Source: Alistipes sp. (GTDB lineage: Bacteria; Bacteroidota; Bacteroidia; Bacteroidales; Rikenellaceae). Taken from it: DNA of 59,611 bases. The DNA is taken from contig JAFYWG010000050.1 of assembly GCA_017558115.1 (NCBI GenBank), positions 1-59,611 on the forward strand. The letters are read 5' to 3'. The number at the start of each line of letters is the position of its first letter. The first letter of the stretch is position 1. The notes beneath the pieces were generated by a model, which did not search any database, was not told where the DNA came from, and saw nothing but the letters and a program-made list of their open reading frames with translations. Positions 1 through 59,611 of the stretch are shown in pieces. The translations under genes were made by a program, and so were the position numbers.

Positions 1-478
1 CACCATTCATGGTCATAGATACTGACATCTGGTCCAATGGAATACCATTGAACAACACCTTCATATCCTCTACAGAGCAGATAGATACACCAGCCTTACC
101 TACGTCACCAACTACACGTGGGTGGTCAGCGTCGTAGCCACGGTGTGTAGCAAGGTCAAACGCTACAGAAAGACCCTTCTGACCTGCTGCGAGGTTACGG
201 CGATAGAATGCGTTAGACTCCTCAGCTGTAGAGAAACCTGCATACTGACGGATAGTCCAAGGACGCATTACATACATTGTTGAGTAGGGACCGCGAAGGA
301 AGGGTGCGATACCTGCTGCATAGTTCAAGTGCTCCATGCCCTCGAGGTCGGCAGCCGTGTAGTTCTCCTTTACAGGGATACGCTCGGCAGTCAACCAATC
401 CTCCTTGGGAGCGTTCTTCTTGGTGCAGCACTCAGTGGCTGCAGCCTTATATTCTAGATCTGAAAATTTTGCTCTCAT
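1..478 (-). CDS. mutB: Methylmalonyl-CoA mutase large subunit, N-terminal part (cut by window edge)
   Basis: This is the catalytic, adenosylcobalamin-dependent subunit that interconverts succinyl-CoA and (R)-methylmalonyl-CoA in the cytoplasm. Only about 159 N-terminal codons are in the window and the frame stays open to base 1. The reverse strand reads [20 protein letters not shown] and later [20 protein letters not shown], segments typical of the start of the mutase TIM barrel around the substrate channel. The ATG at 478 is 12 bases below the stop of the small-subunit gene, so the two are surely cotranscribed (mutA then mutB). The C-terminal B12-binding domain would lie outside the window. 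In Bacteroidales this enzyme works in the succinate-propionate route. The family call is very firm; only completeness is unknown. Confidence 0.95.
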
Positions 479-490
479 AGCTGTAACTGA

Positions 491-2344
491 TTAGATGCCC
501 AACTTGTTTAAGTAGTCCTTCAAAGTCTCGAGGACGTTGCTCTTGACGTTGATGAAGTTGTTGATGCTCTGAGCCTCAAGCTCTGCTGCGCATGCGGGTG
601 CACCTGCAACAACAAGGATAGCCTTGTCGCCAAGGAGTTCCTTAACGCGAGGTGCAACAGTTGCGTAGTCGTCGTCAGACGCACATACAACAACGATCTC
701 TGCCTTTGACGCCAACGCTGCCTCAACACCCTCCTCAACTGTCTTGAAGAATGTGTTATCCTCAACGCGGATACCTGCGCAAGCGAAGAAGTTACATGAG
801 AACTGTGCGCGTGCACGTGCCATACCGAGAGTACCGCAAGTGAGCATGAACGCCTTAGGTGTCTTGCCTGAGCGGTCAACCTTCATACGCATAGCCTCGA
901 ATGCCATAGCACCACGATAAGGTACGAGGACGTTGCCCTCCTGAGCCTCACGAGTTACCTTGCACTCGCAGATCTCCTTGTCTGCCACCTCAGTGAAGTT
1001 AGGATACTGGTTAGCGCCGAGCAAGATGAGACGACGTGTAGCGATGCTCTTGTCCTTAGCCTCAGCTGAAGCCTTAACGCGAGCTACGATGAAGCCCTCT
1101 TTGAATGCTGCGATGTAACCGCCCTTCTCCTCGATCTCGCGGAACAATGCCCAAGCCTCATTTGCGATGCTTGTTGTGAGCGACTCGATGTAGTATGAAC
1201 CACCTGCAGGGTCGATAACCTGATCGAAGTGTGACTCCTTCTTCAAGAGGAGCTGTGCGTTGCGAGCGATACGCTTTGAGAACTCTGTGGGAGCCTCGAA
1301 GCAGTAGTCAAATGGCAATACCTCGAGAGAGTGTACGCCAGCGATAGCTGCACTCATAGCCTCGGTAGTACCACGCAACATGTTTACATAAGGATCGTAA
1401 ACAGTCTGGTTCCATGTAGATGTTACGGCGTGTGCAACCATCTTCATAGAGCAATCCTTAGCGGGGTTGTAAGCCTTTACGATGTTAGCCCAGAGCATAC
1501 GTGCTGCACGGAACTTAGCCATCTCGAGGAAGTAGTTTGCAGTAACAGCAAATGTGAAGCGAATCTTACGTGCAACCTCATCGATAGTGAGGCCCTTCTC
1601 CATAAGCTTCACGAGGTACTCGTGTGCAGCAGAAAGGGTGAATGCAAGCTCCTCAACGATAGTAGAACCAGCGTTAGAGAATGTAGCACCCGATACGTTT
1701 ACAACCTTCACGCGCTTGTACTCTGCAGTTGCCTTTACGAGCTCTGCGATAACGTCGAAGCAGTTACGCTCGTTCTCCTTGCAGCCGCAAGTGCCCTTTA
1801 CAGAGAGACTCTTGATGATGGGGTCGATGCAGAAGTTGATACGCAACTCATCCTTAGGCTCGTTAGCGTACTTTGCAAGCACCTTGTTTGCAAGAGCTGC
1901 CAAAGCCTCAGCCTCGCCACCGCAGAATGTGAGCTCAACAGCTGTAGGAACGATGTCCTTGAGCAACGCGTCGATGTCTACCTCGCAAGCGCAAGACTCG
2001 CAGAAGCAGAAACCGAGTGAGTCAACACCCGAGTTAAGAAGTTTGAGAGCCTCCTCGTTAGCCTCCTTAGCGCACTTCACAGAGATAGTCTGGTGTACGC
2101 GCCATGTGTTGTCCTTAGAGACACCGCGTACGAAGGGGAACTCACCAGCCTCCACACCGAGATAGTTTACCTCTGCGAGGTTCTCAGCGCGGTAGTAGGG
2201 ACGTACATTGAATCCCTCACCGGTCTTCCATACCAATTTGCGCTCATAGTCAGCGCCCTTAAGGTCAGTTGTGATAACGGCCTCCCACTGCTCAGTAGAT
2301 ACTGGTGGGAACTCCGCGAACAACTTTTCTTTGGTATTAGCCAT
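491..2344 (-). CDS. mutA: Methylmalonyl-CoA mutase small subunit
   Basis: This is the non-catalytic beta subunit (617 aa) of the heterodimeric methylmalonyl-CoA mutase. The N-terminal half is a degenerate mutase TIM barrel: the protein opens with FAEFPPVSTEQWEAVITTDL, and LKGADYERKLVWKT follows directly. The C-terminal approx. 130 residues look like a B12-domain fold without the DxHxxG cobalamin ligand, as usual for small subunits. Length is normal for the family. It is the first gene of the mutA-mutB pair, with a good promoter at 2466-2497 and a leader of roughly 115 nt. I see no cobalamin riboswitch in that leader. The start at 2344 is the only ATG that keeps the whole conserved N-terminus. 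Confidence 0.95.
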   Translation of the reverse strand: MANTKEKLFAEFPPVSTEQWEAVITTDLKGADYERKLVWKTGEGFNVRPYYRAENLAEVNYLGVEAGEFPFVRGVSKDNTWRVHQTISVKCAKEANEEALKLLNSGVDSLGFCFCESCACEVDIDALLKDIVPTAVELTFCGGEAEALAALANKVLAKYANEPKDELRINFCIDPIIKSLSVKGTCGCKENERNCFDVIAELVKATAEYKRVKVVNVSGATFSNAGSTIVEELAFTLSAAHEYLVKLMEKGLTIDEVARKIRFTFAVTANYFLEMAKFRAARMLWANIVKAYNPAKDCSMKMVAHAVTSTWNQTVYDPYVNMLRGTTEAMSAAIAGVHSLEVLPFDYCFEAPTEFSKRIARNAQLLLKKESHFDQVIDPAGGSYYIESLTTSIANEAWALFREIEEKGGYIAAFKEGFIVARVKASAEAKDKSIATRRLILLGANQYPNFTEVADKEICECKVTREAQEGNVLVPYRGAMAFEAMRMKVDRSGKTPKAFMLTCGTLGMARARAQFSCNFFACAGIRVEDNTFFKTVEEGVEAALASKAEIVVVCASDDDYATVAPRVKELLGDKAILVVAGAPACAAELEAQSINNFINVKSNVLETLKDYLNKLGI

Positions 2345-2465
2345 AGTTGTTTTAGATTTAATTGTTTTTAAGTGTGTGATATTTAATATCTTAAGTTTTT
2401 CTGCTTGGTGTTGTAGTACCCATGCCTCGCATACGCGCGAGATTATGAAGGGGTCTAAAACACAA

Positions 2466-2497
2466 CAAAGTTACGAAATCTGCCCGCGAAAAGCAAA
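2466..2497 (-). promoter_or_regulatory. Bacteroidetes-type promoter of mutAB
   Basis: On the minus strand TTTG (2497-2494), 20 bases, then TAACTTTG (2473-2466). This matches the Bacteroidetes -33/-7 consensus closely. Transcription would start near 2460, leaving a leader of about 115 nt before mutA. The promoter lies just upstream of, and antisense to, the lipoprotein remnant at 2548-2737. Confidence 0.7.
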
Positions 2498-2547
2498 TTT
2501 TTCTGTAGAAAAAGTTAACAAAACGAGGTTAGCAGAAGCAGGAGGTT

Positions 2548-2737
2548 TGATGGCGAGTGGTAGATATTGCTATCTTGACCTCTACAATCTTGATACAGTC
2601 GTTGATGAAGAGGGCTGCCACACTATCCCCGTGGGCACATATACGATCAATGAAAAGTTCCATAGTGAGGATTGGAACATCCGCATGGAAACAACACTTT
2701 TACCATTACACACAACGGCGCACCTAAGTTTAAGTAA
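2548..2737 (+). pseudogene. Remnant of a small secreted or lipoprotein gene, frameshifted and without N-terminus
   Basis: From about 2548 the + strand reads MASGRYCYLDLYN, later TIPVGTYTIN and HSEDWNI. At 2687 a different frame takes over as GNNTFTITHNGAPKFK and ends at a stop (2735-2737). Together the two frames look like the end of one extracellular protein of the kind common in Bacteroidales ('YYLDLYN...IPAGTYT...'), broken by a small indel near 2680-2690. No signal peptide or promoter in the right place is visible upstream. I infer a decayed gene; the family name is unknown to me. Confidence 0.5.
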
Positions 2738-2767
2738 GCAGAATGTGTGTAGACGCAGAAGAAGAAA

Positions 2768-2798
2768 GGCGCTGACTCCGTGAGGGTCAGCGCCTTTT
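2768..2798. terminator. Bidirectional terminator hairpin downstream of aspS
   Basis: A perfect 9-bp stem GGCGCTGAC/GTCAGCGCC with a 9-base loop. TTTT follows on the + strand and TTTCTTCTTC on the minus strand. It sits 19 bases below the aspS stop and would also end any transcript from the 2548-2737 remnant. Confidence 0.75.
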
Positions 2799-2816
2799 AT
2801 CTACGTAAACTGCTGA

Positions 2817-4577
2817 TTATTTCTCGGCGGGAACCAACGCCAAGCAGAGCTCCTGGAGCTGCGCCTCGGCAACGGGTGATGGGCCATCGAGCATCACATC
2901 GCGACCCGCGTTGTTCTTGGGGAATGCGATATAGTCGCGGATAGACTCCGAGCCACCGAACAATGAGCACAAGCGGTCGAAACCGAATGCCAAACCACCA
3001 TGAGGAGGTGCACCATACTTAAAGGCATTCATCAAGAAGCCGAACTGCTCCTCTGCTGCCTCGGGCGTAAAGCCAAGGGCATCGAATACCTTAGCCTGGA
3101 GCTCAGCGTCGTGGATACGGATAGAGCCACCTCCGATCTCGGTGCCGTTACATACAAAGTCATAGGCATTAGCACGCATCTTGCCCAACTCGCCAGAGTC
3201 GAAGTACTTTGCATCCTCGGGCTTGGGAGATGTAAATGGGTGGTGCATAGCGTAGAAGCGCTGTGTCTCCTCATCCCACTCGAACATGGGGAAGTCGACA
3301 ACCCAGAGGGGTGCGAACTTCTTAGGATCGCGCAAGCCAAGACGCTCAGCAACCTCAAGACGCAATGTGCAGAGCTGTGTGAGGGTCTTAAACTTCTCAC
3401 CACAGAGAATGAAGACCATGTCGCCAGCCTTAGCGCCTGTGCGCTCAGAGATAGCCTTAACCTCCTCGGGGGTGAAGAACTTGTCGATAGAAGACTTAAC
3501 GCCACCCTCAGCATCTACGCGAATCCATACGAGACCCTTAGCTCCTACCTGAGGACGCTTAACAAACTCCGTAAGCTCGTCAATCTGCTTACGTGTGTAT
3601 GATGCGCAACCCTCAGCCGCGAAGCCCACAACATACTCTGCAGAGTCAAACACTACAAAGTCGTGGCCATGTGCGAGATCTGTGATGTCGCTAAATGTCA
3701 TGCCGAAGCGCAAGTCGGGCTTATCCGAACCATACTTCTCCATAGCCTCAATCCAGGGCATACGGCGGAAGGGCTCAGCAAACTCCACGTCCATAACCTC
3801 CTTGAACATGTAGCGTGCCCAACGCTCGAAGATCTCGAGTACGTCCTCCTGCTCTACGAACGACATCTCGCAGTCGATCTGAGTAAACTCGGGCTGGCGG
3901 TCAGCACGCAAGTCCTCATCGCGGAAGCAGCGCACAATCTGGAAGTAGCGATCGTAGCCCGCAACCATAAGCAACTGCTTGAGTGTCTGAGGCGACTGTG
4001 GAAGGGCATAGAACTGGTTGGGGTTCATACGTGAGGGAACGATAAAGTCACGAGCACCCTCAGGCGTAGACTTAATAAGGTATGGAGTCTCAATCTCGAG
4101 GAATCCCTCCTTATCGAGGAACTGGCGCACGGCCTGCGCCATGCGGTGACGAAGAATCATCGCACGCTGCAAGGGAGGACGACGAAGGTCGAGGTAGCGA
4201 TACTTCATACGGAGATCGTCGCCACCATCACTCTCCTCCTCAATGGTGAAGGGAGGTGTCACGGCGCGGTTGAGGATCTTGAGCTCAGTAGCCGAGATCT
4301 CGATGTCGCCAGTAGCGATTTTTGAGTTCTTCGATGAGCGCTCGATGACCTTACCTGTCACCTGCAAAACATACTCACGACCCACCTCCGCAGCAACAGC
4401 CTTAACAGCCTCTGAAGAGTGCTCCTCGACGGTAATCTGCGTGATACCATAACGGTCGCGAAGGTCGATGAAGGCCATAGCCCCGAGGTTGCGCACCTTC
4501 TGCACCCAACCCGATAGCGTCACCTCCTGACCCACATTCTCAATGCGGAGTTCACCGCAATTATGCGTTCTGTACAT
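2817..4577 (-). CDS. aspS: Aspartyl-tRNA synthetase
   Basis: Class II aminoacyl-tRNA synthetase charging tRNA-Asp (586 aa, the usual bacterial length). An N-terminal OB-fold anticodon-binding domain (approx. residues 1-110; [20 protein letters not shown]) is followed by the catalytic core with motif 2 ([18 protein letters not shown]), a central bacterial GAD insertion (approx. 290-400) and motif 3 ([11 protein letters not shown]). The GAD insert marks it as the bacterial rather than archaeal type. Whether it is discriminating or also charges tRNA-Asn cannot be read safely from sequence. It is transcribed alone from a promoter region shared with divergent tadA and ends in the hairpin at 2768-2798. 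Confidence 0.97.
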
Positions 4578-4589
4578 AGTAAATATTGT

Positions 4590-4666
4590 TTGATTTCGTG
4601 TATTACTCTTTTTGTTGTATCTTTGTAACCCACAAAGGTAATAATTTTTTCAGCAACACCACAACA
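4590..4666. promoter_or_regulatory. Divergent promoter region aspS/tadA
   Basis: Towards aspS the minus strand has GTTG (4666-4663), 21 bases, TACCTTTG (4641-4634). Towards tadA the + strand has TATCTTTG (4619-4626) with a TTTG at 4590-4593, although that 25-base gap is longer than usual. The two -7 boxes are only about 8 bases apart, so the two polymerases would compete. Confidence 0.5.
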
Positions 4667-4668
4667 TT

Positions 4669-5130
4669 ATGGCCGAAAATATCAATAAAACACACTCTGA
4701 GGATGAAAAATTTATGCTCATGGCACTAAACGAGGCGGAGCGCGCGTTGGCAAAACGTGAGGTACCCATTGGCGCAGTGGTAGTAGCAGGAGGCAGAGTC
4801 ATCGGTCGTGGCCACAACCTCGTAGAGACGCTAATGGATGCTACGGCACATGCTGAGATGCAGGCCATTACTGCGGCGATGTCCACACTCGGAGGCAAGT
4901 ACTTGAGCGAGTGTACGCTCTATGTTACGGTTGAGCCCTGTGTGATGTGTGGTGGCGCAATAGCCTGGAGCCAGATGGGACGCGTGGTATATGGTGCACC
5001 CGATGCTAAGCGTGGCTACTCGACCTACTCCGAGCGCATCATGCACCCTAAGACCAAGGTCACCGTGGGCGTGCTACAGGAGGAGTGCGAGGCACTTATG
5101 AAGCGATTTTTTAGCGATTTGCGCAAATAA
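4669..5130 (+). CDS. tadA: tRNA-specific adenosine deaminase
   Basis: Deaminates A34 to inosine in tRNA-Arg(ACG), an essential wobble modification made in the cytoplasm. The protein (153 aa) has the zinc deaminase signature: H61-A-E63 (HAEMQAI), with E63 the proton shuttle, and P90-C91-V-M-C94. R/G-rich substrate-pocket segments follow (PDAKRGYSTYSERIMHP), which separates TadA from guanine or cytosine deaminases. The first ATG follows the promoter closely (start about 40 bases below the -7 box). Single-gene unit. Confidence 0.93.
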   Translation: MAENINKTHSEDEKFMLMALNEAERALAKREVPIGAVVVAGGRVIGRGHNLVETLMDATAHAEMQAITAAMSTLGGKYLSECTLYVTVEPCVMCGGAIAWSQMGRVVYGAPDAKRGYSTYSERIMHPKTKVTVGVLQEECEALMKRFFSDLRK

Positions 5131-5144
5131 GTGACCACAAAACC

Positions 5145-5174
5145 TTTGCATTTCTCAAAAAAGTAGTAACTTTG
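5145..5174 (+). promoter_or_regulatory. Promoter of the TPR protein gene
   Basis: TTTG (5145-5148), 18 bases, TAACTTTG (5167-5174), about 75 bases upstream of the start codon at 5249. It is one of the closest matches to the Bacteroidetes consensus in the window. The strong match and the abundant-looking codon choice of the gene suggest high expression (inference). Confidence 0.7.
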
Positions 5175-5248
5175 TGGTTGCTTTCGCCTTAAAACCGCAT
5201 AGCACAACAAAAGCATAGAAACAAAATAACAATAAATTTATACTAACT

Positions 5249-6199
5249 ATGAAAAAACTTATCATGACAGTTGTTGCCCTCATGGGTGCAACAGCACTTT
5301 TTGCTCAGACAGATGTAGTTGCGACATTCCAGCAGGCTACAGCTAACGCAAAGGCTGGTGACTACGCTACTGCTATCTCACAGTTCGAGGCAGTTGTAGA
5401 GGCTGGCTGGGATATCGACGAGCCAGATGCAAACCAGCTCAAGGCTATCCAGGGTTCTAAGAAGTTCATCGTAACATGCTACAACAAGATGGGCGTTGCA
5501 GCAGTTAACGCTAAGGAGTATGAGGCAGCTATCGAGCACTTCACAAATGCTGCTAACTGCGCAGAGCTCTACGAGGATGCTGCAGCTATGAACAAGAACA
5601 AGTCTATGATTGGCCAGGTGTACCAGGTGCAGGGTGCTGATGCGTTCAACTCAGGCGACTATACAACCTCTATCGAGGTGTTCTCTAAGGGTTACGCTGC
5701 TGACCCTCGCAACACAGAGATGGCACTCAACCTCGCTGAGAGCTACTTCCGTAGCGACATGTACCAGGAGGGTATGAAGATCTGCACTAAGATCGCTGGC
5801 ATGAATGCTGATAAGTTCGCAGATGCTATCGCTGAGGCTCAGTCAAAGATGGATATGTACACTAACAACGAGGTTGCTAAGCTCCAGATGGCTAACGACT
5901 ACGACGGCATCATCGCTATGGCTGCTGAGCTCGAGGACGCTGCTTTGGCTGCTAAGATCACTATGCAGGCATACTATGGTAAGAAGGACTTCGGCAAGAT
6001 GGTAGAGTACTCTGCAGTAGCACTCGAGGCTCAGACAACTGACGAGGGTCGCAGCGACATCAACTACTTGCTTGGCGTGGCATACAACGAGATGGGTCAG
6101 TTTGACGCGGCTATCGCAGCTATGCAGAAGGTTACAGCGGGTAACAACGTAGCTAACGCGGCAGCTGTTATCGAGGTTCTTGCTGCACAGAAGAAGTAA
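5249..6199 (+). CDS. Secreted TPR-repeat protein of unknown function
   Basis: 316 aa with a clear Sec signal peptide (approx. 1-19, MKKLIMTVVALMGATALFAQ, cut after A-x-A/Q) and no lipobox, so probably periplasmic. The rest is helical and carries about five to six TPR-like units, for example KAGDYATAISQFEAVVEAG, NAKEYEAAIEHFTNAAN, NSGDYTTSIEVFSKGYA and NEMGQFDAAIAAMQKV. TPRs are protein-docking modules; no enzyme domain is visible. It stands alone between tadA and the convergent upp, with a strong promoter and a terminator. The stop codon runs directly into AATTTATTGTG, similar to the ends of the repeat family described elsewhere. Partner and role are unknown. Confidence 0.8.
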   Translation: MKKLIMTVVALMGATALFAQTDVVATFQQATANAKAGDYATAISQFEAVVEAGWDIDEPDANQLKAIQGSKKFIVTCYNKMGVAAVNAKEYEAAIEHFTNAANCAELYEDAAAMNKNKSMIGQVYQVQGADAFNSGDYTTSIEVFSKGYAADPRNTEMALNLAESYFRSDMYQEGMKICTKIAGMNADKFADAIAEAQSKMDMYTNNEVAKLQMANDYDGIIAMAAELEDAALAAKITMQAYYGKKDFGKMVEYSAVALEAQTTDEGRSDINYLLGVAYNEMGQFDAAIAAMQKVTAGNNVANAAAVIEVLAAQKK

Positions 6200-6240
6200 T
6201 TTATTGTGAAAAGCCGCAATATGCGGCACATCCCCAAATA

Positions 6241-6290
6241 GACTACCCAGGGCTGTACTTTCATGTACTATCCCTGGGTAGTCTCTTTTA
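6241..6290 (+). terminator. Terminator hairpin with GTAC-loop tip
   Basis: A perfect 12-bp stem GACTACCCAGGG/CCCTGGGTAGTC (6241-6252, 6272-6283) followed by TCTTTT. The tip contains GTAC-TTTCAT-GTAC, an inner mini-stem. The same 12-bp stem with a similar tip recurs at 45867-45911 inside a larger repeat element, so this is likely a solo or eroded copy of the same family that serves as terminator of the TPR gene. Confidence 0.7.
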
Positions 6291-6311
6291 CGCAAGCACA
6301 TTAAAAAAGTA

Positions 6312-6335
6312 GGGCGCTGACCAAAGTCAACGCCC
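6312..6335 (-). terminator. Terminator of upp
   Basis: The stem GGGCGCTGAC/GTCAACGCCC with a 4-base loop pairs at nine of ten positions. It is followed on the minus strand by ACTTTTTT. It lies 22 bases below the upp stop codon. Confidence 0.6.
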
Positions 6336-6357
6336 GTAACTAATTACTGATTACTCC

Positions 6358-6981
6358 TTATCGTGTGCCGAAGATTCTATCACCAGCATCGCCCAAGCCT
6401 GGCAAGATGTAGTTCTTCTCGTTGAGGCCCTCGTCGAGTGCCGCGAGGTAGATGTCTACATCGGGATGCTGCTTCTCCACCGCTGCCACGCCCTGGGGTG
6501 AGGCAACCAAACACATTAGACGAATCTGCGTGTAGCCATCATCCTTCAAGCGCTTTATAGCGTCGCAGGCACTACCACCCGTTGCGAGCATGGGGTCGGT
6601 GACAATCACCATACGATCCTTATTCTCAGGCATCTTGTAGTAGTAGAATACGGGCTGGCAGGTAACCTCGTCGCGATACATGCCGATGTGGCCAACACGT
6701 GCCGAGGGGATAAGCGCCAAGAGGCCATCTACCATGCCGAGGCCTGCGCGAAGGATAGGTGCGATGACTACCTTCTTACCCGAGATTGTGGGAGCGTTCA
6801 TCTTCTGCAAGGGCGTCTCTATCTCCTCGTGGGTGAGGGGGAAGTCTCGCGTAACCTCGTAGCCCATGAACATTGCAATCTCCTTAAGTAGGTCACGGAA
6901 TTTGTTTGTCGATGTCTCCTTATTACGCATAAGGCTGAGCTTATGCTGTACCAATGGATGGTCTATAATGTGTAGTGCCAT
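6358..6981 (-). CDS. upp: Uracil phosphoribosyltransferase
   Basis: Converts uracil and PRPP to UMP in pyrimidine salvage (207 aa, normal length). The PRPP loop is visible as [14 protein letters not shown], and the C-terminal uracil-binding segment as [17 protein letters not shown]. The gene is divergent from uraA, the uracil permease, with an 80-odd-base shared promoter region (minus-strand box TATATTTG at 7014-7007), so uptake and conversion of uracil are probably coordinated. A single M start at 6981 fits the conserved N-terminus. Confidence 0.95.
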
Positions 6982-7006
6982 ACTGATGAGTTTTACATTC
7001 TATCTG

Positions 7007-7066
7007 CAAATATAGCAATATTTTTGCGAAAAGAGACCTCTTTTATGCTAATATTTGTTATTTTTG
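7007..7066. promoter_or_regulatory. Divergent promoter region upp/uraA
   Basis: The minus strand carries TATATTTG (7014-7007) for upp. The + strand carries TATTTTTG (7059-7066) for uraA. No good -33 TTTG at the usual distance is seen for either. The + box covers the first codons of the longer possible uraA reading frame, which argues for the start at 7091. Confidence 0.5.
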
Positions 7067-7090
7067 CAGTTAGATAACATACATTCTTCT

Positions 7091-8302
7091 ATGGATACTA
7101 ATACCAAACTTGGACCAGTACAAAGAACTGTCGTGGGTGCGCAGTTTCTCTTTGTTGCCTTCGGTGCAACGGTCTTGGTGCCTCTACTCGTGGGCTTGGA
7201 CCCATCTGTCGCGCTCTTCACAGCCGGCATAGGCACACTCATCTTTCACCTCGTAACTAAGGGTAAGGTGCCCATCTTCCTCGGCAGTAGCTTCGCCTTC
7301 ATCGCCCCTATCGTTAAGGCTACGGAGCTCTTCGGCCTCCCAGGCACGCTATCGGGACTTGTTGCTGTGGGCGCAGTCTACGGCATTATGAGCCTCTTGG
7401 TGCGCATGCGCGGCGTGGGCTTCATCTCGCGCCTCTTCCCTCCCGTTGTTGTGGGCCCCGTGATCATGCTTATCGGACTCTCGCTTGCGGGCACGGGTGT
7501 GCAGATGGCCTCATCGAACTGGGCGTTGGCACTTGTGGCACTCACCACAACCATCCTCATATCTATGTTTGGTAAGGGTCTCTTGCGCCTTATCCCCATC
7601 TTCGCGGGTATCGTCGTGGGTTACCTCACTGCGGTAGTATTCGACGACCTTGTTATTGCAGACCTTGTTAACTTCGAGCCCATTAAGGATGCTGCGTGGT
7701 TTGCACTTCCCAACTTCGTGCGCCCCGAATTATGCTGGGAGGCTATCATCTTCATGATTCCCGTGGCTATAGCCCCAGTTATCGAGCATATTGGCGACGT
7801 CTACGCCATAAATGAGGTTACGGGAAAGGACTTCGTCAAGGATCCAGGCTTGCACCGCACGATGCTCGGCGACGGCTTGGCATGTGTGGCAGCATCGTTT
7901 ATCGGTGGCCCTCCCGTGACTACATACTCTGAAGTTACTGGCGCTATCTCGCTTACGAAGATTGCCGACCCCGGTGTCATCCGCATCGCGGCGATATTTG
8001 GCATACTCTTCTCGGTGATTGGCAAGATGAGCGCACTCTTGAAGACCATCCCCGAGGCGGTGTTGGGCGGCATCATGTTGCTACTCTTTGGCACTATCGC
8101 CGCCGTGGGCGTAAATAGCCTTGTGAAGAATAGAGTGGACCTCGGCAACACACGCAATTTGGTTATCGTCTCTATCATCCTAATCCTCGGCATCGGTGGC
8201 GCGGAGTTCAGCGTTGGCACCTTCAACTTCGGTGGCATCGGTCTCTCAGCCGTAGTGGGCGTATTACTCAACCTAATATTGCCTAAATCAAAAACAGAGT
8301 AA
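7091..8302 (+). CDS. uraA: Uracil permease (NCS2 / nucleobase-cation symporter-2 family)
   Basis: Inner-membrane uracil/H+ symporter, 403 aa from the ATG at 7091 (MDTNTKLGPVQRTV). An upstream in-frame start at 7055 is unlikely because it falls inside the promoter box. About 12-14 hydrophobic segments are seen. The NCS2 signature region is present: PVAIAPVIEHIGDVYAINEV with the transport-critical Glu, then GGPPVTTYSEVTGAISLTK. It could also carry xanthine, but the location opposite upp strongly favours uracil. A bidirectional hairpin follows at 8336-8372. Confidence 0.92.
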   Translation: MDTNTKLGPVQRTVVGAQFLFVAFGATVLVPLLVGLDPSVALFTAGIGTLIFHLVTKGKVPIFLGSSFAFIAPIVKATELFGLPGTLSGLVAVGAVYGIMSLLVRMRGVGFISRLFPPVVVGPVIMLIGLSLAGTGVQMASSNWALALVALTTTILISMFGKGLLRLIPIFAGIVVGYLTAVVFDDLVIADLVNFEPIKDAAWFALPNFVRPELCWEAIIFMIPVAIAPVIEHIGDVYAINEVTGKDFVKDPGLHRTMLGDGLACVAASFIGGPPVTTYSEVTGAISLTKIADPGVIRIAAIFGILFSVIGKMSALLKTIPEAVLGGIMLLLFGTIAAVGVNSLVKNRVDLGNTRNLVIVSIILILGIGGAEFSVGTFNFGGIGLSAVVGVLLNLILPKSKTE

Positions 8303-8335
8303 AACGGTGATGTGCAACATCATTACTAATTGAAT

Positions 8336-8372
8336 AAGTCCCGCCTAACTTGCGTTAAGCGGGACTTGTTTT
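8336..8372. terminator. Terminator between uraA and rnpB
   Basis: The 9-bp stem AAGTCCCGC/GCGGGACTT (8336-8344, 8359-8367) is followed by GTTTT on the + strand. It ends uraA and, read on the minus strand, lies just below the 3' end of RNase P RNA. Confidence 0.7.
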
Positions 8373-8377
8373 ACAGC

Positions 8378-8764
8378 ATACACTATAAGCCGAGTTCTGT
8401 AACCAACGTCTCGAACCTCGATGGCAGTTACCCGCCATCCTAAGCCCAATAGTTGATCCCTTGTCATTTATCTACTACGGCGATCACTCGCCGTCTCTAG
8501 CAACCTACCCCCCGACATTGGACGAGCAGCCCTTAATTGTCGGTATACATGGTCTTGCAACCCACGAGGTGCACAGCCGAGGAGTATTGCTACCCTCGCG
8601 GTGGGCTCTTACCCCACCTTCTCACCCTTACCACCCGAAGGTGGCGGTTATTTTCTTCTACACTACTATACTCTCACGAGTATCAAGCCGTTAACTTGCG
8701 CGGCGCTCTACGTTGCTCGGACTTTCCTCCCCCACCCTAAGGTGGCAGCGACAAGGCGTATATG
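8378..8764 (-). ncRNA. rnpB: RNase P RNA (class A)
   Basis: Catalytic RNA of RNase P, which removes 5' leaders from tRNA precursors. On the minus strand the 5' region contains GAGGAAAGTCCGAGCA, the conserved P4/CR-I signature. The middle has AAGGGTGAGAAGGTGGGGTA and then AGAGCCCACC. The 3' end has ACAGAACTCGGCTTATAG, the partner strand of P4. Order and spacing fit a class A RNA of about 385 nt. A TATCTTTG box just upstream (8778-8771) sets the 5' end near 8764. The 3' end is an estimate. Short open frames inside this segment are not genes. Confidence 0.95.
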
Positions 8765-8770
8765 CGGGTG

Positions 8771-8778
8771 CAAAGATA
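8771..8778 (-). promoter_or_regulatory. -7 box of rnpB
   Basis: The minus-strand box TATCTTTG lies about 7 bases upstream of the estimated RNase P RNA 5' end. No clear TTTG is seen at the -33 distance. Confidence 0.6.
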
Positions 8779-8825
8779 GCGAAAATTCTCAATTCTGAAA
8801 CACCCCTATATAAATATATGGTGTG

Positions 8826-9416
8826 CTACTCTTGGGCACCTACGCGTTTTGCCGCACGATGCACATCCAAAAGGCGGAAGCCGAGCGTTATCATCGACAT
8901 GCCGTACGACACAAAGGCTATGGCAACGAAGAGTATTACGGCCTCGACACCAAGCGTACCAGGCATCCATAGCACTGCAAGGCCCACGATGATGACTATG
9001 GCGGAGTAGAATATCATCCAGCCACTGCCACGCACGCTATGCGACTTGAGGTCTATGCCCTGCATCAGCGTCGCCACACCGCGATATAATAGCCACGCAC
9101 CAAGTAATATGGGCATGATAAAGGCCGAGAATATGGCGTTGAACACTAATATTATACCTATTATAATATCGACAATAGATGCCAATATCAGCCACCCTCG
9201 CCTCACGTAGCGGTTATTCGACGATAGGCTCTGCACGAGGGTGAGTATTCCCGAAAACATGACCGCCACACCAAACCACACAGCAAAGGAGAGGTAGCTC
9301 GCTGCGGGGTTTGCAATCACGAAAAAGCCTATGGCGATGAGCACCACACCTGCGATAAGCGAGAGCCACCAGTAGCTTACCAGTCGCTCTGAACGTTCTG
9401 AATAGTCGTTTCTCAT
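8826..9416 (-). CDS. HdeD/DUF308-type six-helix inner-membrane protein
   Basis: 196 aa, almost entirely made of three pairs of transmembrane helices. The helices alternate with short charged turns (RRGWLILASIVDIIIGIIL, then RGVATLMQGIDLKSH). This pattern of three repeated helical hairpins with glycines is that of the HdeD/DUF308 family. HdeD is linked to acid resistance in enterobacteria, but in Bacteroidales the role is not known and I do not assume it. Monocistronic, followed by rnpB with its own promoter. Confidence 0.75.
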   Translation of the reverse strand: MRNDYSERSERLVSYWWLSLIAGVVLIAIGFFVIANPAASYLSFAVWFGVAVMFSGILTLVQSLSSNNRYVRRGWLILASIVDIIIGIILVFNAIFSAFIMPILLGAWLLYRGVATLMQGIDLKSHSVRGSGWMIFYSAIVIIVGLAVLWMPGTLGVEAVILFVAIAFVSYGMSMITLGFRLLDVHRAAKRVGAQE

Positions 9417-9533
9417 AGTTTTAATGTTTTATCACAACGCGCTTGACTCCAACAATCGTGCTAAAGTGTGAATCTTTTAATTATAGGAAAGCATAGTTTT
9501 ATTATAGTTTATTAATGATATATGTATTGCAAA

Positions 9534-9565
9534 CTTGATTTTTTGAGATAATTTTACTATCTTTG
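9534..9565 (+). promoter_or_regulatory. Promoter without a following CDS
   Basis: cTTG (9534-9537), 20 bases, TATCTTTG (9558-9565). The nearest + strand start codon is about 375 bases away and two terminator-like hairpins lie between, so the promoter most likely drives the RNA at 9572-9860. Confidence 0.6.
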
Positions 9566-9571
9566 CGTTAA

Positions 9572-9860
9572 CAACTCGAGGAGTTAAAAATCCACGATAT
9601 TATTTATAGTTAAGTTAGTAATAAAAATAGATACATTGCCTATGAAACATAGTGTATAGTTTGATACACACATCTTAGACATATTTTGAAAAGCGTTTTA
9701 GCTTTATTCTGCTGCTCAGAAAGTTTGGCGACTAATAGACAGAAGGAATAATAGTTGAAATGCTCGTGCCGTATGGCGCGGGCTTTTTGTTATATTATTC
9801 TGTCGGGTTACGCCAAACACCTCTGAGCGGGAATATAACTAATAGTCCCGCGCTTTTTTT
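9572..9860 (+). ncRNA. Candidate structured small RNA, 6S-like rod
   Basis: Transcription from the 9558-9565 box would start near 9572. Segment 9714-9828 folds into a rod: GCTCAGA/TCTGAGC (9714-9720 with 9822-9828), GTTTGGCG/CGCCAAAC (9723-9730 with 9811-9818), a near-symmetric bubble of 8 and 7 bases, then ACAGAA and ATAATA pairing with 9793-9803. The apex is a 9-bp hairpin (9762-9783, GCTCGTGCC/GGCGCGGGC) followed by TTTTT. A second terminator hairpin GCGGGA/TCCCGC plus T7 ends at 9860. A rod with a central bubble and paired ends recalls 6S RNA, but I could not match a family. Small hairpins also occur at 9573-9585 and near 9652-9670. No credible ORF is present. Confidence 0.5.
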
Positions 9861-9941
9861 GTGTGTACGTATTCCAAGGACTGCAATTATTGTATAACAA
9901 ACTCCTATCTACGTAGGGTAAATAGAAATTTTTATAAGAAT

Positions 9942-10169
9942 ATGTGGAATATTTTTGCAGGCTTAAGTGCTATGGCAGGAAGGTCTGGGGATCCCTCTGG
10001 ATTTTGGTCAATGATATTTGTTGAAGCAATTTGTGCAGTAATACTATCTGCAATTATTGCGGTACTTGTAAGCGCAATTAGCAATTACAAATTTGTAGAT
10101 ACTTTTAAAGGTGTTTTTGGAATTATTGCTGTAATTGACCTTATTATATTACTTTTCACATTTTTGTAG
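9942..10169 (+). CDS. Small two-helix membrane protein, unknown
   Basis: 75 aa from the ATG at 9942; the longer frame from 9861 starts inside the terminator T-run and is unlikely. Residues 19-40 and 52-75 are hydrophobic (IFVEAICAVILSAIIAVLVS and GIIAVIDLIILLFTFL) with a short polar stretch SNYKFVDTFKG between. No known domain is recognised. It is the first of four small genes in an AT-rich stretch. Function unknown; a membrane-active or regulatory peptide is possible but unproven. Confidence 0.5.
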   Translation: MWNIFAGLSAMAGRSGDPSGFWSMIFVEAICAVILSAIIAVLVSAISNYKFVDTFKGVFGIIAVIDLIILLFTFL

Positions 10170-10274
10170 ATATTAGTTGCAATTGTGAACAATAATCCCC
10201 ATGTACGTTAGATTATCTATACAACAATTAATAGCTGATAAGATTAACTTTTTACGACCTTAAAATCAATCATT

Positions 10275-10430
10275 ATGAAAACTTTTTTAACAATTCTCTC
10301 GTTTTTATTTCCCATTGTTGGTGTTATCGCATATTTTGCAAATAAAAATAAGGATGAGGACGCAGGTGTGTACTTGGGTGCAGCAGGTGCTGGTTTTGTT
10401 GCAGGTATAGTGTCAACATTCTTATTTTAA
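10275..10430 (+). CDS. Very small membrane protein (51 aa), unknown
   Basis: The frame begins MKTFLTILSFLFPIVGVIAY and ends GAGFVAGIVSTFLF before a TAA at 10428-10430. A charged centre (NKNKDEDAG) separates two hydrophobic helices. The pattern 'FPIVGxIxYF-charged-GxxAGxxxGxI' is seen in many tiny bacterial membrane proteins. It could be a leaderless hydrophobic peptide rather than a conserved gene, but a clean start, stop and amphipathic layout support translation. Neighbours are similar small frames at 9942 and 10518. Confidence 0.45.
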   Translation: MKTFLTILSFLFPIVGVIAYFANKNKDEDAGVYLGAAGAGFVAGIVSTFLF

Positions 10431-10517
10431 TTTTTAGTGGAGGCTGACTAAAGTTCATATGGGCATTAATCAGCATCACCCATAAAGAGTAAATAATTTA
10501 TTGTATAGTATATAAAT

Positions 10518-10631
10518 ATGGATTTATTCTACGAATTGAGCGATATGCTTTGGCCGCTAATTATTCTTATAGTAATAAGTGGCGGTGTTGGTGGCTTAAT
10601 ATGGGATGCAGCGTCGAAAAAAAAGAAGTAA
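10518..10631 (+). CDS. Tiny single-helix membrane protein (37 aa), unknown
   Basis: The frame starts MDLFYELSDMLWPLIILIVI, is followed by a glycine-rich turn (SGGVGGLIWDAA), ends SKKKK and stops at 10629-10631. One transmembrane helix with a polylysine tail gives an N-out/C-in topology by the positive-inside rule. It lies 30 bases before the secreted protein gene at 10662, so the two are probably cotranscribed. Too short for a domain call. Confidence 0.4.
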   Translation: MDLFYELSDMLWPLIILIVISGGVGGLIWDAASKKKK

Positions 10632-10661
10632 TCTCTATTATCAAGAAAACAAGTGGCTTCT

Positions 10662-11108
10662 ATGAAAAAGTTTTTTCTAATTCTAATTGCTGTTATTGGT
10701 TTAAATATAACAGCTAATGCGCAGTCGGCAGAAATTAGTGATATATGGCTTGAGCATAATGTTTACTATTCTGGATATAATTGCTTAGCCATTCACTTTG
10801 AATGTTCTGTTGAGGGCATGCAGGGTAAAACAGTGAATATGGCGACATACTTCTTTGACGCAAATGGCAATGGTGTCAGAGCTCCTTACGCCGTCCCAGC
10901 ACAATTTAAGTCTTCAAATGGACAATTGAGCGTGGGAACTAATGTAAGAATTAAATATGACGATGCATATTGGGATGATTGTGTCTTATATATCCCTTAT
11001 GGAGTGTTCCCATATCCAGGATCGTATATGTGCGCTGTGCAAATATCTCATTCATCGTATGGTGTACTTGCAATATCATCCGAGGAATATTTTGACATAC
11101 ATATTTAA
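10662..11108 (+). CDS. Small secreted protein, unknown
   Basis: 148 aa from the ATG at 10662 (MKKFFLILIAVIGLNITANA, a Sec signal peptide cut near residue 20-21). A GTG nine bases upstream is possible but adds nothing useful. The mature part is beta-rich, with aromatic and glycine-containing strands (IWLEHNVYYSGYNCLAIHFE, and YFFDANGNGVRAPYAV further on). It contains three Cys. The layout resembles a single immunoglobulin-like sandwich, but I cannot name the family. Base composition is clearly richer in A+T than the flanking housekeeping genes. A good terminator follows at 11152-11188. Confidence 0.65.
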   Translation: MKKFFLILIAVIGLNITANAQSAEISDIWLEHNVYYSGYNCLAIHFECSVEGMQGKTVNMATYFFDANGNGVRAPYAVPAQFKSSNGQLSVGTNVRIKYDDAYWDDCVLYIPYGVFPYPGSYMCAVQISHSSYGVLAISSEEYFDIHI

Positions 11109-11151
11109 TGCTACTATTTCGTAACAAGTAGGTTATTCAATGGACACGGTT

Positions 11152-11188
11152 AGGCTGCTCAACATTACGTTTGGCAGCCTTTTTTTTT
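11152..11188 (+). terminator. Terminator of the small-gene cluster
   Basis: The stem AGGCTGC/GCAGCCT (11152-11158, 11174-11180) with a 15-base loop is followed by T8. This is a textbook intrinsic terminator. Confidence 0.8.
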
Positions 11189-11243
11189 GTAAATGGCGAT
11201 AAGTGTATTATATCCTTCATTTGAAAGATGCCATAATATGCGG

Positions 11244-11275
11244 TTTGGATAATTTTAAATTTATTGCTACCTTTG
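11244..11275 (+). promoter_or_regulatory. Promoter of the GH20 gene
   Basis: TTTG (11244-11247), 20 bases, TACCTTTG (11268-11275), about 31 bases upstream of the GH20 start codon. Strong consensus match. Confidence 0.7.
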
Positions 11276-11306
11276 CTTGGTTGAAAACATTTAAACTTAA
11301 AACTAT

Positions 11307-12896
11307 ATGAGAAGATTTGTTATGGGCATCGCCGTGGCTATGGCTGCCATCATCACGTTTGCACTTCCCGCCGAGGCACGCAACTACAGCATCGTGCCCG
11401 AACCCGCCTATATGGATATAGAGGCGGAGGGTGACTACATCGTAACCGCTAAGACACGCATCGTAGTAAACGACGAGGCATGGAACCCCGCAGAGCGCTT
11501 TGCCCAGGATATGATGCCATACTTCGGTCTTAAGAAGCCTATGCACACCGCAAAGCGCGGTAAGGGCATCAAAGTGCGCATCGACCAGTTTGTGCCTGCC
11601 GAGGGCTACGAGATGACCATTAACGAGGAGGGTATCATCATCATTGGCGGCACTGAGGCCGGCATCTACTACGGCTTGCAGACACTCCGCCAGATTATCG
11701 TCACCAACGACGGCAAGGTGCCCTACGGCTTTATTGCCGACGAGCCTACGTTCGCATATCGCGGCGCACACCTCGACGTATCGCGACACTTCTACTCTGT
11801 GGAGGATGTGAAGCGCTACATCGACATCATCGCAGCGCACAAGCTCAACCGCCTACACTGGCACCTCACCGACGACCAGGGCTGGCGCATAGAGATTAAG
11901 GCATACCCCGAACTTACGGAGAAGGGTTCTCAGCGTAAGGAGACGCTCATTGGCCATGGTCTAAACCCCGTAGAGTGGGATGGCACACCCTATGGTGGCT
12001 ACTACACTCAGGATGAGATTCGCGAGGTTGTGGCATATGCCGCTGAGCGCTACATCGAGGTTATCCCCGAGATCGAGATGCCTGGTCACTCGCAGGCAGC
12101 ACTCCATGCCCTTCCATGGTTGGGTTGCAACGAGCAGGAGGTAGACGTATGGACAACGTGGGGTGTAACACCCGAGGTGCTCTGCGCAGGTAAGGAGACC
12201 TCATATGAGTTCTTGGAGAGAGTTCTCGACGAGGTTATCGAGCTCTTCCCCTCGGAGCTTATCCACATCGGTGGCGACGAGTGCCCCAAGGAGCGCTGGG
12301 CAGAGTGTGAGCACTGCCAGGCGATGATTAAGGCTCAGGGCCTTGAGTCGGAGGAGGAGCTTCAGGGCTACCTCGTGGCACGCATCGAGCGCTACCTCAA
12401 TAGCAAGGGTCGCCGCATGATTGGCTGGGATGAGATTCTCGATGGTGGCGTGACACCTACAGCCACCGTGATGTCATGGCGTGGCCTTTCGGGCGGTATC
12501 TACGCTGCGGAGCGTGGCAACGACGTCGTTATGACACCTATGAGCCTCTGCTACCTCAACTTCTACCAGACAGAGAGCCGCGAGGGTGAGGGTCTCCATA
12601 TCGGTGGCCATGTACCCTTCGAGAAGATATACGCATGGGATGTATACGAGGGCATGAGCGATGCTGCACGCCCCCATATCATTGGTGTTCAGCTCAATAT
12701 GTGGACAGAATACATCAAGGACATGGCAACTATCGAGGTTATGCTTCTGCCCCGCCTCGGTGCTATGTGCGAAGTGCAGTGGTCACACGACCGCCGCGAC
12801 GATGCTACCATCCGCGCGAAGATGGAGCTTATGCGCAAGTTCTACGAGGCCAACGGCTGGCACTGCGCACCCTACTACTACGACCATCGTAAGTAG
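11307..12896 (+). CDS. Beta-N-acetylhexosaminidase, GH20
   Basis: Exported enzyme (529 aa) removing terminal N-acetyl-glucosamine or -galactosamine from glycans, for example mucin or chitin oligomers. A signal peptide (approx. 1-24, ending PAEA) is followed by the GH20b alpha/beta domain (approx. 25-150) and the GH20 TIM barrel. The catalytic pair D324-E325 sits in HIGGDECPKERW, and the substrate segments LNRLHWHLTDDQGWRIEIK and IEMPGHSQAALHA are present. No lipobox, so it is likely periplasmic. Family members use substrate-assisted catalysis by the acetamido group. Single gene with its own promoter and a palindromic terminator. Confidence 0.93.
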   Translation: MRRFVMGIAVAMAAIITFALPAEARNYSIVPEPAYMDIEAEGDYIVTAKTRIVVNDEAWNPAERFAQDMMPYFGLKKPMHTAKRGKGIKVRIDQFVPAEGYEMTINEEGIIIIGGTEAGIYYGLQTLRQIIVTNDGKVPYGFIADEPTFAYRGAHLDVSRHFYSVEDVKRYIDIIAAHKLNRLHWHLTDDQGWRIEIKAYPELTEKGSQRKETLIGHGLNPVEWDGTPYGGYYTQDEIREVVAYAAERYIEVIPEIEMPGHSQAALHALPWLGCNEQEVDVWTTWGVTPEVLCAGKETSYEFLERVLDEVIELFPSELIHIGGDECPKERWAECEHCQAMIKAQGLESEEELQGYLVARIERYLNSKGRRMIGWDEILDGGVTPTATVMSWRGLSGGIYAAERGNDVVMTPMSLCYLNFYQTESREGEGLHIGGHVPFEKIYAWDVYEGMSDAARPHIIGVQLNMWTEYIKDMATIEVMLLPRLGAMCEVQWSHDRRDDATIRAKMELMRKFYEANGWHCAPYYYDHRK

Positions 12897-12926
12897 TGAC
12901 TCATAGCATAACATTGCAGATAGAAG

Positions 12927-12958
12927 AATAGCCAGAATGGGATCCCATTCTGGCTATT
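12927..12958. terminator. Perfect 32-bp palindrome between convergent genes
   Basis: The arm AATAGCCAGAATGGGA (12927-12942) is followed at once by its exact reverse complement TCCCATTCTGGCTATT (12943-12958), with no loop in DNA. It lies between the GH20 stop and the convergent acyl-CoA synthetase stop and probably ends both transcripts. Confidence 0.65.
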
Positions 12959-12975
12959 ACTTTAGTGTTGCGATA

Positions 12976-14886
12976 CTATCCGAGTATCTTCTTCATTGCG
13001 CTTATGTTACGCGGGTTCTCTATGGCCTTACCCTCGGGCGTGTAGGCGTGGGCAATAGCCTCAGCAAAGTGCTTCTCCACCTTGTTGCGCACAATCTTCA
13101 TGGTGCTATTCACAAGGCCATTCTGCTCGGTGAAGGCCTCATCGGCGATAGCCACCACGGCAGGTACCCAGCGATCGGGGAACTCATTGGCATAGGCACC
13201 ACCTGTGCGGTACTTAGCCACCTCCGCAGCTACAATCTTCGCAGCCTCCGTGTATCGCGCCTCACCCTCAATGCCGCGCTCGTTGAGCAGACGGCTAAGG
13301 TTATCCTTCGAGGGCACGGCAAGAGCAATGGTATATGGATTTTGGTTGTTGTAGACGATAATTTGGTCGATATATGGCGACTTATCGACAATCGCCTCCT
13401 CCATACCCTCTGGGCTATACTTCTCGCCATCGCTCGAGATGAGCAGACTCTTGAAGCGACCCAAGACGTAGAGGAAGTCGTCCTTCGACATGTAGCCCAT
13501 ATCGCCCGTATGCAACCATCCGTCGCGCACGGTGTCGGCCGTAGACTCGGGGTTCTTCCAATATCCCGCCATCACGTTCTCACCCTTGATAACAATCTCA
13601 CCCTTCTGGCCTACGGGCAACTCACGACCCTCGTCGTCGAGAATCTTAATCTCGAGGGGCTGCACAAGGCGACCCGACGAGCCAAAGCGATGGTTACGCT
13701 TCGTAGGTGCGTTTGACGAGATAACGGGTGTAGCCTCCGAGAGACCATAGCCCTGGAACATGGGCACACCAATGGCGTAGAAGAAGCGCTGAAGCTCGCT
13801 ATCTAAGAGCGCACCACCACCGATGAAGAACTGCAACTCACCACCAAATGCCTCGCGCACCTTAGAGTAGAGCATCTTGTCGAAGAGCGCTACGAGGGGC
13901 TTAAGCATCCAGCGCAGGCCGCAACCCTTGCGGTAGCCGTCAGCCTGGTAGGCATACGATGTCTTGAGCGCAAAGCTAAAGAGGCGCTCTGTGGTCTTAC
14001 CCTTCTTGCGGATAGAGGTCTCGATATTCTTGCGGAAGTTCTTAGCCAACGCAGGCACCGAGAGCAAGAAGTGTGGGCGCACCTCCTTTATATTAATAGG
14101 TATATTCTTAAGCGTCTCCATGGGCGTACGTCCCACCTCTGTGGTTGCCACCGCAGCACCCGATGCGATGATGAGGTAGAAGCCTACGACGTGTGCGAAG
14201 CAGTGGTCGAGGGGTAGGATGATAAGCGTGCGCCAGTGCGAGGGCACATATACCACCGACAATGCCTGCTCGACGTTGGCCGTATAGTTGCGGTGTGTGA
14301 GCACCACACCCTTGGGGTCTGCCGTGGTACCCGAAGTGTAGGTGATAGTGGCGTAGTCGTCGTTCTTGAGCGAGCGGCCGATAGCCAAAAACTCCTCCTC
14401 GTGCTCCTTGAGGTACTGCTCACCGCAGGTCTTAAGTGACTCGAGGCTCTCCACAATGGCCAAATCGCTATCTACATCACCCCACACGATGATATGCTCA
14501 AGGTCGGGAAGCTGGTCGACAATCTTCGCCACCTTGGGCAACTGATACTTCGACACGAAGAGCACCTTCACATCGGCATGGCGCAAGCGAAACAAGAGGT
14601 CGTTAGCCTCCTCGAGCTTGATTGATAGGGGCACGCTCACAGCACCCGCATAGAGAAGACCAAGCTCCGTGATGATCCAGTTGTTGCAGCCCTCAGCAAG
14701 GATAGATACCCTATCGCCAGGCTTGACGCCAATAGCAGTAAGGCCAGCACCCGTCTTTAGCGCCTCAACCTTAGTCTTATTGTACGACGTGGGCTCGAAC
14801 TTGCCGTTATGCTTCTCTAAGAGGAGGTCCTTATCGCCATACTTGGCAACCGACTCCTCAAACATGTCAATAATAGTACGTTTCAT
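12976..14886 (-). CDS. Long-chain fatty-acid-CoA ligase (AMP-forming)
   Basis: Activates fatty acids with ATP and CoA (636 aa, adenylate-forming superfamily). The P-loop-like motif TYTSGTTADPKGVVLTH lies near residue 205, followed by the YGLSEATPVIS motif (approx. 390) and the hinge DGWLHTGDMGYMSKDDFLYV near 460. The C-terminal lid runs to residue 636. Length and an insertion after approx. residue 280 fit the FAA1-like long-chain group rather than acetyl-CoA synthetase. No signal peptide; cytoplasmic, membrane-associated at most. The gene lies below the GH13 lipoprotein gene on the same strand, with 65 bases between, so coexpression is possible. Exact chain length is not readable from sequence. 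Confidence 0.9.
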   Translation of the reverse strand: MKRTIIDMFEESVAKYGDKDLLLEKHNGKFEPTSYNKTKVEALKTGAGLTAIGVKPGDRVSILAEGCNNWIITELGLLYAGAVSVPLSIKLEEANDLLFRLRHADVKVLFVSKYQLPKVAKIVDQLPDLEHIIVWGDVDSDLAIVESLESLKTCGEQYLKEHEEEFLAIGRSLKNDDYATITYTSGTTADPKGVVLTHRNYTANVEQALSVVYVPSHWRTLIILPLDHCFAHVVGFYLIIASGAAVATTEVGRTPMETLKNIPINIKEVRPHFLLSVPALAKNFRKNIETSIRKKGKTTERLFSFALKTSYAYQADGYRKGCGLRWMLKPLVALFDKMLYSKVREAFGGELQFFIGGGALLDSELQRFFYAIGVPMFQGYGLSEATPVISSNAPTKRNHRFGSSGRLVQPLEIKILDDEGRELPVGQKGEIVIKGENVMAGYWKNPESTADTVRDGWLHTGDMGYMSKDDFLYVLGRFKSLLISSDGEKYSPEGMEEAIVDKSPYIDQIIVYNNQNPYTIALAVPSKDNLSRLLNERGIEGEARYTEAAKIVAAEVAKYRTGGAYANEFPDRWVPAVVAIADEAFTEQNGLVNSTMKIVRNKVEKHFAEAIAHAYTPEGKAIENPRNISAMKKILG

Positions 14887-14951
14887 ACACTATTTGGGTT
14901 AAATATGGGGCTACCGCACACGCGGCAACCCCATAAGTATATTAGGAGAGG

Positions 14952-17480
14952 CTACTCTCGTACCAATACGATGTAGTCGCTACCACCCAAAGTGAAGGTG
15001 TGTGAACCATTCACCTGAACCTTCTCACCAGTCATGAGGTTGGTCCACTCGCCAGGGTTGGGGTTGTTAATTGTTGTCGACGCCTGTGCGTTTGTGAAGT
15101 TAGCAACAACGATAACCTTATCCATTACGAGGGTCTTACCGCTCATGTGTGAGTCGTTAACATTCCAAGTGTGTACGCTGAGATTATCCTGACCATAGTA
15201 CTCCTCATGATCTGTACGCCATGACACATACTTAGACATTGCGTCGTAGAGAGCCTTGCGGTTAGCATCCTCGAAGTAGTTCCAACGTACGGGCTTGCGA
15301 CCAGTACGGCCATTCTCCTCGATAGATACGTCGTAGCCGAGCTCACCAAACTGCCACATCATCTTTGGATATGGAGTGAGGAAGTGGAAGGCATAAACAG
15401 CCTGGAGACGCTTTGTAAGCACATCCCAAGGCTTAGCCCATGACTGTGCGTACTTGATAGCATCGTATGCGATACGCTCCTCATCGTGAGTCTCGATGTT
15501 GTTGATGCGGCCCTTCTTGAAGTCAGAGAAGTTGCTCTTGCCGCCACCTGTGAAGCCGAGGACAGACTCCTTGTAGCCTCCGCGCTGGTTGTTGTTCCAG
15601 CAGAGTGCGCCTACAGAGTTGTAGAGCTCTGTCTCCTCGCTCTGGTCGCAGAAGTGCTCAAAGATGATGTAAGCATCCTCATCTACGGCGCGGATAGTCT
15701 CGGCGTAGTGCTTCAAAATGCCGATACGCTGTGCTGAGTAGCCACTTGCATCGTAGTTACCTGGGTTCTGCACAAAGCCCTTAGTGAGGTCGAAGCGGAA
15801 GCCATCGACGTTGTACTCCTCCATCCAGTACTCCAATACGTCGTCGATATACTCTACTGTGTACTGGTAAGTGTGGTTGAAGTCGTGGAATACGCTCCAG
15901 TTGTGAGGCGCGTCAACGTTGAAGAATGGGTTGTTCGACGTAGTCTTGTTAGCACCGCCATCCCACCACATCTTAGCGTAGGGGTGCTGACCTGTAGCGT
16001 GGTTGAATACCACGTCGAGGATAACGGCGATACCACGCTTGTGGCACTCGTCGATGAAGGTCTTGTATGCCTCCTCAGTGCCATATGCCTTGTCGGCAGC
16101 GAAGAAGAAGCAAGGATTATAACCCCATGAGTCGTTGCCGTCGAACTCCTGGATAGGCATGAGCTCGATAGCGTTAACGCCCAATGTCTCGAGGTAGTCG
16201 AGCTTAGCAGTTACGGCGTTGATAGAGCCCTCCTCAGTAAAGTCACGAATCAAGAGCTCGTAGATAGCCAATGAGTTCTCTGCAGGACGCTCGTATGATG
16301 TAGCAGTCCAGTTATACTCTGCGGGATTGAGCTCGAATACTGACACGATGTCTGATGTATACTCTGCGGGGTATGCCTTAAGGTTGGGGTATACCGAAGC
16401 GCTAATCCACTTATCGTTCCATGGATCGAGGATCTTGGTTGCGTAGGGGTCACCAATCTTGATTGTGCCATCTACGAGGTACTGGTAGCCATACTCAACA
16501 CCCTCCTCGAGGCCCGATATTGTAATCCAGAAGTAGTCGCCATCGCGCTTCATCATAGACTCGTTGCTGGGAGCATAGTCGTTGAAGTCACCAAGCAATA
16601 CTACCGACTGCTTGCCAGGCGCGAAGAGTACGAATGTAGCCTCGTTGCCATTTACGGTCACACCATTCTTAGCATCTGCAGGGCGTATAGCGTTCTCAGT
16701 CTCACCCAATACAGCAACCTTAACGCTCTCCTCAACGGTGTTAGTGCCGTCAGTAGCCACAGCCTTGAATACTACATCCTCAGGCTCGGTAGGAGCATAA
16801 GTGTATGAGAGTGTTGCGCCGCCAGTCTCCGCTACGGGAGTATCATTTTTGAAGAGCTTAACGCTTGTTGCTGCCTGCTGCTGTACCTGCACGGTGTACT
16901 CCTGGCCTACCTGGAGGATAGCGCCATGTGCAGGAGAGATAATCTTTACAGAGAGGCCCTCGGTAGCCAACTCAACGAAGATGTCGGCGCCGTTGTCCTT
17001 AACCTCGATAGAGCAGTCTGCAGAGCGGAATACGAAGGCGAGGTGTGTCACCTTCTCGCTATCGGGCACACCATACCAAGCGTGAACACCACCCTTGATG
17101 GTATAGTGCCAGATGTTATCACCCTTGCTCTCGAGCTTACACTCGGGGATGTTCTGACCCCAATCTGAAAGCACATACTTCCAGTCGCCATTCGATGTAC
17201 TATTCTCGGTAAGCACACCAGCGTGAGCATACAACTCACCAGTGAAGCCATCAGCTGCAGTGCCTGCAGTGTTAAGAATCACGGTGATATCCTCAGTCAT
17301 AGCCTCAGTTACGAAGGCTGGATCTGTAGAGATAAGGGGATACTCCGAAGGTGTAGAGGGGTTTGAGGGCTGCGGAGGGTTGTTGTTTGGAGGCAAAATC
17401 AAGCGGTTCTCCTCTGTGCCACAACCTACCATTACGATGGCTGCAAAGAGCAGCATCACGATAGTGTAGAGTCTTTTCAT
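14952..17480 (-). CDS. Surface lipoprotein GH13 alpha-amylase-family enzyme with N-terminal accessory domains
   Basis: 842 aa. A type II signal peptide has its lipobox Cys at residue 20 (MLLFAAIVMVGC), then a Pro/Asn/Ser-rich linker (NNNPPQPSNPSTPSEYP), so it is a lipoprotein probably on the outer membrane. Domains in order: a beta-sandwich of the SusE/CBM type (approx. 50-175), an Ig-like domain (approx. 180-255), a CBM48-like domain (approx. 265-370; FVLFAPGKQSVVLLGDFNDY), the GH13 barrel (approx. 400-760) and a C-terminal beta domain. The three catalytic acids are seen in DGFRFDLTKGF (nucleophile), AYIIFEHFCDQ (acid/base) and NIETHDEER. CBM48 plus GH13 suggests pullulanase or branched alpha-glucan hydrolysis; exact specificity is inference. 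No SusCD pair is adjacent, so it is not in a normal PUL. Confidence 0.88.
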   Translation of the reverse strand: MKRLYTIVMLLFAAIVMVGCGTEENRLILPPNNNPPQPSNPSTPSEYPLISTDPAFVTEAMTEDITVILNTAGTAADGFTGELYAHAGVLTENSTSNGDWKYVLSDWGQNIPECKLESKGDNIWHYTIKGGVHAWYGVPDSEKVTHLAFVFRSADCSIEVKDNGADIFVELATEGLSVKIISPAHGAILQVGQEYTVQVQQQAATSVKLFKNDTPVAETGGATLSYTYAPTEPEDVVFKAVATDGTNTVEESVKVAVLGETENAIRPADAKNGVTVNGNEATFVLFAPGKQSVVLLGDFNDYAPSNESMMKRDGDYFWITISGLEEGVEYGYQYLVDGTIKIGDPYATKILDPWNDKWISASVYPNLKAYPAEYTSDIVSVFELNPAEYNWTATSYERPAENSLAIYELLIRDFTEEGSINAVTAKLDYLETLGVNAIELMPIQEFDGNDSWGYNPCFFFAADKAYGTEEAYKTFIDECHKRGIAVILDVVFNHATGQHPYAKMWWDGGANKTTSNNPFFNVDAPHNWSVFHDFNHTYQYTVEYIDDVLEYWMEEYNVDGFRFDLTKGFVQNPGNYDASGYSAQRIGILKHYAETIRAVDEDAYIIFEHFCDQSEETELYNSVGALCWNNNQRGGYKESVLGFTGGGKSNFSDFKKGRINNIETHDEERIAYDAIKYAQSWAKPWDVLTKRLQAVYAFHFLTPYPKMMWQFGELGYDVSIEENGRTGRKPVRWNYFEDANRKALYDAMSKYVSWRTDHEEYYGQDNLSVHTWNVNDSHMSGKTLVMDKVIVVANFTNAQASTTINNPNPGEWTNLMTGEKVQVNGSHTFTLGGSDYIVLVRE

Positions 17481-17562
17481 TGTGTTTGTGTTTTATGTGT
17501 TATAATAATTGTCCAATCTCAAAAATAGGCGCGACGCTTACGCACGCGCACATATGACCCTG

Positions 17563-17770
17563 CAAAGTTAGCATAAAAAAACCAGAGATGTGCCACACGA
17601 CCCCCAAAATTTACCCGACGGCACATTTTTAGACCCGAATTGCACATTTCGAGCGACGAACAGCATGCCAAACGCGACATATAGAACAACGCATGCGAAT
17701 ATCCTACCCATTGATATTCAGCGAAAAAAGAGCGCCATAGTTGCAACATTAAAATATTTGTGTAACTTTG
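17563..17770. promoter_or_regulatory. Divergent promoters for GH13 lipoprotein and FN3 lipoprotein
   Basis: The 338-base gap 17481-17818 holds the minus-strand box TAACTTTG (17570-17563) towards the GH13 gene. On the + strand it holds GTTG (17740-17743), 19 bases, TAACTTTG (17763-17770) towards the FN3 gene. The 190 bases between contain no ORF, repeat or clear operator that I can see. Confidence 0.6.
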
Positions 17771-17818
17771 CACCGATATAGCGACACGAAAACGGACACA
17801 TTAAAACATTTATAACTT

Positions 17819-19213
17819 ATGAGAAATCTTTTCAAAGGCTTCGTAGTTGCAACACTTGCTATCGTAGCGATGGCATGTAGCACTTCGGAGACTCCAAAGC
17901 AGCAGGGCGGCAATGGCCTTGCAACACCCGAGTTCAGCGCTAACGCTAACGAGAACTCTATCACAGTAAGCTGGACAAGTGTAGATGGCGCTGCCTACTA
18001 CGAGCTTTGGCTCAACAATGACGAGCACATCAAGACCGACAAGCTCGTACACCGTTTCGACGATCTTAAGTGGGACACTGAGTACACCGTAAACCTTCAG
18101 GCTATCGGCAGTGGCGACAAGAGCTCTGCAGTTGTATCACAGAAGGTTACTATCGCAGCACGCAAGGTACCCGCATACCGCGAGTGGATTCCACAGAACG
18201 GCTCTACAGCGACTGCTATCTCTGACAACGGCCGCTGGGTTGTAGGTTGCTTCGACCGCCAGGGTATGGTCATCGACCTCGACACCGACGAGCTTACACT
18301 TGTCGAGAACTTCGATTGCTTGGATGTTGCAGACAACGGCATTATCGTAGGTGCTACATACGAGGATAGCCAGAATGGTGAGGCTGCAATCTACATTGAC
18401 GGCCAGATCGTTAAGCTCGACCTCAGCGATCTCACTAAATCTAACATGAGCTCACTTACAGCAACAACACCTGACGGCGAGTACATGGTAGGCTGGTGGT
18501 GGGAGTTCGATGAGAGCTCATACTATAGTGGCATCTACGGCTACATCGTACCCTTCGCATACGACATTTTGAAGGATCGTATCACAGTTTTGGAGTGCGG
18601 CGATAACATCTACCCCATCCATGGCGTATCAACCTATGGCGTAGGCCCCGATCGCAACATCGTTGGCGTTGAGCAGTCTGACGCTATGATGGCTGTTGTA
18701 TGGGAGGATGAGTATGCTGACTTCACATACCCCGTATTCGAGTACGACTCTAACTACGTTCCCACACTCACATTCGGTGACACTCAGACTCGTATGACAC
18801 CCAACGGCAAGTATATCTATAGCGTAGCTAAGACATACCCCGACGGCTCTACAGATGTTCAGCAGCCCGCATGCTACGACCTTGAGACTAAGCAGCTCAC
18901 CACATTCCTTGGCATCGGCTCAGTATCAGCAATGACAAACGACGGCGTTGTATTCCTTAACAATGTACCTCTTGGCTACGAGACAGCATACGTAAGCCAC
19001 GTCGACGATCCAGAGACTCAGACACCTATCGTAGAATGGTTGCTTATGAAGCACGAAGTAAACTTGTACGACTACCTCAATGTTGAGGAGAACTCATACG
19101 TAGTTATTGGTGCTTCAGCAGATGGCCGCACTCTCCTTGCACTCGGTTACACTGAGATGGGTCACGTATCAATCGTTATCGACCTCGATGGCGAGCCTAT
19201 GCCCGAGATCTAA
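17819..19213 (+). CDS. Lipoprotein with FN3 domain and propeller-like C-terminal part, unknown
   Basis: 464 aa with a lipobox at Cys20 (LAIVAMAC), so a membrane-anchored lipoprotein. Residues approx. 35-115 form a fibronectin type III domain (SANANENSITVSWTSVDGAA, then WDTEYTVNLQAIGSGD). From approx. 120 on there are repeated short blade-like units with 'ISDNGRWVVGC', 'VADNGIIVGATYED', 'TTPDGEYMVGWWWE' and 'MTPNGKYIYSVAKTY', a pattern shared with HAF-type or beta-propeller repeats. No catalytic motif. It is divergent from the GH13 lipoprotein and ends in a strong terminator. Function unknown; surface binding or adhesion is a guess only. Confidence 0.7.
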   Translation: MRNLFKGFVVATLAIVAMACSTSETPKQQGGNGLATPEFSANANENSITVSWTSVDGAAYYELWLNNDEHIKTDKLVHRFDDLKWDTEYTVNLQAIGSGDKSSAVVSQKVTIAARKVPAYREWIPQNGSTATAISDNGRWVVGCFDRQGMVIDLDTDELTLVENFDCLDVADNGIIVGATYEDSQNGEAAIYIDGQIVKLDLSDLTKSNMSSLTATTPDGEYMVGWWWEFDESSYYSGIYGYIVPFAYDILKDRITVLECGDNIYPIHGVSTYGVGPDRNIVGVEQSDAMMAVVWEDEYADFTYPVFEYDSNYVPTLTFGDTQTRMTPNGKYIYSVAKTYPDGSTDVQQPACYDLETKQLTTFLGIGSVSAMTNDGVVFLNNVPLGYETAYVSHVDDPETQTPIVEWLLMKHEVNLYDYLNVEENSYVVIGASADGRTLLALGYTEMGHVSIVIDLDGEPMPEI

Positions 19214-19230
19214 TCTACAGTTAGCACACT

Positions 19231-19273
19231 AAACTTAAAAGGACAGTTCCATTGGGACTGTCCTTTTAAGTTT
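19231..19273. terminator. Long terminator hairpin after the FN3 lipoprotein
   Basis: The 17-bp stem AAACTTAAAAGGACAGT paired with ACTGTCCTTTTAAGTTT (19231-19247, 19257-19273) has a 9-base loop. The T-rich right arm acts as the T-run. The periodic repeat element follows at once. Confidence 0.75.
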
Positions 19274-19399
19274 GTAAAAATGTGAGTTTAGGGAACTTAA
19301 AGAGTTTAGGGAGTTTAAAAAATTTAGGGAGCTTAAGTGGCGAAGTATGTTGCGCACTAAACTCCCTAATCTTTCTAAACTCTCTTTCTCACTTTTTAC
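19274..19399. repeat. Inverted repeat element with 9-base internal period
   Basis: The ends GTAAAAATGTGAG and CTCACTTTTTAC are inverted repeats. Inside, the left arm is a run of 9-base units: TTTAGGGAA, CTTAAAGAG, TTTAGGGAG, TTTAAAAAA, TTTAGGGAG. The right arm has the complementary run with the same period (CTAAACTCC, CTAATCTTT, CTAAACTCT). It fills the gap up to the thioesterase stop at 19401. A related element is at 30916-31001. Confidence 0.65.
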
Positions 19400-19400
19400 A

Positions 19401-19805
19401 CTACTCCTTTAAGTAGCGCATAAGCTTCTCTCGCCACACATCGGGTATCTGCACCGTCTCCTGGGTCTCGAAGTCGAAGGCCACCATAACCGATGAGCTC
19501 TCCGTGAGCACCTTTTCGCCACACTTAATGCACTGGTGCAGGGTCATGCTCTTATTGCCCAGACGCGACACATCTGTAGTAACCACGATATCGTCAGTCA
19601 GGCGCACCTGACCGAAGTAGTCGGTGTGCGTAGATGCTGTTATGATGCGCAACTTATCGAATACGCCCGTAACACCGAGCACCTTGGTGTAGAACTCCGT
19701 CTTACCCATATCGAAGTAGCTCTGCTGCCAGATATTGTTGACGTGCATAAACGAATCTACATCCGAGAAACGCTTCTGAATGGGGGTTATAAGTATCTCT
19801 GCCAT
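19401..19805 (-). CDS. Acyl-CoA thioesterase, hotdog fold (4HBT family)
   Basis: 134 aa, one hotdog domain. It shows the 4-hydroxybenzoyl-CoA thioesterase/YbgC-type N-terminus IQKRFSDVDSFMHVNNIWQQ, with the Asp of the S/YDxDxxxHVNN motif as the likely catalytic acid. Cytoplasmic; it should release free acids from acyl-CoA, substrate unknown. The start at 19805 lies 5 bases below the tsaC stop, so it belongs to the tdk-tsaC-thioesterase group. The stop is adjacent to the 9-base periodic repeat. Confidence 0.82.
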   Translation of the reverse strand: MAEILITPIQKRFSDVDSFMHVNNIWQQSYFDMGKTEFYTKVLGVTGVFDKLRIITASTHTDYFGQVRLTDDIVVTTDVSRLGNKSMTLHQCIKCGEKVLTESSSVMVAFDFETQETVQIPDVWREKLMRYLKE

Positions 19806-19810
19806 AGTCG

Positions 19811-20374
19811 TTAGCTTCTAATAATCTCCACTTCGCCTCCCTCGCCAAAGGCGATGATAGCGCTGGGCTTAAGCGTGGGCTTACCCTCCAAGCGGGGGTG
19901 TACAACATAGTCTACGCCCTTGATTATAACCTCGTCGACATCCTTCAAACGCTTCGCTGTGGGCTCACCCGATATATTTGCCGAGGTAGAGACGATGGGC
20001 TTGCCAAACTTACGCAACAAGGCCTGGCAGAACTCATGCTGAGGGATGCGCACGCCGAGGGTCTCAGCCTCGGGGATGAGGTTCTTAGCCACACCCACAG
20101 CACCGGGCAAGATAGCCGTAAGGGGCTTATCCGATAGTTCCATAACCTCGAAGGCGATGCCTGGAGCCTTGTTCACATAGCGCACAATCATATCGGCATC
20201 ACGCATGAGGCACAACATCGAGGTCTTCTCCTGACTCTGCTTCAAGGCGTAGACCTTAGCCACAGCCTCCTCGTTTGTGGCGTCGCAACCGATACCCCAC
20301 ACCGTGTCGGTGGGATAGAGGATGAGGCCTCCAGCACGGAGAACCTCAACACACTTCTCTACATTCTTTAGCAT
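19811..20374 (-). CDS. tsaC: L-threonylcarbamoyladenylate synthase (TsaC/Sua5/YrdC)
   Basis: Makes threonylcarbamoyl-AMP from Thr, bicarbonate and ATP, the first step of t6A37 tRNA modification. 187 aa, a single YrdC domain without the extra Sua5 domain. Key segments are AGGLILYPTDTVWGIGCDA, LKQSQEKTSML (KR-type nucleotide contact) and the C-terminal IVSTSANISGEPTAKRL. The gene is cotranscribed with tdk (4 bases upstream) and the thioesterase. Essential in most bacteria. Confidence 0.9.
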   Translation of the reverse strand: MLKNVEKCVEVLRAGGLILYPTDTVWGIGCDATNEEAVAKVYALKQSQEKTSMLCLMRDADMIVRYVNKAPGIAFEVMELSDKPLTAILPGAVGVAKNLIPEAETLGVRIPQHEFCQALLRKFGKPIVSTSANISGEPTAKRLKDVDEVIIKGVDYVVHPRLEGKPTLKPSAIIAFGEGGEVEIIRS

Positions 20375-20378
20375 ATAA

Positions 20379-20945
20379 CTACTTATTAGTTAACTCGTTG
20401 AAGCAATGGCGACAGATGGGCTGGTATGTATCCTGCGCGCCGAGCACCACCTGTTTATCATCTGCCGTGAGGCGGTGAGAGTGGTGTGCCAAGTCGCCAC
20501 AGCGCACACAGATGGCGTGCACCTTCGTCACATACTCCGCCGTAGCCATAAGCGCGGGCATAGGGCCAAAGGGAACACCCTTATAGTCCATGTCGAGACC
20601 TGCAACGATGACGCGGACACCACTATTAGCCAACTGGCGACATACATCTACGATACCATCATCGAAGAACTGCGCCTCGTCAATGCCCACAACATCTACA
20701 TCCGATGTCATGAGCAGGATATTCTGTGCCGACTCCACGGGAGTAGACTGTATGGCGTTAGCGTCGTGCGACACCACCTCCTCCTCCGAGTAGCGCACAT
20801 CGATAGATGGCTTAAATATCTCAACCTTGAGGTTTGCGAACTGCGCACGCTTCATACGGCGTATAAGTTCCTCGGTCTTACCCGAGAACATCGAGCCACA
20901 GATAACCTCAATCCATCCCTTATGCTTATTATTCTCTAAAAACAT
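20379..20945 (-). CDS. tdk: Thymidine kinase (type II)
   Basis: Phosphorylates thymidine for salvage (188 aa). The Walker A motif is [16 protein letters not shown]; the DEAQFF Walker B-like segment holds the catalytic Glu region. The zinc-binding lasso is [11 protein letters not shown] with CRHCFNE near the C-terminus, which makes it the tetrameric Zn-type enzyme. The TsaC start codon follows 4 bases after the stop. murA lies upstream on the same strand, separated by a repeat-containing 105-base gap. Confidence 0.95.
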
Positions 20946-20980
20946 TGCTATACTTTCTCTATCTTATTTATAATGACCCC

Positions 20981-21028
20981 ACTATGTCATCCTTGAGAGA
21001 TTCTTCACTATGTCGAGAACGACATAGT
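20981..21028. repeat. TGTCATCC-type dispersed palindromic repeat
   Basis: Contains TGTCATCCTTGAGAGATTCT, then the hairpin ACTATGTC/GACATAGT (21007-21014, 21021-21028; loop GAGAAC) and CGTCATTAC just after. A third ACTATGTC lies at 20981. The TGTCATCC...GAGAGATTC phrase resembles short dispersed intergenic repeats seen in many bacterial genomes. It sits between murA and tdk. Confidence 0.5.
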
Positions 21029-21050
21029 CTACGTCATTACTAATTAAAAA

Positions 21051-22361
21051 TTATTCATCCAATCGTGTAATACGTGCACCGAGTGCATTGAGGCGCTTGT
21101 CGATATCGCGATAGCCACGATCTATCTGCTCAATATTCTGAATGGTGCTTGTACCCTCCGCGCTCATAGCGGCAATCAACAGAGCCACACCCGCACGAAT
21201 ATCGGGCGATGTCATGTTCGCCGCACGCAACGGATGCTCGTGGTTGTGACCGATGACCGTAGCACGATGGGGGTCACACAGGATAATCTGCGCACCCATA
21301 TCGATAAGCTTGTCGACAAAGAACAAGCGGCTCTCGAACATCTTCTGGTGGATGAGCACAGCGCCCTTAGCCTGCGTTGCCACAACCAAGAAGATAGACA
21401 ACAAGTCGGGCGTGAGGCCTGGCCATGGAGCATCGGCAATGGTCATGATAGAGCCATCGATGAAACTCTCGATGCTGTAGTGCTCCTCGGCGGGAATGAA
21501 GATATCGTCGCCACGCTGCTCGAAACGTATGCCCATGCGTGCAAACTGCTGGGGTATGATGCCGAGGTTCTCGTACGACACATTCTTGATGGTGAGCTCC
21601 GAACGTGTCATAGCCGCCATACCGATGAAGCTACCCACCTCAATCATATCAGGAAGCATGGTATGCTCCGTGCCACCCAACGACTCTACGCCGTCGATAA
21701 CCAATAAGTTCGATGCAATACCCGAGATCTTGGCACCCATGCGGTTGAGCATCTTGCACAACTGCTGCAAGTAGGGCTCACACGCCGCATTGTAGATGGT
21801 GGTGCGACCCTCAGCCAAGACGGCAGCCATAACGATGTTGGCAGTACCCGTTACTGAGGCCTCATCCAAGAGCATATATGTACCCTTAAGGCGCTTTGCC
21901 TCAACGGTGTAGAACTCATCGCTGACATCGAAGTTGAAGTCTGCACCGAGCTTCTGGAAGCCGAGGAAGTGCGTGTCGAGGCGCCTTCTACCAATCTTAT
22001 CGCCACCGGGCTTAGGCATGAAGCCCACGCCAAAGCGTGTCAAGAGTGGACCAATCATCATCACCGAGCCGCGTAACTTACGGCAGCGTTTGTGGTAGTC
22101 TGCCGAGCGCAAGTAGTCGAGGTTTATCTCGTCGGCCTGCAACGCAAAATCGTCGTCCGACAAACGCTCAACCTTCACGCCCATGCGCGACATAAGCTCC
22201 AAGAGCTGCATCACATCGGCAATGATGGGTACGTTGTGTAATACCACGCGCTCCTTTGTTAAAAGCGCAGCACATATAATCTGAAGTGCCTCATTCTTGG
22301 CACCTTGCGGTCTTATCTCTCCCTTTAGGCGATGACCGCCCTCTACTATAAACTTTGCCAT
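21051..22361 (-). CDS. murA: UDP-N-acetylglucosamine 1-carboxyvinyltransferase, Asp-type active site
   Basis: First committed step of peptidoglycan synthesis: transfers enolpyruvyl from PEP to UDP-GlcNAc. 436 aa, with two inverse alpha/beta domains typical of EPSP-synthase-like enzymes. K22-N23 of the N-terminal motif GAKNEALQIICAALL are present. The flexible active-site loop reads PKPGGDKIGRRRLDTHFLG: the catalytic Cys (Cys115 in E. coli) is Asp121 here. That change is known from Mycobacterium and Chlamydia and abolishes covalent inactivation by fosfomycin. The rest of the enzyme is intact, so it is very probably active. Upstream of tdk on the same strand; the promoter lies at 22378-22410. 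Confidence 0.95.
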   Translation of the reverse strand: MAKFIVEGGHRLKGEIRPQGAKNEALQIICAALLTKERVVLHNVPIIADVMQLLELMSRMGVKVERLSDDDFALQADEINLDYLRSADYHKRCRKLRGSVMMIGPLLTRFGVGFMPKPGGDKIGRRRLDTHFLGFQKLGADFNFDVSDEFYTVEAKRLKGTYMLLDEASVTGTANIVMAAVLAEGRTTIYNAACEPYLQQLCKMLNRMGAKISGIASNLLVIDGVESLGGTEHTMLPDMIEVGSFIGMAAMTRSELTIKNVSYENLGIIPQQFARMGIRFEQRGDDIFIPAEEHYSIESFIDGSIMTIADAPWPGLTPDLLSIFLVVATQAKGAVLIHQKMFESRLFFVDKLIDMGAQIILCDPHRATVIGHNHEHPLRAANMTSPDIRAGVALLIAAMSAEGTSTIQNIEQIDRGYRDIDKRLNALGARITRLDE

Positions 22362-22377
22362 AGCTACAAATTTTTAC

Positions 22378-22410
22378 CAAAGATACAAAAAATTGCGCAA
22401 CACGAGCAAA
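22378..22410 (-). promoter_or_regulatory. Promoter of murA
   Basis: On the minus strand TTTG (22410-22407), 21 bases, TATCTTTG (22385-22378). The start codon is only 17 bases further, so the leader is very short. Confidence 0.65.
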
Positions 22411-22631
22411 TTATCGGGCAATAAGTTTTCAACAATCGCAAATATTTTCCCTTCCAACTCTCTGGGCCATAAATCCTATATTTTAGCCCATAAACCCACT
22501 ATATCGCCTATTTTTATACGTTTTGGACAACATTATTGCTCCAAAGGTAGAAACATGTTTTGCTATATCAAATATAGTTCGTTACTTTGCTTGTCGTAAA
22601 CGGCAGCAACTGCCCAATATTATAACTTAGA

Positions 22632-23510
22632 ATGAAACGTTTTTTTCATAGTCTCGGACTTGACCAGATACCATCAGACTCCATAGTCATTGGCGACGAC
22701 CTCGCCCTTGTGAACTTCAACAACCGCATACCCGTCTACGCCGCACATGAGCCCTACAAACTCAAGCATGCCGCAATCTGCATATGTACTGCGGGCCACT
22801 GCTCCATTAAGGTGAACCTTCAGCACTACGAGATTGAGAGCCCGATGCTCGTGACGCTCATGCCCGGACAGATTGTCGAGGGCATAGACTACAGCCCCAA
22901 CTTCGACGGCATAACCATAGTGCTCTCGAAGCACTTCATCGACATGCTCAACCTCCCCGGCTGGCAGCAGCAGTATATGGCACTCTTCAACAACCCCGTA
23001 AACACCATATCCGTAGATGCCCTACGCCACCTCCAGATATTCTACACCATACTCCACAAGGCGGCATCGGACGAGGAGAACCCCTTCCGCCTGCAAGTTA
23101 TAGAGAATCTGATTCGCGTATTCTACTATGGTGGTGTAAGTAAGTTCCGCAAGTTTGAGAGCAGCATGACACCCATAAAAAACAGCATCGTGGAGCGTTT
23201 TATGGAGCTTGTGCAGGAGCACTATCGCGAGGAGCGCCTTATAGGCTTCTATGCCGACAAGCTATGCATCACGCCTAAATATTTATCTAAGTTAGTCAAA
23301 GAGAACACAGGTCGCTCAGCGGGCGAGTGGATAGATAGTCACGTCATCTTAGAGGCGCGCGCCATGCTGCAATCCTCCGACATGACAATACAGCAGATTG
23401 CGGCATCGCTCAACTTCCCCAACCAATCATTCTTTGGCAAGTACTTCAAGCGTGCCACGGGCCTATCTCCCAAGCAGTATCGTAGTTCGAAGGAGACTAC
23501 CAACGAATAG
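22632..23510 (+). CDS. AraC-family transcriptional regulator
   Basis: 292 aa. The N-terminal part (approx. 1-170) is a cupin-like sensor region (AICICTAGHCSIKVNLQHYE). The C-terminal approx. 100 residues are the double-HTH AraC DNA-binding domain: ERLIGFYADKLCITPKYLSK with the second helix set IQQIAASLNFPNQSFFGKYF and the signature GLSPKQYR. Ligand unknown. A weak -7-like TTACTTTG is at 22582-22589. It does not adjoin an obvious target operon: ung is convergent and overlaps its last 14 bases, and murA is divergent. The target is therefore unknown; murA is not a usual AraC target. Confidence 0.88.
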   Translation: MKRFFHSLGLDQIPSDSIVIGDDLALVNFNNRIPVYAAHEPYKLKHAAICICTAGHCSIKVNLQHYEIESPMLVTLMPGQIVEGIDYSPNFDGITIVLSKHFIDMLNLPGWQQQYMALFNNPVNTISVDALRHLQIFYTILHKAASDEENPFRLQVIENLIRVFYYGGVSKFRKFESSMTPIKNSIVERFMELVQEHYREERLIGFYADKLCITPKYLSKLVKENTGRSAGEWIDSHVILEARAMLQSSDMTIQQIAASLNFPNQSFFGKYFKRATGLSPKQYRSSKETTNE

Positions 23511-24162
23511 GCGTCTTACCTACAGATGTAAGGTAGTCGTTGGCTGCAGAGAAGTGTTTACAGCCAAAGAAACCACGGTAGGCAGATAGTGGCGATGGGT
23601 GCACCGCCTTAAGGATTAGGTTCTTTGACGGGTCGGCTATAGCACCCTTCTTCTGTGCATAGCTACCCCATAGCATATAGACAACGCCCTCCTTACGCTC
23701 GGCGATAGCCTTAACCACGGCATCGGTAAAGCGCTCCCAGCCGCGTCCTGCATGCGACGCCGCCTCGTGAGCGCGCACCGTGAGCACAGCGTTTAGCAAC
23801 AGAACACCCTGCTCTGCCCAGCGCTCCAACTCTCCCGACGAGGGTATGGGAGCACCCACATCGGCGTGCACCTCCTGCAAGATGTTGCGCAACGAAGGAG
23901 GAAAAGGAACACCCTCACCCACCGAGAAGCAGAGGCCATTGGCCTGACCTGGACCATGGTAGGGGTCCTGACCAATGATTACGACCTTGATTTTATCAAA
24001 CGGACAGCAGTCGAAGGCGCGGAATATGTTGCGACCCGCGGGGTAGACTACCCCACTGCCATACTCACCCCTCACGAAGGATGTAAGCTCCTCGAAATAG
24101 GACTTCGAAAACTCCTCACGAAGTATCTCCTTCCAATCTTCTGCCATCTTTACCTCTACCAT
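23497..24162 (-). CDS. ung: Uracil-DNA glycosylase
   Basis: Removes uracil from DNA in base excision repair (221 aa, normal family size). Motif A is VVIIGQDPYHGPGQANGLCF with the catalytic Asp; the uracil-specificity segment is LLLNAVLTVR; motif B/leucine loop is KAVHPSPLSAYRGFFGCKHF, where the His stabilises the flipped base. Family 1 enzyme. Start codon 24162 or the internal M at residue 6 (24147); the longer form is slightly preferred. The gene ends 14 bases inside the AraC gene, tail to tail. Confidence 0.95.
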   Translation of the reverse strand: MVEVKMAEDWKEILREEFSKSYFEELTSFVRGEYGSGVVYPAGRNIFRAFDCCPFDKIKVVIIGQDPYHGPGQANGLCFSVGEGVPFPPSLRNILQEVHADVGAPIPSSGELERWAEQGVLLLNAVLTVRAHEAASHAGRGWERFTDAVVKAIAERKEGVVYMLWGSYAQKKGAIADPSKNLILKAVHPSPLSAYRGFFGCKHFSAANDYLTSVGKTPIRW

Positions 24163-24176
24163 AATATGCTAATTTT

Positions 24177-24208
24177 CTTGCGAAGATAGGATATTTTAGT
24201 TAATTTTG
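24177..24208 (+). promoter_or_regulatory. Promoter of the alkaline phosphatase gene
   Basis: CTTG (24177-24180), 20 bases, TAATTTTG (24201-24208). It supports the ATG at 24236 and rules out an earlier TTG start inside the -7 box. Confidence 0.55.
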
Positions 24209-24235
24209 CAACACATCATATTTAACACTACGACT

Positions 24236-25288
24236 ATGAAGAGAGTTATAACTACCCTCGCGGTGCTTCTCGCAACAGCACTTGCGGCAGAGGCACAGGA
24301 GGTAAAAAACATAATCTACCTCATTGGCGACGGCATGGGTCTAACCTCGGCCTCGATGATGCAGCTCGAGAACAATTACGAGCCCACCATCTTCGACTAT
24401 GCCGACAACGTGGCACTGCAGAAGACCTACTCGCTCGACAACCGCGTCACCGACTCGGCTGCCTCAGGCACAGCACTCGCCTCGGGTCATAAGACAAACA
24501 ATACCATGCTTGGCCAGCTCCCCGATGGCACTAACACTGAGTCACTCATGGAGTTAGCCGCAGCTAAGGGCAAGGCCACGGGCATCGTCGTTACGACATA
24601 TCTCCAGCACGCAACACCTGGAGCATTCTACGCCCACGTGCCTGCGCGCCACGAGTATGCCACAATCTCGGAGCAGCTTCTCGCCAGCGACATCGACATC
24701 GCGATTGGTGGCGGCATGGCATTCTTCGAAGAGCGCTACAGCAACAACGAGGCCGCACGCCAGGCTATCGCCCAGAGCGGATTTACACTTAAGGAGAGTC
24801 TTGATAGTGAGGTGTGTGGCGAGCGCATCTTGGCACTCTTAGCCGATAAGGAGATAGAGAATCGCCGTGGCTACCTTGCCAAGGCTACAACCGAGGCTAT
24901 CAACCACTTGAACAGCTGCGAGAATGGCTTTGTGCTGATGGTTGAGGGCTCGCTAATCGATGGAATGGGACATGGCAACAATGCCGAGGGTCAGCAACAG
25001 GAGATGCGCGACTTTATGGAGGCTATAGAGGTTGCCGTAGCATATGCTCGCGAGCATGCAGACACCCTCGTAGTCGTCACTGCCGACCACGAGACGGGAG
25101 GCCTCGCCATCATCAGTGGCAATGCCGACTTCACCCTCTCGGAGCAGGGCGTAGCCTACACATGGTCTACGACGGGTCACTCTGGCGTGATGGTGCCCAT
25201 ATATCTCTATGGCACGGGCGCAGAGCTCATTAATGGCGTGATGGAGAATGCCGACTTGGGCGCGCGCCTTAAAGCGCTGATTGAGTAG
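24236..25288 (+). CDS. Periplasmic alkaline phosphatase
   Basis: Phosphomonoesterase (350 aa from the ATG at 24236) of the alkaline phosphatase superfamily. The signal peptide is MKRVITTLAVLLATALAAEA. Metal and nucleophile motifs: IIYLIGDGMGLTSASMM (first Asp ligand), then RVTDSAASGTALASGHKT in which the Ser after TDSA is the nucleophile, and VTADHETGGLAI (Zn-binding D-H). Length is shorter than E. coli PhoA, closer to Bacteroidetes PhoA-type enzymes with simple inserts. Likely role: phosphate or nucleotide scavenging. The stop at 25288 overlaps the convergent 86-aa gene by 20 bases. Confidence 0.9.
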   Translation: MKRVITTLAVLLATALAAEAQEVKNIIYLIGDGMGLTSASMMQLENNYEPTIFDYADNVALQKTYSLDNRVTDSAASGTALASGHKTNNTMLGQLPDGTNTESLMELAAAKGKATGIVVTTYLQHATPGAFYAHVPARHEYATISEQLLASDIDIAIGGGMAFFEERYSNNEAARQAIAQSGFTLKESLDSEVCGERILALLADKEIENRRGYLAKATTEAINHLNSCENGFVLMVEGSLIDGMGHGNNAEGQQQEMRDFMEAIEVAVAYAREHADTLVVVTADHETGGLAIISGNADFTLSEQGVAYTWSTTGHSGVMVPIYLYGTGAELINGVMENADLGARLKALIE

Positions 25289-25529
25289 CCTCCTCAACCA
25301 CCTTCTCTTCTACAGTGAGGGGCACCTCTTGGCGCTCCTCGCTTTCGTTTTCTACAATCGCAGCATCATCAACATATGTTGTATCTGTGGCCTCAACCGT
25401 CTCGGCAGTCTCGCGCTCAACCTCGCCGCCATTAAAGCACATAGAGCTATAACCACCCCAGTTGAGCGCCGCAAATACCACAATGGCGATAACAGCGATG
25501 GTAAATATCCAACCTAATACTCTATTCAT
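25269..25529 (-). CDS. Small single-pass membrane protein with acidic tail
   Basis: 86 aa. One hydrophobic helix (approx. 4-26, VLGWIFTIAVIAIVVFAALN) is followed by a tail that is rich in Glu/Val/Thr (VERETAETVEATD, EEKVVEEATQ). No known domain. Its ATG overlaps the S41 protease stop by one base, so translation is probably coupled. This suggests a partner or processing substrate of the protease, but that is inference. It overlaps the convergent alkaline phosphatase end by 20 bases. Confidence 0.6.
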   Translation of the reverse strand: MNRVLGWIFTIAVIAIVVFAALNWGGYSSMCFNGGEVERETAETVEATDTTYVDDAAIVENESEERQEVPLTVEEKVVEEATQSAL

Positions 25530-27262
25530 TATCTCTTGTTGTTTGATTTGTTAAGTCTTGTGCGCAACTCCTTGACTGCGCTCTGCATAGTCTTGTCGAT
25601 GGGATAGATGTTGTAGTAGAAGCCAGCATCGTCGTGCAACGCATTGCGACCGATATAGGCACGCAACTGCGCCTCGATAACCTCGCGCGACAAAGCGAGA
25701 CCCGCTTCATCCTTGGCTACGCCATTACGCTCGGCGTATGCCACGAAGTTAGCAAGGAGGTTGCTTCGCGAAAGGAGCGCATCCAACTCCGCGAGTGTCG
25801 CGATCTTATCCATCTCCGCACGATGACGATCCGTGAAGTCCACCGTATAGCGGTAGAGCACATTCGTATTCCACACCTTATAGTAGTAGTCGCTCATGCC
25901 AAGCGTATCCAACGGGATAAAGACATCGGGCATAATACCTCCGCCACCATATACCGTGCGACCGCCCTTTGTCTTGAATGTCTGCGACTTATCGAAATGT
26001 ATGGAATCTGCCGAGAAGAACTCATTGCGGTTGTAGCGGTCGATGAGGTCCATGTGGTATGCCATATCGTCACCATTGGTGTAGGGACGCTGAATAGAGC
26101 GACCCGAGGGCGTGTAGTAGCGCGCTACCGTAAGGCGTATTGCCGAGCCATCATTAAAGGGTATCTGCGACTGCACAAGACCCTTACCAAAGGTGCGGCG
26201 ACCGATGATAACACCGCGGTCGTTATCCTGAATGGCGCCCGCTAAAATCTCGCTCGACGAGGCACTTGTCTCATCTACCAAGATGGCTATCTCCAACTCC
26301 GCAGAGTTGCCATTACCACGGCTATACTCCTTTATCTGCTGACCAAAGCGATCCTCCGTATATACGATAAGGCTATTTTCGGGCAGAAACTCATTGGCGA
26401 TGAGTATCGCCTGGTCGAGGAAGCCACCACCATTGCCACGCAGGTCTATAATAAGGCCGCGCATGCCCTCAGCATTTAGCCTCTCTATGGCGCTATGCAT
26501 CTCGCTATACGAGGTGCGCGCAAACTGCGAGAGGCGCACAAAGCCAATCTTCGACTCCTCGTTGAGCATAAAGGCTGTCTCGATGCTATGTATCTCGATT
26601 GGAGCACGTGTAACCTCTATATTTACAAGCTCCTTGAACGAGGCGCGTTTAACGCCCAACTTCACACGTGTGCCACGCTTGCCACGCATAAGCTTAACCA
26701 TAGAGTCCTGCCCAATCTTCTGTCCTGCAACCGACCTACCATCAATCTTCACGATGCGGTCGCCAGGGCGCACACCCGCTGCCGATGAGGGACCATTGGG
26801 TATGACACTAAGCACGGTAATTGTATCTGTTGAGGCGTTAAAGACGATGCCGATGCCGTCGAACTCTCCCTCCAACGACTCGTTGACCTCCGAGAACATC
26901 TTCGCGGGGATATACTCCGAGTGGGGGTCGAGCTCCGAGAGTAGCGCGGGAATAGCCTTCTCGTAGATAGTATCGAGTAGTACAGGGTCAACATAGTAGT
27001 TGCGCACATAGGCTATCGTCTGCAGCATCTTGTCGTTAGCTGCCAACTGCGCCTCCAGGGCTGCCATCTCGTGGGCATACTCCTCCATGTCGACATTCGT
27101 AGTGCCATCATTCTCAGCCTGCATGGCCATGAGTTGCTGCATGCGCTGCTTCTCGCCCGAGCGACCTATACCTATACCCATCCATACGGCACTCGCAAAG
27201 ACGACTACCAACACCGTCGACCACAATATCGACGCAACTCTCTTCTCCAAATTCTTAGACAT
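25529..27262 (-). CDS. Carboxy-terminal processing peptidase (S41 family)
   Basis: Periplasmic serine protease (577 aa). An N-terminal membrane anchor (approx. 12-30, ILWSTVLVVVFASAVWMGI) is followed by a charged coiled segment, a PDZ domain (approx. 150-235; NGPSSAAGVRPGDRIVKIDG) and the S41 core. The catalytic Ser lies in DETSASSSEILAGAIQD and the Lys in RTFGKGLVQSQ, the Ser/Lys dyad of CtpA/Prc. ETAFMLNEESKIGFVRLSQF opens the core. The C-terminal approx. 150 residues are helical. It sits between DUF3078 upstream (35 bases) and the small membrane protein downstream, all in one operon. Family role: trims periplasmic or envelope proteins at their C-terminus. Confidence 0.92.
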   Translation of the reverse strand: MSKNLEKRVASILWSTVLVVVFASAVWMGIGIGRSGEKQRMQQLMAMQAENDGTTNVDMEEYAHEMAALEAQLAANDKMLQTIAYVRNYYVDPVLLDTIYEKAIPALLSELDPHSEYIPAKMFSEVNESLEGEFDGIGIVFNASTDTITVLSVIPNGPSSAAGVRPGDRIVKIDGRSVAGQKIGQDSMVKLMRGKRGTRVKLGVKRASFKELVNIEVTRAPIEIHSIETAFMLNEESKIGFVRLSQFARTSYSEMHSAIERLNAEGMRGLIIDLRGNGGGFLDQAILIANEFLPENSLIVYTEDRFGQQIKEYSRGNGNSAELEIAILVDETSASSSEILAGAIQDNDRGVIIGRRTFGKGLVQSQIPFNDGSAIRLTVARYYTPSGRSIQRPYTNGDDMAYHMDLIDRYNRNEFFSADSIHFDKSQTFKTKGGRTVYGGGGIMPDVFIPLDTLGMSDYYYKVWNTNVLYRYTVDFTDRHRAEMDKIATLAELDALLSRSNLLANFVAYAERNGVAKDEAGLALSREVIEAQLRAYIGRNALHDDAGFYYNIYPIDKTMQSAVKELRTRLNKSNNKR

Positions 27263-27297
27263 ATACTCTACTGGTGCAAAACACCTACCAAAGGCAT

Positions 27298-28377
27298 CTA
27301 CTTATTCTTAAAGGTGTAGGTGAGACCTACAGACAACATCGACGACACCTGCAACTTATGGCACTCCTCATTATTGTAGTAGAGCTGGAAGTAAATCTGC
27401 GTAGAGATGTACTTTGTTGCCTTGATGTCAATGGTATTCTCCCAACGTATTGTAGGCACCACGTGCTCATACTTTGTCATCGTGCCATCCTCCAACTCCG
27501 TGGGCTTGAACTTCTTCTGTGCTGAGATGTCGGTAATCCAGCCGTAGAAAGAGTATGCCGTAGTGCGGTAACGCAACCAGCCATCCTTACCCCACGAGCG
27601 GTCGAAATCCAACTGGATAGAGATACCACCCTCATACTTCGACGTATAGTCCGCGGGTACGCCATAATTATTCGATGTGTACTGGTCGTGACGATATGTA
27701 GCACTCATCGCCACAGGCGCAAGGTTTATCTTTAGAGGGAACTTCTCAACAGGAAGTATGTATGTAAAACCGAGCGAAGCATCGAAGTAGCCAGGCGTCA
27801 TGAAGTTAGAGACACGCTTCTCGCCATTCTGCTTGGCACCACGCGCGCTATAGCCTGGTGCAAACTGCGTACGGAACTTGACGTTAGCACCATAGGTCCA
27901 GTTCTTTACCATATCCCACTGTGGTGCTGTAGAGAGCACAATCTCGTCTACATTCTTAAACCATATACCTCTGTTGCTACCATCCTTCAACTCCGCCTTC
28001 ATGTTGTTGTAGCCCAACTTTGCCGAGGCAGTATTTGTTAGCGTGAAGCGACCCTTCTTGTATGTGTGCAAGAAGTTTACGTTTGCCAAAATGGTCACGG
28101 TGTTATCACCCGACGCCTGCCACGACTTGCTATACGCTGTGAGTGAGCCATGAAGGTTTGCCGAGAACTCCACGGTGTTACGCTCCTGACGGCGTAGGAT
28201 GCGCGCAGCACGTATCGCCGCATCCGAGGTATATTCTGCATCGAGCTGTTGGCGCTTCATCTCGTTGCTAAACGCGGGCTTCAACTCCTCGCTACTCATA
28301 TCCTCCATCGACACCTGTGCTACGGCACACGTAAAGCTACAGAGCGCAAAAAAGAGCGTTATATAGATTCTCCTCAT
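27298..28377 (-). CDS. DUF3078 outer-membrane barrel-like protein
   Basis: 359 aa with a signal peptide (approx. 1-20, MRRIYITLFFALCSFTCAVA). The rest shows alternating beta strands ending in aromatic-rich segments and finishes 'LSVGLTYTFKNK', like an outer-membrane barrel. The mid-region 'VNFLHTYKKGRFTLTNTASA' and 'GVPADYTSKYEGGISIQLDF' fit DUF3078 proteins of Bacteroidetes. No enzyme motif. First gene of the operon with the S41 protease; promoter TATCTTTG at 28438-28431 (minus). Function unknown. Confidence 0.7.
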   Translation of the reverse strand: MRRIYITLFFALCSFTCAVAQVSMEDMSSEELKPAFSNEMKRQQLDAEYTSDAAIRAARILRRQERNTVEFSANLHGSLTAYSKSWQASGDNTVTILANVNFLHTYKKGRFTLTNTASAKLGYNNMKAELKDGSNRGIWFKNVDEIVLSTAPQWDMVKNWTYGANVKFRTQFAPGYSARGAKQNGEKRVSNFMTPGYFDASLGFTYILPVEKFPLKINLAPVAMSATYRHDQYTSNNYGVPADYTSKYEGGISIQLDFDRSWGKDGWLRYRTTAYSFYGWITDISAQKKFKPTELEDGTMTKYEHVVPTIRWENTIDIKATKYISTQIYFQLYYNNEECHKLQVSSMLSVGLTYTFKNK

Positions 28378-28430
28378 ATATAAATAGAATTTATAGGTTA
28401 ATCTTATATCGGGATTTGTAATTACAATCG

Positions 28431-28468
28431 CAAAGATACTAATCTTTTCTCAATTTTTTGTATCTTTG
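28431..28468. promoter_or_regulatory. Back-to-back promoters DUF3078/nfo
   Basis: The minus strand has TATCTTTG (28438-28431) towards the DUF3078-ctp operon and the + strand has TATCTTTG (28461-28468) towards nfo, only 22 bases apart. Neither has a clear TTTG at the -33 distance. Confidence 0.55.
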
Positions 28469-28506
28469 CCTATGATTAAATGATAACTACGAAAAAAGAT
28501 TTTACC

Positions 28507-29352
28507 ATGAAATATTTTGGAGCACATGTAAGCGCATCAGGCGGTGTTGAGAACGCCATAAAGAATGCGAAGAACATAGGGGCAACAGCATTTGCCCTAT
28601 TTACTAAGAATCAGCGCCAATGGATAGCACCCGCACTCACTGATAGCCAAGTGGAGACATTCAAGGCTATGGCAGAAGAGGCGGGATATCGCGCCGAGCA
28701 TATCCTACCCCACGATAGCTATCTTATCAACCTCGGTCACCCCGATGAGGATGGCTTGGAGAAGTCGCGCGAGTCCTTCTTTGAGGAGATGGCACGCTGC
28801 GAGCGCCTCGGTCTCGACCGCCTAAACTTCCACCCCGGCAGCCACCTCAAGCGCATCAGCGACGAGGGTTCGTTGGATCGCATTGCCGAGTCTATCAACA
28901 TGGCATTGGCACGTACAAAGGGGGTTACGGCCGTATTGGAGAACACCGCGGGTCAGGGTTCAAACCTCGGCTTTAAGTTCGAGCACCTCGCCTACATCAT
29001 TGAGCGCGTGGAGGACAAGAGCCGCGTTGGCGTATGCCTCGACACATGCCACACCTTCGCTGCGGGCTACGACCTACGCACTCGCGAGGCGTGTGATGCC
29101 ACATTTGCGGAGTTCGACCGCGTTGTAGGCTTCAAGTATCTGCGCGGCATGCACTTAAACGACGCTATGCGCCCCCTGGGTAGCCGCATCGACCGCCACT
29201 CACCCCTCGGCGAGGGAGAGATTGGCTGGGAGTGCTTCCGTTACATCGCTCAGGACCCCCGCTTCGACAACATACCCCTCATCCTCGAGACCCCCGACGA
29301 GGAGCGCTGGCCCGAGGAGATTGCCCGACTCAAAGAGTTTGCTAACCAATAA
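28507..29352 (+). CDS. nfo: Deoxyribonuclease IV (apurinic endonuclease)
   Basis: Cuts DNA at AP sites in base excision repair (281 aa from the ATG at 28507, [20 protein letters not shown]). The in-frame M nine codons upstream is less likely because it adds residues before the conserved FGAHVS motif. Three-zinc AP endonuclease signatures are intact: [36 protein letters not shown] and [13 protein letters not shown]. The GH53 gene follows after 11 bases. Confidence 0.95.
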
Positions 29353-29363
29353 TTTATAGAAGT

Positions 29364-30332
29364 ATGAAGAGAGTATTATGCCTTATTGTGGCGCTTGCGG
29401 CATTCAACTTTGCCCATGCGCAGGTTGCATTGGAGAAACCCTATGCCGTGGGTGCCGACATTTCGTGGCTCCAGTGGCAGGAGGATAGTGGCGTGAAGTT
29501 TAGTGATGGCGGCGTGGAGGGTGATGCTCTCGATATTTTGCGCGATAACGGATTCAACTACATCCGCTTGCGCCTATTCGTAAATCCTAAGTCGGAGCTC
29601 GGCTACTCGCAGCGTGACGGCTACTGCGACTTGGAGCATACGCTCGCCATGGCTAAGCGCATCAAGGAGGCGGGCATGTACTTCCTGCTCGACTTCCACT
29701 ACTCGGATAACTGGGCAGACCCCGCAAAGCAGATTATGCCCCAGGCATGGCAGACCTTCTCTTTCGACGAGGTATGCGCAGCGGTGTACAACCACACTAA
29801 GGAGACACTTCTCGCCCTCGAGGCTCAGGGCACAATGCCCGATATGGTGCAGGTGGGTAATGAGGTGAGCAACGGTATGTTGTGGCCTTACGGCTCTGTG
29901 CGCCATAGCTTTAGCGGCTTGTGCGGACTCCTCAAGGAGGGTGTGCGCGCCGTTAGGGAGTATGCTCCAGATGCTGAGATCATGCTCCATGTGGCTCTTG
30001 GTGGTCAGGCCGAGGAGTCTGTGCGCTTCTTCGATGCAATGGAGGAGTATGGCGTGGAGTACGACCTTATTGGTCAGTCGTACTACCCCGAGTGGCACGG
30101 CACATTGGAGGAGCTCGAAGCCAATACCAATGCCCTGGTTGAGAGGTACAATAAGCCACTTATCGTTGTGGAGTACCGCGACCACTACCTCGACATCGAG
30201 CGTATTGTAAGCACGCTACCCAATGGTTTGGGCCGCGGAACATTCATCTGGGAGGCTACATCACCACATTGGGGCAAGCTCTTTGATGAGAGTGGTGCTG
30301 CAACACCCGCACTTGACCACTACAATAGATAG
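29364..30332 (+). CDS. Arabinogalactan endo-beta-1,4-galactanase (GH53)
   Basis: Cuts beta-1,4-galactan of plant pectin side chains (322 aa). The signal peptide runs approx. 1-19 (MKRVLCLIVALAAFNFAHAQ), no lipobox. Family features are GADISWLQWQEDSGVKF and NGFNYIRLRLFVNPKSELGY; the acid/base E167 is in QVGNEVSNGMLWPYG and the nucleophile E270 in IVVEYRDHYLDI. The TIM barrel is complete. It is cotranscribed with nfo and mntP by position (11 and 12 bases), an unexpected grouping, and no SusCD pair is adjacent. Confidence 0.92.
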   Translation: MKRVLCLIVALAAFNFAHAQVALEKPYAVGADISWLQWQEDSGVKFSDGGVEGDALDILRDNGFNYIRLRLFVNPKSELGYSQRDGYCDLEHTLAMAKRIKEAGMYFLLDFHYSDNWADPAKQIMPQAWQTFSFDEVCAAVYNHTKETLLALEAQGTMPDMVQVGNEVSNGMLWPYGSVRHSFSGLCGLLKEGVRAVREYAPDAEIMLHVALGGQAEESVRFFDAMEEYGVEYDLIGQSYYPEWHGTLEELEANTNALVERYNKPLIVVEYRDHYLDIERIVSTLPNGLGRGTFIWEATSPHWGKLFDESGAATPALDHYNR

Positions 30333-30344
30333 AGACACTATAGA

Positions 30345-30902
30345 ATGGGATTTTTTGAGCTACTGCTAATCTCTGTGGGATTAGCCATGGATGCCTTTGC
30401 TGTTTCGGTGGGTAAGGGCATGACCGTTAAACATATACGTCCTCGCCACGCACTCATTGCCGGTGTGTGGTTTGGCGCATTTCAGGCCCTTATGCCCATC
30501 TTGGGCTACTACGTAGGCCAAAGCTTCGCCGAGTATGTCGTAAGCGTCGACCACTGGGTAGCCTTTGGACTACTCTCGCTTATCGGCCTCAACATGATAC
30601 GCGAGACGGTGTGGGGTGACGACGAGGAGCATAGTGGCGACTTCGGCTTCCGCCCCATGCTTATTATGGCCATCGCCACCAGCATTGACGCCCTGGCCGT
30701 GGGTGTCTCTATGGCATTCTTGGATGTTAACGTGTGGTACTCGGTTGCTGTTATTGGCGTTGTGACGCTTCTTATCTCGGCTGCGGGCGTCTACCTCGGT
30801 GCAGCATTTGGCTCGCGCCTCGGCACTAAGGCCGGCATCGTAGGCGGCATAATCTTGATAGCTATCGGCATCAAAATATTGGTAGAACATATGTGGCTAT
30901 AG
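30345..30902 (+). CDS. mntP: Manganese efflux pump MntP
   Basis: Six-helix inner-membrane protein that exports Mn2+ (185 aa). The two DUF204 halves each carry the conserved Asp-containing helix: GLAMDAFAVSVGKGM and IATSIDALAVGVSMAFLDV. The C-terminal GTKAGIVGGIILIAIGIKIL matches the family. It starts 12 bases after the GH53 stop. A 9-base-period inverted element follows at 30916. No yybP-ykoY-like riboswitch is seen in front. Confidence 0.9.
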   Translation: MGFFELLLISVGLAMDAFAVSVGKGMTVKHIRPRHALIAGVWFGAFQALMPILGYYVGQSFAEYVVSVDHWVAFGLLSLIGLNMIRETVWGDDEEHSGDFGFRPMLIMAIATSIDALAVGVSMAFLDVNVWYSVAVIGVVTLLISAAGVYLGAAFGSRLGTKAGIVGGIILIAIGIKILVEHMWL

Positions 30903-30915
30903 GAGAGAACGTTTA

Positions 30916-31001
30916 TTTAGGGAGTTTAAGGAATTTAGTGAGTATAAGGATTATAGAGAAATATATACTCTAAACTCCCTAAGTTCCTTAAGCTCCCTAA
31001 A
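30916..31001. repeat. Inverted element with 9-base period, second copy type
   Basis: The left arm runs TTTAGGGAG, TTTAAGGAA, TTTAGTGAG in 9-base steps. The right arm, read backwards, repeats TTTAGGGAGC, TTAAGGAAC, TTAGGGAGT. It forms a long imperfect hairpin 14 bases below the mntP stop and is related to 19274-19399. It may act as an mRNA end or stabiliser. Confidence 0.6.
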
Positions 31002-31037
31002 TTCTTTAATCAGAAACAATAATTAGCACCGAGACCC

Positions 31038-31080
31038 AATTTCGTAGGAGAAGGTAGTAGATGCAACGCTCGGCAAAAAA
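31038..31080 (+). repeat. Half copy of the GTAC-loop palindromic element
   Basis: Matches the left arm of the copy at 31230-31359 almost base for base (AATTTCG-AGGAGAAGGTAG, then TAGATGCAACGCTCGGCAAA) but then stops. It is framed by the direct repeat AATTAGCACCGAGAC at 31021 and 31085. No right arm or central stem is present. Confidence 0.6.
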
Positions 31081-31101
31081 CATTAATTAGCACCGAGACA
31101 C

Positions 31102-31228
31102 AATTTCTTGTCAGAGTGGTGCTAATTTGACGCCGATAAAGAGAAAGAGCGGATGGGACATACTAAGCGTATTTCCCATTCGCTCTTTGGATTGAGGTGG
31201 CAAAGTAGCGCCACAATCACAAGAAATT
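31102..31228 (+). repeat. GTAC-loop palindromic element, copy 1
   Basis: 127 bp. Terminal inverted repeats AATTTCTTGT (31102-31111) and ACAAGAAATT (31219-31228). The arms pair through GTGGTGC/GCGCCAC. The central stem AAAGAGCGGATGGGA/TCCCATTCGCTCTTT is closed by an ATAC-TAAGC-GTAT tip. One G.T in the central stem is a wobble only on the + strand. No ORF inside. Confidence 0.75.
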
Positions 31229-31229
31229 C

Positions 31230-31359
31230 AATTTCGCAGGAGAAGGTAGTAGATGCAACGCTCGGCAAAAAAAATGCGGATGAGCTGTACTAAAGCGTAC
31301 TGCTCATTCGCATTTTCTTTTGTTAGCGGCAGCAGATGCTACCTTATCGTGCGAAATTT
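31230..31359 (+). repeat. GTAC-loop palindromic element, copy 2
   Basis: 130 bp, separated from copy 1 by one base. Terminal repeats AATTTCGCA/TGCGAAATT; next AAGGTAG/CTACCTT; then TAGATG facing CAGATG, which gives a tandem G.A/A.G mismatch between A-T pairs. The central stem is AAAATGCGGATGAGC/GCTCATTCGCATTTT with a GTAC-TAAAGC-GTAC tip. Its right end overlaps the TAA stop of the small gene at 31358-31651. Confidence 0.78.
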
Positions 31360-31651
31360 ACATGCACTGGGTGATATCCCACACAAATGCACGCGAACCC
31401 TGCTGCTGCGTGGTCGAATCAATCTCGCGTACTGCATCGAGCAACACGGGAATCTTCTCATCCTCAACGATAGCGAGGATAGAGGTGTTCATTGAGGGCC
31501 ACGCGTGTGTGCCGTAGTGGGGCTCACCATCGTAAGATCCACGACCCTCGGTGAGTGCCCAGCGTGTGAAGCCGCGCACGCCATTGTCATCGAGCATCTT
31601 GTTTACACGGTCGGTAAGTGCCTGGTTGTATGATAAAAAGAATGCTTTCAT
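31358..31651 (-). CDS. PG0541-type transporter-associated protein
   Basis: 97 aa, ferredoxin-like/PII-like small cytoplasmic protein (MKAFFLSYNQALTDRVNKML, NTSILAIVEDEKIPVLLDAV). It is the last gene of the tetR-tolC-mfp-rnd operon, in the same order as PG0541 behind the xepCAB pump of Porphyromonas gingivalis; that comparison comes from memory of the locus. Role unknown, probably tied to the pump. The stop codon TAA (31360-31358) shares bases with the end of the repeat at 31230-31359, so the gene ends exactly where the element begins. Confidence 0.72.
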   Translation of the reverse strand: MKAFFLSYNQALTDRVNKMLDDNGVRGFTRWALTEGRGSYDGEPHYGTHAWPSMNTSILAIVEDEKIPVLLDAVREIDSTTQQQGSRAFVWDITQCM

Positions 31652-31704
31652 CTTAAAAAATTATTAATGGTTGGCGAGGCGCGAACCTCGCCAACACGTT
31701 ATTA

Positions 31705-34700
31705 CTACTTATTTGCAGCGCGCTTAGCCATCTGCTCGCGGATGAAGGCCTCATCCTTAAGCTCCTGCTCTGCCTTGCGGCGTGCACGACGCTCCTTGCT
31801 GCCCTCAAGCATAGCGTATAGCGAAGGAACGATGAAGAGGGTGATAAGTGTAGACATCACAAGACCACCTACAACGGCAACACCCATAGGCTGCCATATC
31901 TCCGAACCCTCACCAATGCCGAGTGCCATAGGCAACATACCGAGGACTGTGGTGAGCGATGTCATCAACACGGGACGGAGACGGCTCTTACCACCATTGA
32001 TAACGGCGTCGGTGATAGTCGAGCCACGCTCAACAAGCAAGTTCATGTAGTCCACCATCACGATACCGTTCTTTGTAACGATACCCACGAGCATGATGGC
32101 ACCGATGAGAGCGATGAGCGAGAGAGGTGTGCCTGTGAGCCACAACGCGATGAATACACCCGACATAGCGAAGGGGATGGTAAACATGATGATGAAGGGG
32201 TAGAGTAACGACTCAAACTGCGTAGCCATCACGATGTAAACCAATACCACGATAAGTATGAGCAAGAGGCCGATATCTGAGAATGCCTCGCCCTGATCCT
32301 CAACCGAACCACCCAACTCGAGGCTAAGGCCTGCGGGAATCTCATAGTCGGCAAGCATAGCATTCACCTCTGCCACAGCGTCACCAAGAGCGACACCAGC
32401 ACCCACTGAGCCCTCAACTGTTACTACACGCTGACGGTTCTCGCGCTCAATCTCGGGCGATGCATACTCCTCAGAGATTGTAGCAACCTCCTTGAGCTTG
32501 ATAGCCTGACCTGTAGCGGTGTAGAGCACGATGTTCTCTACATCCTCAACATTTGCACGGAAATCCTCAGCATAGCGCACAACGATGTTGTACTCGTCAC
32601 CATCCTCACGATACTTAGCACACTCATAACCATAGATGCGGTTGCGGATGAACTGCGCCGCAGTAGCAGAGTTAAGGCCATAGTATGAGAGCTTCTGACG
32701 GTCGAAGCGCACGTTGAACTCGGGCTGCAAGTCCTCACGCGAGAGCTGCACGTCACGCATTGTGCTAAGGTTAGCCATGCGTGTCTGAAGATCCTTCGCT
32801 GCAGACATAGCTGTCTCCATGTCGTGACCAAACACCTTGATGTTCACGGTGCTTGCACCACCACCCATGCCACCACCCTGCTGGCCACCAGGGATAACCT
32901 GGAACTCAGATACCTCGAGGATACCATCGAGGTCCTCACGCAAACCATCCGAAATCTCAAAGATTGTGGGACGCTCAACATCATTACGACTTGGCATACG
33001 GAGGTTGTAGTTAATCAAGTGCGAGCCTGTAGTCTGCATTGCTGCAAAGGCGTTGTTCGATGAGTTCTCACCCGCAGAGGCACTTACCATGTGGATATAT
33101 GGGTACTTAACCGCGATGATAGAGTCAATCTGACGTGCGACACGCGATGTCTCGTCCACGTGAGTATTCTGTGGGAGCTTCACAACCATCGAGATACGTG
33201 AGTTATCTGAGGGTGGGAAGAACTCTGTAGGCACCTTGCTAACCAAAATCAACGAGAGACCGAAGATGAGCAAGAGCACCAATGTAGCTGTCTTACGCCA
33301 CTTAACAACGAAGCGGAGCAACTTCTCGTAGAAGTTATCGAGCCAGCCGAGGAACATATCGATAGGCTTGTAGACGATGCCGATACCCTTATATGTGTGA
33401 GCACCACCATCGAGCTTAAGCATATATGCCGAGAGCATAGGAGTAAGGGTGATTGCAGCAGCAGTAGATACACACACCACGATAGTCACAATCCAACCAA
33501 GCTCCTTGAAGAGGATACCCGCCATACCAGGAATCATGGTCAAAGGCATGAACACGGCAACGACAACCAATGTTGTGGCGATAACCGAGAGCCATACCTC
33601 GTTTGTAGCGTAGATAGCCGCCTCCTTGGGCTTCGAGCCACGCTCGATGTGTGTGGTGATGTTCTCCAACACCACGATAGCATCATCCACAACCATACCG
33701 ATGGCGATAGAGAGCGCCGAAAGCGAGATGATGTTGAGCGTAGAGCCTACTGCGTAGAGGTAGATAAAGGCACAGATAAGCGAGATAGGGATAGTCAAGC
33801 AGATGATGAACGTAGCACGCCAACGACCCAAGAAGAACATCACAACCAAGATCACGAAGATAAAGGCGAACATGATGGTCTCGGCAAGAGAGTTGATTGA
33901 CGAGTTGATATACTCCGATGACTCGTAGATGGTCTCTACCTTACAGTCGGGAGGCAATGTGGGGATAATCTCCACGAGCTTAGCCTGCACATCCTCAACA
34001 ATCTGCACAGAGTTTGCACCTGTCTGCTTCTGAACGAGGATACGCACACCAGGGCGGCCATTGATACGCTCATCCATGGTAAGCTCCTCGAGGGTATCCT
34101 TAATCTCTGCAACATCCGAGAGCATCACAGTGTGACCATTCTGGTTTGAGATGACGATGTCGAAGAGCTCGCGGCTATCCTGGAACTCGAGGTCGGTCTT
34201 GAGGTTGAAGGTCTGAGTACCGAGGTCGAGCTTACCCGCGGGAACGTTGATGTTCTCAGCAGCGATAATCTGACCGAGCGACTCTACAGTAAGGCCATAA
34301 GCCTCCAACTTGTTGGGGTCCACGTTAATCTGCACCTCACGCTCGCGAGCACCGATGATAGCAACAGAACCGATGCCATTGATACGGTTAAGCTCGTTGA
34401 CCATCTTATCATCGAGGATTTTGTAGAGGGCGTTGTAGCTCTCATCTGCTGTTACCGAGAGCATCATCACAGGCATCATAGAAGTTGAGAACTTCATAAC
34501 TGTGGGATACTCCACTTCCTCAGGCAGGAGTGACTGTGAGCGGCTCACGACATCACGTACATCATTTGCCGCCTCCGTCAAATCACATCCATACTCAAAC
34601 TCCAGAATAATCATAGACACGTTATCCGAAGACTTCGACGTAATCTTGTCGAGGTTATCTACGGAGTTGAGCTGGTCCTCCAACACACGGGTGATATTAG

Positions 34701-34881
34701 TCTCGATATCCTCGGCATTACCACCAGGATACATCGTAATAACACTGATATAGGGGACCTCGATATCGGGGTACTGGTCAACGCCCAACTTGCTCACAGA
34801 GAACAAGCCAAAGACGATGATACCTATAAATATTAGCGCGGTCGAAATCGGTTTTCGCACCGCCGATTCATATATTTTCAT
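31705..34881 (-). CDS. RND efflux transporter, HAE1 family inner-membrane pump
   Basis: Proton-driven multidrug-type exporter (1058 aa, normal length). It opens MKIYESAVRKPISTALIFIG, as in HAE1 pumps. Twelve transmembrane helices in two halves with two large periplasmic loops each. The conserved helix-4 region is present (SALSIAIGMVVDDAIVVLEN) with the paired Asp residues used in proton relay, as is the second-half signature FTIPFAMSGVFIALWLTGTP. It forms a tripartite pump with the adaptor and TolC genes just upstream. Substrates cannot be told from sequence. Local control is probably by the TetR gene upstream. Confidence 0.95.
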   Translation of the reverse strand: MKIYESAVRKPISTALIFIGIIVFGLFSVSKLGVDQYPDIEVPYISVITMYPGGNAEDIETNITRVLEDQLNSVDNLDKITSKSSDNVSMIILEFEYGCDLTEAANDVRDVVSRSQSLLPEEVEYPTVMKFSTSMMPVMMLSVTADESYNALYKILDDKMVNELNRINGIGSVAIIGAREREVQINVDPNKLEAYGLTVESLGQIIAAENINVPAGKLDLGTQTFNLKTDLEFQDSRELFDIVISNQNGHTVMLSDVAEIKDTLEELTMDERINGRPGVRILVQKQTGANSVQIVEDVQAKLVEIIPTLPPDCKVETIYESSEYINSSINSLAETIMFAFIFVILVVMFFLGRWRATFIICLTIPISLICAFIYLYAVGSTLNIISLSALSIAIGMVVDDAIVVLENITTHIERGSKPKEAAIYATNEVWLSVIATTLVVVAVFMPLTMIPGMAGILFKELGWIVTIVVCVSTAAAITLTPMLSAYMLKLDGGAHTYKGIGIVYKPIDMFLGWLDNFYEKLLRFVVKWRKTATLVLLLIFGLSLILVSKVPTEFFPPSDNSRISMVVKLPQNTHVDETSRVARQIDSIIAVKYPYIHMVSASAGENSSNNAFAAMQTTGSHLINYNLRMPSRNDVERPTIFEISDGLREDLDGILEVSEFQVIPGGQQGGGMGGGASTVNIKVFGHDMETAMSAAKDLQTRMANLSTMRDVQLSREDLQPEFNVRFDRQKLSYYGLNSATAAQFIRNRIYGYECAKYREDGDEYNIVVRYAEDFRANVEDVENIVLYTATGQAIKLKEVATISEEYASPEIERENRQRVVTVEGSVGAGVALGDAVAEVNAMLADYEIPAGLSLELGGSVEDQGEAFSDIGLLLILIVVLVYIVMATQFESLLYPFIIMFTIPFAMSGVFIALWLTGTPLSLIALIGAIMLVGIVTKNGIVMVDYMNLLVERGSTITDAVINGGKSRLRPVLMTSLTTVLGMLPMALGIGEGSEIWQPMGVAVVGGLVMSTLITLFIVPSLYAMLEGSKERRARRKAEQELKDEAFIREQMAKRAANK

Positions 34882-34930
34882 CTATATAGAGTTTTTAAGT
34901 GAGTAAAGGTCTTGTTTCGTAGAGAGGCTA

Positions 34931-35944
34931 CTACTCTGCCTCAACCTCTACAAGTGCACCATTGATAAGGCGTGTGAACGATGTTGTAGCAACAACATCA
35001 CCAGCCTCGATACCCTCAGTGATCTCAATCATATCGCCTACACGACGACCATCAGTAACGAAGCGATAGTCAGCAACGCCATCCTTGATAACGTACACGA
35101 AGCGCTCTGATGAACCCACCTGCTTCTGGAGTGCCTTGTCGGGGATTACTACGCTCTCACGCTGGCCCATGTTGAAGATGGTGCGAGCATACATACCTGG
35201 ACGCAACTGCATAGATGGGTTCTGGATGGTGATCTCAACGCCGAATGTGCGTGTGCGAGAGTCAAACGCAGGGTTGATGCGCGATACAACACCCTCAAAC
35301 TGCTCACCAGGATAGATATCTACCTCTATAGTAACCTTATCGCCCACCTTAACGTTTGTGAAGTACTGCTCAGAGATGTTTGCCATAACCTTAAGCTTGT
35401 CGATCTGCATGATGTGCAAGATAGGCATTGAGGCGAAGAGGTCGCCATTCTCGAAGTTACGTGCTGTAACAACACCCGAGATAGGAGACTTGATAGTAGA
35501 GTTCTTACGCAAGTTCTCCACTACCTCCTTCTGGAGGTCGAGCGTATTCTTCATCTGTGTGAGCTGCTGGTCTGAAATACCACCTGCAGCGTGCACGGGC
35601 ACCATACGGTCGTAGTTGTCCTGCGCGGTAGCGAGGTTGAGCTCCTGCTGCTTGAGTGTTGTCTGGTCGAGGGTTACGAGTGTCTGGCCAGCATATACCT
35701 TATCGCCCACGTCAACGAGGATGCGGTCGATGTGCAAGCCCTGAGCCGCGGGAGTGATGTCGTTCTCCTTGTAGGCCATAATCTCCGACGTGTATGTCTC
35801 CAAGACGTCGATAGTGCGAGTCTCGGCAACTGCAGTCTTAACTGGAATGGCAGTCACTACCTCCTCTGTAGCCTGATCGTTGCTTGTTGAGTTGCAAGCT
35901 ACGAGCGATGCCGCCATAAACATAAACATTAAACTCTTCTTCAT
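34931..35944 (-). CDS. RND efflux adaptor (membrane fusion) lipoprotein
   Basis: Periplasmic adaptor joining the RND pump to TolC (337 aa from the ATG at 35944). That start is chosen because it opens a lipoprotein signal (MKKSLMFMFMAASLVAC, lipobox Cys17). HlyD-type order: lipoyl half-motifs (DRILVDVGDKVYAGQTLVTL and SGVVTARNFENGDLFASMP), an alpha hairpin between them (approx. 95-150), a beta-barrel domain (approx. 190-260) and the membrane-proximal part. The upstream in-frame codons 35992-35945 are not conserved. Sits between tolC and the pump gene. Confidence 0.92.
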   Translation of the reverse strand: MKKSLMFMFMAASLVACNSTSNDQATEEVVTAIPVKTAVAETRTIDVLETYTSEIMAYKENDITPAAQGLHIDRILVDVGDKVYAGQTLVTLDQTTLKQQELNLATAQDNYDRMVPVHAAGGISDQQLTQMKNTLDLQKEVVENLRKNSTIKSPISGVVTARNFENGDLFASMPILHIMQIDKLKVMANISEQYFTNVKVGDKVTIEVDIYPGEQFEGVVSRINPAFDSRTRTFGVEITIQNPSMQLRPGMYARTIFNMGQRESVVIPDKALQKQVGSSERFVYVIKDGVADYRFVTDGRRVGDMIEITEGIEAGDVVATTSFTRLINGALVEVEAE

Positions 35945-35991
35945 ATCTATTTTATCTTTTATATTGTTATTCAGTGTGTTATACTTTGACA

Positions 35992-37338
35992 TTACTCTAC
36001 GCTGTCCTTACCCAACACCTTCTCGTACTCGGCGTATGCTGTAAGGTAGTCGAAGATAGACTGCGAGTAGCTCAACTGCGCCTGTGTAAGGGCAAGCTGT
36101 GCGCTATTAAGCTCGAGGATGGTACCAGCACCTGCCTCGTAGCGTGTCAACGAAATCTGGTATGCCTTCTCTGCCTGAAGCACAGTCTCGCCATTAGCAA
36201 GCATCATAGAGCGTGCTGTGAGGAGCGTGTTTACAGACTGCTGCACCTGGAGACGAATACCCTCCTCGGCGTAGTCGCGCTGGAGACGAAGCTGCTCACG
36301 CTGGTTGCGCACCTCGCGGAGCTGGTTTGTCTTCTTGAAGCCAGCAAAAATAGGGATGTTAATCTGTGCACCGAGCGAGATAGGCACCTGCCACCAGAAC
36401 TTAGACTGCTTAACAGCGGTTGTGGCATCACCACCACCCATAGCACCAAGGATGCCGCCAAGGTCTGAGCGCTCCTGACCAATGTATGATACCTGAGCAA
36501 ATGCCGCTACGGTAGGCATGCGTGTTGTCTGGATAAGCTTCTCCTGGTGATCCAACAACTCGAGTTGGAGATCAAGATTCTTGATTGTGGTGTTGTTCTC
36601 GATATCCATCTCGTAGTCTGCACCCAAGAGCGCCACATCCTTGAAGCCATCGAGCGAGCCTACAACCTCCACCTCAACATCCTCGGGGATAGAGAGGTAC
36701 ATCTTGAGTTGGAGCTTAGCTATCTCTACGCCATTCTTCACCTGCAAAATCTGTGGGTCGAGGTTCGAGCGCTGCACACGTGCTGTGATATAGTCGTACT
36801 CCGCAGCAAGACCATTGTTGTAGAGGTCCTCGGTGTTCTTAACTACGCGGTCTGTAGTGAGCGCAGCCTCCTCGAGCACCATGAGCGACTGCTCGGCAAG
36901 CAAGATGTTGTAGTAGGCAGCACGCACCGCAGCGATAAGGTCGATGCGATTTGCACGTGCACTCTCCACCGCTACCTCCATCTGTGTGCGGGTCAACTTA
37001 AGCTGGCGATATACCGAGGGCACGAAGAGTGGCAACGATACGGTACCTGCAACGTTAAATGTGTTCTTACCACCAAACGAGAGTCCCTCGGCCATCTCCT
37101 GGCGACGCAACGCCAAAGAGTACTGTGCCGAAGCATCCACCTGGGGGTAGAGCGACGAGAGCGCCTGCTTACGAACATAGTCGTAGCGCTCAATCTCAAG
37201 GTTTGCCACCTGAATGGTGGGGTTGTCGCTGAGAGCTATACCCAACGCCTCATCGAGGGTAAGCTCCAACTTTTGCTGTGCCGAGGCCACTACCGAGAGG
37301 CCCAAGCACAAACAGATTGTCATTAAAAACTTCTTCAT
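35992..37338 (-). CDS. TolC-family outer-membrane efflux protein
   Basis: Outer-membrane channel of the tripartite pump (448 aa from the ATG at 37338, MKKFLMTICLCLGLSVVASA signal peptide). Two repeats of long alpha hairpins and beta strands are visible: LDEALGIALSDNPTIQVANL near the N-terminus and RYEAGAGTILELNSAQLALT in the C-terminal half, the usual OEP repeat motif. First structural gene after tetR (33 bases). The start at 37368 would put ten extra residues before the signal. Confidence 0.92.
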   Translation of the reverse strand: MKKFLMTICLCLGLSVVASAQQKLELTLDEALGIALSDNPTIQVANLEIERYDYVRKQALSSLYPQVDASAQYSLALRRQEMAEGLSFGGKNTFNVAGTVSLPLFVPSVYRQLKLTRTQMEVAVESARANRIDLIAAVRAAYYNILLAEQSLMVLEEAALTTDRVVKNTEDLYNNGLAAEYDYITARVQRSNLDPQILQVKNGVEIAKLQLKMYLSIPEDVEVEVVGSLDGFKDVALLGADYEMDIENNTTIKNLDLQLELLDHQEKLIQTTRMPTVAAFAQVSYIGQERSDLGGILGAMGGGDATTAVKQSKFWWQVPISLGAQINIPIFAGFKKTNQLREVRNQREQLRLQRDYAEEGIRLQVQQSVNTLLTARSMMLANGETVLQAEKAYQISLTRYEAGAGTILELNSAQLALTQAQLSYSQSIFDYLTAYAEYEKVLGKDSVE

Positions 37339-37371
37339 TACGATATGATTTATTTGATTTATCTCCAAGTG

Positions 37372-37989
37372 TTAAAAATGGTCGAAGTACTTCGTCGTGC
37401 ACTCATCGATTATGCGCTGACCCTCCACAGTGCAGAGGCCGCGAATGAATACGAGAAGCGAGTAGGACATCATCGACACCAACTCACTCGAGGGTCGCTC
37501 CTCGTCGAGGGTATTTACCAGCATGCCATGCACCGAGTGGTTGAGCACCTCTGCAGCAAACTTCACCTGTATGTTACGCTCGAAGTAGCCACACTCTATA
37601 CACCCCTCAATCCAGCGGCGGATGTCATCCATCGATTTCGACTGCACCTCCTCCTCAAGGCGACGATATACCGATGGGTAGAAGCGCTTGATGTTTCGGC
37701 GTATACGACCCGAGGTGGGCGCTGCGTCGATCATATCGCGCAAGTTTGCCACCATCACCTCCATGGTGTTCTCAATCTGGGAAATTTGCTGGAAGCGACG
37801 CTCGCGGTCGGCGGCGAAATGGTGGTATATGCTCTGATATATGAGTTCCTCCTTGTCGTGAAACAACTCATAAAGAGTGCGCTTCGATACGCTCAACTCC
37901 TGGGCAATATCATCCATGCGCACAGCCTTTATGCCCTGCTCAACGAACATCTTTGATGCGTGGTGAATAATATTTTCTTTTTGAGTCAT
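37372..37989 (-). CDS. TetR-family regulator of the efflux operon
   Basis: 205 aa. The N-terminal HTH (approx. 8-55) reads IIHHASKMFVEQGIKAVRMD, DIAQELSVSKRTLYELFHDK. The C-terminal helical domain binds an unknown ligand. It is the first gene of the operon, 33 bases before tolC. A 13-bp inverted repeat (38026-38061) overlaps its promoter, so autoregulation and control of the pump are likely (inference from layout). Confidence 0.9.
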   Translation of the reverse strand: MTQKENIIHHASKMFVEQGIKAVRMDDIAQELSVSKRTLYELFHDKEELIYQSIYHHFAADRERRFQQISQIENTMEVMVANLRDMIDAAPTSGRIRRNIKRFYPSVYRRLEEEVQSKSMDDIRRWIEGCIECGYFERNIQVKFAAEVLNHSVHGMLVNTLDEERPSSELVSMMSYSLLVFIRGLCTVEGQRIIDECTTKYFDHF

Positions 37990-38013
37990 ACGTTTACACT
38001 ATTTTCTACGGTG

Positions 38014-38061
38014 CAAATATAAAAAGAAAACTTGAAAAACGAAAAAAGTTTTCAAGTTTTC
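38014..38061 (-). promoter_or_regulatory. tetR-operon promoter with candidate operator
   Basis: The minus-strand -7 box TATATTTG is at 38021-38014. Directly upstream lies a perfect 13-bp inverted repeat GAAAACTTGAAAA (38026-38038) and TTTTCAAGTTTTC (38049-38061), spacer 10 bases. It covers the -33 region, where a TetR dimer or pair of dimers would block polymerase. Confidence 0.6.
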
Positions 38062-38117
38062 TTCTCAACAACTATACCTATGGTATAATATATCCGCAAA
38101 ATGGGTTAAAATAGGTT

Positions 38118-38663
38118 CTACTCCAAGATGCCGTCTGCGCGTTGATCCAAAAGTGATGGTAGAATTTGCACCTTCATACCCACACGCACCATATTATAGA
38201 GACTATCGAGGTCATTATTTTCGAGACGTATGCAACCCTCCGTTGCGCGCGTGCCGATAGACTCTGGAGCATGCGTTCCGTGGATGCCGATACCCCTATG
38301 TGGTGGGGTCTTCAGGCGCATAAACCAGTTGCCATAACAGTTCGGTATATAGCCCTTTCCATCCTTGAAGTCGTGCCCCCATGTTTTTGCCGACACTATC
38401 TCCTCGATGTAGAACTCGCCCTCGGGAGTCTTCATGTCTCCCACGCACTGCTTGTTGCCGTAGTTCTTGCCCACGGCGCAGTCAAACGAGCATACGAGCC
38501 TATCCTCGCTATCGTAGAGGTCGAGCCTAAAATCCTCCTTCGAGATTACTATATATTCAGCCTTTGCGGGGTCACCATCTGCAGGTTTGCCGGCCGAAAA
38601 TATGCTGGCCACAACGAGCAACGCCACACCCAAAACTACCCTCTTAATCGTCTCAATCATCAA
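38118..38663 (-). CDS. L,D-transpeptidase (YkuD domain)
   Basis: 181 aa, exported by an N-terminal signal segment (approx. 1-25). The catalytic signature is intact: GIHGTHAPESIGTRATEGCI followed by RLENNDL, with the active Cys in the HGT...SxGCIR pattern, so it should cross-link peptidoglycan or anchor proteins to it. The substrate-facing part PPHRGIGIHGTH matches YkuD enzymes. It follows glgB on the same strand by 22 bases, an unusual pairing. Confidence 0.85.
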   Translation of the reverse strand: MMIETIKRVVLGVALLVVASIFSAGKPADGDPAKAEYIVISKEDFRLDLYDSEDRLVCSFDCAVGKNYGNKQCVGDMKTPEGEFYIEEIVSAKTWGHDFKDGKGYIPNCYGNWFMRLKTPPHRGIGIHGTHAPESIGTRATEGCIRLENNDLDSLYNMVRVGMKVQILPSLLDQRADGILE

Positions 38664-38685
38664 ATCAAAGTCGTTAAAGTTAACA

Positions 38686-40719
38686 CTACTCCTCCCACTT
38701 TAGCACAACACCCGTGCGCGAGGTATTATATATATTAATGGTATGGTACACGGTGCCATCCTCCGCCTCGTGCGTAGTTGTGAAGTGCTCGCTTGCGACA
38801 TCGGCGCGGTCGTGGCCACCAAAGCGCTTTTCGTCAGATGAGAAGAGCACGGTGTACTTACCTGGCCAGGGCACGTTGAGCGTGTAGTCGGGGATTGAGG
38901 CTGTTGGGTGCCAGTTGAGCACGAAGAGTAGTCCCTTGTGCGAGTAGACCATGGTCTTGTTCTGCTCATCCATCTGGTGGTTGTAGGGGTAGCCATCACC
39001 GAGCACACCATACTTCTTGACCACCTCAATCATCTCCTTGTCGAACTCCGCGAGGAACGAGTAGCGCAAGAAGCCATTCTCGGCCAACGACCACTGACGG
39101 CGTGCATGCTTATACGACCAGCCATTACCCTCGCGTGGGAAGTCGATCCACTCGGGGTGGCCAAACTCATTACCCATGAAGTTGAGGTAGGCCTCACCGC
39201 CCGTGGTTATTGTAAAGAGGCGGATAAGCTTATGCAAGGCCATGCCGCGGTCTATTATAAGGTTCTCAGATGCACGATCCATCGAGAAGTACATCTCCTT
39301 GTCCATCAGGCGGAAGGCGAGGGTCTTATCGCCCACCAACGCCTGGTCGTGCGACTCGGCATATGCCACCGTGCGCACCGAGGGCAGACGATTTGTCATC
39401 TCCGACCACATCTGCCAGATGTTCCAGTCGTCGTCGCTCTGCTCCTTGAGTATCTTAATCCAGTAGTCGGGCAATGCCATGCCAAGGCGGTAGTCGAAGC
39501 CCATGCCTCCATCTTCGGGCTTCACGCACGAACCTGGCATGCCGCTAACATCCTCCGCAATGGTTATAGCGTCGGGGCGTATGTCGTGGATAAGCTTGTT
39601 TGCAAGCGTTAGGTAGACTATCGCGTCGCGGTTGACACCCTCGTCGAAGAAGCGCTCACGGCAGTCAAACTCAACGTAGCCGTGATGATGGTACAACATA
39701 GACGTTACACCATCAAAGCGGTAGCCATCGAAGTGGAAGTCCTCAATCCAATATTTTACGTTCGAGAGTAGGAAGTGCTCAACCTCTCGTTTGCCATAGT
39801 CGAAAATCATAGAGTCCCAATACTGCTGATAGCCCGCATCGCCCTCCTTCGAGTAGTGGTGCTTCGAGCCGTCGAGCTCGTTGATACCCTCGTCGAAGTT
39901 CTTGACATAGTGTGCGTGTACCAAATCCATAATTACTGCGATACCCAACTCGTGGGCACGATCTACCAACGAGCGGAGCTCATCGGGCGTACCGAAGCGA
40001 GAAGAGGGGGCAAAGAAACTCGACACGTGGTAGCCAAACGAGCCGTAGTATGGGTGCTCGGCAATCGCCATAAGCTGCACAGCGTTATATCCCGCCTCCT
40101 TGATGCGTGGGAGGATGTCGTCGCGGAACTCGGCGTACGTACCTACGCCCTCCTTTTCGGTTGCCATGCCGACATGTGCCTCGTAGATAAGCAACTCGCC
40201 AACCTTCGGAGCGCGGAAGTCGTCATGCTTCCAGTCGTAGGGTTTCTCAACCACGAACTGCGCGGTATAGTTCTTGGTAGTCTCGTCCTGCACTACGCGC
40301 TTGGCGTATGCTGGAATGCGGTCGCGCCAGCCGTTATTGCCGTGAATATGGAGTTTGTATAGTGAGCCATCTGTGAGGCGCGCGCCATACATCGCATCGG
40401 GCAGGAAGATGCTCCACACACCCTCGCGGTTGCGCTGCAAGCGTAGCTCTGTGCGCTGCCAGTTGTTGAAATCGCCGAAGATGTAGACATCCTTAGCCTC
40501 GGGCAGCCACTCTCTAAACCACCAACCCTGCATTGCATCGTCGTGCTGCCATCCAAAATATCGATGACCATTTGCATAGTCGACAATCGTACCTGAAGAC
40601 TTTTCGATATCTGCTAAACGATTGATATACATGTCGTAACGACGCTGAATTTCCTCCTCTACGGGCAACAACCACTCGTCCGCAGCAACTATGGGGAGTT
40701 TAGAATTTTGCTGTTTCAT
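38686..40719 (-). CDS. glgB: 1,4-alpha-glucan branching enzyme (GH13)
   Basis: Makes alpha-1,6 branches in glycogen, cytoplasmic (677 aa). CBM48 at the N-terminus (approx. 60-150, FGDFNNWQRTELRL), then the GH13 barrel: VIMDLVHAHYVKN, DGYRFDGVTSMLY (nucleophile Asp), AITIAEDVSGMPG (acid/base Glu) and RTVAYAESHDQALVGD. The 'DGYRFDGVTSMLYHHHG' phrase and length match the eukaryote-like branching enzyme type found in Bacteroidetes, rather than the long E. coli form. Divergent from the peptide transporter; L,D-transpeptidase follows. Confidence 0.93.
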   Translation of the reverse strand: MKQQNSKLPIVAADEWLLPVEEEIQRRYDMYINRLADIEKSSGTIVDYANGHRYFGWQHDDAMQGWWFREWLPEAKDVYIFGDFNNWQRTELRLQRNREGVWSIFLPDAMYGARLTDGSLYKLHIHGNNGWRDRIPAYAKRVVQDETTKNYTAQFVVEKPYDWKHDDFRAPKVGELLIYEAHVGMATEKEGVGTYAEFRDDILPRIKEAGYNAVQLMAIAEHPYYGSFGYHVSSFFAPSSRFGTPDELRSLVDRAHELGIAVIMDLVHAHYVKNFDEGINELDGSKHHYSKEGDAGYQQYWDSMIFDYGKREVEHFLLSNVKYWIEDFHFDGYRFDGVTSMLYHHHGYVEFDCRERFFDEGVNRDAIVYLTLANKLIHDIRPDAITIAEDVSGMPGSCVKPEDGGMGFDYRLGMALPDYWIKILKEQSDDDWNIWQMWSEMTNRLPSVRTVAYAESHDQALVGDKTLAFRLMDKEMYFSMDRASENLIIDRGMALHKLIRLFTITTGGEAYLNFMGNEFGHPEWIDFPREGNGWSYKHARRQWSLAENGFLRYSFLAEFDKEMIEVVKKYGVLGDGYPYNHQMDEQNKTMVYSHKGLLFVLNWHPTASIPDYTLNVPWPGKYTVLFSSDEKRFGGHDRADVASEHFTTTHEAEDGTVYHTINIYNTSRTGVVLKWEE

Positions 40720-40741
40720 ACTTTTTTGGGGTTATTTTTAG

Positions 40742-40771
40742 CAAAGATATAAAAAAATCTTCGTATCTTTG
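40742..40771. promoter_or_regulatory. Divergent promoters glgB/POT transporter
   Basis: The minus strand has TATCTTTG (40749-40742) for glgB and the + strand has TATCTTTG (40764-40771) for the transporter. The boxes are 14 bases apart. Confidence 0.6.
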
Positions 40772-40837
40772 CCCAATATTATGTGTTATTTGAATAACAA
40801 ACAACAAATTATATTTATTAACTAAAAACTTTTTTCT

Positions 40838-42814
40838 ATGTTCAAAGGACATCCTAAAGGTCTTTACGCCTTAGCCCTTGCAAACACAGGTGAGCGCTTT
40901 GGTTACTACACGATGTTGGCAGTTTTCGCACTCTTCCTTCGCGAGAACTTCGGCCTCGACAGCGGTACCGCAGGTGCCATCTACTCAACTTTCCTCGGCT
41001 TGGTTTACTTCATGCCATTGATTGGTGGTATGATGGCCGATAAGTTTGGTTTCGGCCGCATGGTTACTACAGGTATCATGGTCATGTTCGGTGGCTACTT
41101 GCTCCTCTCAGCTCCCCTTGGTGGTGAGTCTGTGGCAATGATTGCCATGATGGCAGCGCTTGTACTTATCAGTGTTGGTACTGGTTTGTTCAAGGGTAAC
41201 TTGCAGGTTATGGTTGGTAACCTCTACGACGATCCAAAGTATGCCGACAAGCGCGACTCTGGCTTCTCACTCTTCTACATGGCTATTAACGTAGGTTCAT
41301 TGTTCGCTCCTACTACAGCTGTAGGCATCAAGAAGTGGGCTGAGGAGAGCCTTGGTTACAGCTCTAACGACGCATACCACTTCTCATTCATGGTGGCTTG
41401 TGCAGCGTTGGTACTCTCAATCCTTATCTACTACGTATTCCGTCCCACATTCCGTCATGTTGAGGGTGGCAAGAAGAAGGGCGAGGCAGCTCAGGTTGTT
41501 GACAACCTCACTCCCGCTGAGACTAAGCAGCGTATCATCGCTCTCTGCCTCGTATTTGCTGTTGTTATCTTCTTCTGGATGGCATTCCACCAGAATGGTT
41601 TGACACTCACATACTTCGCTGATGAGTTCACAACAACAACAGCATTCGGCTTCGACACTATGTTGTTTGATGTTTGGAACCTTGCATTGCTTATCATTGC
41701 AGTTTACGCTACATTCTCTATCTTCCAGAGCGATAGCGCTAAGGGTAAGCTCTTCTCAGGCATCATCGGTTCTGGCGTTCTCGCATTCCTCGTATACCGC
41801 GCTATGGGCATCGAGGCAACAGCTGAGATCTCTGTTGCAGCACCTATCTTCCAGCAGTTTAACCCCTTCTATGTTGTAGCATTGACTCCCGTTTCAATGG
41901 CTATCTTTGGTGCTTTGGCACGCAAGGGTAAGGAGCCTTCAGCTCCCCGCAAGATTGCTTTCGGTATGTTGGTTGCAGCTATCGGCTTCGCTATCATGGC
42001 ATTCGGCTCTACAAATCTTAACACTCCCGACCAGCAGGCTAAGGCTATCGCTATCAACAAGGCGGAGGCATTCGCTGCAGATTGCTACGCTATAGCGAAC
42101 AACGTTGACGCATTGAAGGATGCTGACGGCAAGGCAAACGAGGAGATTAAGAAGGCTCAGGACTTCATGTCTAAGCTTAACGACAAGACTCGTCCCGTAT
42201 TTACTGAGGTATACAACGCACAGTGCGTAATTCTCGCTGCTACTCCCGTAGTTGTAGAGGAGACAACTGCAGAGGGTGTTGAGAATGTAGAGAACGTGGA
42301 GCTTGCTGAGGCTACTGAGATGGTTGACGCTCCTGCAGCTGACGCTGTAGAGGTTGCTGAGGAGGTTGTAGAGGTCGCTGAGGAGACAACTGAGGAGATC
42401 GCTGAGGTTGCTGAGACAACTGAGGAGGTCGCTGAGGTTGCAGTTACTGAGCCTACAATGACTGTAGAGGAGGCTGAGGCTGTTTTGGCTGGTTACGCTG
42501 ACCAGAAGAACGAGACTCGTACTTCACCCTACTGGTTGATCTTCACATACCTTGTATTGACATTTGCTGAGTTGCTCCTTTCACCAATGGGTATCTCATT
42601 CGTATCAAAGGTTGCACCTCCAAAGCTCAAGGGTCTTATGATGGGTGGTTGGTTCGTGGCTACTGCTATCGGTAACATGCTCGTTGCTGTTGGTGGTTTC
42701 CTCTGGGCAGGTCTCCCATTGTGGTCAGTATGGGCTGTGTTCATCGCACTCTGCTTGATCTCTGCACTCTTCATGTTTGCAATGATGAAGCGTTTGGAGA
42801 GCGCTACGAAGTAA
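40838..42814 (+). CDS. POT/PTR-family peptide transporter with acidic insertion
   Basis: Proton-coupled di/tripeptide importer of the major facilitator superfamily (658 aa; typical bacterial members are about 450-500). The N-terminal signature is FKGHPKGLYALALANTGERF, where the ExxER-like segment is NTGERFGYY. Helices continue to approx. 400. Between residues approx. 471 and 557 lies a low-complexity insert made of Val/Glu/Ala/Thr units (EEVVEVAEETTEEIAEVAET). The last two or three helices follow it (SPYWLIFTYLVLTFAELLLS). Good promoter and terminator; single gene. It supplies peptides for amino-acid fermentation (inference). Confidence 0.88.
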   Translation: MFKGHPKGLYALALANTGERFGYYTMLAVFALFLRENFGLDSGTAGAIYSTFLGLVYFMPLIGGMMADKFGFGRMVTTGIMVMFGGYLLLSAPLGGESVAMIAMMAALVLISVGTGLFKGNLQVMVGNLYDDPKYADKRDSGFSLFYMAINVGSLFAPTTAVGIKKWAEESLGYSSNDAYHFSFMVACAALVLSILIYYVFRPTFRHVEGGKKKGEAAQVVDNLTPAETKQRIIALCLVFAVVIFFWMAFHQNGLTLTYFADEFTTTTAFGFDTMLFDVWNLALLIIAVYATFSIFQSDSAKGKLFSGIIGSGVLAFLVYRAMGIEATAEISVAAPIFQQFNPFYVVALTPVSMAIFGALARKGKEPSAPRKIAFGMLVAAIGFAIMAFGSTNLNTPDQQAKAIAINKAEAFAADCYAIANNVDALKDADGKANEEIKKAQDFMSKLNDKTRPVFTEVYNAQCVILAATPVVVEETTAEGVENVENVELAEATEMVDAPAADAVEVAEEVVEVAEETTEEIAEVAETTEEVAEVAVTEPTMTVEEAEAVLAGYADQKNETRTSPYWLIFTYLVLTFAELLLSPMGISFVSKVAPPKLKGLMMGGWFVATAIGNMLVAVGGFLWAGLPLWSVWAVFIALCLISALFMFAMMKRLESATK

Positions 42815-42838
42815 TTCTACACTTCCGATATATGCTAA

Positions 42839-42868
42839 AGGCTGTCATTCGTGACAGCCTTTTTTTTT
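42839..42868 (+). terminator. Terminator of the peptide transporter
   Basis: The 9-bp stem AGGCTGTCA/TGACAGCCT with TTCG tetraloop (42839-42860) is followed by T8. Very strong intrinsic terminator. Confidence 0.85.
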
Positions 42869-42907
42869 GTGCGACAAAAGAGGAGTTTTATTGAAAAGAA
42901 TATCAAA

Positions 42908-42940
42908 TTTGCTTGATTTGGATATATTTTACTATATTTG
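42908..42940 (+). promoter_or_regulatory. Promoter of the BACON-like lipoprotein
   Basis: TTTG (42908-42911), 21 bases, TATATTTG (42933-42940); the start codon at 42964 is 23 bases further. Confidence 0.65.
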
Positions 42941-42963
42941 CATTACACATTAACCAAAACATT

Positions 42964-45381
42964 ATGCGACACATTACAAAACTATTCTCTGTGCTTGTGC
43001 TTTTCGCGGCGCTTGCGGCGTGTAAGAACGAGCCAGATGTCGTAGCCCCAGCATCTATCGAGGTGGAGACGACAGAACTCACCTTCGACGACAGAGGCGA
43101 GACATTAACCCTTGGCTACACCATTAAGAACGCCATAAATGGCGAGAGCCTCACAGCCACTACCGAGGCAGAGTGGGTGACAATCGCCGTAGAGGCCGAC
43201 AAACTTAACATTACAGCAAAGGGCAACTTCGATGATGCAGCACGCACCGCCGAGGTGACACTTAGCTACAAGAGCGCAGCAGATGTGACACTAACCCTCA
43301 CACAGGGTCGCATCACCGCCGAGAACCCCATCGAAGTGGAGCTCATTGGCTACGACGCCACAACCATCACCATCTCGGTGCTCACCGCCGACCCCACAAC
43401 AACATGGGTGCCTATGGTTACATACAAAGAGTCGTGGGACTACTACAAGGGTAACGAGAACGACATCTTCCAGGCCGACCTCGAGTACTTCCAGTACCTC
43501 GCAGAGATCAACGGCCTCACCCTCGCAGAGTTCCTTGAGGGCATCGTAGGCACAGGCTCCCAGGAGGCTATCCGCATCACAAAGCTTACACCCGACACCG
43601 AGTTCGTAGTATATGTATATGGTATCAGCCTCGAGGGCGAGCGCACAACAGATATCATCGCCACACACGTCAAGACTGAGCCACCACACGAGGGAGACAT
43701 CACCTTCGAGTTTAGCGTTAAGGAGGAGGATTTTGTGCTTGAGTACACCGTTATTCCATCACATACAGGTGTGGACTACTTCTGCGGCATCATGTCGGAG
43801 GAGGAGCTAAACTACTGGAAGCAGACCCTCGGCACCGACGACCTCAAGAAAATTCTCCAGAAGGGCAGCATCGACTCTACAATCGCGCTCCTCCAGCAGT
43901 GGGACTATATCTCTGACCGCACAGAGTTCTTCTCTATCTACAATCTCTCTGACATTTTGGAGGATGGATGGTTCGAGTGCAAGGCCGACACTAAGTACTA
44001 CATCATGGCAGCTAAGTGGAACAACAACTGTGACATCATCGGCGAGGTGGGCTACTGCGAGCATACCTCAGCACACCTCGAGCCCTCGGCAAACATCCTT
44101 ACTCTCGAGCTTAACAACCTCACACAGTCGTCGGCAGATGTCACTACGACCACTACAACCAACGACCCATACGTGATACTCCCCTTGCGCGCAGATATTG
44201 TTAAGAACCTCAGCGACGATGAGCTCTTCGAGCTTATCATGACCGAGTACGACTACGTCATCAGCAGCTACACCTACGAAGGTACCTCAACAAATACCTT
44301 TGGTAGCATGCGCCCCGATAGCGACTACACCATCGTGGCATTCGGCTATAAGGCGGGCACGCTCACCACATCGAAAATCTGGCGTGAGGAGTTCCACACC
44401 CTCGCATCTGGTGACCCCAAGGATTGTACATTCTCAATGAACATAGTACCCAGCGTCGACAACGCATGGATTGAGATTATACCCTCGGATAAGGGCCACG
44501 CATACCACTGGATGGTATACCCTGCAAACTATAGCGCCGAGGATGCTAAGGACTACATCCAAAACGTCATCATCAAGCGCGGCTACGATAACGACTACGC
44601 CGTATTCGCATCATGGGAGCTTACGCAGGGCAACGAGACAACAACAGTGTGGGACTTGGCTCCCGACACCGACTACAAGCTCGGCGTTGTTATCATGGGC
44701 TTCGACAAGTGCGAGTTCCTGAGCGACGTATACTTTAGCGAGGTGTTCCACACCGATGCTGTTACATATGCCGACATCGCTATCAGCGTCGAAATAGACA
44801 AGTACTTCAATGTAGACGACCTCGTTGCTGCAGGATATGAGGGTTTTAAAATGTACGCTGGCAACGCTATGATTCCCGTTAAGGTGAATATCGAGGGCGA
44901 CTACTCGGAGTTCTACTACGACTTCTACGGCAACGACCTCACCGATACCGAGGACTACCCCGATGATATCTTCTACGAGTACTTGTGGGATGGTGCACCA
45001 TACGAGAGCGCAAGCTTCTTCTTGCCCTTCGATAAGGTTATGACCGTAGTGGCTGTTGCATACGACGATATGTATAACCCCAGCCCCTTGTACCGCGAGA
45101 TGGTATGCTTCACTAAGGAGGGTTGCTCTACAGTCGAGGAGTATGAGGCTATGCAGACCTCTGCAACACGCTCGGCAGTTGCACCTAAGAGCATCGTTGT
45201 GAACGAGGTGGTAGCAGCACCCCAGCGTGCTGAGACTAAGGCTCCCGCCATCTACTCGGAGCTCGTTAGCGCCGAGATGCAGGCAAAGGCAGATAATATG
45301 CTTAAGATGAATGCTAAGCGCGAGTTGGACGCCAAGAAGGCAACGTTGAAGGCTCGCACATCGCGCTTCGTAGCACGATAG
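42964..45381 (+). CDS. Large surface lipoprotein with BACON-like and repeated beta-sandwich domains
   Basis: 805 aa from the ATG at 42964, which opens a type II signal peptide (MRHITKLFSVLVLFAALAAC, lipobox Cys). Residues approx. 30-115 look like a BACON domain (LTFDDRGETLTLGYTIKNA, AEWVTIAVEADKLNITAKGN). Then several Ig/FN3-like units with the pattern 'LTPDTEFVVYVYGI', 'ADTKYYIMAAKWN', 'RPDSDYTIVAFGYKAG' and 'APDTDYKLGVVIMGFD', that is about four to five repeats of approx. 130 residues. The C-terminus is Lys/Arg/Ala-rich. No catalytic residues. BACON domains are linked to glycan or mucin binding; here it is a surface binding protein of unknown ligand. Confidence 0.75.
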   Translation: MRHITKLFSVLVLFAALAACKNEPDVVAPASIEVETTELTFDDRGETLTLGYTIKNAINGESLTATTEAEWVTIAVEADKLNITAKGNFDDAARTAEVTLSYKSAADVTLTLTQGRITAENPIEVELIGYDATTITISVLTADPTTTWVPMVTYKESWDYYKGNENDIFQADLEYFQYLAEINGLTLAEFLEGIVGTGSQEAIRITKLTPDTEFVVYVYGISLEGERTTDIIATHVKTEPPHEGDITFEFSVKEEDFVLEYTVIPSHTGVDYFCGIMSEEELNYWKQTLGTDDLKKILQKGSIDSTIALLQQWDYISDRTEFFSIYNLSDILEDGWFECKADTKYYIMAAKWNNNCDIIGEVGYCEHTSAHLEPSANILTLELNNLTQSSADVTTTTTTNDPYVILPLRADIVKNLSDDELFELIMTEYDYVISSYTYEGTSTNTFGSMRPDSDYTIVAFGYKAGTLTTSKIWREEFHTLASGDPKDCTFSMNIVPSVDNAWIEIIPSDKGHAYHWMVYPANYSAEDAKDYIQNVIIKRGYDNDYAVFASWELTQGNETTTVWDLAPDTDYKLGVVIMGFDKCEFLSDVYFSEVFHTDAVTYADIAISVEIDKYFNVDDLVAAGYEGFKMYAGNAMIPVKVNIEGDYSEFYYDFYGNDLTDTEDYPDDIFYEYLWDGAPYESASFFLPFDKVMTVVAVAYDDMYNPSPLYREMVCFTKEGCSTVEEYEAMQTSATRSAVAPKSIVVNEVVAAPQRAETKAPAIYSELVSAEMQAKADNMLKMNAKRELDAKKATLKARTSRFVAR

Positions 45382-45398
45382 GCTAACGACCAAAATGG

Positions 45399-45434
45399 AA
45401 TATGCTGCTATCCCGTGGGGTAGCAGCATATTTT
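45399..45434 (+). terminator. Terminator of the BACON-like lipoprotein gene
   Basis: The 12-bp stem AATATGCTGCTA/TAGCAGCATATT (45399-45410, 45421-45432) with a 10-base loop, then T4. It begins 18 bases below the stop. Confidence 0.75.
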
Positions 45435-45680
45435 TTGAGGACCTTGGGACCAAGAGACCATGGGACCATGCGAAGTTGCGGACTTTTTGACAAGCAGACG
45501 AACTGACAAACGACAAACCGACGAAAAGGACAAACAGAGGTCGCGGACCGAAGAGACCAAAGAGGCCAAAGCGAGGATGCGGACAGCAGTTGATAGCGTC
45601 TTCCCTTTTGTCTCTTGTCCTCTGTCCGCCTGAATACTCTCCCCACCAGAACCTATCTGAACCTATCTGAACACAGTCCG
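45435..45680. repeat. Degenerate short-period array (about 8 bases) with inverted partner
   Basis: Units GGACCTTG, GGACCAAG, AGACCATG, GGACCATG run in 8-base steps from about 45438. Later GACTTTTT, GACAAGCA, GACGAACT, GACAAACG keep the step. From about 45596 the complementary sense appears (GTCTTCCC, TTTTGTCT, CTTGTCCT, CTGTCCGC). Then AACCTATCTG occurs twice. No ORF on either strand looks real. Confidence 0.5.
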
Positions 45681-45708
45681 CCTGAACGCCTTCTACAACG
45701 TACGACCA

Positions 45709-45822
45709 ATTTGTTGTCAGAAGTCGTGAGATGTGGTGCATCACAAAAGAAACCAACCAAGGACATATAGTCTACGCATTATTTCTTGTCAGAGTGGTGT
45801 GGTAGTGGTAAACCACAACAAT
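45709..45822 (+). repeat. Fragments of the GTAC-loop element family
   Basis: AATTTGTTGTCAGAAGTCG, then GAGATGTGG (45709 on) and ATTTCTTGTCAGAGTGGTG (45781 on) match left arms of the element family, each without its central stem and right arm. They form a stack of truncated units in front of copy 3. Confidence 0.5.
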
Positions 45823-45953
45823 AATTTATCGACAGAAGGGGTTAGATTTGGCCTATCACAAAAGAGACTACCCAGGGATAGTACTTTGACGTACAGCCCT
45901 GGGTAGTCTACTTTTAGGGATAGGTCGAAGATGACCTCTTATCTCGATAAATT
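45823..45953 (+). repeat. GTAC-loop palindromic element, copy 3
   Basis: 131 bp. Terminal repeats AATTTATCGA (45823-45832) and TCGATAAATT (45944-45953). The arms GGGGTTAGATTTGGCCTAT and ATAGGTCGAAGATGACCTC pair along 19 positions with four G.U and one tandem G.A/A.G. The central stem GACTACCCAGGG/CCCTGGGTAGTC is perfect, tip GTAC-TTTGAC-GTAC. Its end shares two bases with the tnaA stop codon. Confidence 0.8.
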
Positions 45954-47325
45954 ACAAACGCTCGAGCTTAACAGTAAAGTGACGCATCAACTCAGTCTCC
46001 CATACGATCTTCACACCGCGAGTGATCTCGTGACGACGATCGTAAACATTCTTAAGCGCTGCAGCGATAACGTCCATGTGGTTGTTAGTGTATGAACGAC
46101 GTGCGATGCAGAGACGAAGGAGGTCGAGACCACCGAAGCGGTTCTCACGAGTGATAGGATCACGGTCAGCAAGGATGTAACCGATCTCGCAACCACGTAC
46201 ACCAGCCTCGAGGTAGAGCTCGATAGCGAGTGTCTGTGCGGGGAACTCCTCCTTAGGAATGTTAGAGAGAACCTTGTCAGCATCTACGAAGAGGGCGTGA
46301 CCACCAACAGGACGCTGGTAAGGAATGCCGTACTCGTCGAGCTTAGCTGCGAGGTACTGTACCTGCTTGATACGAGTCTCGATAGTGTCGAGCTCAGTGT
46401 TCTCGTCGAGACCTACTGCCAAAGCAGCCATATCACGACCGTTCATACCACCGTATGTCAAGAAGCCCTCGAAGGGGATGCAGAAACGCTTAGCACCCTC
46501 GTACCAGTCCTCGTGACGTGTAGCGATGAAACCACCCATGTTTACGAGACCGTCCTTCTTTGATGACATTGTCATACCGTCAGCGTAAGAGAACATCTCC
46601 TTGCAGATCTCCTTGATAGTCTTATCTGCATAACCCTCCTCACGAGTCTTGATGAAGTATGCGTTCTCTACGAAGCGAGCTGAGTCGAAAACGACGCGCT
46701 TGCCATACTTGTCAGCGATAGCACGTACGTCGCGAAGGTTCTTCATAGATACGGGCTGACCACCTGCTGTGTTGTTTGTTACAGTAACGATGATGAAAGG
46801 AATCTTCTCAGCGTTCTCTGCCAAAGCCTTCTCCAACTTTGCGCAGTCTACCTCACCCTTGAAGGGAATCTCGAGCTGAGTATCCTTAGCTGCATCGATT
46901 GTGCAGTCCAAAGCTGTAGCCTTACGGAACTCGATGTGACCCTTAGTAGTGTCGAAGTGTGAGTTACCGGGGATGATATCACCAGCCTTTACGAGGTGTG
47001 AGAACAACACGTTCTCAGCAGCACGACCCTGGTGTGTAGGAATGACGTACTCGAAGCCTGTGATAGCGCCGATAGTATCCTTAAGCTGGAAGAATGACTT
47101 TGAACCAGCATAAGCCTCGTCACCAGTCATCATAGCAGCCCACTGACGGTCGCTCATAGCACCTGTACCTGAGTCAGTCAAACAGTCGATATAAACCTGC
47201 TCTGACTTCAAGCCGAAGAGGTTGTAGTGTGCCTCCTTGAGCCACTGCTCACGCTCTGCACGTGTGCTCTTCTTCAAAGGCTCAACCATCTTAATTCGAT
47301 ACGCTTCTGCAAATGGAATTTCCAT
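45952..47325 (-). CDS. tnaA: Tryptophanase (indole-forming)
   Basis: PLP enzyme splitting tryptophan into indole, pyruvate and ammonia (457 aa). It opens MEIPFAEAYRIKMVEPLKKS and has YIDCLTDSGTGAMSDRQWAA. The PLP lysine is in the SYADGMTMSSKKDGLVNMGG region. VFDSARFVENAYFIK and RGCEIGYILADRDP are of the tryptophanase type; tyrosine phenol-lyase has DATRC and a different 'MERG' region there. Single gene with its own promoter (47432-47425). The TAA stop lies on the edge of the copy 3 repeat. Indole made here could compete with the Ior pathway for tryptophan. Confidence 0.92.
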   Translation of the reverse strand: MEIPFAEAYRIKMVEPLKKSTRAEREQWLKEAHYNLFGLKSEQVYIDCLTDSGTGAMSDRQWAAMMTGDEAYAGSKSFFQLKDTIGAITGFEYVIPTHQGRAAENVLFSHLVKAGDIIPGNSHFDTTKGHIEFRKATALDCTIDAAKDTQLEIPFKGEVDCAKLEKALAENAEKIPFIIVTVTNNTAGGQPVSMKNLRDVRAIADKYGKRVVFDSARFVENAYFIKTREEGYADKTIKEICKEMFSYADGMTMSSKKDGLVNMGGFIATRHEDWYEGAKRFCIPFEGFLTYGGMNGRDMAALAVGLDENTELDTIETRIKQVQYLAAKLDEYGIPYQRPVGGHALFVDADKVLSNIPKEEFPAQTLAIELYLEAGVRGCEIGYILADRDPITRENRFGGLDLLRLCIARRSYTNNHMDVIAAALKNVYDRRHEITRGVKIVWETELMRHFTVKLERL

Positions 47326-47391
47326 AGTAGTTTAGTTTTTTTAGGTTATCTTTATAATTTAATAATTTATTCTTTTTTTCGCAACCTCATT

Positions 47392-47432
47392 CACGCAATT
47401 GCGTGTATTTATGTGATTACGCCACAAAGGTA
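47392..47432 (-). promoter_or_regulatory. tnaA promoter with palindrome in the leader
   Basis: The minus-strand -7 box TACCTTTG (47432-47425) has GTTG 20 bases upstream. A perfect 14-bp palindrome CACGCAATTGCGTG lies at 47392-47405, about 13-26 bases below the expected start point, as a possible operator or mRNA hairpin. I see no TnaC-like leader peptide. Confidence 0.5.
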
Positions 47433-47506
47433 GTCAAAAATATGGTCTATTGCAACTAATTACAAAAAATATTTTTGACCTATTTCTCCCCTTGTTTTTA
47501 TCTCTT

Positions 47507-48508
47507 TTACTTATTCGCCACGAGGAGTTCGAGAATTTGAACTGCATTGAGCGCAGCACCCTTACGGATTTGGTCGGCTACACACCAGAAGGTAATGCCT
47601 CGCTCCGAACCCAAATCCTTGCGGATACGACCGACATAGACAGGGTCGCTACCCTCAACAAAGAGTGGCATAGGGTATCTCTTCTCCGCTGGCTCATCCA
47701 TAAGCACGATGCCCTGAGACTCAGCAAAGGCCTCTCGAACAGCCTCCACGCTAATCTCGTCCTCGGTCTCAACCCAGATAGCCTCAGAGTGAGCGCGCAT
47801 AACAGGCACACGCACACAAGTAGCCGAAGTGCGGATGTCGGAGTGCATAATCTTACGGGTCTCGTGGAACATCTTCATCTCCTCCTTGGTGTAGTCGTTA
47901 TCCTGGAACACGTCGATATGTGGGATAAGGTTGTAGGCAAGCTGGTAGGCGAACTTCTCGACCTTTGGCTCGCGACCCTCGACGATATCGCGGTGCTGCT
48001 GCTCGAACTCCTGCATAGCCGTAGCACCTGCGCCACTTGCCGACTGGTAGGTAGCCACGTGCACTCGCTCGATATGCGAAAGGCGCTCGATAACTCCCAA
48101 AGCAACAACCATTTGGATAGTTGTGCAGTTAGGATTAGCAATGATACGACGAGGCGCATTGAAGGCATCGTCGCCATTCACCTCTGGCACTACCAAAGGT
48201 ACATCCTCATCCATACGGAAGGCACTCGAGTTGTCGATCATAAAGGCTCCGTACTTGGTGATGGTCTCGGCATACTCCTTAGAGGTAGATGCTCCAGCCG
48301 AGCAGAGAGCCACATCTATATCCTTGAAATCATCGTTATGTTGCAACTCTCTCACCACGATATCCTCACCACGGAAGCGGTAAGAAGAGCCTGCACTACG
48401 CTTCGAGCCAAAGAGTCGTAACTCATCGATAGCCATAGGGTGCTTCTCCAAAATAGAGAGGAACTCCTGACCCACAGCACCACTTACACCAACAATTGCA
48501 ATTTTCAT
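47507..48508 (-). CDS. asd: Aspartate-semialdehyde dehydrogenase
   Basis: Reduces aspartyl phosphate to the semialdehyde for Lys, Thr, Met and diaminopimelate synthesis (333 aa, cytoplasmic). NADP-binding N-terminus [20 protein letters not shown]; active-site Cys in [20 protein letters not shown]; His region YKNVRT-like segment [21 protein letters not shown] with MRAHSEA. It lies downstream of PBP1A (90 bases) on the same strand; both serve cell-wall precursor supply. Confidence 0.95.
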
Positions 48509-48598
48509 AACTTATCGTTTTTACTATATTATATATTTATCCTTTTACCATCTGGGAAACGCCCAATGAATTGTGGTTATTTATCCTTTCCGAGTCGA

Positions 48599-51040
48599 TT
48601 AGAAGAAGCCTCCCTCGTCGAAGAAGATGTCGTCCTCGACGCTCTGCGTAGGCTGCTCCTCCATATTGACCTCGCAACTATAATCGGGCTCCTCATCCGA
48701 ACGCTCGAAACGGTCGGTACGCTCAACACCGAGCGAGCCATCTTCAAAGACCTTGGTGAGGAACTTACCTGCGATAGGGAGTGCTATACGCGAGCCATCT
48801 GCATTGCGAGTGAAGTGGATGCCATTCTCCTCGCCACCAACCCAAACACCCATAACGAGGTTAGGCAAAGCACACATAAACCACGCATCTACATTGTCGT
48901 TGGTGGTACCCGTCTTAGCGGCAATCTCCACATCGCCAAAGTTAAACTCATAGATCATACGGCGTGCCGTACCCATAGTCACAACACGCTGCATCATCGT
49001 AATCATCGTATATGCCACACGACGCGAAAGCACCTCCTCGGTCTTTGGCGTGAAGGTAGCAAGCACGTTACCCTGATTATCCTCGATGCGTGTCACGAAG
49101 ATTGGATCTACGTGAACACCCTTATTAGCAAATGTTGAGTATGCCGAAGCCATCTCGAAGGTGTTACTATCGTAGGAACCGATACAAAGTGCCACCACAG
49201 GGTCGATATAACTCTTAATACCGATGTCGTGGATAAACTGCGCAACAGCCTCTGGGCTCTTAGCCTGCTTCATAATCCAGGCCGAGTAGTTGTTACGGCT
49301 ATTAGCCAAACCCCAATAGAGAGGGTGAACACCCGTGTACTCCACCTCGGAAGCCTCCTTAGGCGACCAGATACCCGAAGGGGTCTCAATCGACACTGGT
49401 ACATTAGGTACTGGTGTACAAGGCGTTAGACCGAGGTGGTCGATAGCAAAGGTATAGATGAAAGGCTTTGCCGTAGAGCCTACCTGGCGCTTACCCTGCG
49501 TCGCAGCATCATACTTGAAGTAGCGGTAGTCGGGGCCTCCGACGTATGCACGCACATATCCCGAAGCGGGGTCGATAGCAACAAATGCGCCACGCATAGT
49601 CTTCTTATAGTGGATAAGCGAGTCGCGTGGGGTAATCACCGTATCGCGCAAGCCATTGAAGGTGAATACCTGCATACTCCTTGGCGTATTGAACGAAGCC
49701 TTGATATCTATCTCCGACACACCCTCCTTTGCCATCTGGCGCCAACGCTCCGTCTGGCGCATAGCATCATCAACCTTCTTATCCGACTCGGCCTTGTTTA
49801 GGTCGGGGAAGAGCGAGCCGCCACGGCTCTTAATCTGGCTATTCATACGTGGCTGCACCGTTTCGCCCATATGCTCACGGAAGGCCTCCTCAGCATACAT
49901 CTGCATACGAGAGTCCACCGTGGTATATATCTTCAGACCGTCACGATAGATATCATAACTGTCGCCATTAGCCTTCTTATTCTTGTAGCACCAGCCGTAG
50001 ATAGGGTTCTCGTTATACTCCTTGAGTGCCTGCTCATAGTCCCACTCGGTGTAGTAGTTACGACGCTCAGGCTCCTTGGCCATCATAGTACGACGCACCA
50101 TCTCACGGAAGTAGGTCGCCATACCCTCGTTATGGGCATCGGCAGCACGGCGGTAGCGGGTCAAATCGATAGGCAACTCCATCAACGAGTCCGCCACTTC
50201 GCGCGAGATAGCCCCCGCAGCGGCAAGACGGCTAAGCACGGTATTTCTACGCTCACGAGCCTTCTCGTTGGGTAGACCTCGCTTGAGTGGGGCGTATGTT
50301 CCTGGGGCTTTGACCTGTCCTGCAATAACTGCAGCCTCCTCGATAGCCAAATCGCAAGGCTCCTTGCCGAAGAAGTTGTTTGCTGCCGACTTGATACCGA
50401 AGTTGGAGTTAGAAAACTCCACGGTATTGAGATACATAGCCACAATCTCCTCCTTGGTGTAGTTGTATTCAAGTTGTGTGGCGATGACATACTCCTGAGC
50501 CTTAGCGGCCAACGTTCCAGCATTACCCTCCATACCCTCCTTATTGCGACGAGTCTTATAGAGGTTCTTAGCCAACTGCTGAGTCACAGTACTACCGCCA
50601 CCCTGATTTGACTGACCCAATAGCACGGTCTTGATACCTGCACGTGCCGTAGCCTGGAAGTCAATGCCTGGATGGTCGAAGAAACGTACATCCTCCGTTG
50701 CCAAGAGTGCAGCCACGATGGTAGGCAACTTATGACCATCAATCTCAAGCCACTTGGTGCGATCCGCAGGGAAGAGATCCTCGTATGAGAGGTAGGTACG
50801 GTTCTCGATGAAGTAGGTACCCAACACCTCGCCATCCTCCGAAAAGATCTGCGTAGCGAGGTTGGTCTTAGGATTCTCCAACTCGTCGAAGGTAGGCATA
50901 GGGCCAAGCACCTCGGTCTTTGCCATAATGAAGAGGCTCGCAACGGCGATGATGCCGACGGCCACCAAGGCCCACATCGCCCTGATTACCCACGTCTTCC
51001 AACCCTTGGAGTTCTTCTTAGTATTACTATTCTGTGCCAT
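48599..51040 (-). CDS. Class A penicillin-binding protein 1A (glycosyltransferase/transpeptidase)
   Basis: Bifunctional peptidoglycan polymerase (813 aa). One N-terminal membrane helix (approx. 18-40) precedes the GT51 domain: ATEDVRFFDHPGIDFQATAR with the catalytic Glu, then GGSTVTQQLAKNLYKT. The transpeptidase domain has SxxK in VGSTAKPFIYTFAID, the SxN-type SRNNYSAWIM and KTGTTNDNVDAWFM. The acidic tail (VEDDIFFDEGGFF) is common in Bacteroidales homologues. It starts 39 bases after the stop of the outer-membrane metallopeptidase-like gene, so the two are probably cotranscribed. Confidence 0.95.
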   Translation of the reverse strand: MAQNSNTKKNSKGWKTWVIRAMWALVAVGIIAVASLFIMAKTEVLGPMPTFDELENPKTNLATQIFSEDGEVLGTYFIENRTYLSYEDLFPADRTKWLEIDGHKLPTIVAALLATEDVRFFDHPGIDFQATARAGIKTVLLGQSNQGGGSTVTQQLAKNLYKTRRNKEGMEGNAGTLAAKAQEYVIATQLEYNYTKEEIVAMYLNTVEFSNSNFGIKSAANNFFGKEPCDLAIEEAAVIAGQVKAPGTYAPLKRGLPNEKARERRNTVLSRLAAAGAISREVADSLMELPIDLTRYRRAADAHNEGMATYFREMVRRTMMAKEPERRNYYTEWDYEQALKEYNENPIYGWCYKNKKANGDSYDIYRDGLKIYTTVDSRMQMYAEEAFREHMGETVQPRMNSQIKSRGGSLFPDLNKAESDKKVDDAMRQTERWRQMAKEGVSEIDIKASFNTPRSMQVFTFNGLRDTVITPRDSLIHYKKTMRGAFVAIDPASGYVRAYVGGPDYRYFKYDAATQGKRQVGSTAKPFIYTFAIDHLGLTPCTPVPNVPVSIETPSGIWSPKEASEVEYTGVHPLYWGLANSRNNYSAWIMKQAKSPEAVAQFIHDIGIKSYIDPVVALCIGSYDSNTFEMASAYSTFANKGVHVDPIFVTRIEDNQGNVLATFTPKTEEVLSRRVAYTMITMMQRVVTMGTARRMIYEFNFGDVEIAAKTGTTNDNVDAWFMCALPNLVMGVWVGGEENGIHFTRNADGSRIALPIAGKFLTKVFEDGSLGVERTDRFERSDEEPDYSCEVNMEEQPTQSVEDDIFFDEGGFF

Positions 51041-51079
51041 ATAGTTTGGTTATTATTTTTAGTCCTTATTCGTGTCTCG

Positions 51080-54058
51080 TTAGAATGGCAAGCCCAATCC
51101 AAACGAGAAGTACAGTTTACCATTGCTAAACGGAGCAAACGACATCTTCTGATACAACGAGAAGGTAGCCGATATTGTTGCGGCATCGGGCATAGTAAAT
51201 AGGTTGAAATCGACACCTAAGTCCACGCCAAACGATGCGATATGCTCCCTAACCTTCGTAAAAACGCCCTCATCCTTTATCAAGCCCGGTTTCTCGAACG
51301 AGGCGTAGTCGGCTCCTACATTGAGTCTCAGACGCTTGAAAAAGATAACTCCCTTCCATCCTCCATCGGGATACCATACGGGGAGTTGGTAGTTCAGCGA
51401 GGTGGCGACATAGTTATCGTTCTGTATCTCGTAGGCCGAGTAACCACGAGGCAAGAGGCGTGTAGACTTGAACGACATCAGCGACAACACCAAGTCGGAA
51501 TGGAAACCGCCCAGCGACGTCTGGTACGAGGCCGCTAACGACAGGGAGTGGTGAGGAGCAAAGCCTGGTGTGTACAACTTACCATAGAGTACCATCAGGT
51601 GGCCCATATCATCAGTCGTGGGGTTGAGCGTATAACTACCCGATGCCACGACTCCCCACGGTGGCAAGAAGTCGCGGTGGGACTTACGCACCATATCCTG
51701 GAAGCCGATACCAACAGAGAGTTGGTGTACACCCTCCGAATAGCCTATCGTTCGTATGTTGCTAACTTTGTAGTCGTTAATCTCAATTTCATCCACGTTG
51801 GCAACCATACCATTCGAGAAGTTCCACGATGTGGAGAGTACCAATTGGCGAGTATGGTAGCCACGAGCCAAGAGCAGAGGTAGGGTCGCACCCGCGCCCA
51901 GTGAGTAGTACTTACCCAAGGCCACATCTGGTGAATACTCCAACTCACCCTTCTCCTTGTCGTAGGCTACTACCCTATATATCTGCTGATTACCACCATA
52001 AGTACCTCTTACCCATAGGTTTACACCCAAACCATTATACGTGAGCATACCCTTATACACCGAGCCCTCGTTAGGATTCCAACCCCACGTTAAGAAGCCC
52101 TCGAGTGTAGAAAGGATATTTTGCGACATAATCGTAGCACCGAGGTTGAAGGCTATCGACGACTCCTCGACAATGGCGTAGGGGTCGTAGGACGCTGGCG
52201 CCCAACTATGGATATTGAAGGCGTGGAGGATGCGGTTGAAACGTCGAGGAGGGGTTCTCTTTAAAACACTATCCTTAGCCACTTCATTAAATCTTACGGT
52301 GTCGAGGTTTACCACACCCCAGCGCCTGCCCTCGGGCAACATAATTTGGCGAGGGGCATTGCTATAGGCCACCTGCTGACCCCCATTAACGCTCTGTGTA
52401 ACAGGCAAATATCCTCGTTTGTCGTAGGTCACAGCCACTACCCTATCGTCATCCAACAGCGAAGGCTGGAACGAGCCATACTTCGAGGTTGAGAGGCGTG
52501 TCTCCCTGCCCGAAGCCAAATCAAGGCAGTGTAATTCATCGCAACCCGATGCTATTGAGCCGAAATACAACTTACCCTTCGAAGCGCTAAGGTCGCTAAG
52601 CGTGGTATAGGCCGCACGCGTCACGGGGGTAAGCGTCTCACTATCCACACGCGCTATATGCATACCATCATCATCCGTGACTATCACATAGATAGCACGA
52701 GTGACATCGTCCCACGCCATACCGTGAATCTCGCTACCGTACGGCATAGGCTTACGACGGCGTCCCTCCATATCGTTGATATAGATAGTGTATCTACCAT
52801 CGGGTGTGTACTCCACCCACGCCATACAATCACCCTCCAACGGTGTGGGGTACAGCACGTTACGATGTTTCGAGAAGTTACGCATCTTGCCACTCTTGAC
52901 ATTCATAAGACACAGTTGCGAGTGTACCTTCTCGGCAAACAGTGCGCTATGGCGGTACTCCGTCCACCACAACTTACCCGTACTGCTCAACTTAGGGCGT
53001 GACGACACAATACCCGTATAAGCAAGACGGCGCTCCTGGCCACTCTCGACATCCAACTCGAAGAGTGCCGTCGGGTGGTCAAAATCCTCCTTCAGCACCA
53101 GCACCTTGCCATCGCCATTAGAAATTGGGTGGGCATAGATGGTATAAGAGCGAGGCTCAGCCACAGGGATAGTCTCCGTAGTCTCGGCCACATCGTCGAG
53201 CGGTTGCCAGTGGTAGTAGAGTTTATTGAAGGTGTCGTAAAAGAGTTTCGACTGCGACACACCATACAACTTATTCAATACCCACGACGTAGAGACCACC
53301 ATATAGGGGCGACGTGAGGTGAGTTCCGCAACATCGTCACCCATAATACGACCAAAGCGGTTGTAGCCGTGGCGACACATCAAATAACCGAGATTATAGT
53401 GGTTCGGAATATAGTCCTTGAACGACCCACAAAACCACTTATCAATATTTTTAAACTCGTTCGCCACATTGCCGTAAGCACGGTAACCCATTGTGAACGA
53501 AGGTTGTAGGCCTCGACCAAAGGTGGACATCTGCGTCTCGCTCATCACGGCATCACCCTCCATCATCCACAACGGCATAAAGAGCAGACCTATGGTAGAA
53601 CTCTGCTGACCAATGACATAACTTAGGGCCTTGACAACACCTCGGTTGAGGTTGTTATACTGCACAGCGTGGCGGTACTCGTGGGCGATAAGTTGCTTGA
53701 TCCACGGCATAGAGTAGCCATTAATGCTCGGTGTAGATAGGAACTCTACACGGCGAGGCATCCACATCACAAGACCGTTGGACATAAAGTTCGAGGGATG
53801 CACGACGAAGGGGATAGACATCTGTGGGTGGCGATAGCCGTATGCGATATCCGACTCCACAGCATCGAGGTAGTGCATCATACGCTGAGCCACATTGGTT
53901 GCGGTATCGGGATAGACCACTCGATACTTCTCGCTCCTCATCTGTCGCCAACGGAACGAGGGGGGATCAACACCCCAACTATAGTACTGCGCAGAGAGTC
54001 GCTCCGTGGCCATAAGACCACAGATTACAAGCGCAATAACCATAATCAATCTCCTCAT
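51080..54058 (-). CDS. Outer-membrane protein with HExxH zinc motif and TolB-like repeats
   Basis: 992 aa with a signal peptide (approx. 1-23). Near the N-terminus H126-E-Y-R-H130 in KQLIAHEYRHAVQYNN is a gluzincin-type zinc motif inside a helix-rich domain (approx. 40-270). Then beta-propeller repeats of the TolB/WD40 kind (approx. 290-560), for example VLVLKEDFDHPTALFELDVE and HGMAWDDVTRAIYVIVTDDD. The last approx. 400 residues alternate like a transmembrane beta barrel and end in FGLGLPF with a terminal Phe, the usual barrel signal. It may be a cell-surface peptidase or only a zinc-binding relic; activity is unproven. Upstream of PBP1A. Confidence 0.7.
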   Translation of the reverse strand: MRRLIMVIALVICGLMATERLSAQYYSWGVDPPSFRWRQMRSEKYRVVYPDTATNVAQRMMHYLDAVESDIAYGYRHPQMSIPFVVHPSNFMSNGLVMWMPRRVEFLSTPSINGYSMPWIKQLIAHEYRHAVQYNNLNRGVVKALSYVIGQQSSTIGLLFMPLWMMEGDAVMSETQMSTFGRGLQPSFTMGYRAYGNVANEFKNIDKWFCGSFKDYIPNHYNLGYLMCRHGYNRFGRIMGDDVAELTSRRPYMVVSTSWVLNKLYGVSQSKLFYDTFNKLYYHWQPLDDVAETTETIPVAEPRSYTIYAHPISNGDGKVLVLKEDFDHPTALFELDVESGQERRLAYTGIVSSRPKLSSTGKLWWTEYRHSALFAEKVHSQLCLMNVKSGKMRNFSKHRNVLYPTPLEGDCMAWVEYTPDGRYTIYINDMEGRRRKPMPYGSEIHGMAWDDVTRAIYVIVTDDDGMHIARVDSETLTPVTRAAYTTLSDLSASKGKLYFGSIASGCDELHCLDLASGRETRLSTSKYGSFQPSLLDDDRVVAVTYDKRGYLPVTQSVNGGQQVAYSNAPRQIMLPEGRRWGVVNLDTVRFNEVAKDSVLKRTPPRRFNRILHAFNIHSWAPASYDPYAIVEESSIAFNLGATIMSQNILSTLEGFLTWGWNPNEGSVYKGMLTYNGLGVNLWVRGTYGGNQQIYRVVAYDKEKGELEYSPDVALGKYYSLGAGATLPLLLARGYHTRQLVLSTSWNFSNGMVANVDEIEINDYKVSNIRTIGYSEGVHQLSVGIGFQDMVRKSHRDFLPPWGVVASGSYTLNPTTDDMGHLMVLYGKLYTPGFAPHHSLSLAASYQTSLGGFHSDLVLSLMSFKSTRLLPRGYSAYEIQNDNYVATSLNYQLPVWYPDGGWKGVIFFKRLRLNVGADYASFEKPGLIKDEGVFTKVREHIASFGVDLGVDFNLFTMPDAATISATFSLYQKMSFAPFSNGKLYFSFGLGLPF

Positions 54059-54084
54059 CTGTTGTTGTATGTATATATAACGTG

Positions 54085-54092
54085 CAAATATA
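54085..54092 (-). promoter_or_regulatory. -7 box of the outer-membrane protein/PBP1A unit
   Basis: The minus-strand box TATATTTG lies 27 bases upstream of the start at 54058. It probably also serves PBP1A and perhaps asd. Confidence 0.45.
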
Positions 54093-54183
54093 CGAATAAT
54101 TTTGGGAATATCGCACGCATTAGGCCCGCTATTATGCAGTGGCCCAAAAAGTTTACCAACCGGCCCCTCTCCTACAACAAAGT

Positions 54184-54211
54184 GGGAGGGCCTCGCAACC
54201 GAAACCCTCCC
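54184..54211 (-). terminator. Hairpin downstream of the CoA-transferase
   Basis: GGGAGGG/CCCTCCC stem (54184-54190, 54205-54211), 14-base loop, then CACTTTGTTG on the minus strand. The T-run is weak; it still sits well as the end of the ior operon, 28 bases below the stop. Confidence 0.45.
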
Positions 54212-54238
54212 AACACTATCTATATACTCCTATTGTGA

Positions 54239-55534
54239 CTAAATCTTTGCACGAAGGAAGCCAATGCCGAAGCGCTCGACTGCTGCACGCTCAAGATCCT
54301 CACGTACAGATGGATCAGCGATAGAGATAAGCAACTTAGCACGCTGAGCCAACGACTTATTACGCAAATATACGATACCGTGTTCGGTAGCGATATACTG
54401 TGCCTGGAAACGTGTGGTAACAACACCTGCACCCTTAGTCAAGGTAGGCACAATCTTCGAGATACCCTTAGTGGTAATTGAAGGCAAGGCAATGAAGCAC
54501 TTACCACCCTCTGACAAGGCACCACCATACATAAAGTCGTGCTGACCACCAACACCCGAGAAGATGCGCTCACCAATACTATCGGCACAAATCTGACCCG
54601 TGAGATCCACCTCGATAGCCGAGTTTACGGCCATAACCTTAGGGTTCTGACGGATATTCTGTGGGTCGTTAGTCCAAGCCACATCACGGATAACTACGTC
54701 ACGGTTGTTATGCAAGTAGTCGTACAAGCGCTGGCTACCCAAGCACAAGCAAGCAACCGACTGACCTGGATAGATCTTCTTCAACGAGTTGTCGATGATA
54801 CCCTTCTGGATGAGAGGCACAACACCGTCAGTCATAGCCTCGGTATGCAAGCCGAGGTGCTTATGGCCGTGCAACGCATCGAGTACAGCGTTAGGAATAC
54901 CACCTACACCAATCTGAAGAGTAGCGCCATCAGGAATCTCGCTAGCAATATAGTTACCAATAGCGCGCTCCACGTCATTAGGAATAACCGTAGGCACCTC
55001 CACAAGTGGCTCATCACCACGCACCAAAGCATCAATCTTTGAGACGTGGATTACAGGGTCACCAAAGGTGCGAGGCATATACTTATTTACCTGCGCAATG
55101 ATAACCTTAGAACACTCCACAGCCGAGAATGCCAAGTCAGCAGATACACCATACGAGCAGTAGCCCTCCTCGTCAGGCTCCGACACATTCAACAACGTAA
55201 CATCCAAGGGCACCTGACCCGAACGGAACAAGAAAGGAATCTCGCCCAAGAAGGCAGGAATGGTCTGCGCCACACCCGAGTCGATAGCCTTACGCAAGTT
55301 GTTGGCCACGAAGAAACTAAGTGGCTCGAACGAGTCACGCAACTCAGCCTTGGCGTATGGAGCGTCGCAACGACCGATAGCGAAAGCCGTATAGACCTTC
55401 ACGTCGCGCAACTCTGGGGCACGGTCGGTCATCGCCTGCACCAACACCTCAGGAACAGAGGTAGAGCCCTGGATATAAACCGAGTCACCAGACTTTATCA
55501 ATTTCACGGCTTCTGCCGCACTTACTAAATTCAT
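54239..55534 (-). CDS. Acetyl-CoA hydrolase/CoA-transferase family protein
   Basis: CoA-transferase of family I (431 aa). The glutamate nucleophile fits LGLHTEAMTDGVVPLIQKG and the oxyanion segment GGIPNAVLDALHGH; the C-terminal part has GVGGQHDFMYGGALSEGGKC and TRFQAQYIATEHG. This is the 4-hydroxybutyrate/butyryl-CoA:acetate type. It is the last gene of the iorA-iorB-aminotransferase operon. A natural role would be moving CoA from an arylacetyl-CoA to acetate, giving arylacetate and acetyl-CoA; the substrate is inference from position. Confidence 0.85.
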   Translation of the reverse strand: MNLVSAAEAVKLIKSGDSVYIQGSTSVPEVLVQAMTDRAPELRDVKVYTAFAIGRCDAPYAKAELRDSFEPLSFFVANNLRKAIDSGVAQTIPAFLGEIPFLFRSGQVPLDVTLLNVSEPDEEGYCSYGVSADLAFSAVECSKVIIAQVNKYMPRTFGDPVIHVSKIDALVRGDEPLVEVPTVIPNDVERAIGNYIASEIPDGATLQIGVGGIPNAVLDALHGHKHLGLHTEAMTDGVVPLIQKGIIDNSLKKIYPGQSVACLCLGSQRLYDYLHNNRDVVIRDVAWTNDPQNIRQNPKVMAVNSAIEVDLTGQICADSIGERIFSGVGGQHDFMYGGALSEGGKCFIALPSITTKGISKIVPTLTKGAGVVTTRFQAQYIATEHGIVYLRNKSLAQRAKLLISIADPSVREDLERAAVERFGIGFLRAKI

Positions 55535-55553
55535 ACGTCTTTAGGTTTAAGAA

Positions 55554-55576
55554 GGGCTGTCCTAAACGGGCAGCCC
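55554..55576 (-). other. Hairpin between aminotransferase and CoA-transferase genes
   Basis: The 6-bp stem GGGCTG/CAGCCC (55554-55559, 55571-55576) lies in the 49-base gap. T6 follows on the + strand side, the wrong side for the operon direction, so it is not a good terminator here. It could still reduce or stabilise the last cistron. Confidence 0.3.
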
Positions 55577-55583
55577 CAATTTT

Positions 55584-56906
55584 TTAATAATCTTGACTGA
55601 ATAGACGAAGTCGCTTATCCAACTCATCGTACTGATAATCCGAAATCATCGACACACAACCACGCAAGCCCTCGCGAGAACTTCCCGTAGGAGCAAGGGT
55701 GATAGCCGAGATACCGTAGTAGATAAGTTTATTGATAAGTTGCTCACCTGTCATATCCTTATAGCCGAAAGTGAAGAAGAAGCCATCGCTAACCTCCTGA
55801 TCACAATCCTTATCGTAGACGATATGGAAGCCGTTCTTCACCATAATCTCCTTAACGCGCTCAGCACGACGGGCATACTCGCGAGTGTGACCTACGAAGT
55901 CGAGACGACCATCCGATGCTGCACGGAACATAGCAGCCAAGGCATACTGTGCAGAGTGTGGAACACCCGAAGAGAGTACGTAGAGGATGTTAAAGATGAA
56001 GTTACGACGGAACTGACCATCGTTGCCATATCTCTCAGCGAACTTGTCGTAGCAACGCTCTGCCAAAGCAGGATTCATTGCCACAATAGCGATACGCTGA
56101 CCTGCATACGAGAACATCTTTGAGCCTGAAAGCAGGTGGAGACAGTTATTGGTGTAGCGAGCTACAGATGGCTGGTATGGCGCCTCGAAAGGCTTAGAAC
56201 GATCCTCACGGAAGTCCATATTGAGGTAAGCCAAATCCTCTACTACGATGACATCGTACTTGGTAGCCATACGACCGATAATCTCCAACTCCGACTCATT
56301 CAAACACATCCACGTAGGGTTGTTGGGGTTAGAGTAGATGATACCGCTGATACGGCCCGAAGAGAGAATCTCCTCAAGTTTAGCCTCGAGTTTCTCACCG
56401 CGGTAGTCGATAACATCGAACGACTCGAAACGGATACCCTGAACCTTACACTGGGCCTTCTGAACAGGGAAACCTGGGTCAATGAAGAGGATGGTGTCGC
56501 GGTCGTCACGCATCTGGCTCAACGCCATAAACGTAGCGAAAGCACCCTGCATAGAGCCTACAGTAGGTACGATGCACATTGGAGGGATGTCGAGGTTGAT
56601 GAAGGCCTTGATGAAGCGTGAAGCCTCCTTGGTAAGTGGCTCAATACCTGTGATGAGGGGGTACTTAGCACCTACGCCCGAGAGCAACGCCTCGTGCTCA
56701 GCCTCGATACCAATCATCTCGGCTGGCAAACCTGGCTCGCCAATCTCCATACGAATATACTCAACACCTGTCTTAGCCTCGATATCCTTCACTACGCTCA
56801 CAAATTGGCGAATAGAGGCAGCACCAAGTTCCTTGGCATTACGCAAACCATTGGCAATACAGATGTTGTCTACCGTTTGTTTATCTAATGGTCTATCCAT
56901 TGTCAT
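55584..56906 (-). CDS. PLP-dependent aminotransferase (class I/II)
   Basis: 440 aa, fold type I. PLP lysine in CLHLLSGSKMFSYAGQRIAI; substrate/PLP Asn-Pro region IIYSNPNNPTWMCLNESELE; aspartate in VIVVEDLAYLNMDF. Substrate specificity is not certain, but the operon with indolepyruvate oxidoreductase points to aromatic amino acids. It overlaps iorB by one base (ATG at 56906), so translation is coupled. It would make the aryl-pyruvate used by IorAB. Confidence 0.87.
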   Translation of the reverse strand: MTMDRPLDKQTVDNICIANGLRNAKELGAASIRQFVSVVKDIEAKTGVEYIRMEIGEPGLPAEMIGIEAEHEALLSGVGAKYPLITGIEPLTKEASRFIKAFINLDIPPMCIVPTVGSMQGAFATFMALSQMRDDRDTILFIDPGFPVQKAQCKVQGIRFESFDVIDYRGEKLEAKLEEILSSGRISGIIYSNPNNPTWMCLNESELEIIGRMATKYDVIVVEDLAYLNMDFREDRSKPFEAPYQPSVARYTNNCLHLLSGSKMFSYAGQRIAIVAMNPALAERCYDKFAERYGNDGQFRRNFIFNILYVLSSGVPHSAQYALAAMFRAASDGRLDFVGHTREYARRAERVKEIMVKNGFHIVYDKDCDQEVSDGFFFTFGYKDMTGEQLINKLIYYGISAITLAPTGSSREGLRGCVSMISDYQYDELDKRLRLFSQDY

Positions 56907-57487
56907 TACTTTTTGATTGAGTTATCATAACCTGCACGTACCGCTGCGAGGTTCTTCTCGATAACCTCCTCACCCTTACGAGCAAAGATACGACGAATAC
57001 CTGCCTCGATCTTCTCGAACTCGATGTCGAGCATAGGGATAGCTGCACCCAACAATACCATATTTGCTGCCTGAAGAGGCGCACCAGCATCCTTAGCGAG
57101 TTGCTCGACGTTGAGCGATACGCAGTTAGGCAAAGCAGCGAGGTGAGCATTGAGTTCCTCCTCTGCAGGATAGTTAGGGATATTTACGAATGGAACATTT
57201 GAGGTTACTACCCAACCATCCTTCTTCAAATATGTCAAGTAGCGCAAAGCCTCCATAGGCTCCAACGAGATGATGATATCAGCACCACCCTTAGCGATAA
57301 GATCCGATGCGATAGGCTCAGTAGAGAGGCGCAAGTTACTCTGAACATCTCCACCACGCTGGCTCATACCGTGAACTTCGGCCTGCTTGATGTTCCAGCC
57401 CTCAGCCATTGCAGCCTCGCCAATAACCGTAGCAATCGACAGAATACCCTGTCCGCCGACACCTGCCAAAATAATATCTTTCTTCAT
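56906..57487 (-). CDS. iorB: Indolepyruvate ferredoxin oxidoreductase, beta subunit
   Basis: 193 aa, the gamma-domain type subunit of 2-oxoacid:ferredoxin oxidoreductases. Conserved GVGGQGILSIATVIGEAAMA at the N-terminus and VHGMSQRGGDVQSNLRLSTE, family hallmarks. It oxidises aryl pyruvates to arylacetyl-CoA, CO2 and reduced ferredoxin together with IorA. 26 bases behind iorA and coupled to the aminotransferase. Confidence 0.92.
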   Translation of the reverse strand: MKKDIILAGVGGQGILSIATVIGEAAMAEGWNIKQAEVHGMSQRGGDVQSNLRLSTEPIASDLIAKGGADIIISLEPMEALRYLTYLKKDGWVVTSNVPFVNIPNYPAEEELNAHLAALPNCVSLNVEQLAKDAGAPLQAANMVLLGAAIPMLDIEFEKIEAGIRRIFARKGEEVIEKNLAAVRAGYDNSIKK

Positions 57488-57513
57488 TACTTCTCTTTTT
57501 TCTTAGTTATTAA

Positions 57514-59133
57514 CTACTCGTTCTTTGCTGCATTCTTAGCCTTAGCGTGACGCTTCGCTGTCTGAATACACTCACGACGTGGAATCACTACAGATACGCC
57601 CTTGTACTCGATCTCCTGACGAAGGATATCCTTGATCTCCTCCATATTCTTTGGAAGTGGCACAACGACACGTACGTGGTCAGGGTGAACACCGACACCG
57701 CGGCAGATATCCTCGAGTTTACCTGTACCTGCAGAGTTCTGACCACCTGTCATACCTGTAGTAAGGTTATCCGAGATGATAACAACCACGTTTGCGTTAG
57801 AGTTCACGCAGTCCAAAAGACCTGTCATACCTGAGTGAGTGAAGGTAGAGTCACCGATAACAGCAAATGCAGGGAACTGACCAGCATCCGAAGCACCCTT
57901 AGCCATAGTGATAGAGGCACCCATCTCTACGCAAGCGTGCAAAGCCTGGAATGGAGGCAATGCACCGAGAGTGTAGCAACCGATATCACCAAAGATGCGT
58001 GGGTTCTCATACTCCGCAGCAACCTCGTTCAATGCCTTATACATATCTCTGTGACCGCAACCCTGGCACAATGCTGGTGGGCGTGCTACAACGATATCGT
58101 CAGCCTCGAGGTTCTCCAACTTCTCCATACCCAACGATAGACGTACGCTATCAGGAGTAAGCTCACCCACACGTGGCAAGTCGCCAGTCAAACGACCCTT
58201 AACCACAACTGTCGAAGGAACGATAGCACGTACCATCTCCTCAACAACTGGCTGACCCTCCTCCATAACGAGGATCTCCTTAGCACCATCAGCAACCATC
58301 TTCTCAATGAGCTCCACTGGAAGTGGGTACTGCGAAATCTTGAGTACGCTACGCTTGTTGCAGTTAGCACAGTTCTCCATATAGTAGTTGTAGGCGATAC
58401 CAGTGGTGATAACACCCAACTCTGGATTCTCACCCTTAACGTACCAGTTGAACTTAGACTCTACGGCAGCCTTCTGCAAGTCATCCTGCTGAGCGAGGAG
58501 TTCTACGTAACGCTTCTTAGCGAATGCAGGCAACAAGATCCAGCGACGTACATCCTCAGGACGAGAGATCTCGTTCTGCTTGCGTGGGGTCTCAGTAACC
58601 TCCACAACGGCGCGAGAGTGTGCCATACGTGTAGTCACACGCATCAATACTGGGAGCTTTACAGCCTCCGAGAGCTCGAACGCTGCACGAGTCATCTCGT
58701 AAGCCTCCTGCTGTGATGATGGCTCGAAGATTGGCATCAACGCGAACTTACCATAGAAACGTGAGTCCTGCTCATTCTGTGAAGAGTGCATAGATGGATC
58801 GTCGGCAGCAACAACTACCAAACCACCATTTACACCTGTCATTGCTGAGTTCACAAATGGGTCAGCAGCCACGTTCATACCTACGTGCTTCATACATACC
58901 AAAGCACGCTTACCCATATAAGACATACCAAGAGCGCCCTCCATAGCGGTCTTCTCATTAGTAGCCCAACGGCAGAAGATCTTATCCTCAGCCTCGCCGC
59001 GCTTCTCTTCGCGCAACTGAATAAACTCTGTGATTTCGGTAGACGGAGTACCTGGATAGGCGTAAACACCCGAAAGACCCGAGTCGATAGCGGCCTGTGC
59101 AATAGCCTCGTCACCGAGAAGTAGTTTTCTCAT
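57514..59133 (-). CDS. iorA: Indolepyruvate ferredoxin oxidoreductase, alpha subunit without C-terminal ferredoxin domain
   Basis: TPP-dependent subunit (539 aa). N-terminal GVYAYPGTPSTEITEFIQ and LVCMKHVGMNVAADPFVNSA; C-terminal TPP domain with RPPALCQGCGHRDMYKALNE, FGDIGCYTLGAL and VIGDSTFTHSGMTGLLD. Archaeal IorA proteins go on for about 100 residues with two [4Fe-4S] Cys motifs; this one ends VVIPRRECIQTAKRHAKAKN and a short Lys-rich tail, so that domain is missing. There is no frameshifted remainder, because iorB begins 26 bases later. Electrons must leave by another route or a separate ferredoxin. First gene of the operon. Confidence 0.92.
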   Translation of the reverse strand: MRKLLLGDEAIAQAAIDSGLSGVYAYPGTPSTEITEFIQLREEKRGEAEDKIFCRWATNEKTAMEGALGMSYMGKRALVCMKHVGMNVAADPFVNSAMTGVNGGLVVVAADDPSMHSSQNEQDSRFYGKFALMPIFEPSSQQEAYEMTRAAFELSEAVKLPVLMRVTTRMAHSRAVVEVTETPRKQNEISRPEDVRRWILLPAFAKKRYVELLAQQDDLQKAAVESKFNWYVKGENPELGVITTGIAYNYYMENCANCNKRSVLKISQYPLPVELIEKMVADGAKEILVMEEGQPVVEEMVRAIVPSTVVVKGRLTGDLPRVGELTPDSVRLSLGMEKLENLEADDIVVARPPALCQGCGHRDMYKALNEVAAEYENPRIFGDIGCYTLGALPPFQALHACVEMGASITMAKGASDAGQFPAFAVIGDSTFTHSGMTGLLDCVNSNANVVVIISDNLTTGMTGGQNSAGTGKLEDICRGVGVHPDHVRVVVPLPKNMEEIKDILRQEIEYKGVSVVIPRRECIQTAKRHAKAKNAAKNE

Positions 59134-59194
59134 ATTGTTAATGTTTTAGGTTTGTTATTTATCTGTTAGTTTTTGCATCTACAGTTATCATCTT

Positions 59195-59202
59195 CAAAGT
59201 TA
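59195..59202 (-). promoter_or_regulatory. -7 box of the ior operon
   Basis: The minus-strand box TAACTTTG (59202-59195) is about 60 bases above the iorA start codon. No clear TTTG is found at the -33 distance. The rest of the gap 59203-59437 carries a relic tip (ATAC-AAAGC-GTAT near 59361) and GTGCTGACACGAAAAAGCCA, which recurs at the window end. Confidence 0.5.
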
Positions 59203-59437
59203 CGCAAAATTTTCTATTCTGCGAAACTTTTTATCCACTTTTTAACCCACCCTCTCCGACTTTGTCTATGACACTCCCTCGCCATCGGGCAGAAAACATC
59301 GCAATCTAATATAGTGTTTTAGACAAGTTTTGGAGGAGATGAGAAATAGGCTACGGGGCATACAAAGCGTATTGAGAAGGTGGAGAAGGGCGTGTGGTGC
59401 TGACACGAAAAAGCCACCGATGGAGAGTGTGAGGGTG

Positions 59438-59563
59438 ATTTCTTGTCAGAAGGCGGTAGATGTGGTCTCGATAAAGAAATAAACCCAGATGGGTAGTACT
59501 TGGCGTACGTCCCATTTGGGCTTATGATTGAGAGGCCGCAGATGCTGCCTTATCACAAGAAAT
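59438..59563 (+). repeat. GTAC-loop palindromic element, copy 4
   Basis: 126 bp. Terminal repeats ATTTCTTGT/ACAAGAAAT. Arms AAGGCGGTAGATGTGGTCTC and GAGGCCGCAGATGCTGCCTT pair with a tandem G.A/A.G in the AGAT box and several G.U. Central stem AAACCCAGATGGG/CCCATTTGGGCTT with a GTAC-TTGGC-GTAC tip. Not directly at a stop codon within view. Confidence 0.78.
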
Positions 59564-59576
59564 GATTTGAGGTTAG

Positions 59577-59611
59577 AGTGGTGCTAATGTGGCGCTGACA
59601 CGAAAAAGCCA
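59577..59611 (+). repeat. Start of another element arm, cut by the window end
   Basis: AGTGGTGCTAATGTGGCGCT followed by GACACGAAAAAGCCA matches the left-arm type of copy 1 (GTGGTGCTAATTTGACGCC). The last 20 bases repeat the segment at about 59396-59415. The rest lies outside the window. Confidence 0.45.

What the first reader, a model, noticed from the sequence alone, without database searches (positions are those of the whole stretch)
31102..31359. A family of 126-131-bp palindromic elements with a variable but always paired central stem
Two copies lie one base apart here and further copies are at 45823-45953 and 59438-59563, all in the same + orientation. They share inverted ends starting (A)ATTT, an arm with AAGG...AGAT, and a GTAC-loop-GTAC tip. 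The central stem differs in each (AAAGAGCGGATGGGA; AAAATGCGGATGAGC; GACTACCCAGGG; AAACCCAGATGGG), yet both sides change together. Such covariation inside one genome means the fold, not the sequence, is kept. No ORF is inside. It could be a non-autonomous mobile element, a structured RNA or both. I know no named family that fits.
Basis: partly seen in the sequence, partly recalled or inferred. Interest (0 to 1): 0.8.

Follow-up and report, generated by a model that had tools for sequence, protein, structure and literature searches.

The report
Palindromes that sit on stop codons
Gut bacteria of the genus Alistipes carry many copies of a 125-base hairpin-forming DNA element that mostly sits directly behind the stop codons of genes, above all genes read in the direction of chromosome replication, where it seems to have taken over from the gene's own transcription terminator.

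Summary
The genome has 87 distinct sites, and 15 of 41 genomes searched, all in one genus, carry the family; named hosts are Alistipes/Rikenellaceae MAGs. The fold is conserved by covariation: 36 of 43 pairs have both-side changes in 33 copies, and 86 copies from other genomes repeat it. Only one strand fits: G·T outnumbers A·C 368 to 32.

New here: 91 of 129 copies have their right end at a stop codon, against 9 left ends; 53 abut it exactly. These are mostly leading-strand genes: 69 of 306 leading gene ends versus 9 of 291 lagging. Only 3 of 73 such genes keep another canonical terminator nearby, versus 206 of 516 controls. At orthologous stops relatives have ordinary terminators, or subtypes mostly as unlike as random pairs. 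Four of seven partial copies keep stem and T-run behind a stop without an intact distal arm.

Best reading: a mobile hairpin that colonises stop codons and becomes the gene's terminator. Mobility is inferred; no enzyme was found. New variant of a known kind.

The parts
31103..31227 (+). full element, second of a tandem pair (distal from the gene 31358-31651)
   Evidence: R1 match 111.7 bits; RNA fold -61.8 kcal/mol
31231..31357 (+). full element; its right end abuts the stop codon of the - strand gene 31358-31651 (P-II domain)
   Evidence: R1 match 91.9 bits; ORF list; Pfam P-II, just above cut-off; orthologous element in G056 C4:35425-35550 with both-side changes
45824..45952 (+). full element; its right end abuts stop codon TAA of the - strand gene 45952-47325 (beta-eliminating lyase)
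   Evidence: R1 match 106.5 bits; Pfam; of seven relatives of 88-93% identity whose stop could be judged, three carry a full element after this stop (G017, G056, G011), one an element with a changed distal end (G051), one a truncated one (G022), two none (G054, G004)
59438..59563 (+). full element near the contig end; gene on its right not seen
   Evidence: R1 match 129.2 bits
6199..6310 (-). degenerate copy; its right end lies at the stop of the + strand gene 5249-6199 (TPR protein)
   Evidence: R1 27.3 bits; ORF list; Pfam TPR
31037..31083 (+). left-arm remnant, 96% identical to 31229-31275, distal to the pair
   Evidence: direct repeat D12
45708..45763 (+). left-half remnant, distal to the 45824 copy
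   Evidence: direct repeat D2; 75% identity to the 45823 copy
45781..45809 (+). left-end remnant
   Evidence: direct repeat D11
59565..59604 (+). left-end-like remnant beside the 59438 copy
   Evidence: direct repeat D5

Best explanation
The elements are dispersed, probably mobile, imperfect palindromes of about 125 bp that come to lie in one fixed orientation directly behind stop codons. In exact cases the element's last base pair takes in the third base of the stop codon. They do so mostly at genes transcribed in the direction of replication. Once there, the central A-tract, stem and T-tract acts as the gene's intrinsic terminator, in the gene direction and probably often in both, and the native terminator is lost. 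Repeated insertion at the same boundary pushes older copies away from the gene, where they decay. Copies that lose distal pairing stay on as plain terminators. The fold is kept on the strand opposite to the mRNA, which points to a DNA-level step (a folded single strand used in mobilisation) as the reason for the outer arms.

Shown: fold conservation and its strand, stop-codon adjacency, leading-strand bias, lack of other canonical terminators, different subtypes at orthologous stops, retained cores. Inferred: mobility, order of insertion, terminator activity, the single-strand step. Unknown: the enzyme.
For: Fold; strand: G·T 368 vs A·C 32, + strand more stable in 33 of 33 and in 5 of 5 as ssDNA. 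Stop adjacency: right end at the end of an open frame of 60 codons or more in 91 of 129 (G003 48/64, G056 24/41, G017 19/24), exact (0 or -1) in 53, left end 9 of 129; random intergenic positions 13.2% and 0.9%. G056 C1, not among the 129: 8 of 13. In a pooled, overlapping set 162 of 214; of the 63 tallied from named genomes other than G000, G003, G056 and G017, 43 are exact. Stop third base pairs with the far flank in 16 of 17 exact cases. Polarity: 69 of 306 leading versus 9 of 291 lagging gene ends, opposite orientation at a stop 1 of 597; rplB of G056 lies on the strand called leading, and that contig has 12 + and 1 - copies. Terminator: another canonical terminator beyond the element in 3 of 73 versus 206 of 516 control ends; T-run of at least 4 in 9 behind the core in gene sense in 74 of 86. 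Turnover: of 64 distinct filled ortholog pairs only 5 exceed the 95th percentile of random pairs. Distal array copies have weaker terminal stems, 6.65 versus 7.5 of 8 (p 4e-4). Retained cores.
Against: No clean empty/filled pair with both flanks aligned up to the joint was found, so insertion itself is not shown. No candidate enzyme: Y1 transposase in 0 of 16 genus genomes, no long copy identified as autonomous in the sequences scanned. In the gene's mRNA the conserved G·T pairs become A·C mismatches, which is odd for a terminator stem; my strict terminator scan calls only 2 of 89 element cores canonical. Unpaired columns are not more conserved than paired ones (0.69 vs 0.74). Of 129 copies 38 did not pass the stop test; 20 of these are distal array copies (none of the 20 passed), leaving 18 unexplained. 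Fourteen of 129 are oriented against the contig skew. G003 C65 has only - copies but a slightly negative skew in the one stretch measured. nusA-infB on G003 C40 lies on the strand I call lagging.
Confidence: 0.55

Rival explanations
1. Immobile cis-acting RNA structures: terminators or 3'-end protectors kept at each gene by selection, with the family spread by vertical descent and recombination between copies.
For: Elements share orthologous stops between species of 80-96% gene identity, a few as clear vertical copies with both-side changes; element-bearing genes lack other terminators.
Against: No match in 10 of 25 genus genomes tested; filled orthologous stops mostly hold elements no more alike than random pairs; tandem arrays and distal remnants; pairing kept on the antisense strand; rare at lagging genes, which need terminators too.
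Confidence: 0.2
2. REP/REPIN-like elements mobilised by a RAYT (Y1) transposase.
For: Intergenic palindromes near gene 3' ends; REP termini can supply the TAG stop (PMC3733652, section 15 read); polarity relative to replication is expected for IS200/IS605-type elements (recalled).
Against: No Y1_Tnp in 16 of 16 genus genomes searched while 8 of 9 outside the genus had it; no GTAG tag at the ends; one 125-bp hairpin instead of 20-40 bp units; the folding strand is the leading-strand template, opposite to the IS200/IS605 expectation (recalled).
Confidence: 0.1
3. attC-like recombination sites of an integron-type system.
For: Structure kept over sequence, folding strand antisense to the gene upstream, position behind the stop codon (attC layout recalled), folding strand on the leading-strand template as in 25 of 30 sedentary integrons (PMC5371416, passages).
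Against: Integron integrase model over cut-off in 0 of 16 genus genomes; the sub-cut-off matches found in all 25 genomes are also found in all 14 control genomes. No R-box seen by eye in the element ends; the elements lie at scattered genes, not in one cassette array.
Confidence: 0.04
4. Covariation is neutral: arms are kept complementary by hairpin-templated repair or by exchange of whole stems between copies, not by selection.
For: Complementarity reaches the stop codon's third base; central stems look exchanged as blocks between copies (by eye); unpaired columns are on average no more conserved than paired ones, and the 2x2 loop is only 63-76% conserved.
Against: The 3x3 loop (C·C, A-T, G·A) is 93-100% conserved in 86 copies, so its two mismatches are kept; the G·T over A·C excess is strand-specific.
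Confidence: 0.11

Closest known systems
REP / BIME / REPIN palindromes (GTAG and CGTC super-families, PMC3733652)
   Same: Many-copy intergenic palindromes close to gene 3' ends; GTAG termini can provide TAG stops; CGTC families lack a known transposase and most end in CCA; G003 copies often show CGTC and CCA near the left end.
   Different: One 125-bp hairpin with outer arms and terminator-like core; CGT is paired here; fixed orientation to the gene and bias relative to replication; no Y1 enzyme in the 16 genus genomes searched.
Bacterial MITEs (bcr1, ERIC, NEMIS, named in PMC3733652; BrickBuilt of Porphyromonas, PMC5771137 passages)
   Same: 70-300 bp, inverted ends, no coding capacity; bcr elements are part of UTRs (PMC3446304 passages).
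   Different: No consistent target duplication; stop-codon adjacency; ends vary but stay paired; no parent IS found in what was scanned.
Intrinsic transcription terminators
   Same: A-tract, stem, T-tract; found where relatives have ordinary terminators.
   Different: Forms a dispersed family with outer arms, arrays and remnants; stem has conserved mismatches in the mRNA sense.
Integron attC sites
   Same: Fold on the strand antisense to the gene and sequence-tolerant (recalled); leading-strand-template polarity in most sedentary integrons.
   Different: No integrase over cut-off in the genus, no cassette array, no R-boxes seen by eye.

Membership tests
REP/REPIN-RAYT | Y1 (RAYT) transposase in the host | tested here: not met
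   0 of 16 genus genomes searched; 8 of 9 genomes outside the genus positive
REP/REPIN-RAYT | unpaired GTAG or CGTC tag at one end | tested here: not met
   own-genome copies mostly have TGTC, G003 copies mostly CGTC with CGT inside the terminal stem (read by eye)
MITE | terminal inverted repeats, no coding capacity | tested here: met
MITE | target-site duplication | tested here: not met
   base counts at 64 G003 copies: left flank tends to CCA, right flank to TTA (the stop codon); no consistent direct duplication; single copies not tested by script
MITE | autonomous relative with the same ends | tested here: inconclusive
   none identified in part of 3.3 Mb with a strict end pattern; whole genomes not scanned
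integron attC | integron integrase | tested here: not met
   0 of 16 genus genomes over cut-off
integron attC | R-box core sites | tested here: inconclusive
   not seen by eye in the ends; no attC model available
intrinsic terminator | stem followed by T-tract in gene direction | tested here: met
   at least 4 T in 9 in 74 of 86; but a strict canonical scan passes only 2 of 89
intrinsic terminator | terminates transcription | not testable with these tools
   needs RNA data
Rfam families | match above gathering score | tested here: not met

The most novel reading that the evidence does not exclude
A structure-guided mobile element that targets translation stop codons as such (TAA, TAG and TGA) on leading-strand genes, by an unknown enzyme that reads a folded strand rather than a sequence. 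It spreads because it supplies a terminator, so that hosts become dependent on it: a portable, addictive terminator.
Probability: 0.3. Interest if true: 0.9.

Novelty: new variant of a known kind. Interest (0 to 1): 0.72.

Why it matters
It would show a mobile element family whose landing rule is functional (the stop codon of a leading-strand gene) rather than a sequence. It would also show a route by which gene terminators are replaced and turned over within a genus. It makes testable how selfish palindromes become transcription signals, and gives a natural set of hundreds of covarying hairpins for asking which strand and which molecule selection reads.

Tried and rejected
REPIN-RAYT (no Y1 transposase). 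Integron attC. Known RNA family. Carriage by phages, plasmids or viral contigs (none; one query or pattern each). An autonomous copy with a gene inside the arms: five arm pairs longer than 150 bp passed; four are 202-376 bp and were not looked at further, and the 5.75-kb one has coordinates that fit two separate elements. The idea that gene-strand bias alone explains the orientation: on the seven contigs the strand called leading carries 43-67% of coding bases, while lagging ends have few elements; on the smaller C7b stretch of G003 it carries 32%. Simple TA-target insertion: TGA stops are used exactly too, in 5 cases. Canonical terminator scans do not see the window's elements and pass only 2 of 89 others. 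Paper searches that returned nothing of use; led to papers of which I saw passages. No statement that the family is unpublished goes beyond these searches.

Limits of my counts: genes were called by a crude longest-ORF script. The stop test takes stops whose distance is -18 to +17 (its printed label says -15 to 20) and needs an open frame, not a start codon. Leading strand means the sign of GC skew of a contig, checked once with rplB; G003 C65 disagrees weakly. In one search the ends on G003 C40/C3/C57/C15, G056 C4/C10 and G017 C6 were used; control ends were searched for 150 bp, element ends for 200 bp beyond the element. One search was capped at 150 candidates; one search used stricter filters and some genomes are incomplete. 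Ortholog pairs are enriched for filled sites because many sequences in that set were fetched by their element; several pairs share one gene and some are counted in both directions. The scan left out the own-genome loci other than the window and the loci fetched as relatives. One search pooled named loci, the window and three genomes; three named records belong to the same genomes (JAFTOU, SUZK, JAGBTQ), so its 214 elements overlap those. Of the seven core-only sites in the own genome five were looked at, with two degenerate full ones added.

Full report
What was checked. The four copies are in the window at the stated places; each folds into one hairpin of about 125 nt. A first alignment of 33 copies from the same genome gave a consensus fold of 43 pairs, 36 of which have copies with both sides changed. 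With that fold 95.1% of cells are paired, and the covariation score is 0.533 against 0.189 in 500 shuffles and 0.08-0.11 for slid partners. A model built from it was then used on 80 loci from other genomes. Eighty-six copies at E 2e-17 or better gave 96.7% paired, 34 of 43 pairs with both-side changes and a score of 0.617 against 0.188. That second alignment is fitted to the model and leans towards it.

Extent. After merging both-strand hits, the genome (1.88 Mb, 84.9% complete) has 87 distinct sites at E 0.1 or better, 74 of them at 50 bits or more. Of 41 genomes searched, 15 have matches, all among the 25 of the same genus; 0 of 16 others do. G003 gave 147 matches with 150 candidates scored. 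No hit in viral contigs, plasmids or phages.

Which strand folds. Written as in the window, wobble pairs G·T outnumber A·C 368 to 32 in 86 copies, and the + strand is the more stable RNA in 33 of 33 (mean -68.3 versus -52.3) and the more stable ssDNA in 5 of 5. Selection, or whatever keeps the arms paired, acts on that strand.

Where they lie. In G003, G056 (C4, C10) and G017 (C6) I tested 129 copies for an open frame of at least 60 codons ending within -18 to +17 of each end. The right end passes in 91, the left end in 9; distance 0 or -1 in 53. Random intergenic positions pass in 13.2% and are exact in 0.9%. G056 C1, not among the 129, gives 8 of 13. In a pooled set that adds the named loci and the window and overlaps those genomes, 162 of 214 pass; of 63 tallied from other named genomes 43 are exact. 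TAA, TAG and TGA are all used in G003. In exact cases the third base of the stop pairs with the base beyond the far end: A with T in 12 of 13, G with C in 4 of 4. Of the 38 that fail, 20 are distal members of arrays, none of which passed; the other 18 include a five-copy variant in G056 C4 with its own flanks.

Polarity. Contigs with + copies mostly have negative GC skew and those with - copies positive; G003 C65, with - copies, is -0.008 in the one stretch measured. On the seven contigs surveyed, leading gene ends with an element are 38 of 133 (G003), 14 of 42 (G017) and 17 of 131 (G056); lagging ends 1 of 100, 4 of 50 and 4 of 141. The ribosomal gene rplB of G056 C1 lies on the strand called leading. 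Against this, nusA-infB on G003 C40 lies on the other strand.

Terminator role. Behind the central stem in gene sense there are at least 4 T in 9 nt in 74 of 86 copies; on the other strand 65 of 86. Of 73 element-abutting genes without a tandem copy, 3 have a canonical terminator in the 200 bp beyond, against 206 of 516 control gene ends within 150 bp. At orthologous stops without an element, ordinary terminators are often seen. Seven partial or degenerate copies of the own genome were examined. In four of them a long frame (198-454 codons) ends directly before a left part and the T-run stem, without an intact distal arm: C24, C37 and C17 are core-only and C15 is weakened. C23 shows the same layout but its frame is only 24 codons; C16 has a 45-codon frame and a different left part; C5 is a degenerate full-length copy. 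Two orthologous stops show the proximal part and T-run stem with the distal arm lost (G022) or degraded (G056 C1:98997); a third (G003 C40:233724) has an element-like start and a short perfect stem with eight T, a less certain derivative.

Turnover. Of 64 distinct pairs of filled orthologous stops, the two elements are mostly as unlike as random pairs (random median 0.70); 5 exceed the random 95th percentile of 0.82. At the 45952 gene, seven relatives of 88-93% identity could be judged. G017, G056 and G011 carry full elements, G000 another, and G051 one with a changed distal end. G022 has a truncated one; G054 and G004 have none. An eighth, G041, is cut off by its contig end. In arrays the distal copies have poorer terminal stems, 6.65 versus 7.78 (proximal) and 7.45 (single) of 8. 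The difference in folding energy is weaker (p 0.06).

Points against selection on the fold. Unpaired columns are not more conserved than paired ones (0.69 versus 0.74), and the 2x2 loop is 63-76% conserved; the 3x3 loop is 93-100% conserved.

What would move it is unknown. Y1 transposase is absent in 16 of 16 genus genomes searched, integron integrase is below cut-off in all 16, and the scanned sequences hold no long arm-flanked copy that I could identify as autonomous. The published facts used are from PMC3733652 (passages and section 15), PMC5371416 (passages), PMC3446304 (passages) and PMC5771137 (passages). PMC2267715 was searched for passages and added nothing decisive.

Judgement. The anatomy, position and polarity are shown. 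That the element ends transcription is likely, and that it moves is inferred from its patchy presence, arrays and subtype replacement. It works like a portable terminator and resembles REP and MITE palindromes, but fails the tested defining features of RAYT-REPs and, for the integrase, of integron attC sites.

Noticed in passing
G056 C10:87483-87602, C10:197269-197388, C4:343142-343261: Related hairpins with other arms (AATTTTCGATTTT-like) also start directly behind a stop codon; perhaps a sister family with the same landing rule.
   Followed up: partly
G056 C4:90895, 188384, 204044, 251269, 35844: Five copies with nearly the same ends and flanks that do not abut a long frame; a separate composite repeat.
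   Followed up: no
window 31019-31036 and 31084-31101: A module AATTAGCACCGAGAC(C/A)CA precedes element left ends; similar sequence lies beside other copies, and in G003 a longer left-flank module (TTGCACC...TTGCACCCA) is frequent.
   Followed up: partly
window 19231-19273: A 21-bp inverted repeat, 95% complementary with 1 nt between arms, behind the + strand ORF ending at 19213.
   Followed up: no
window 19284-19385 and 30916-31009: Low-complexity intergenic repeats (TTTAGGGAGTTTAAGG and its complement) that can pair with each other; the second lies just before the element pair at 31103.
   Followed up: no
window 8370-8767: RNase P RNA, bacterial class A, on the - strand.
   Followed up: no
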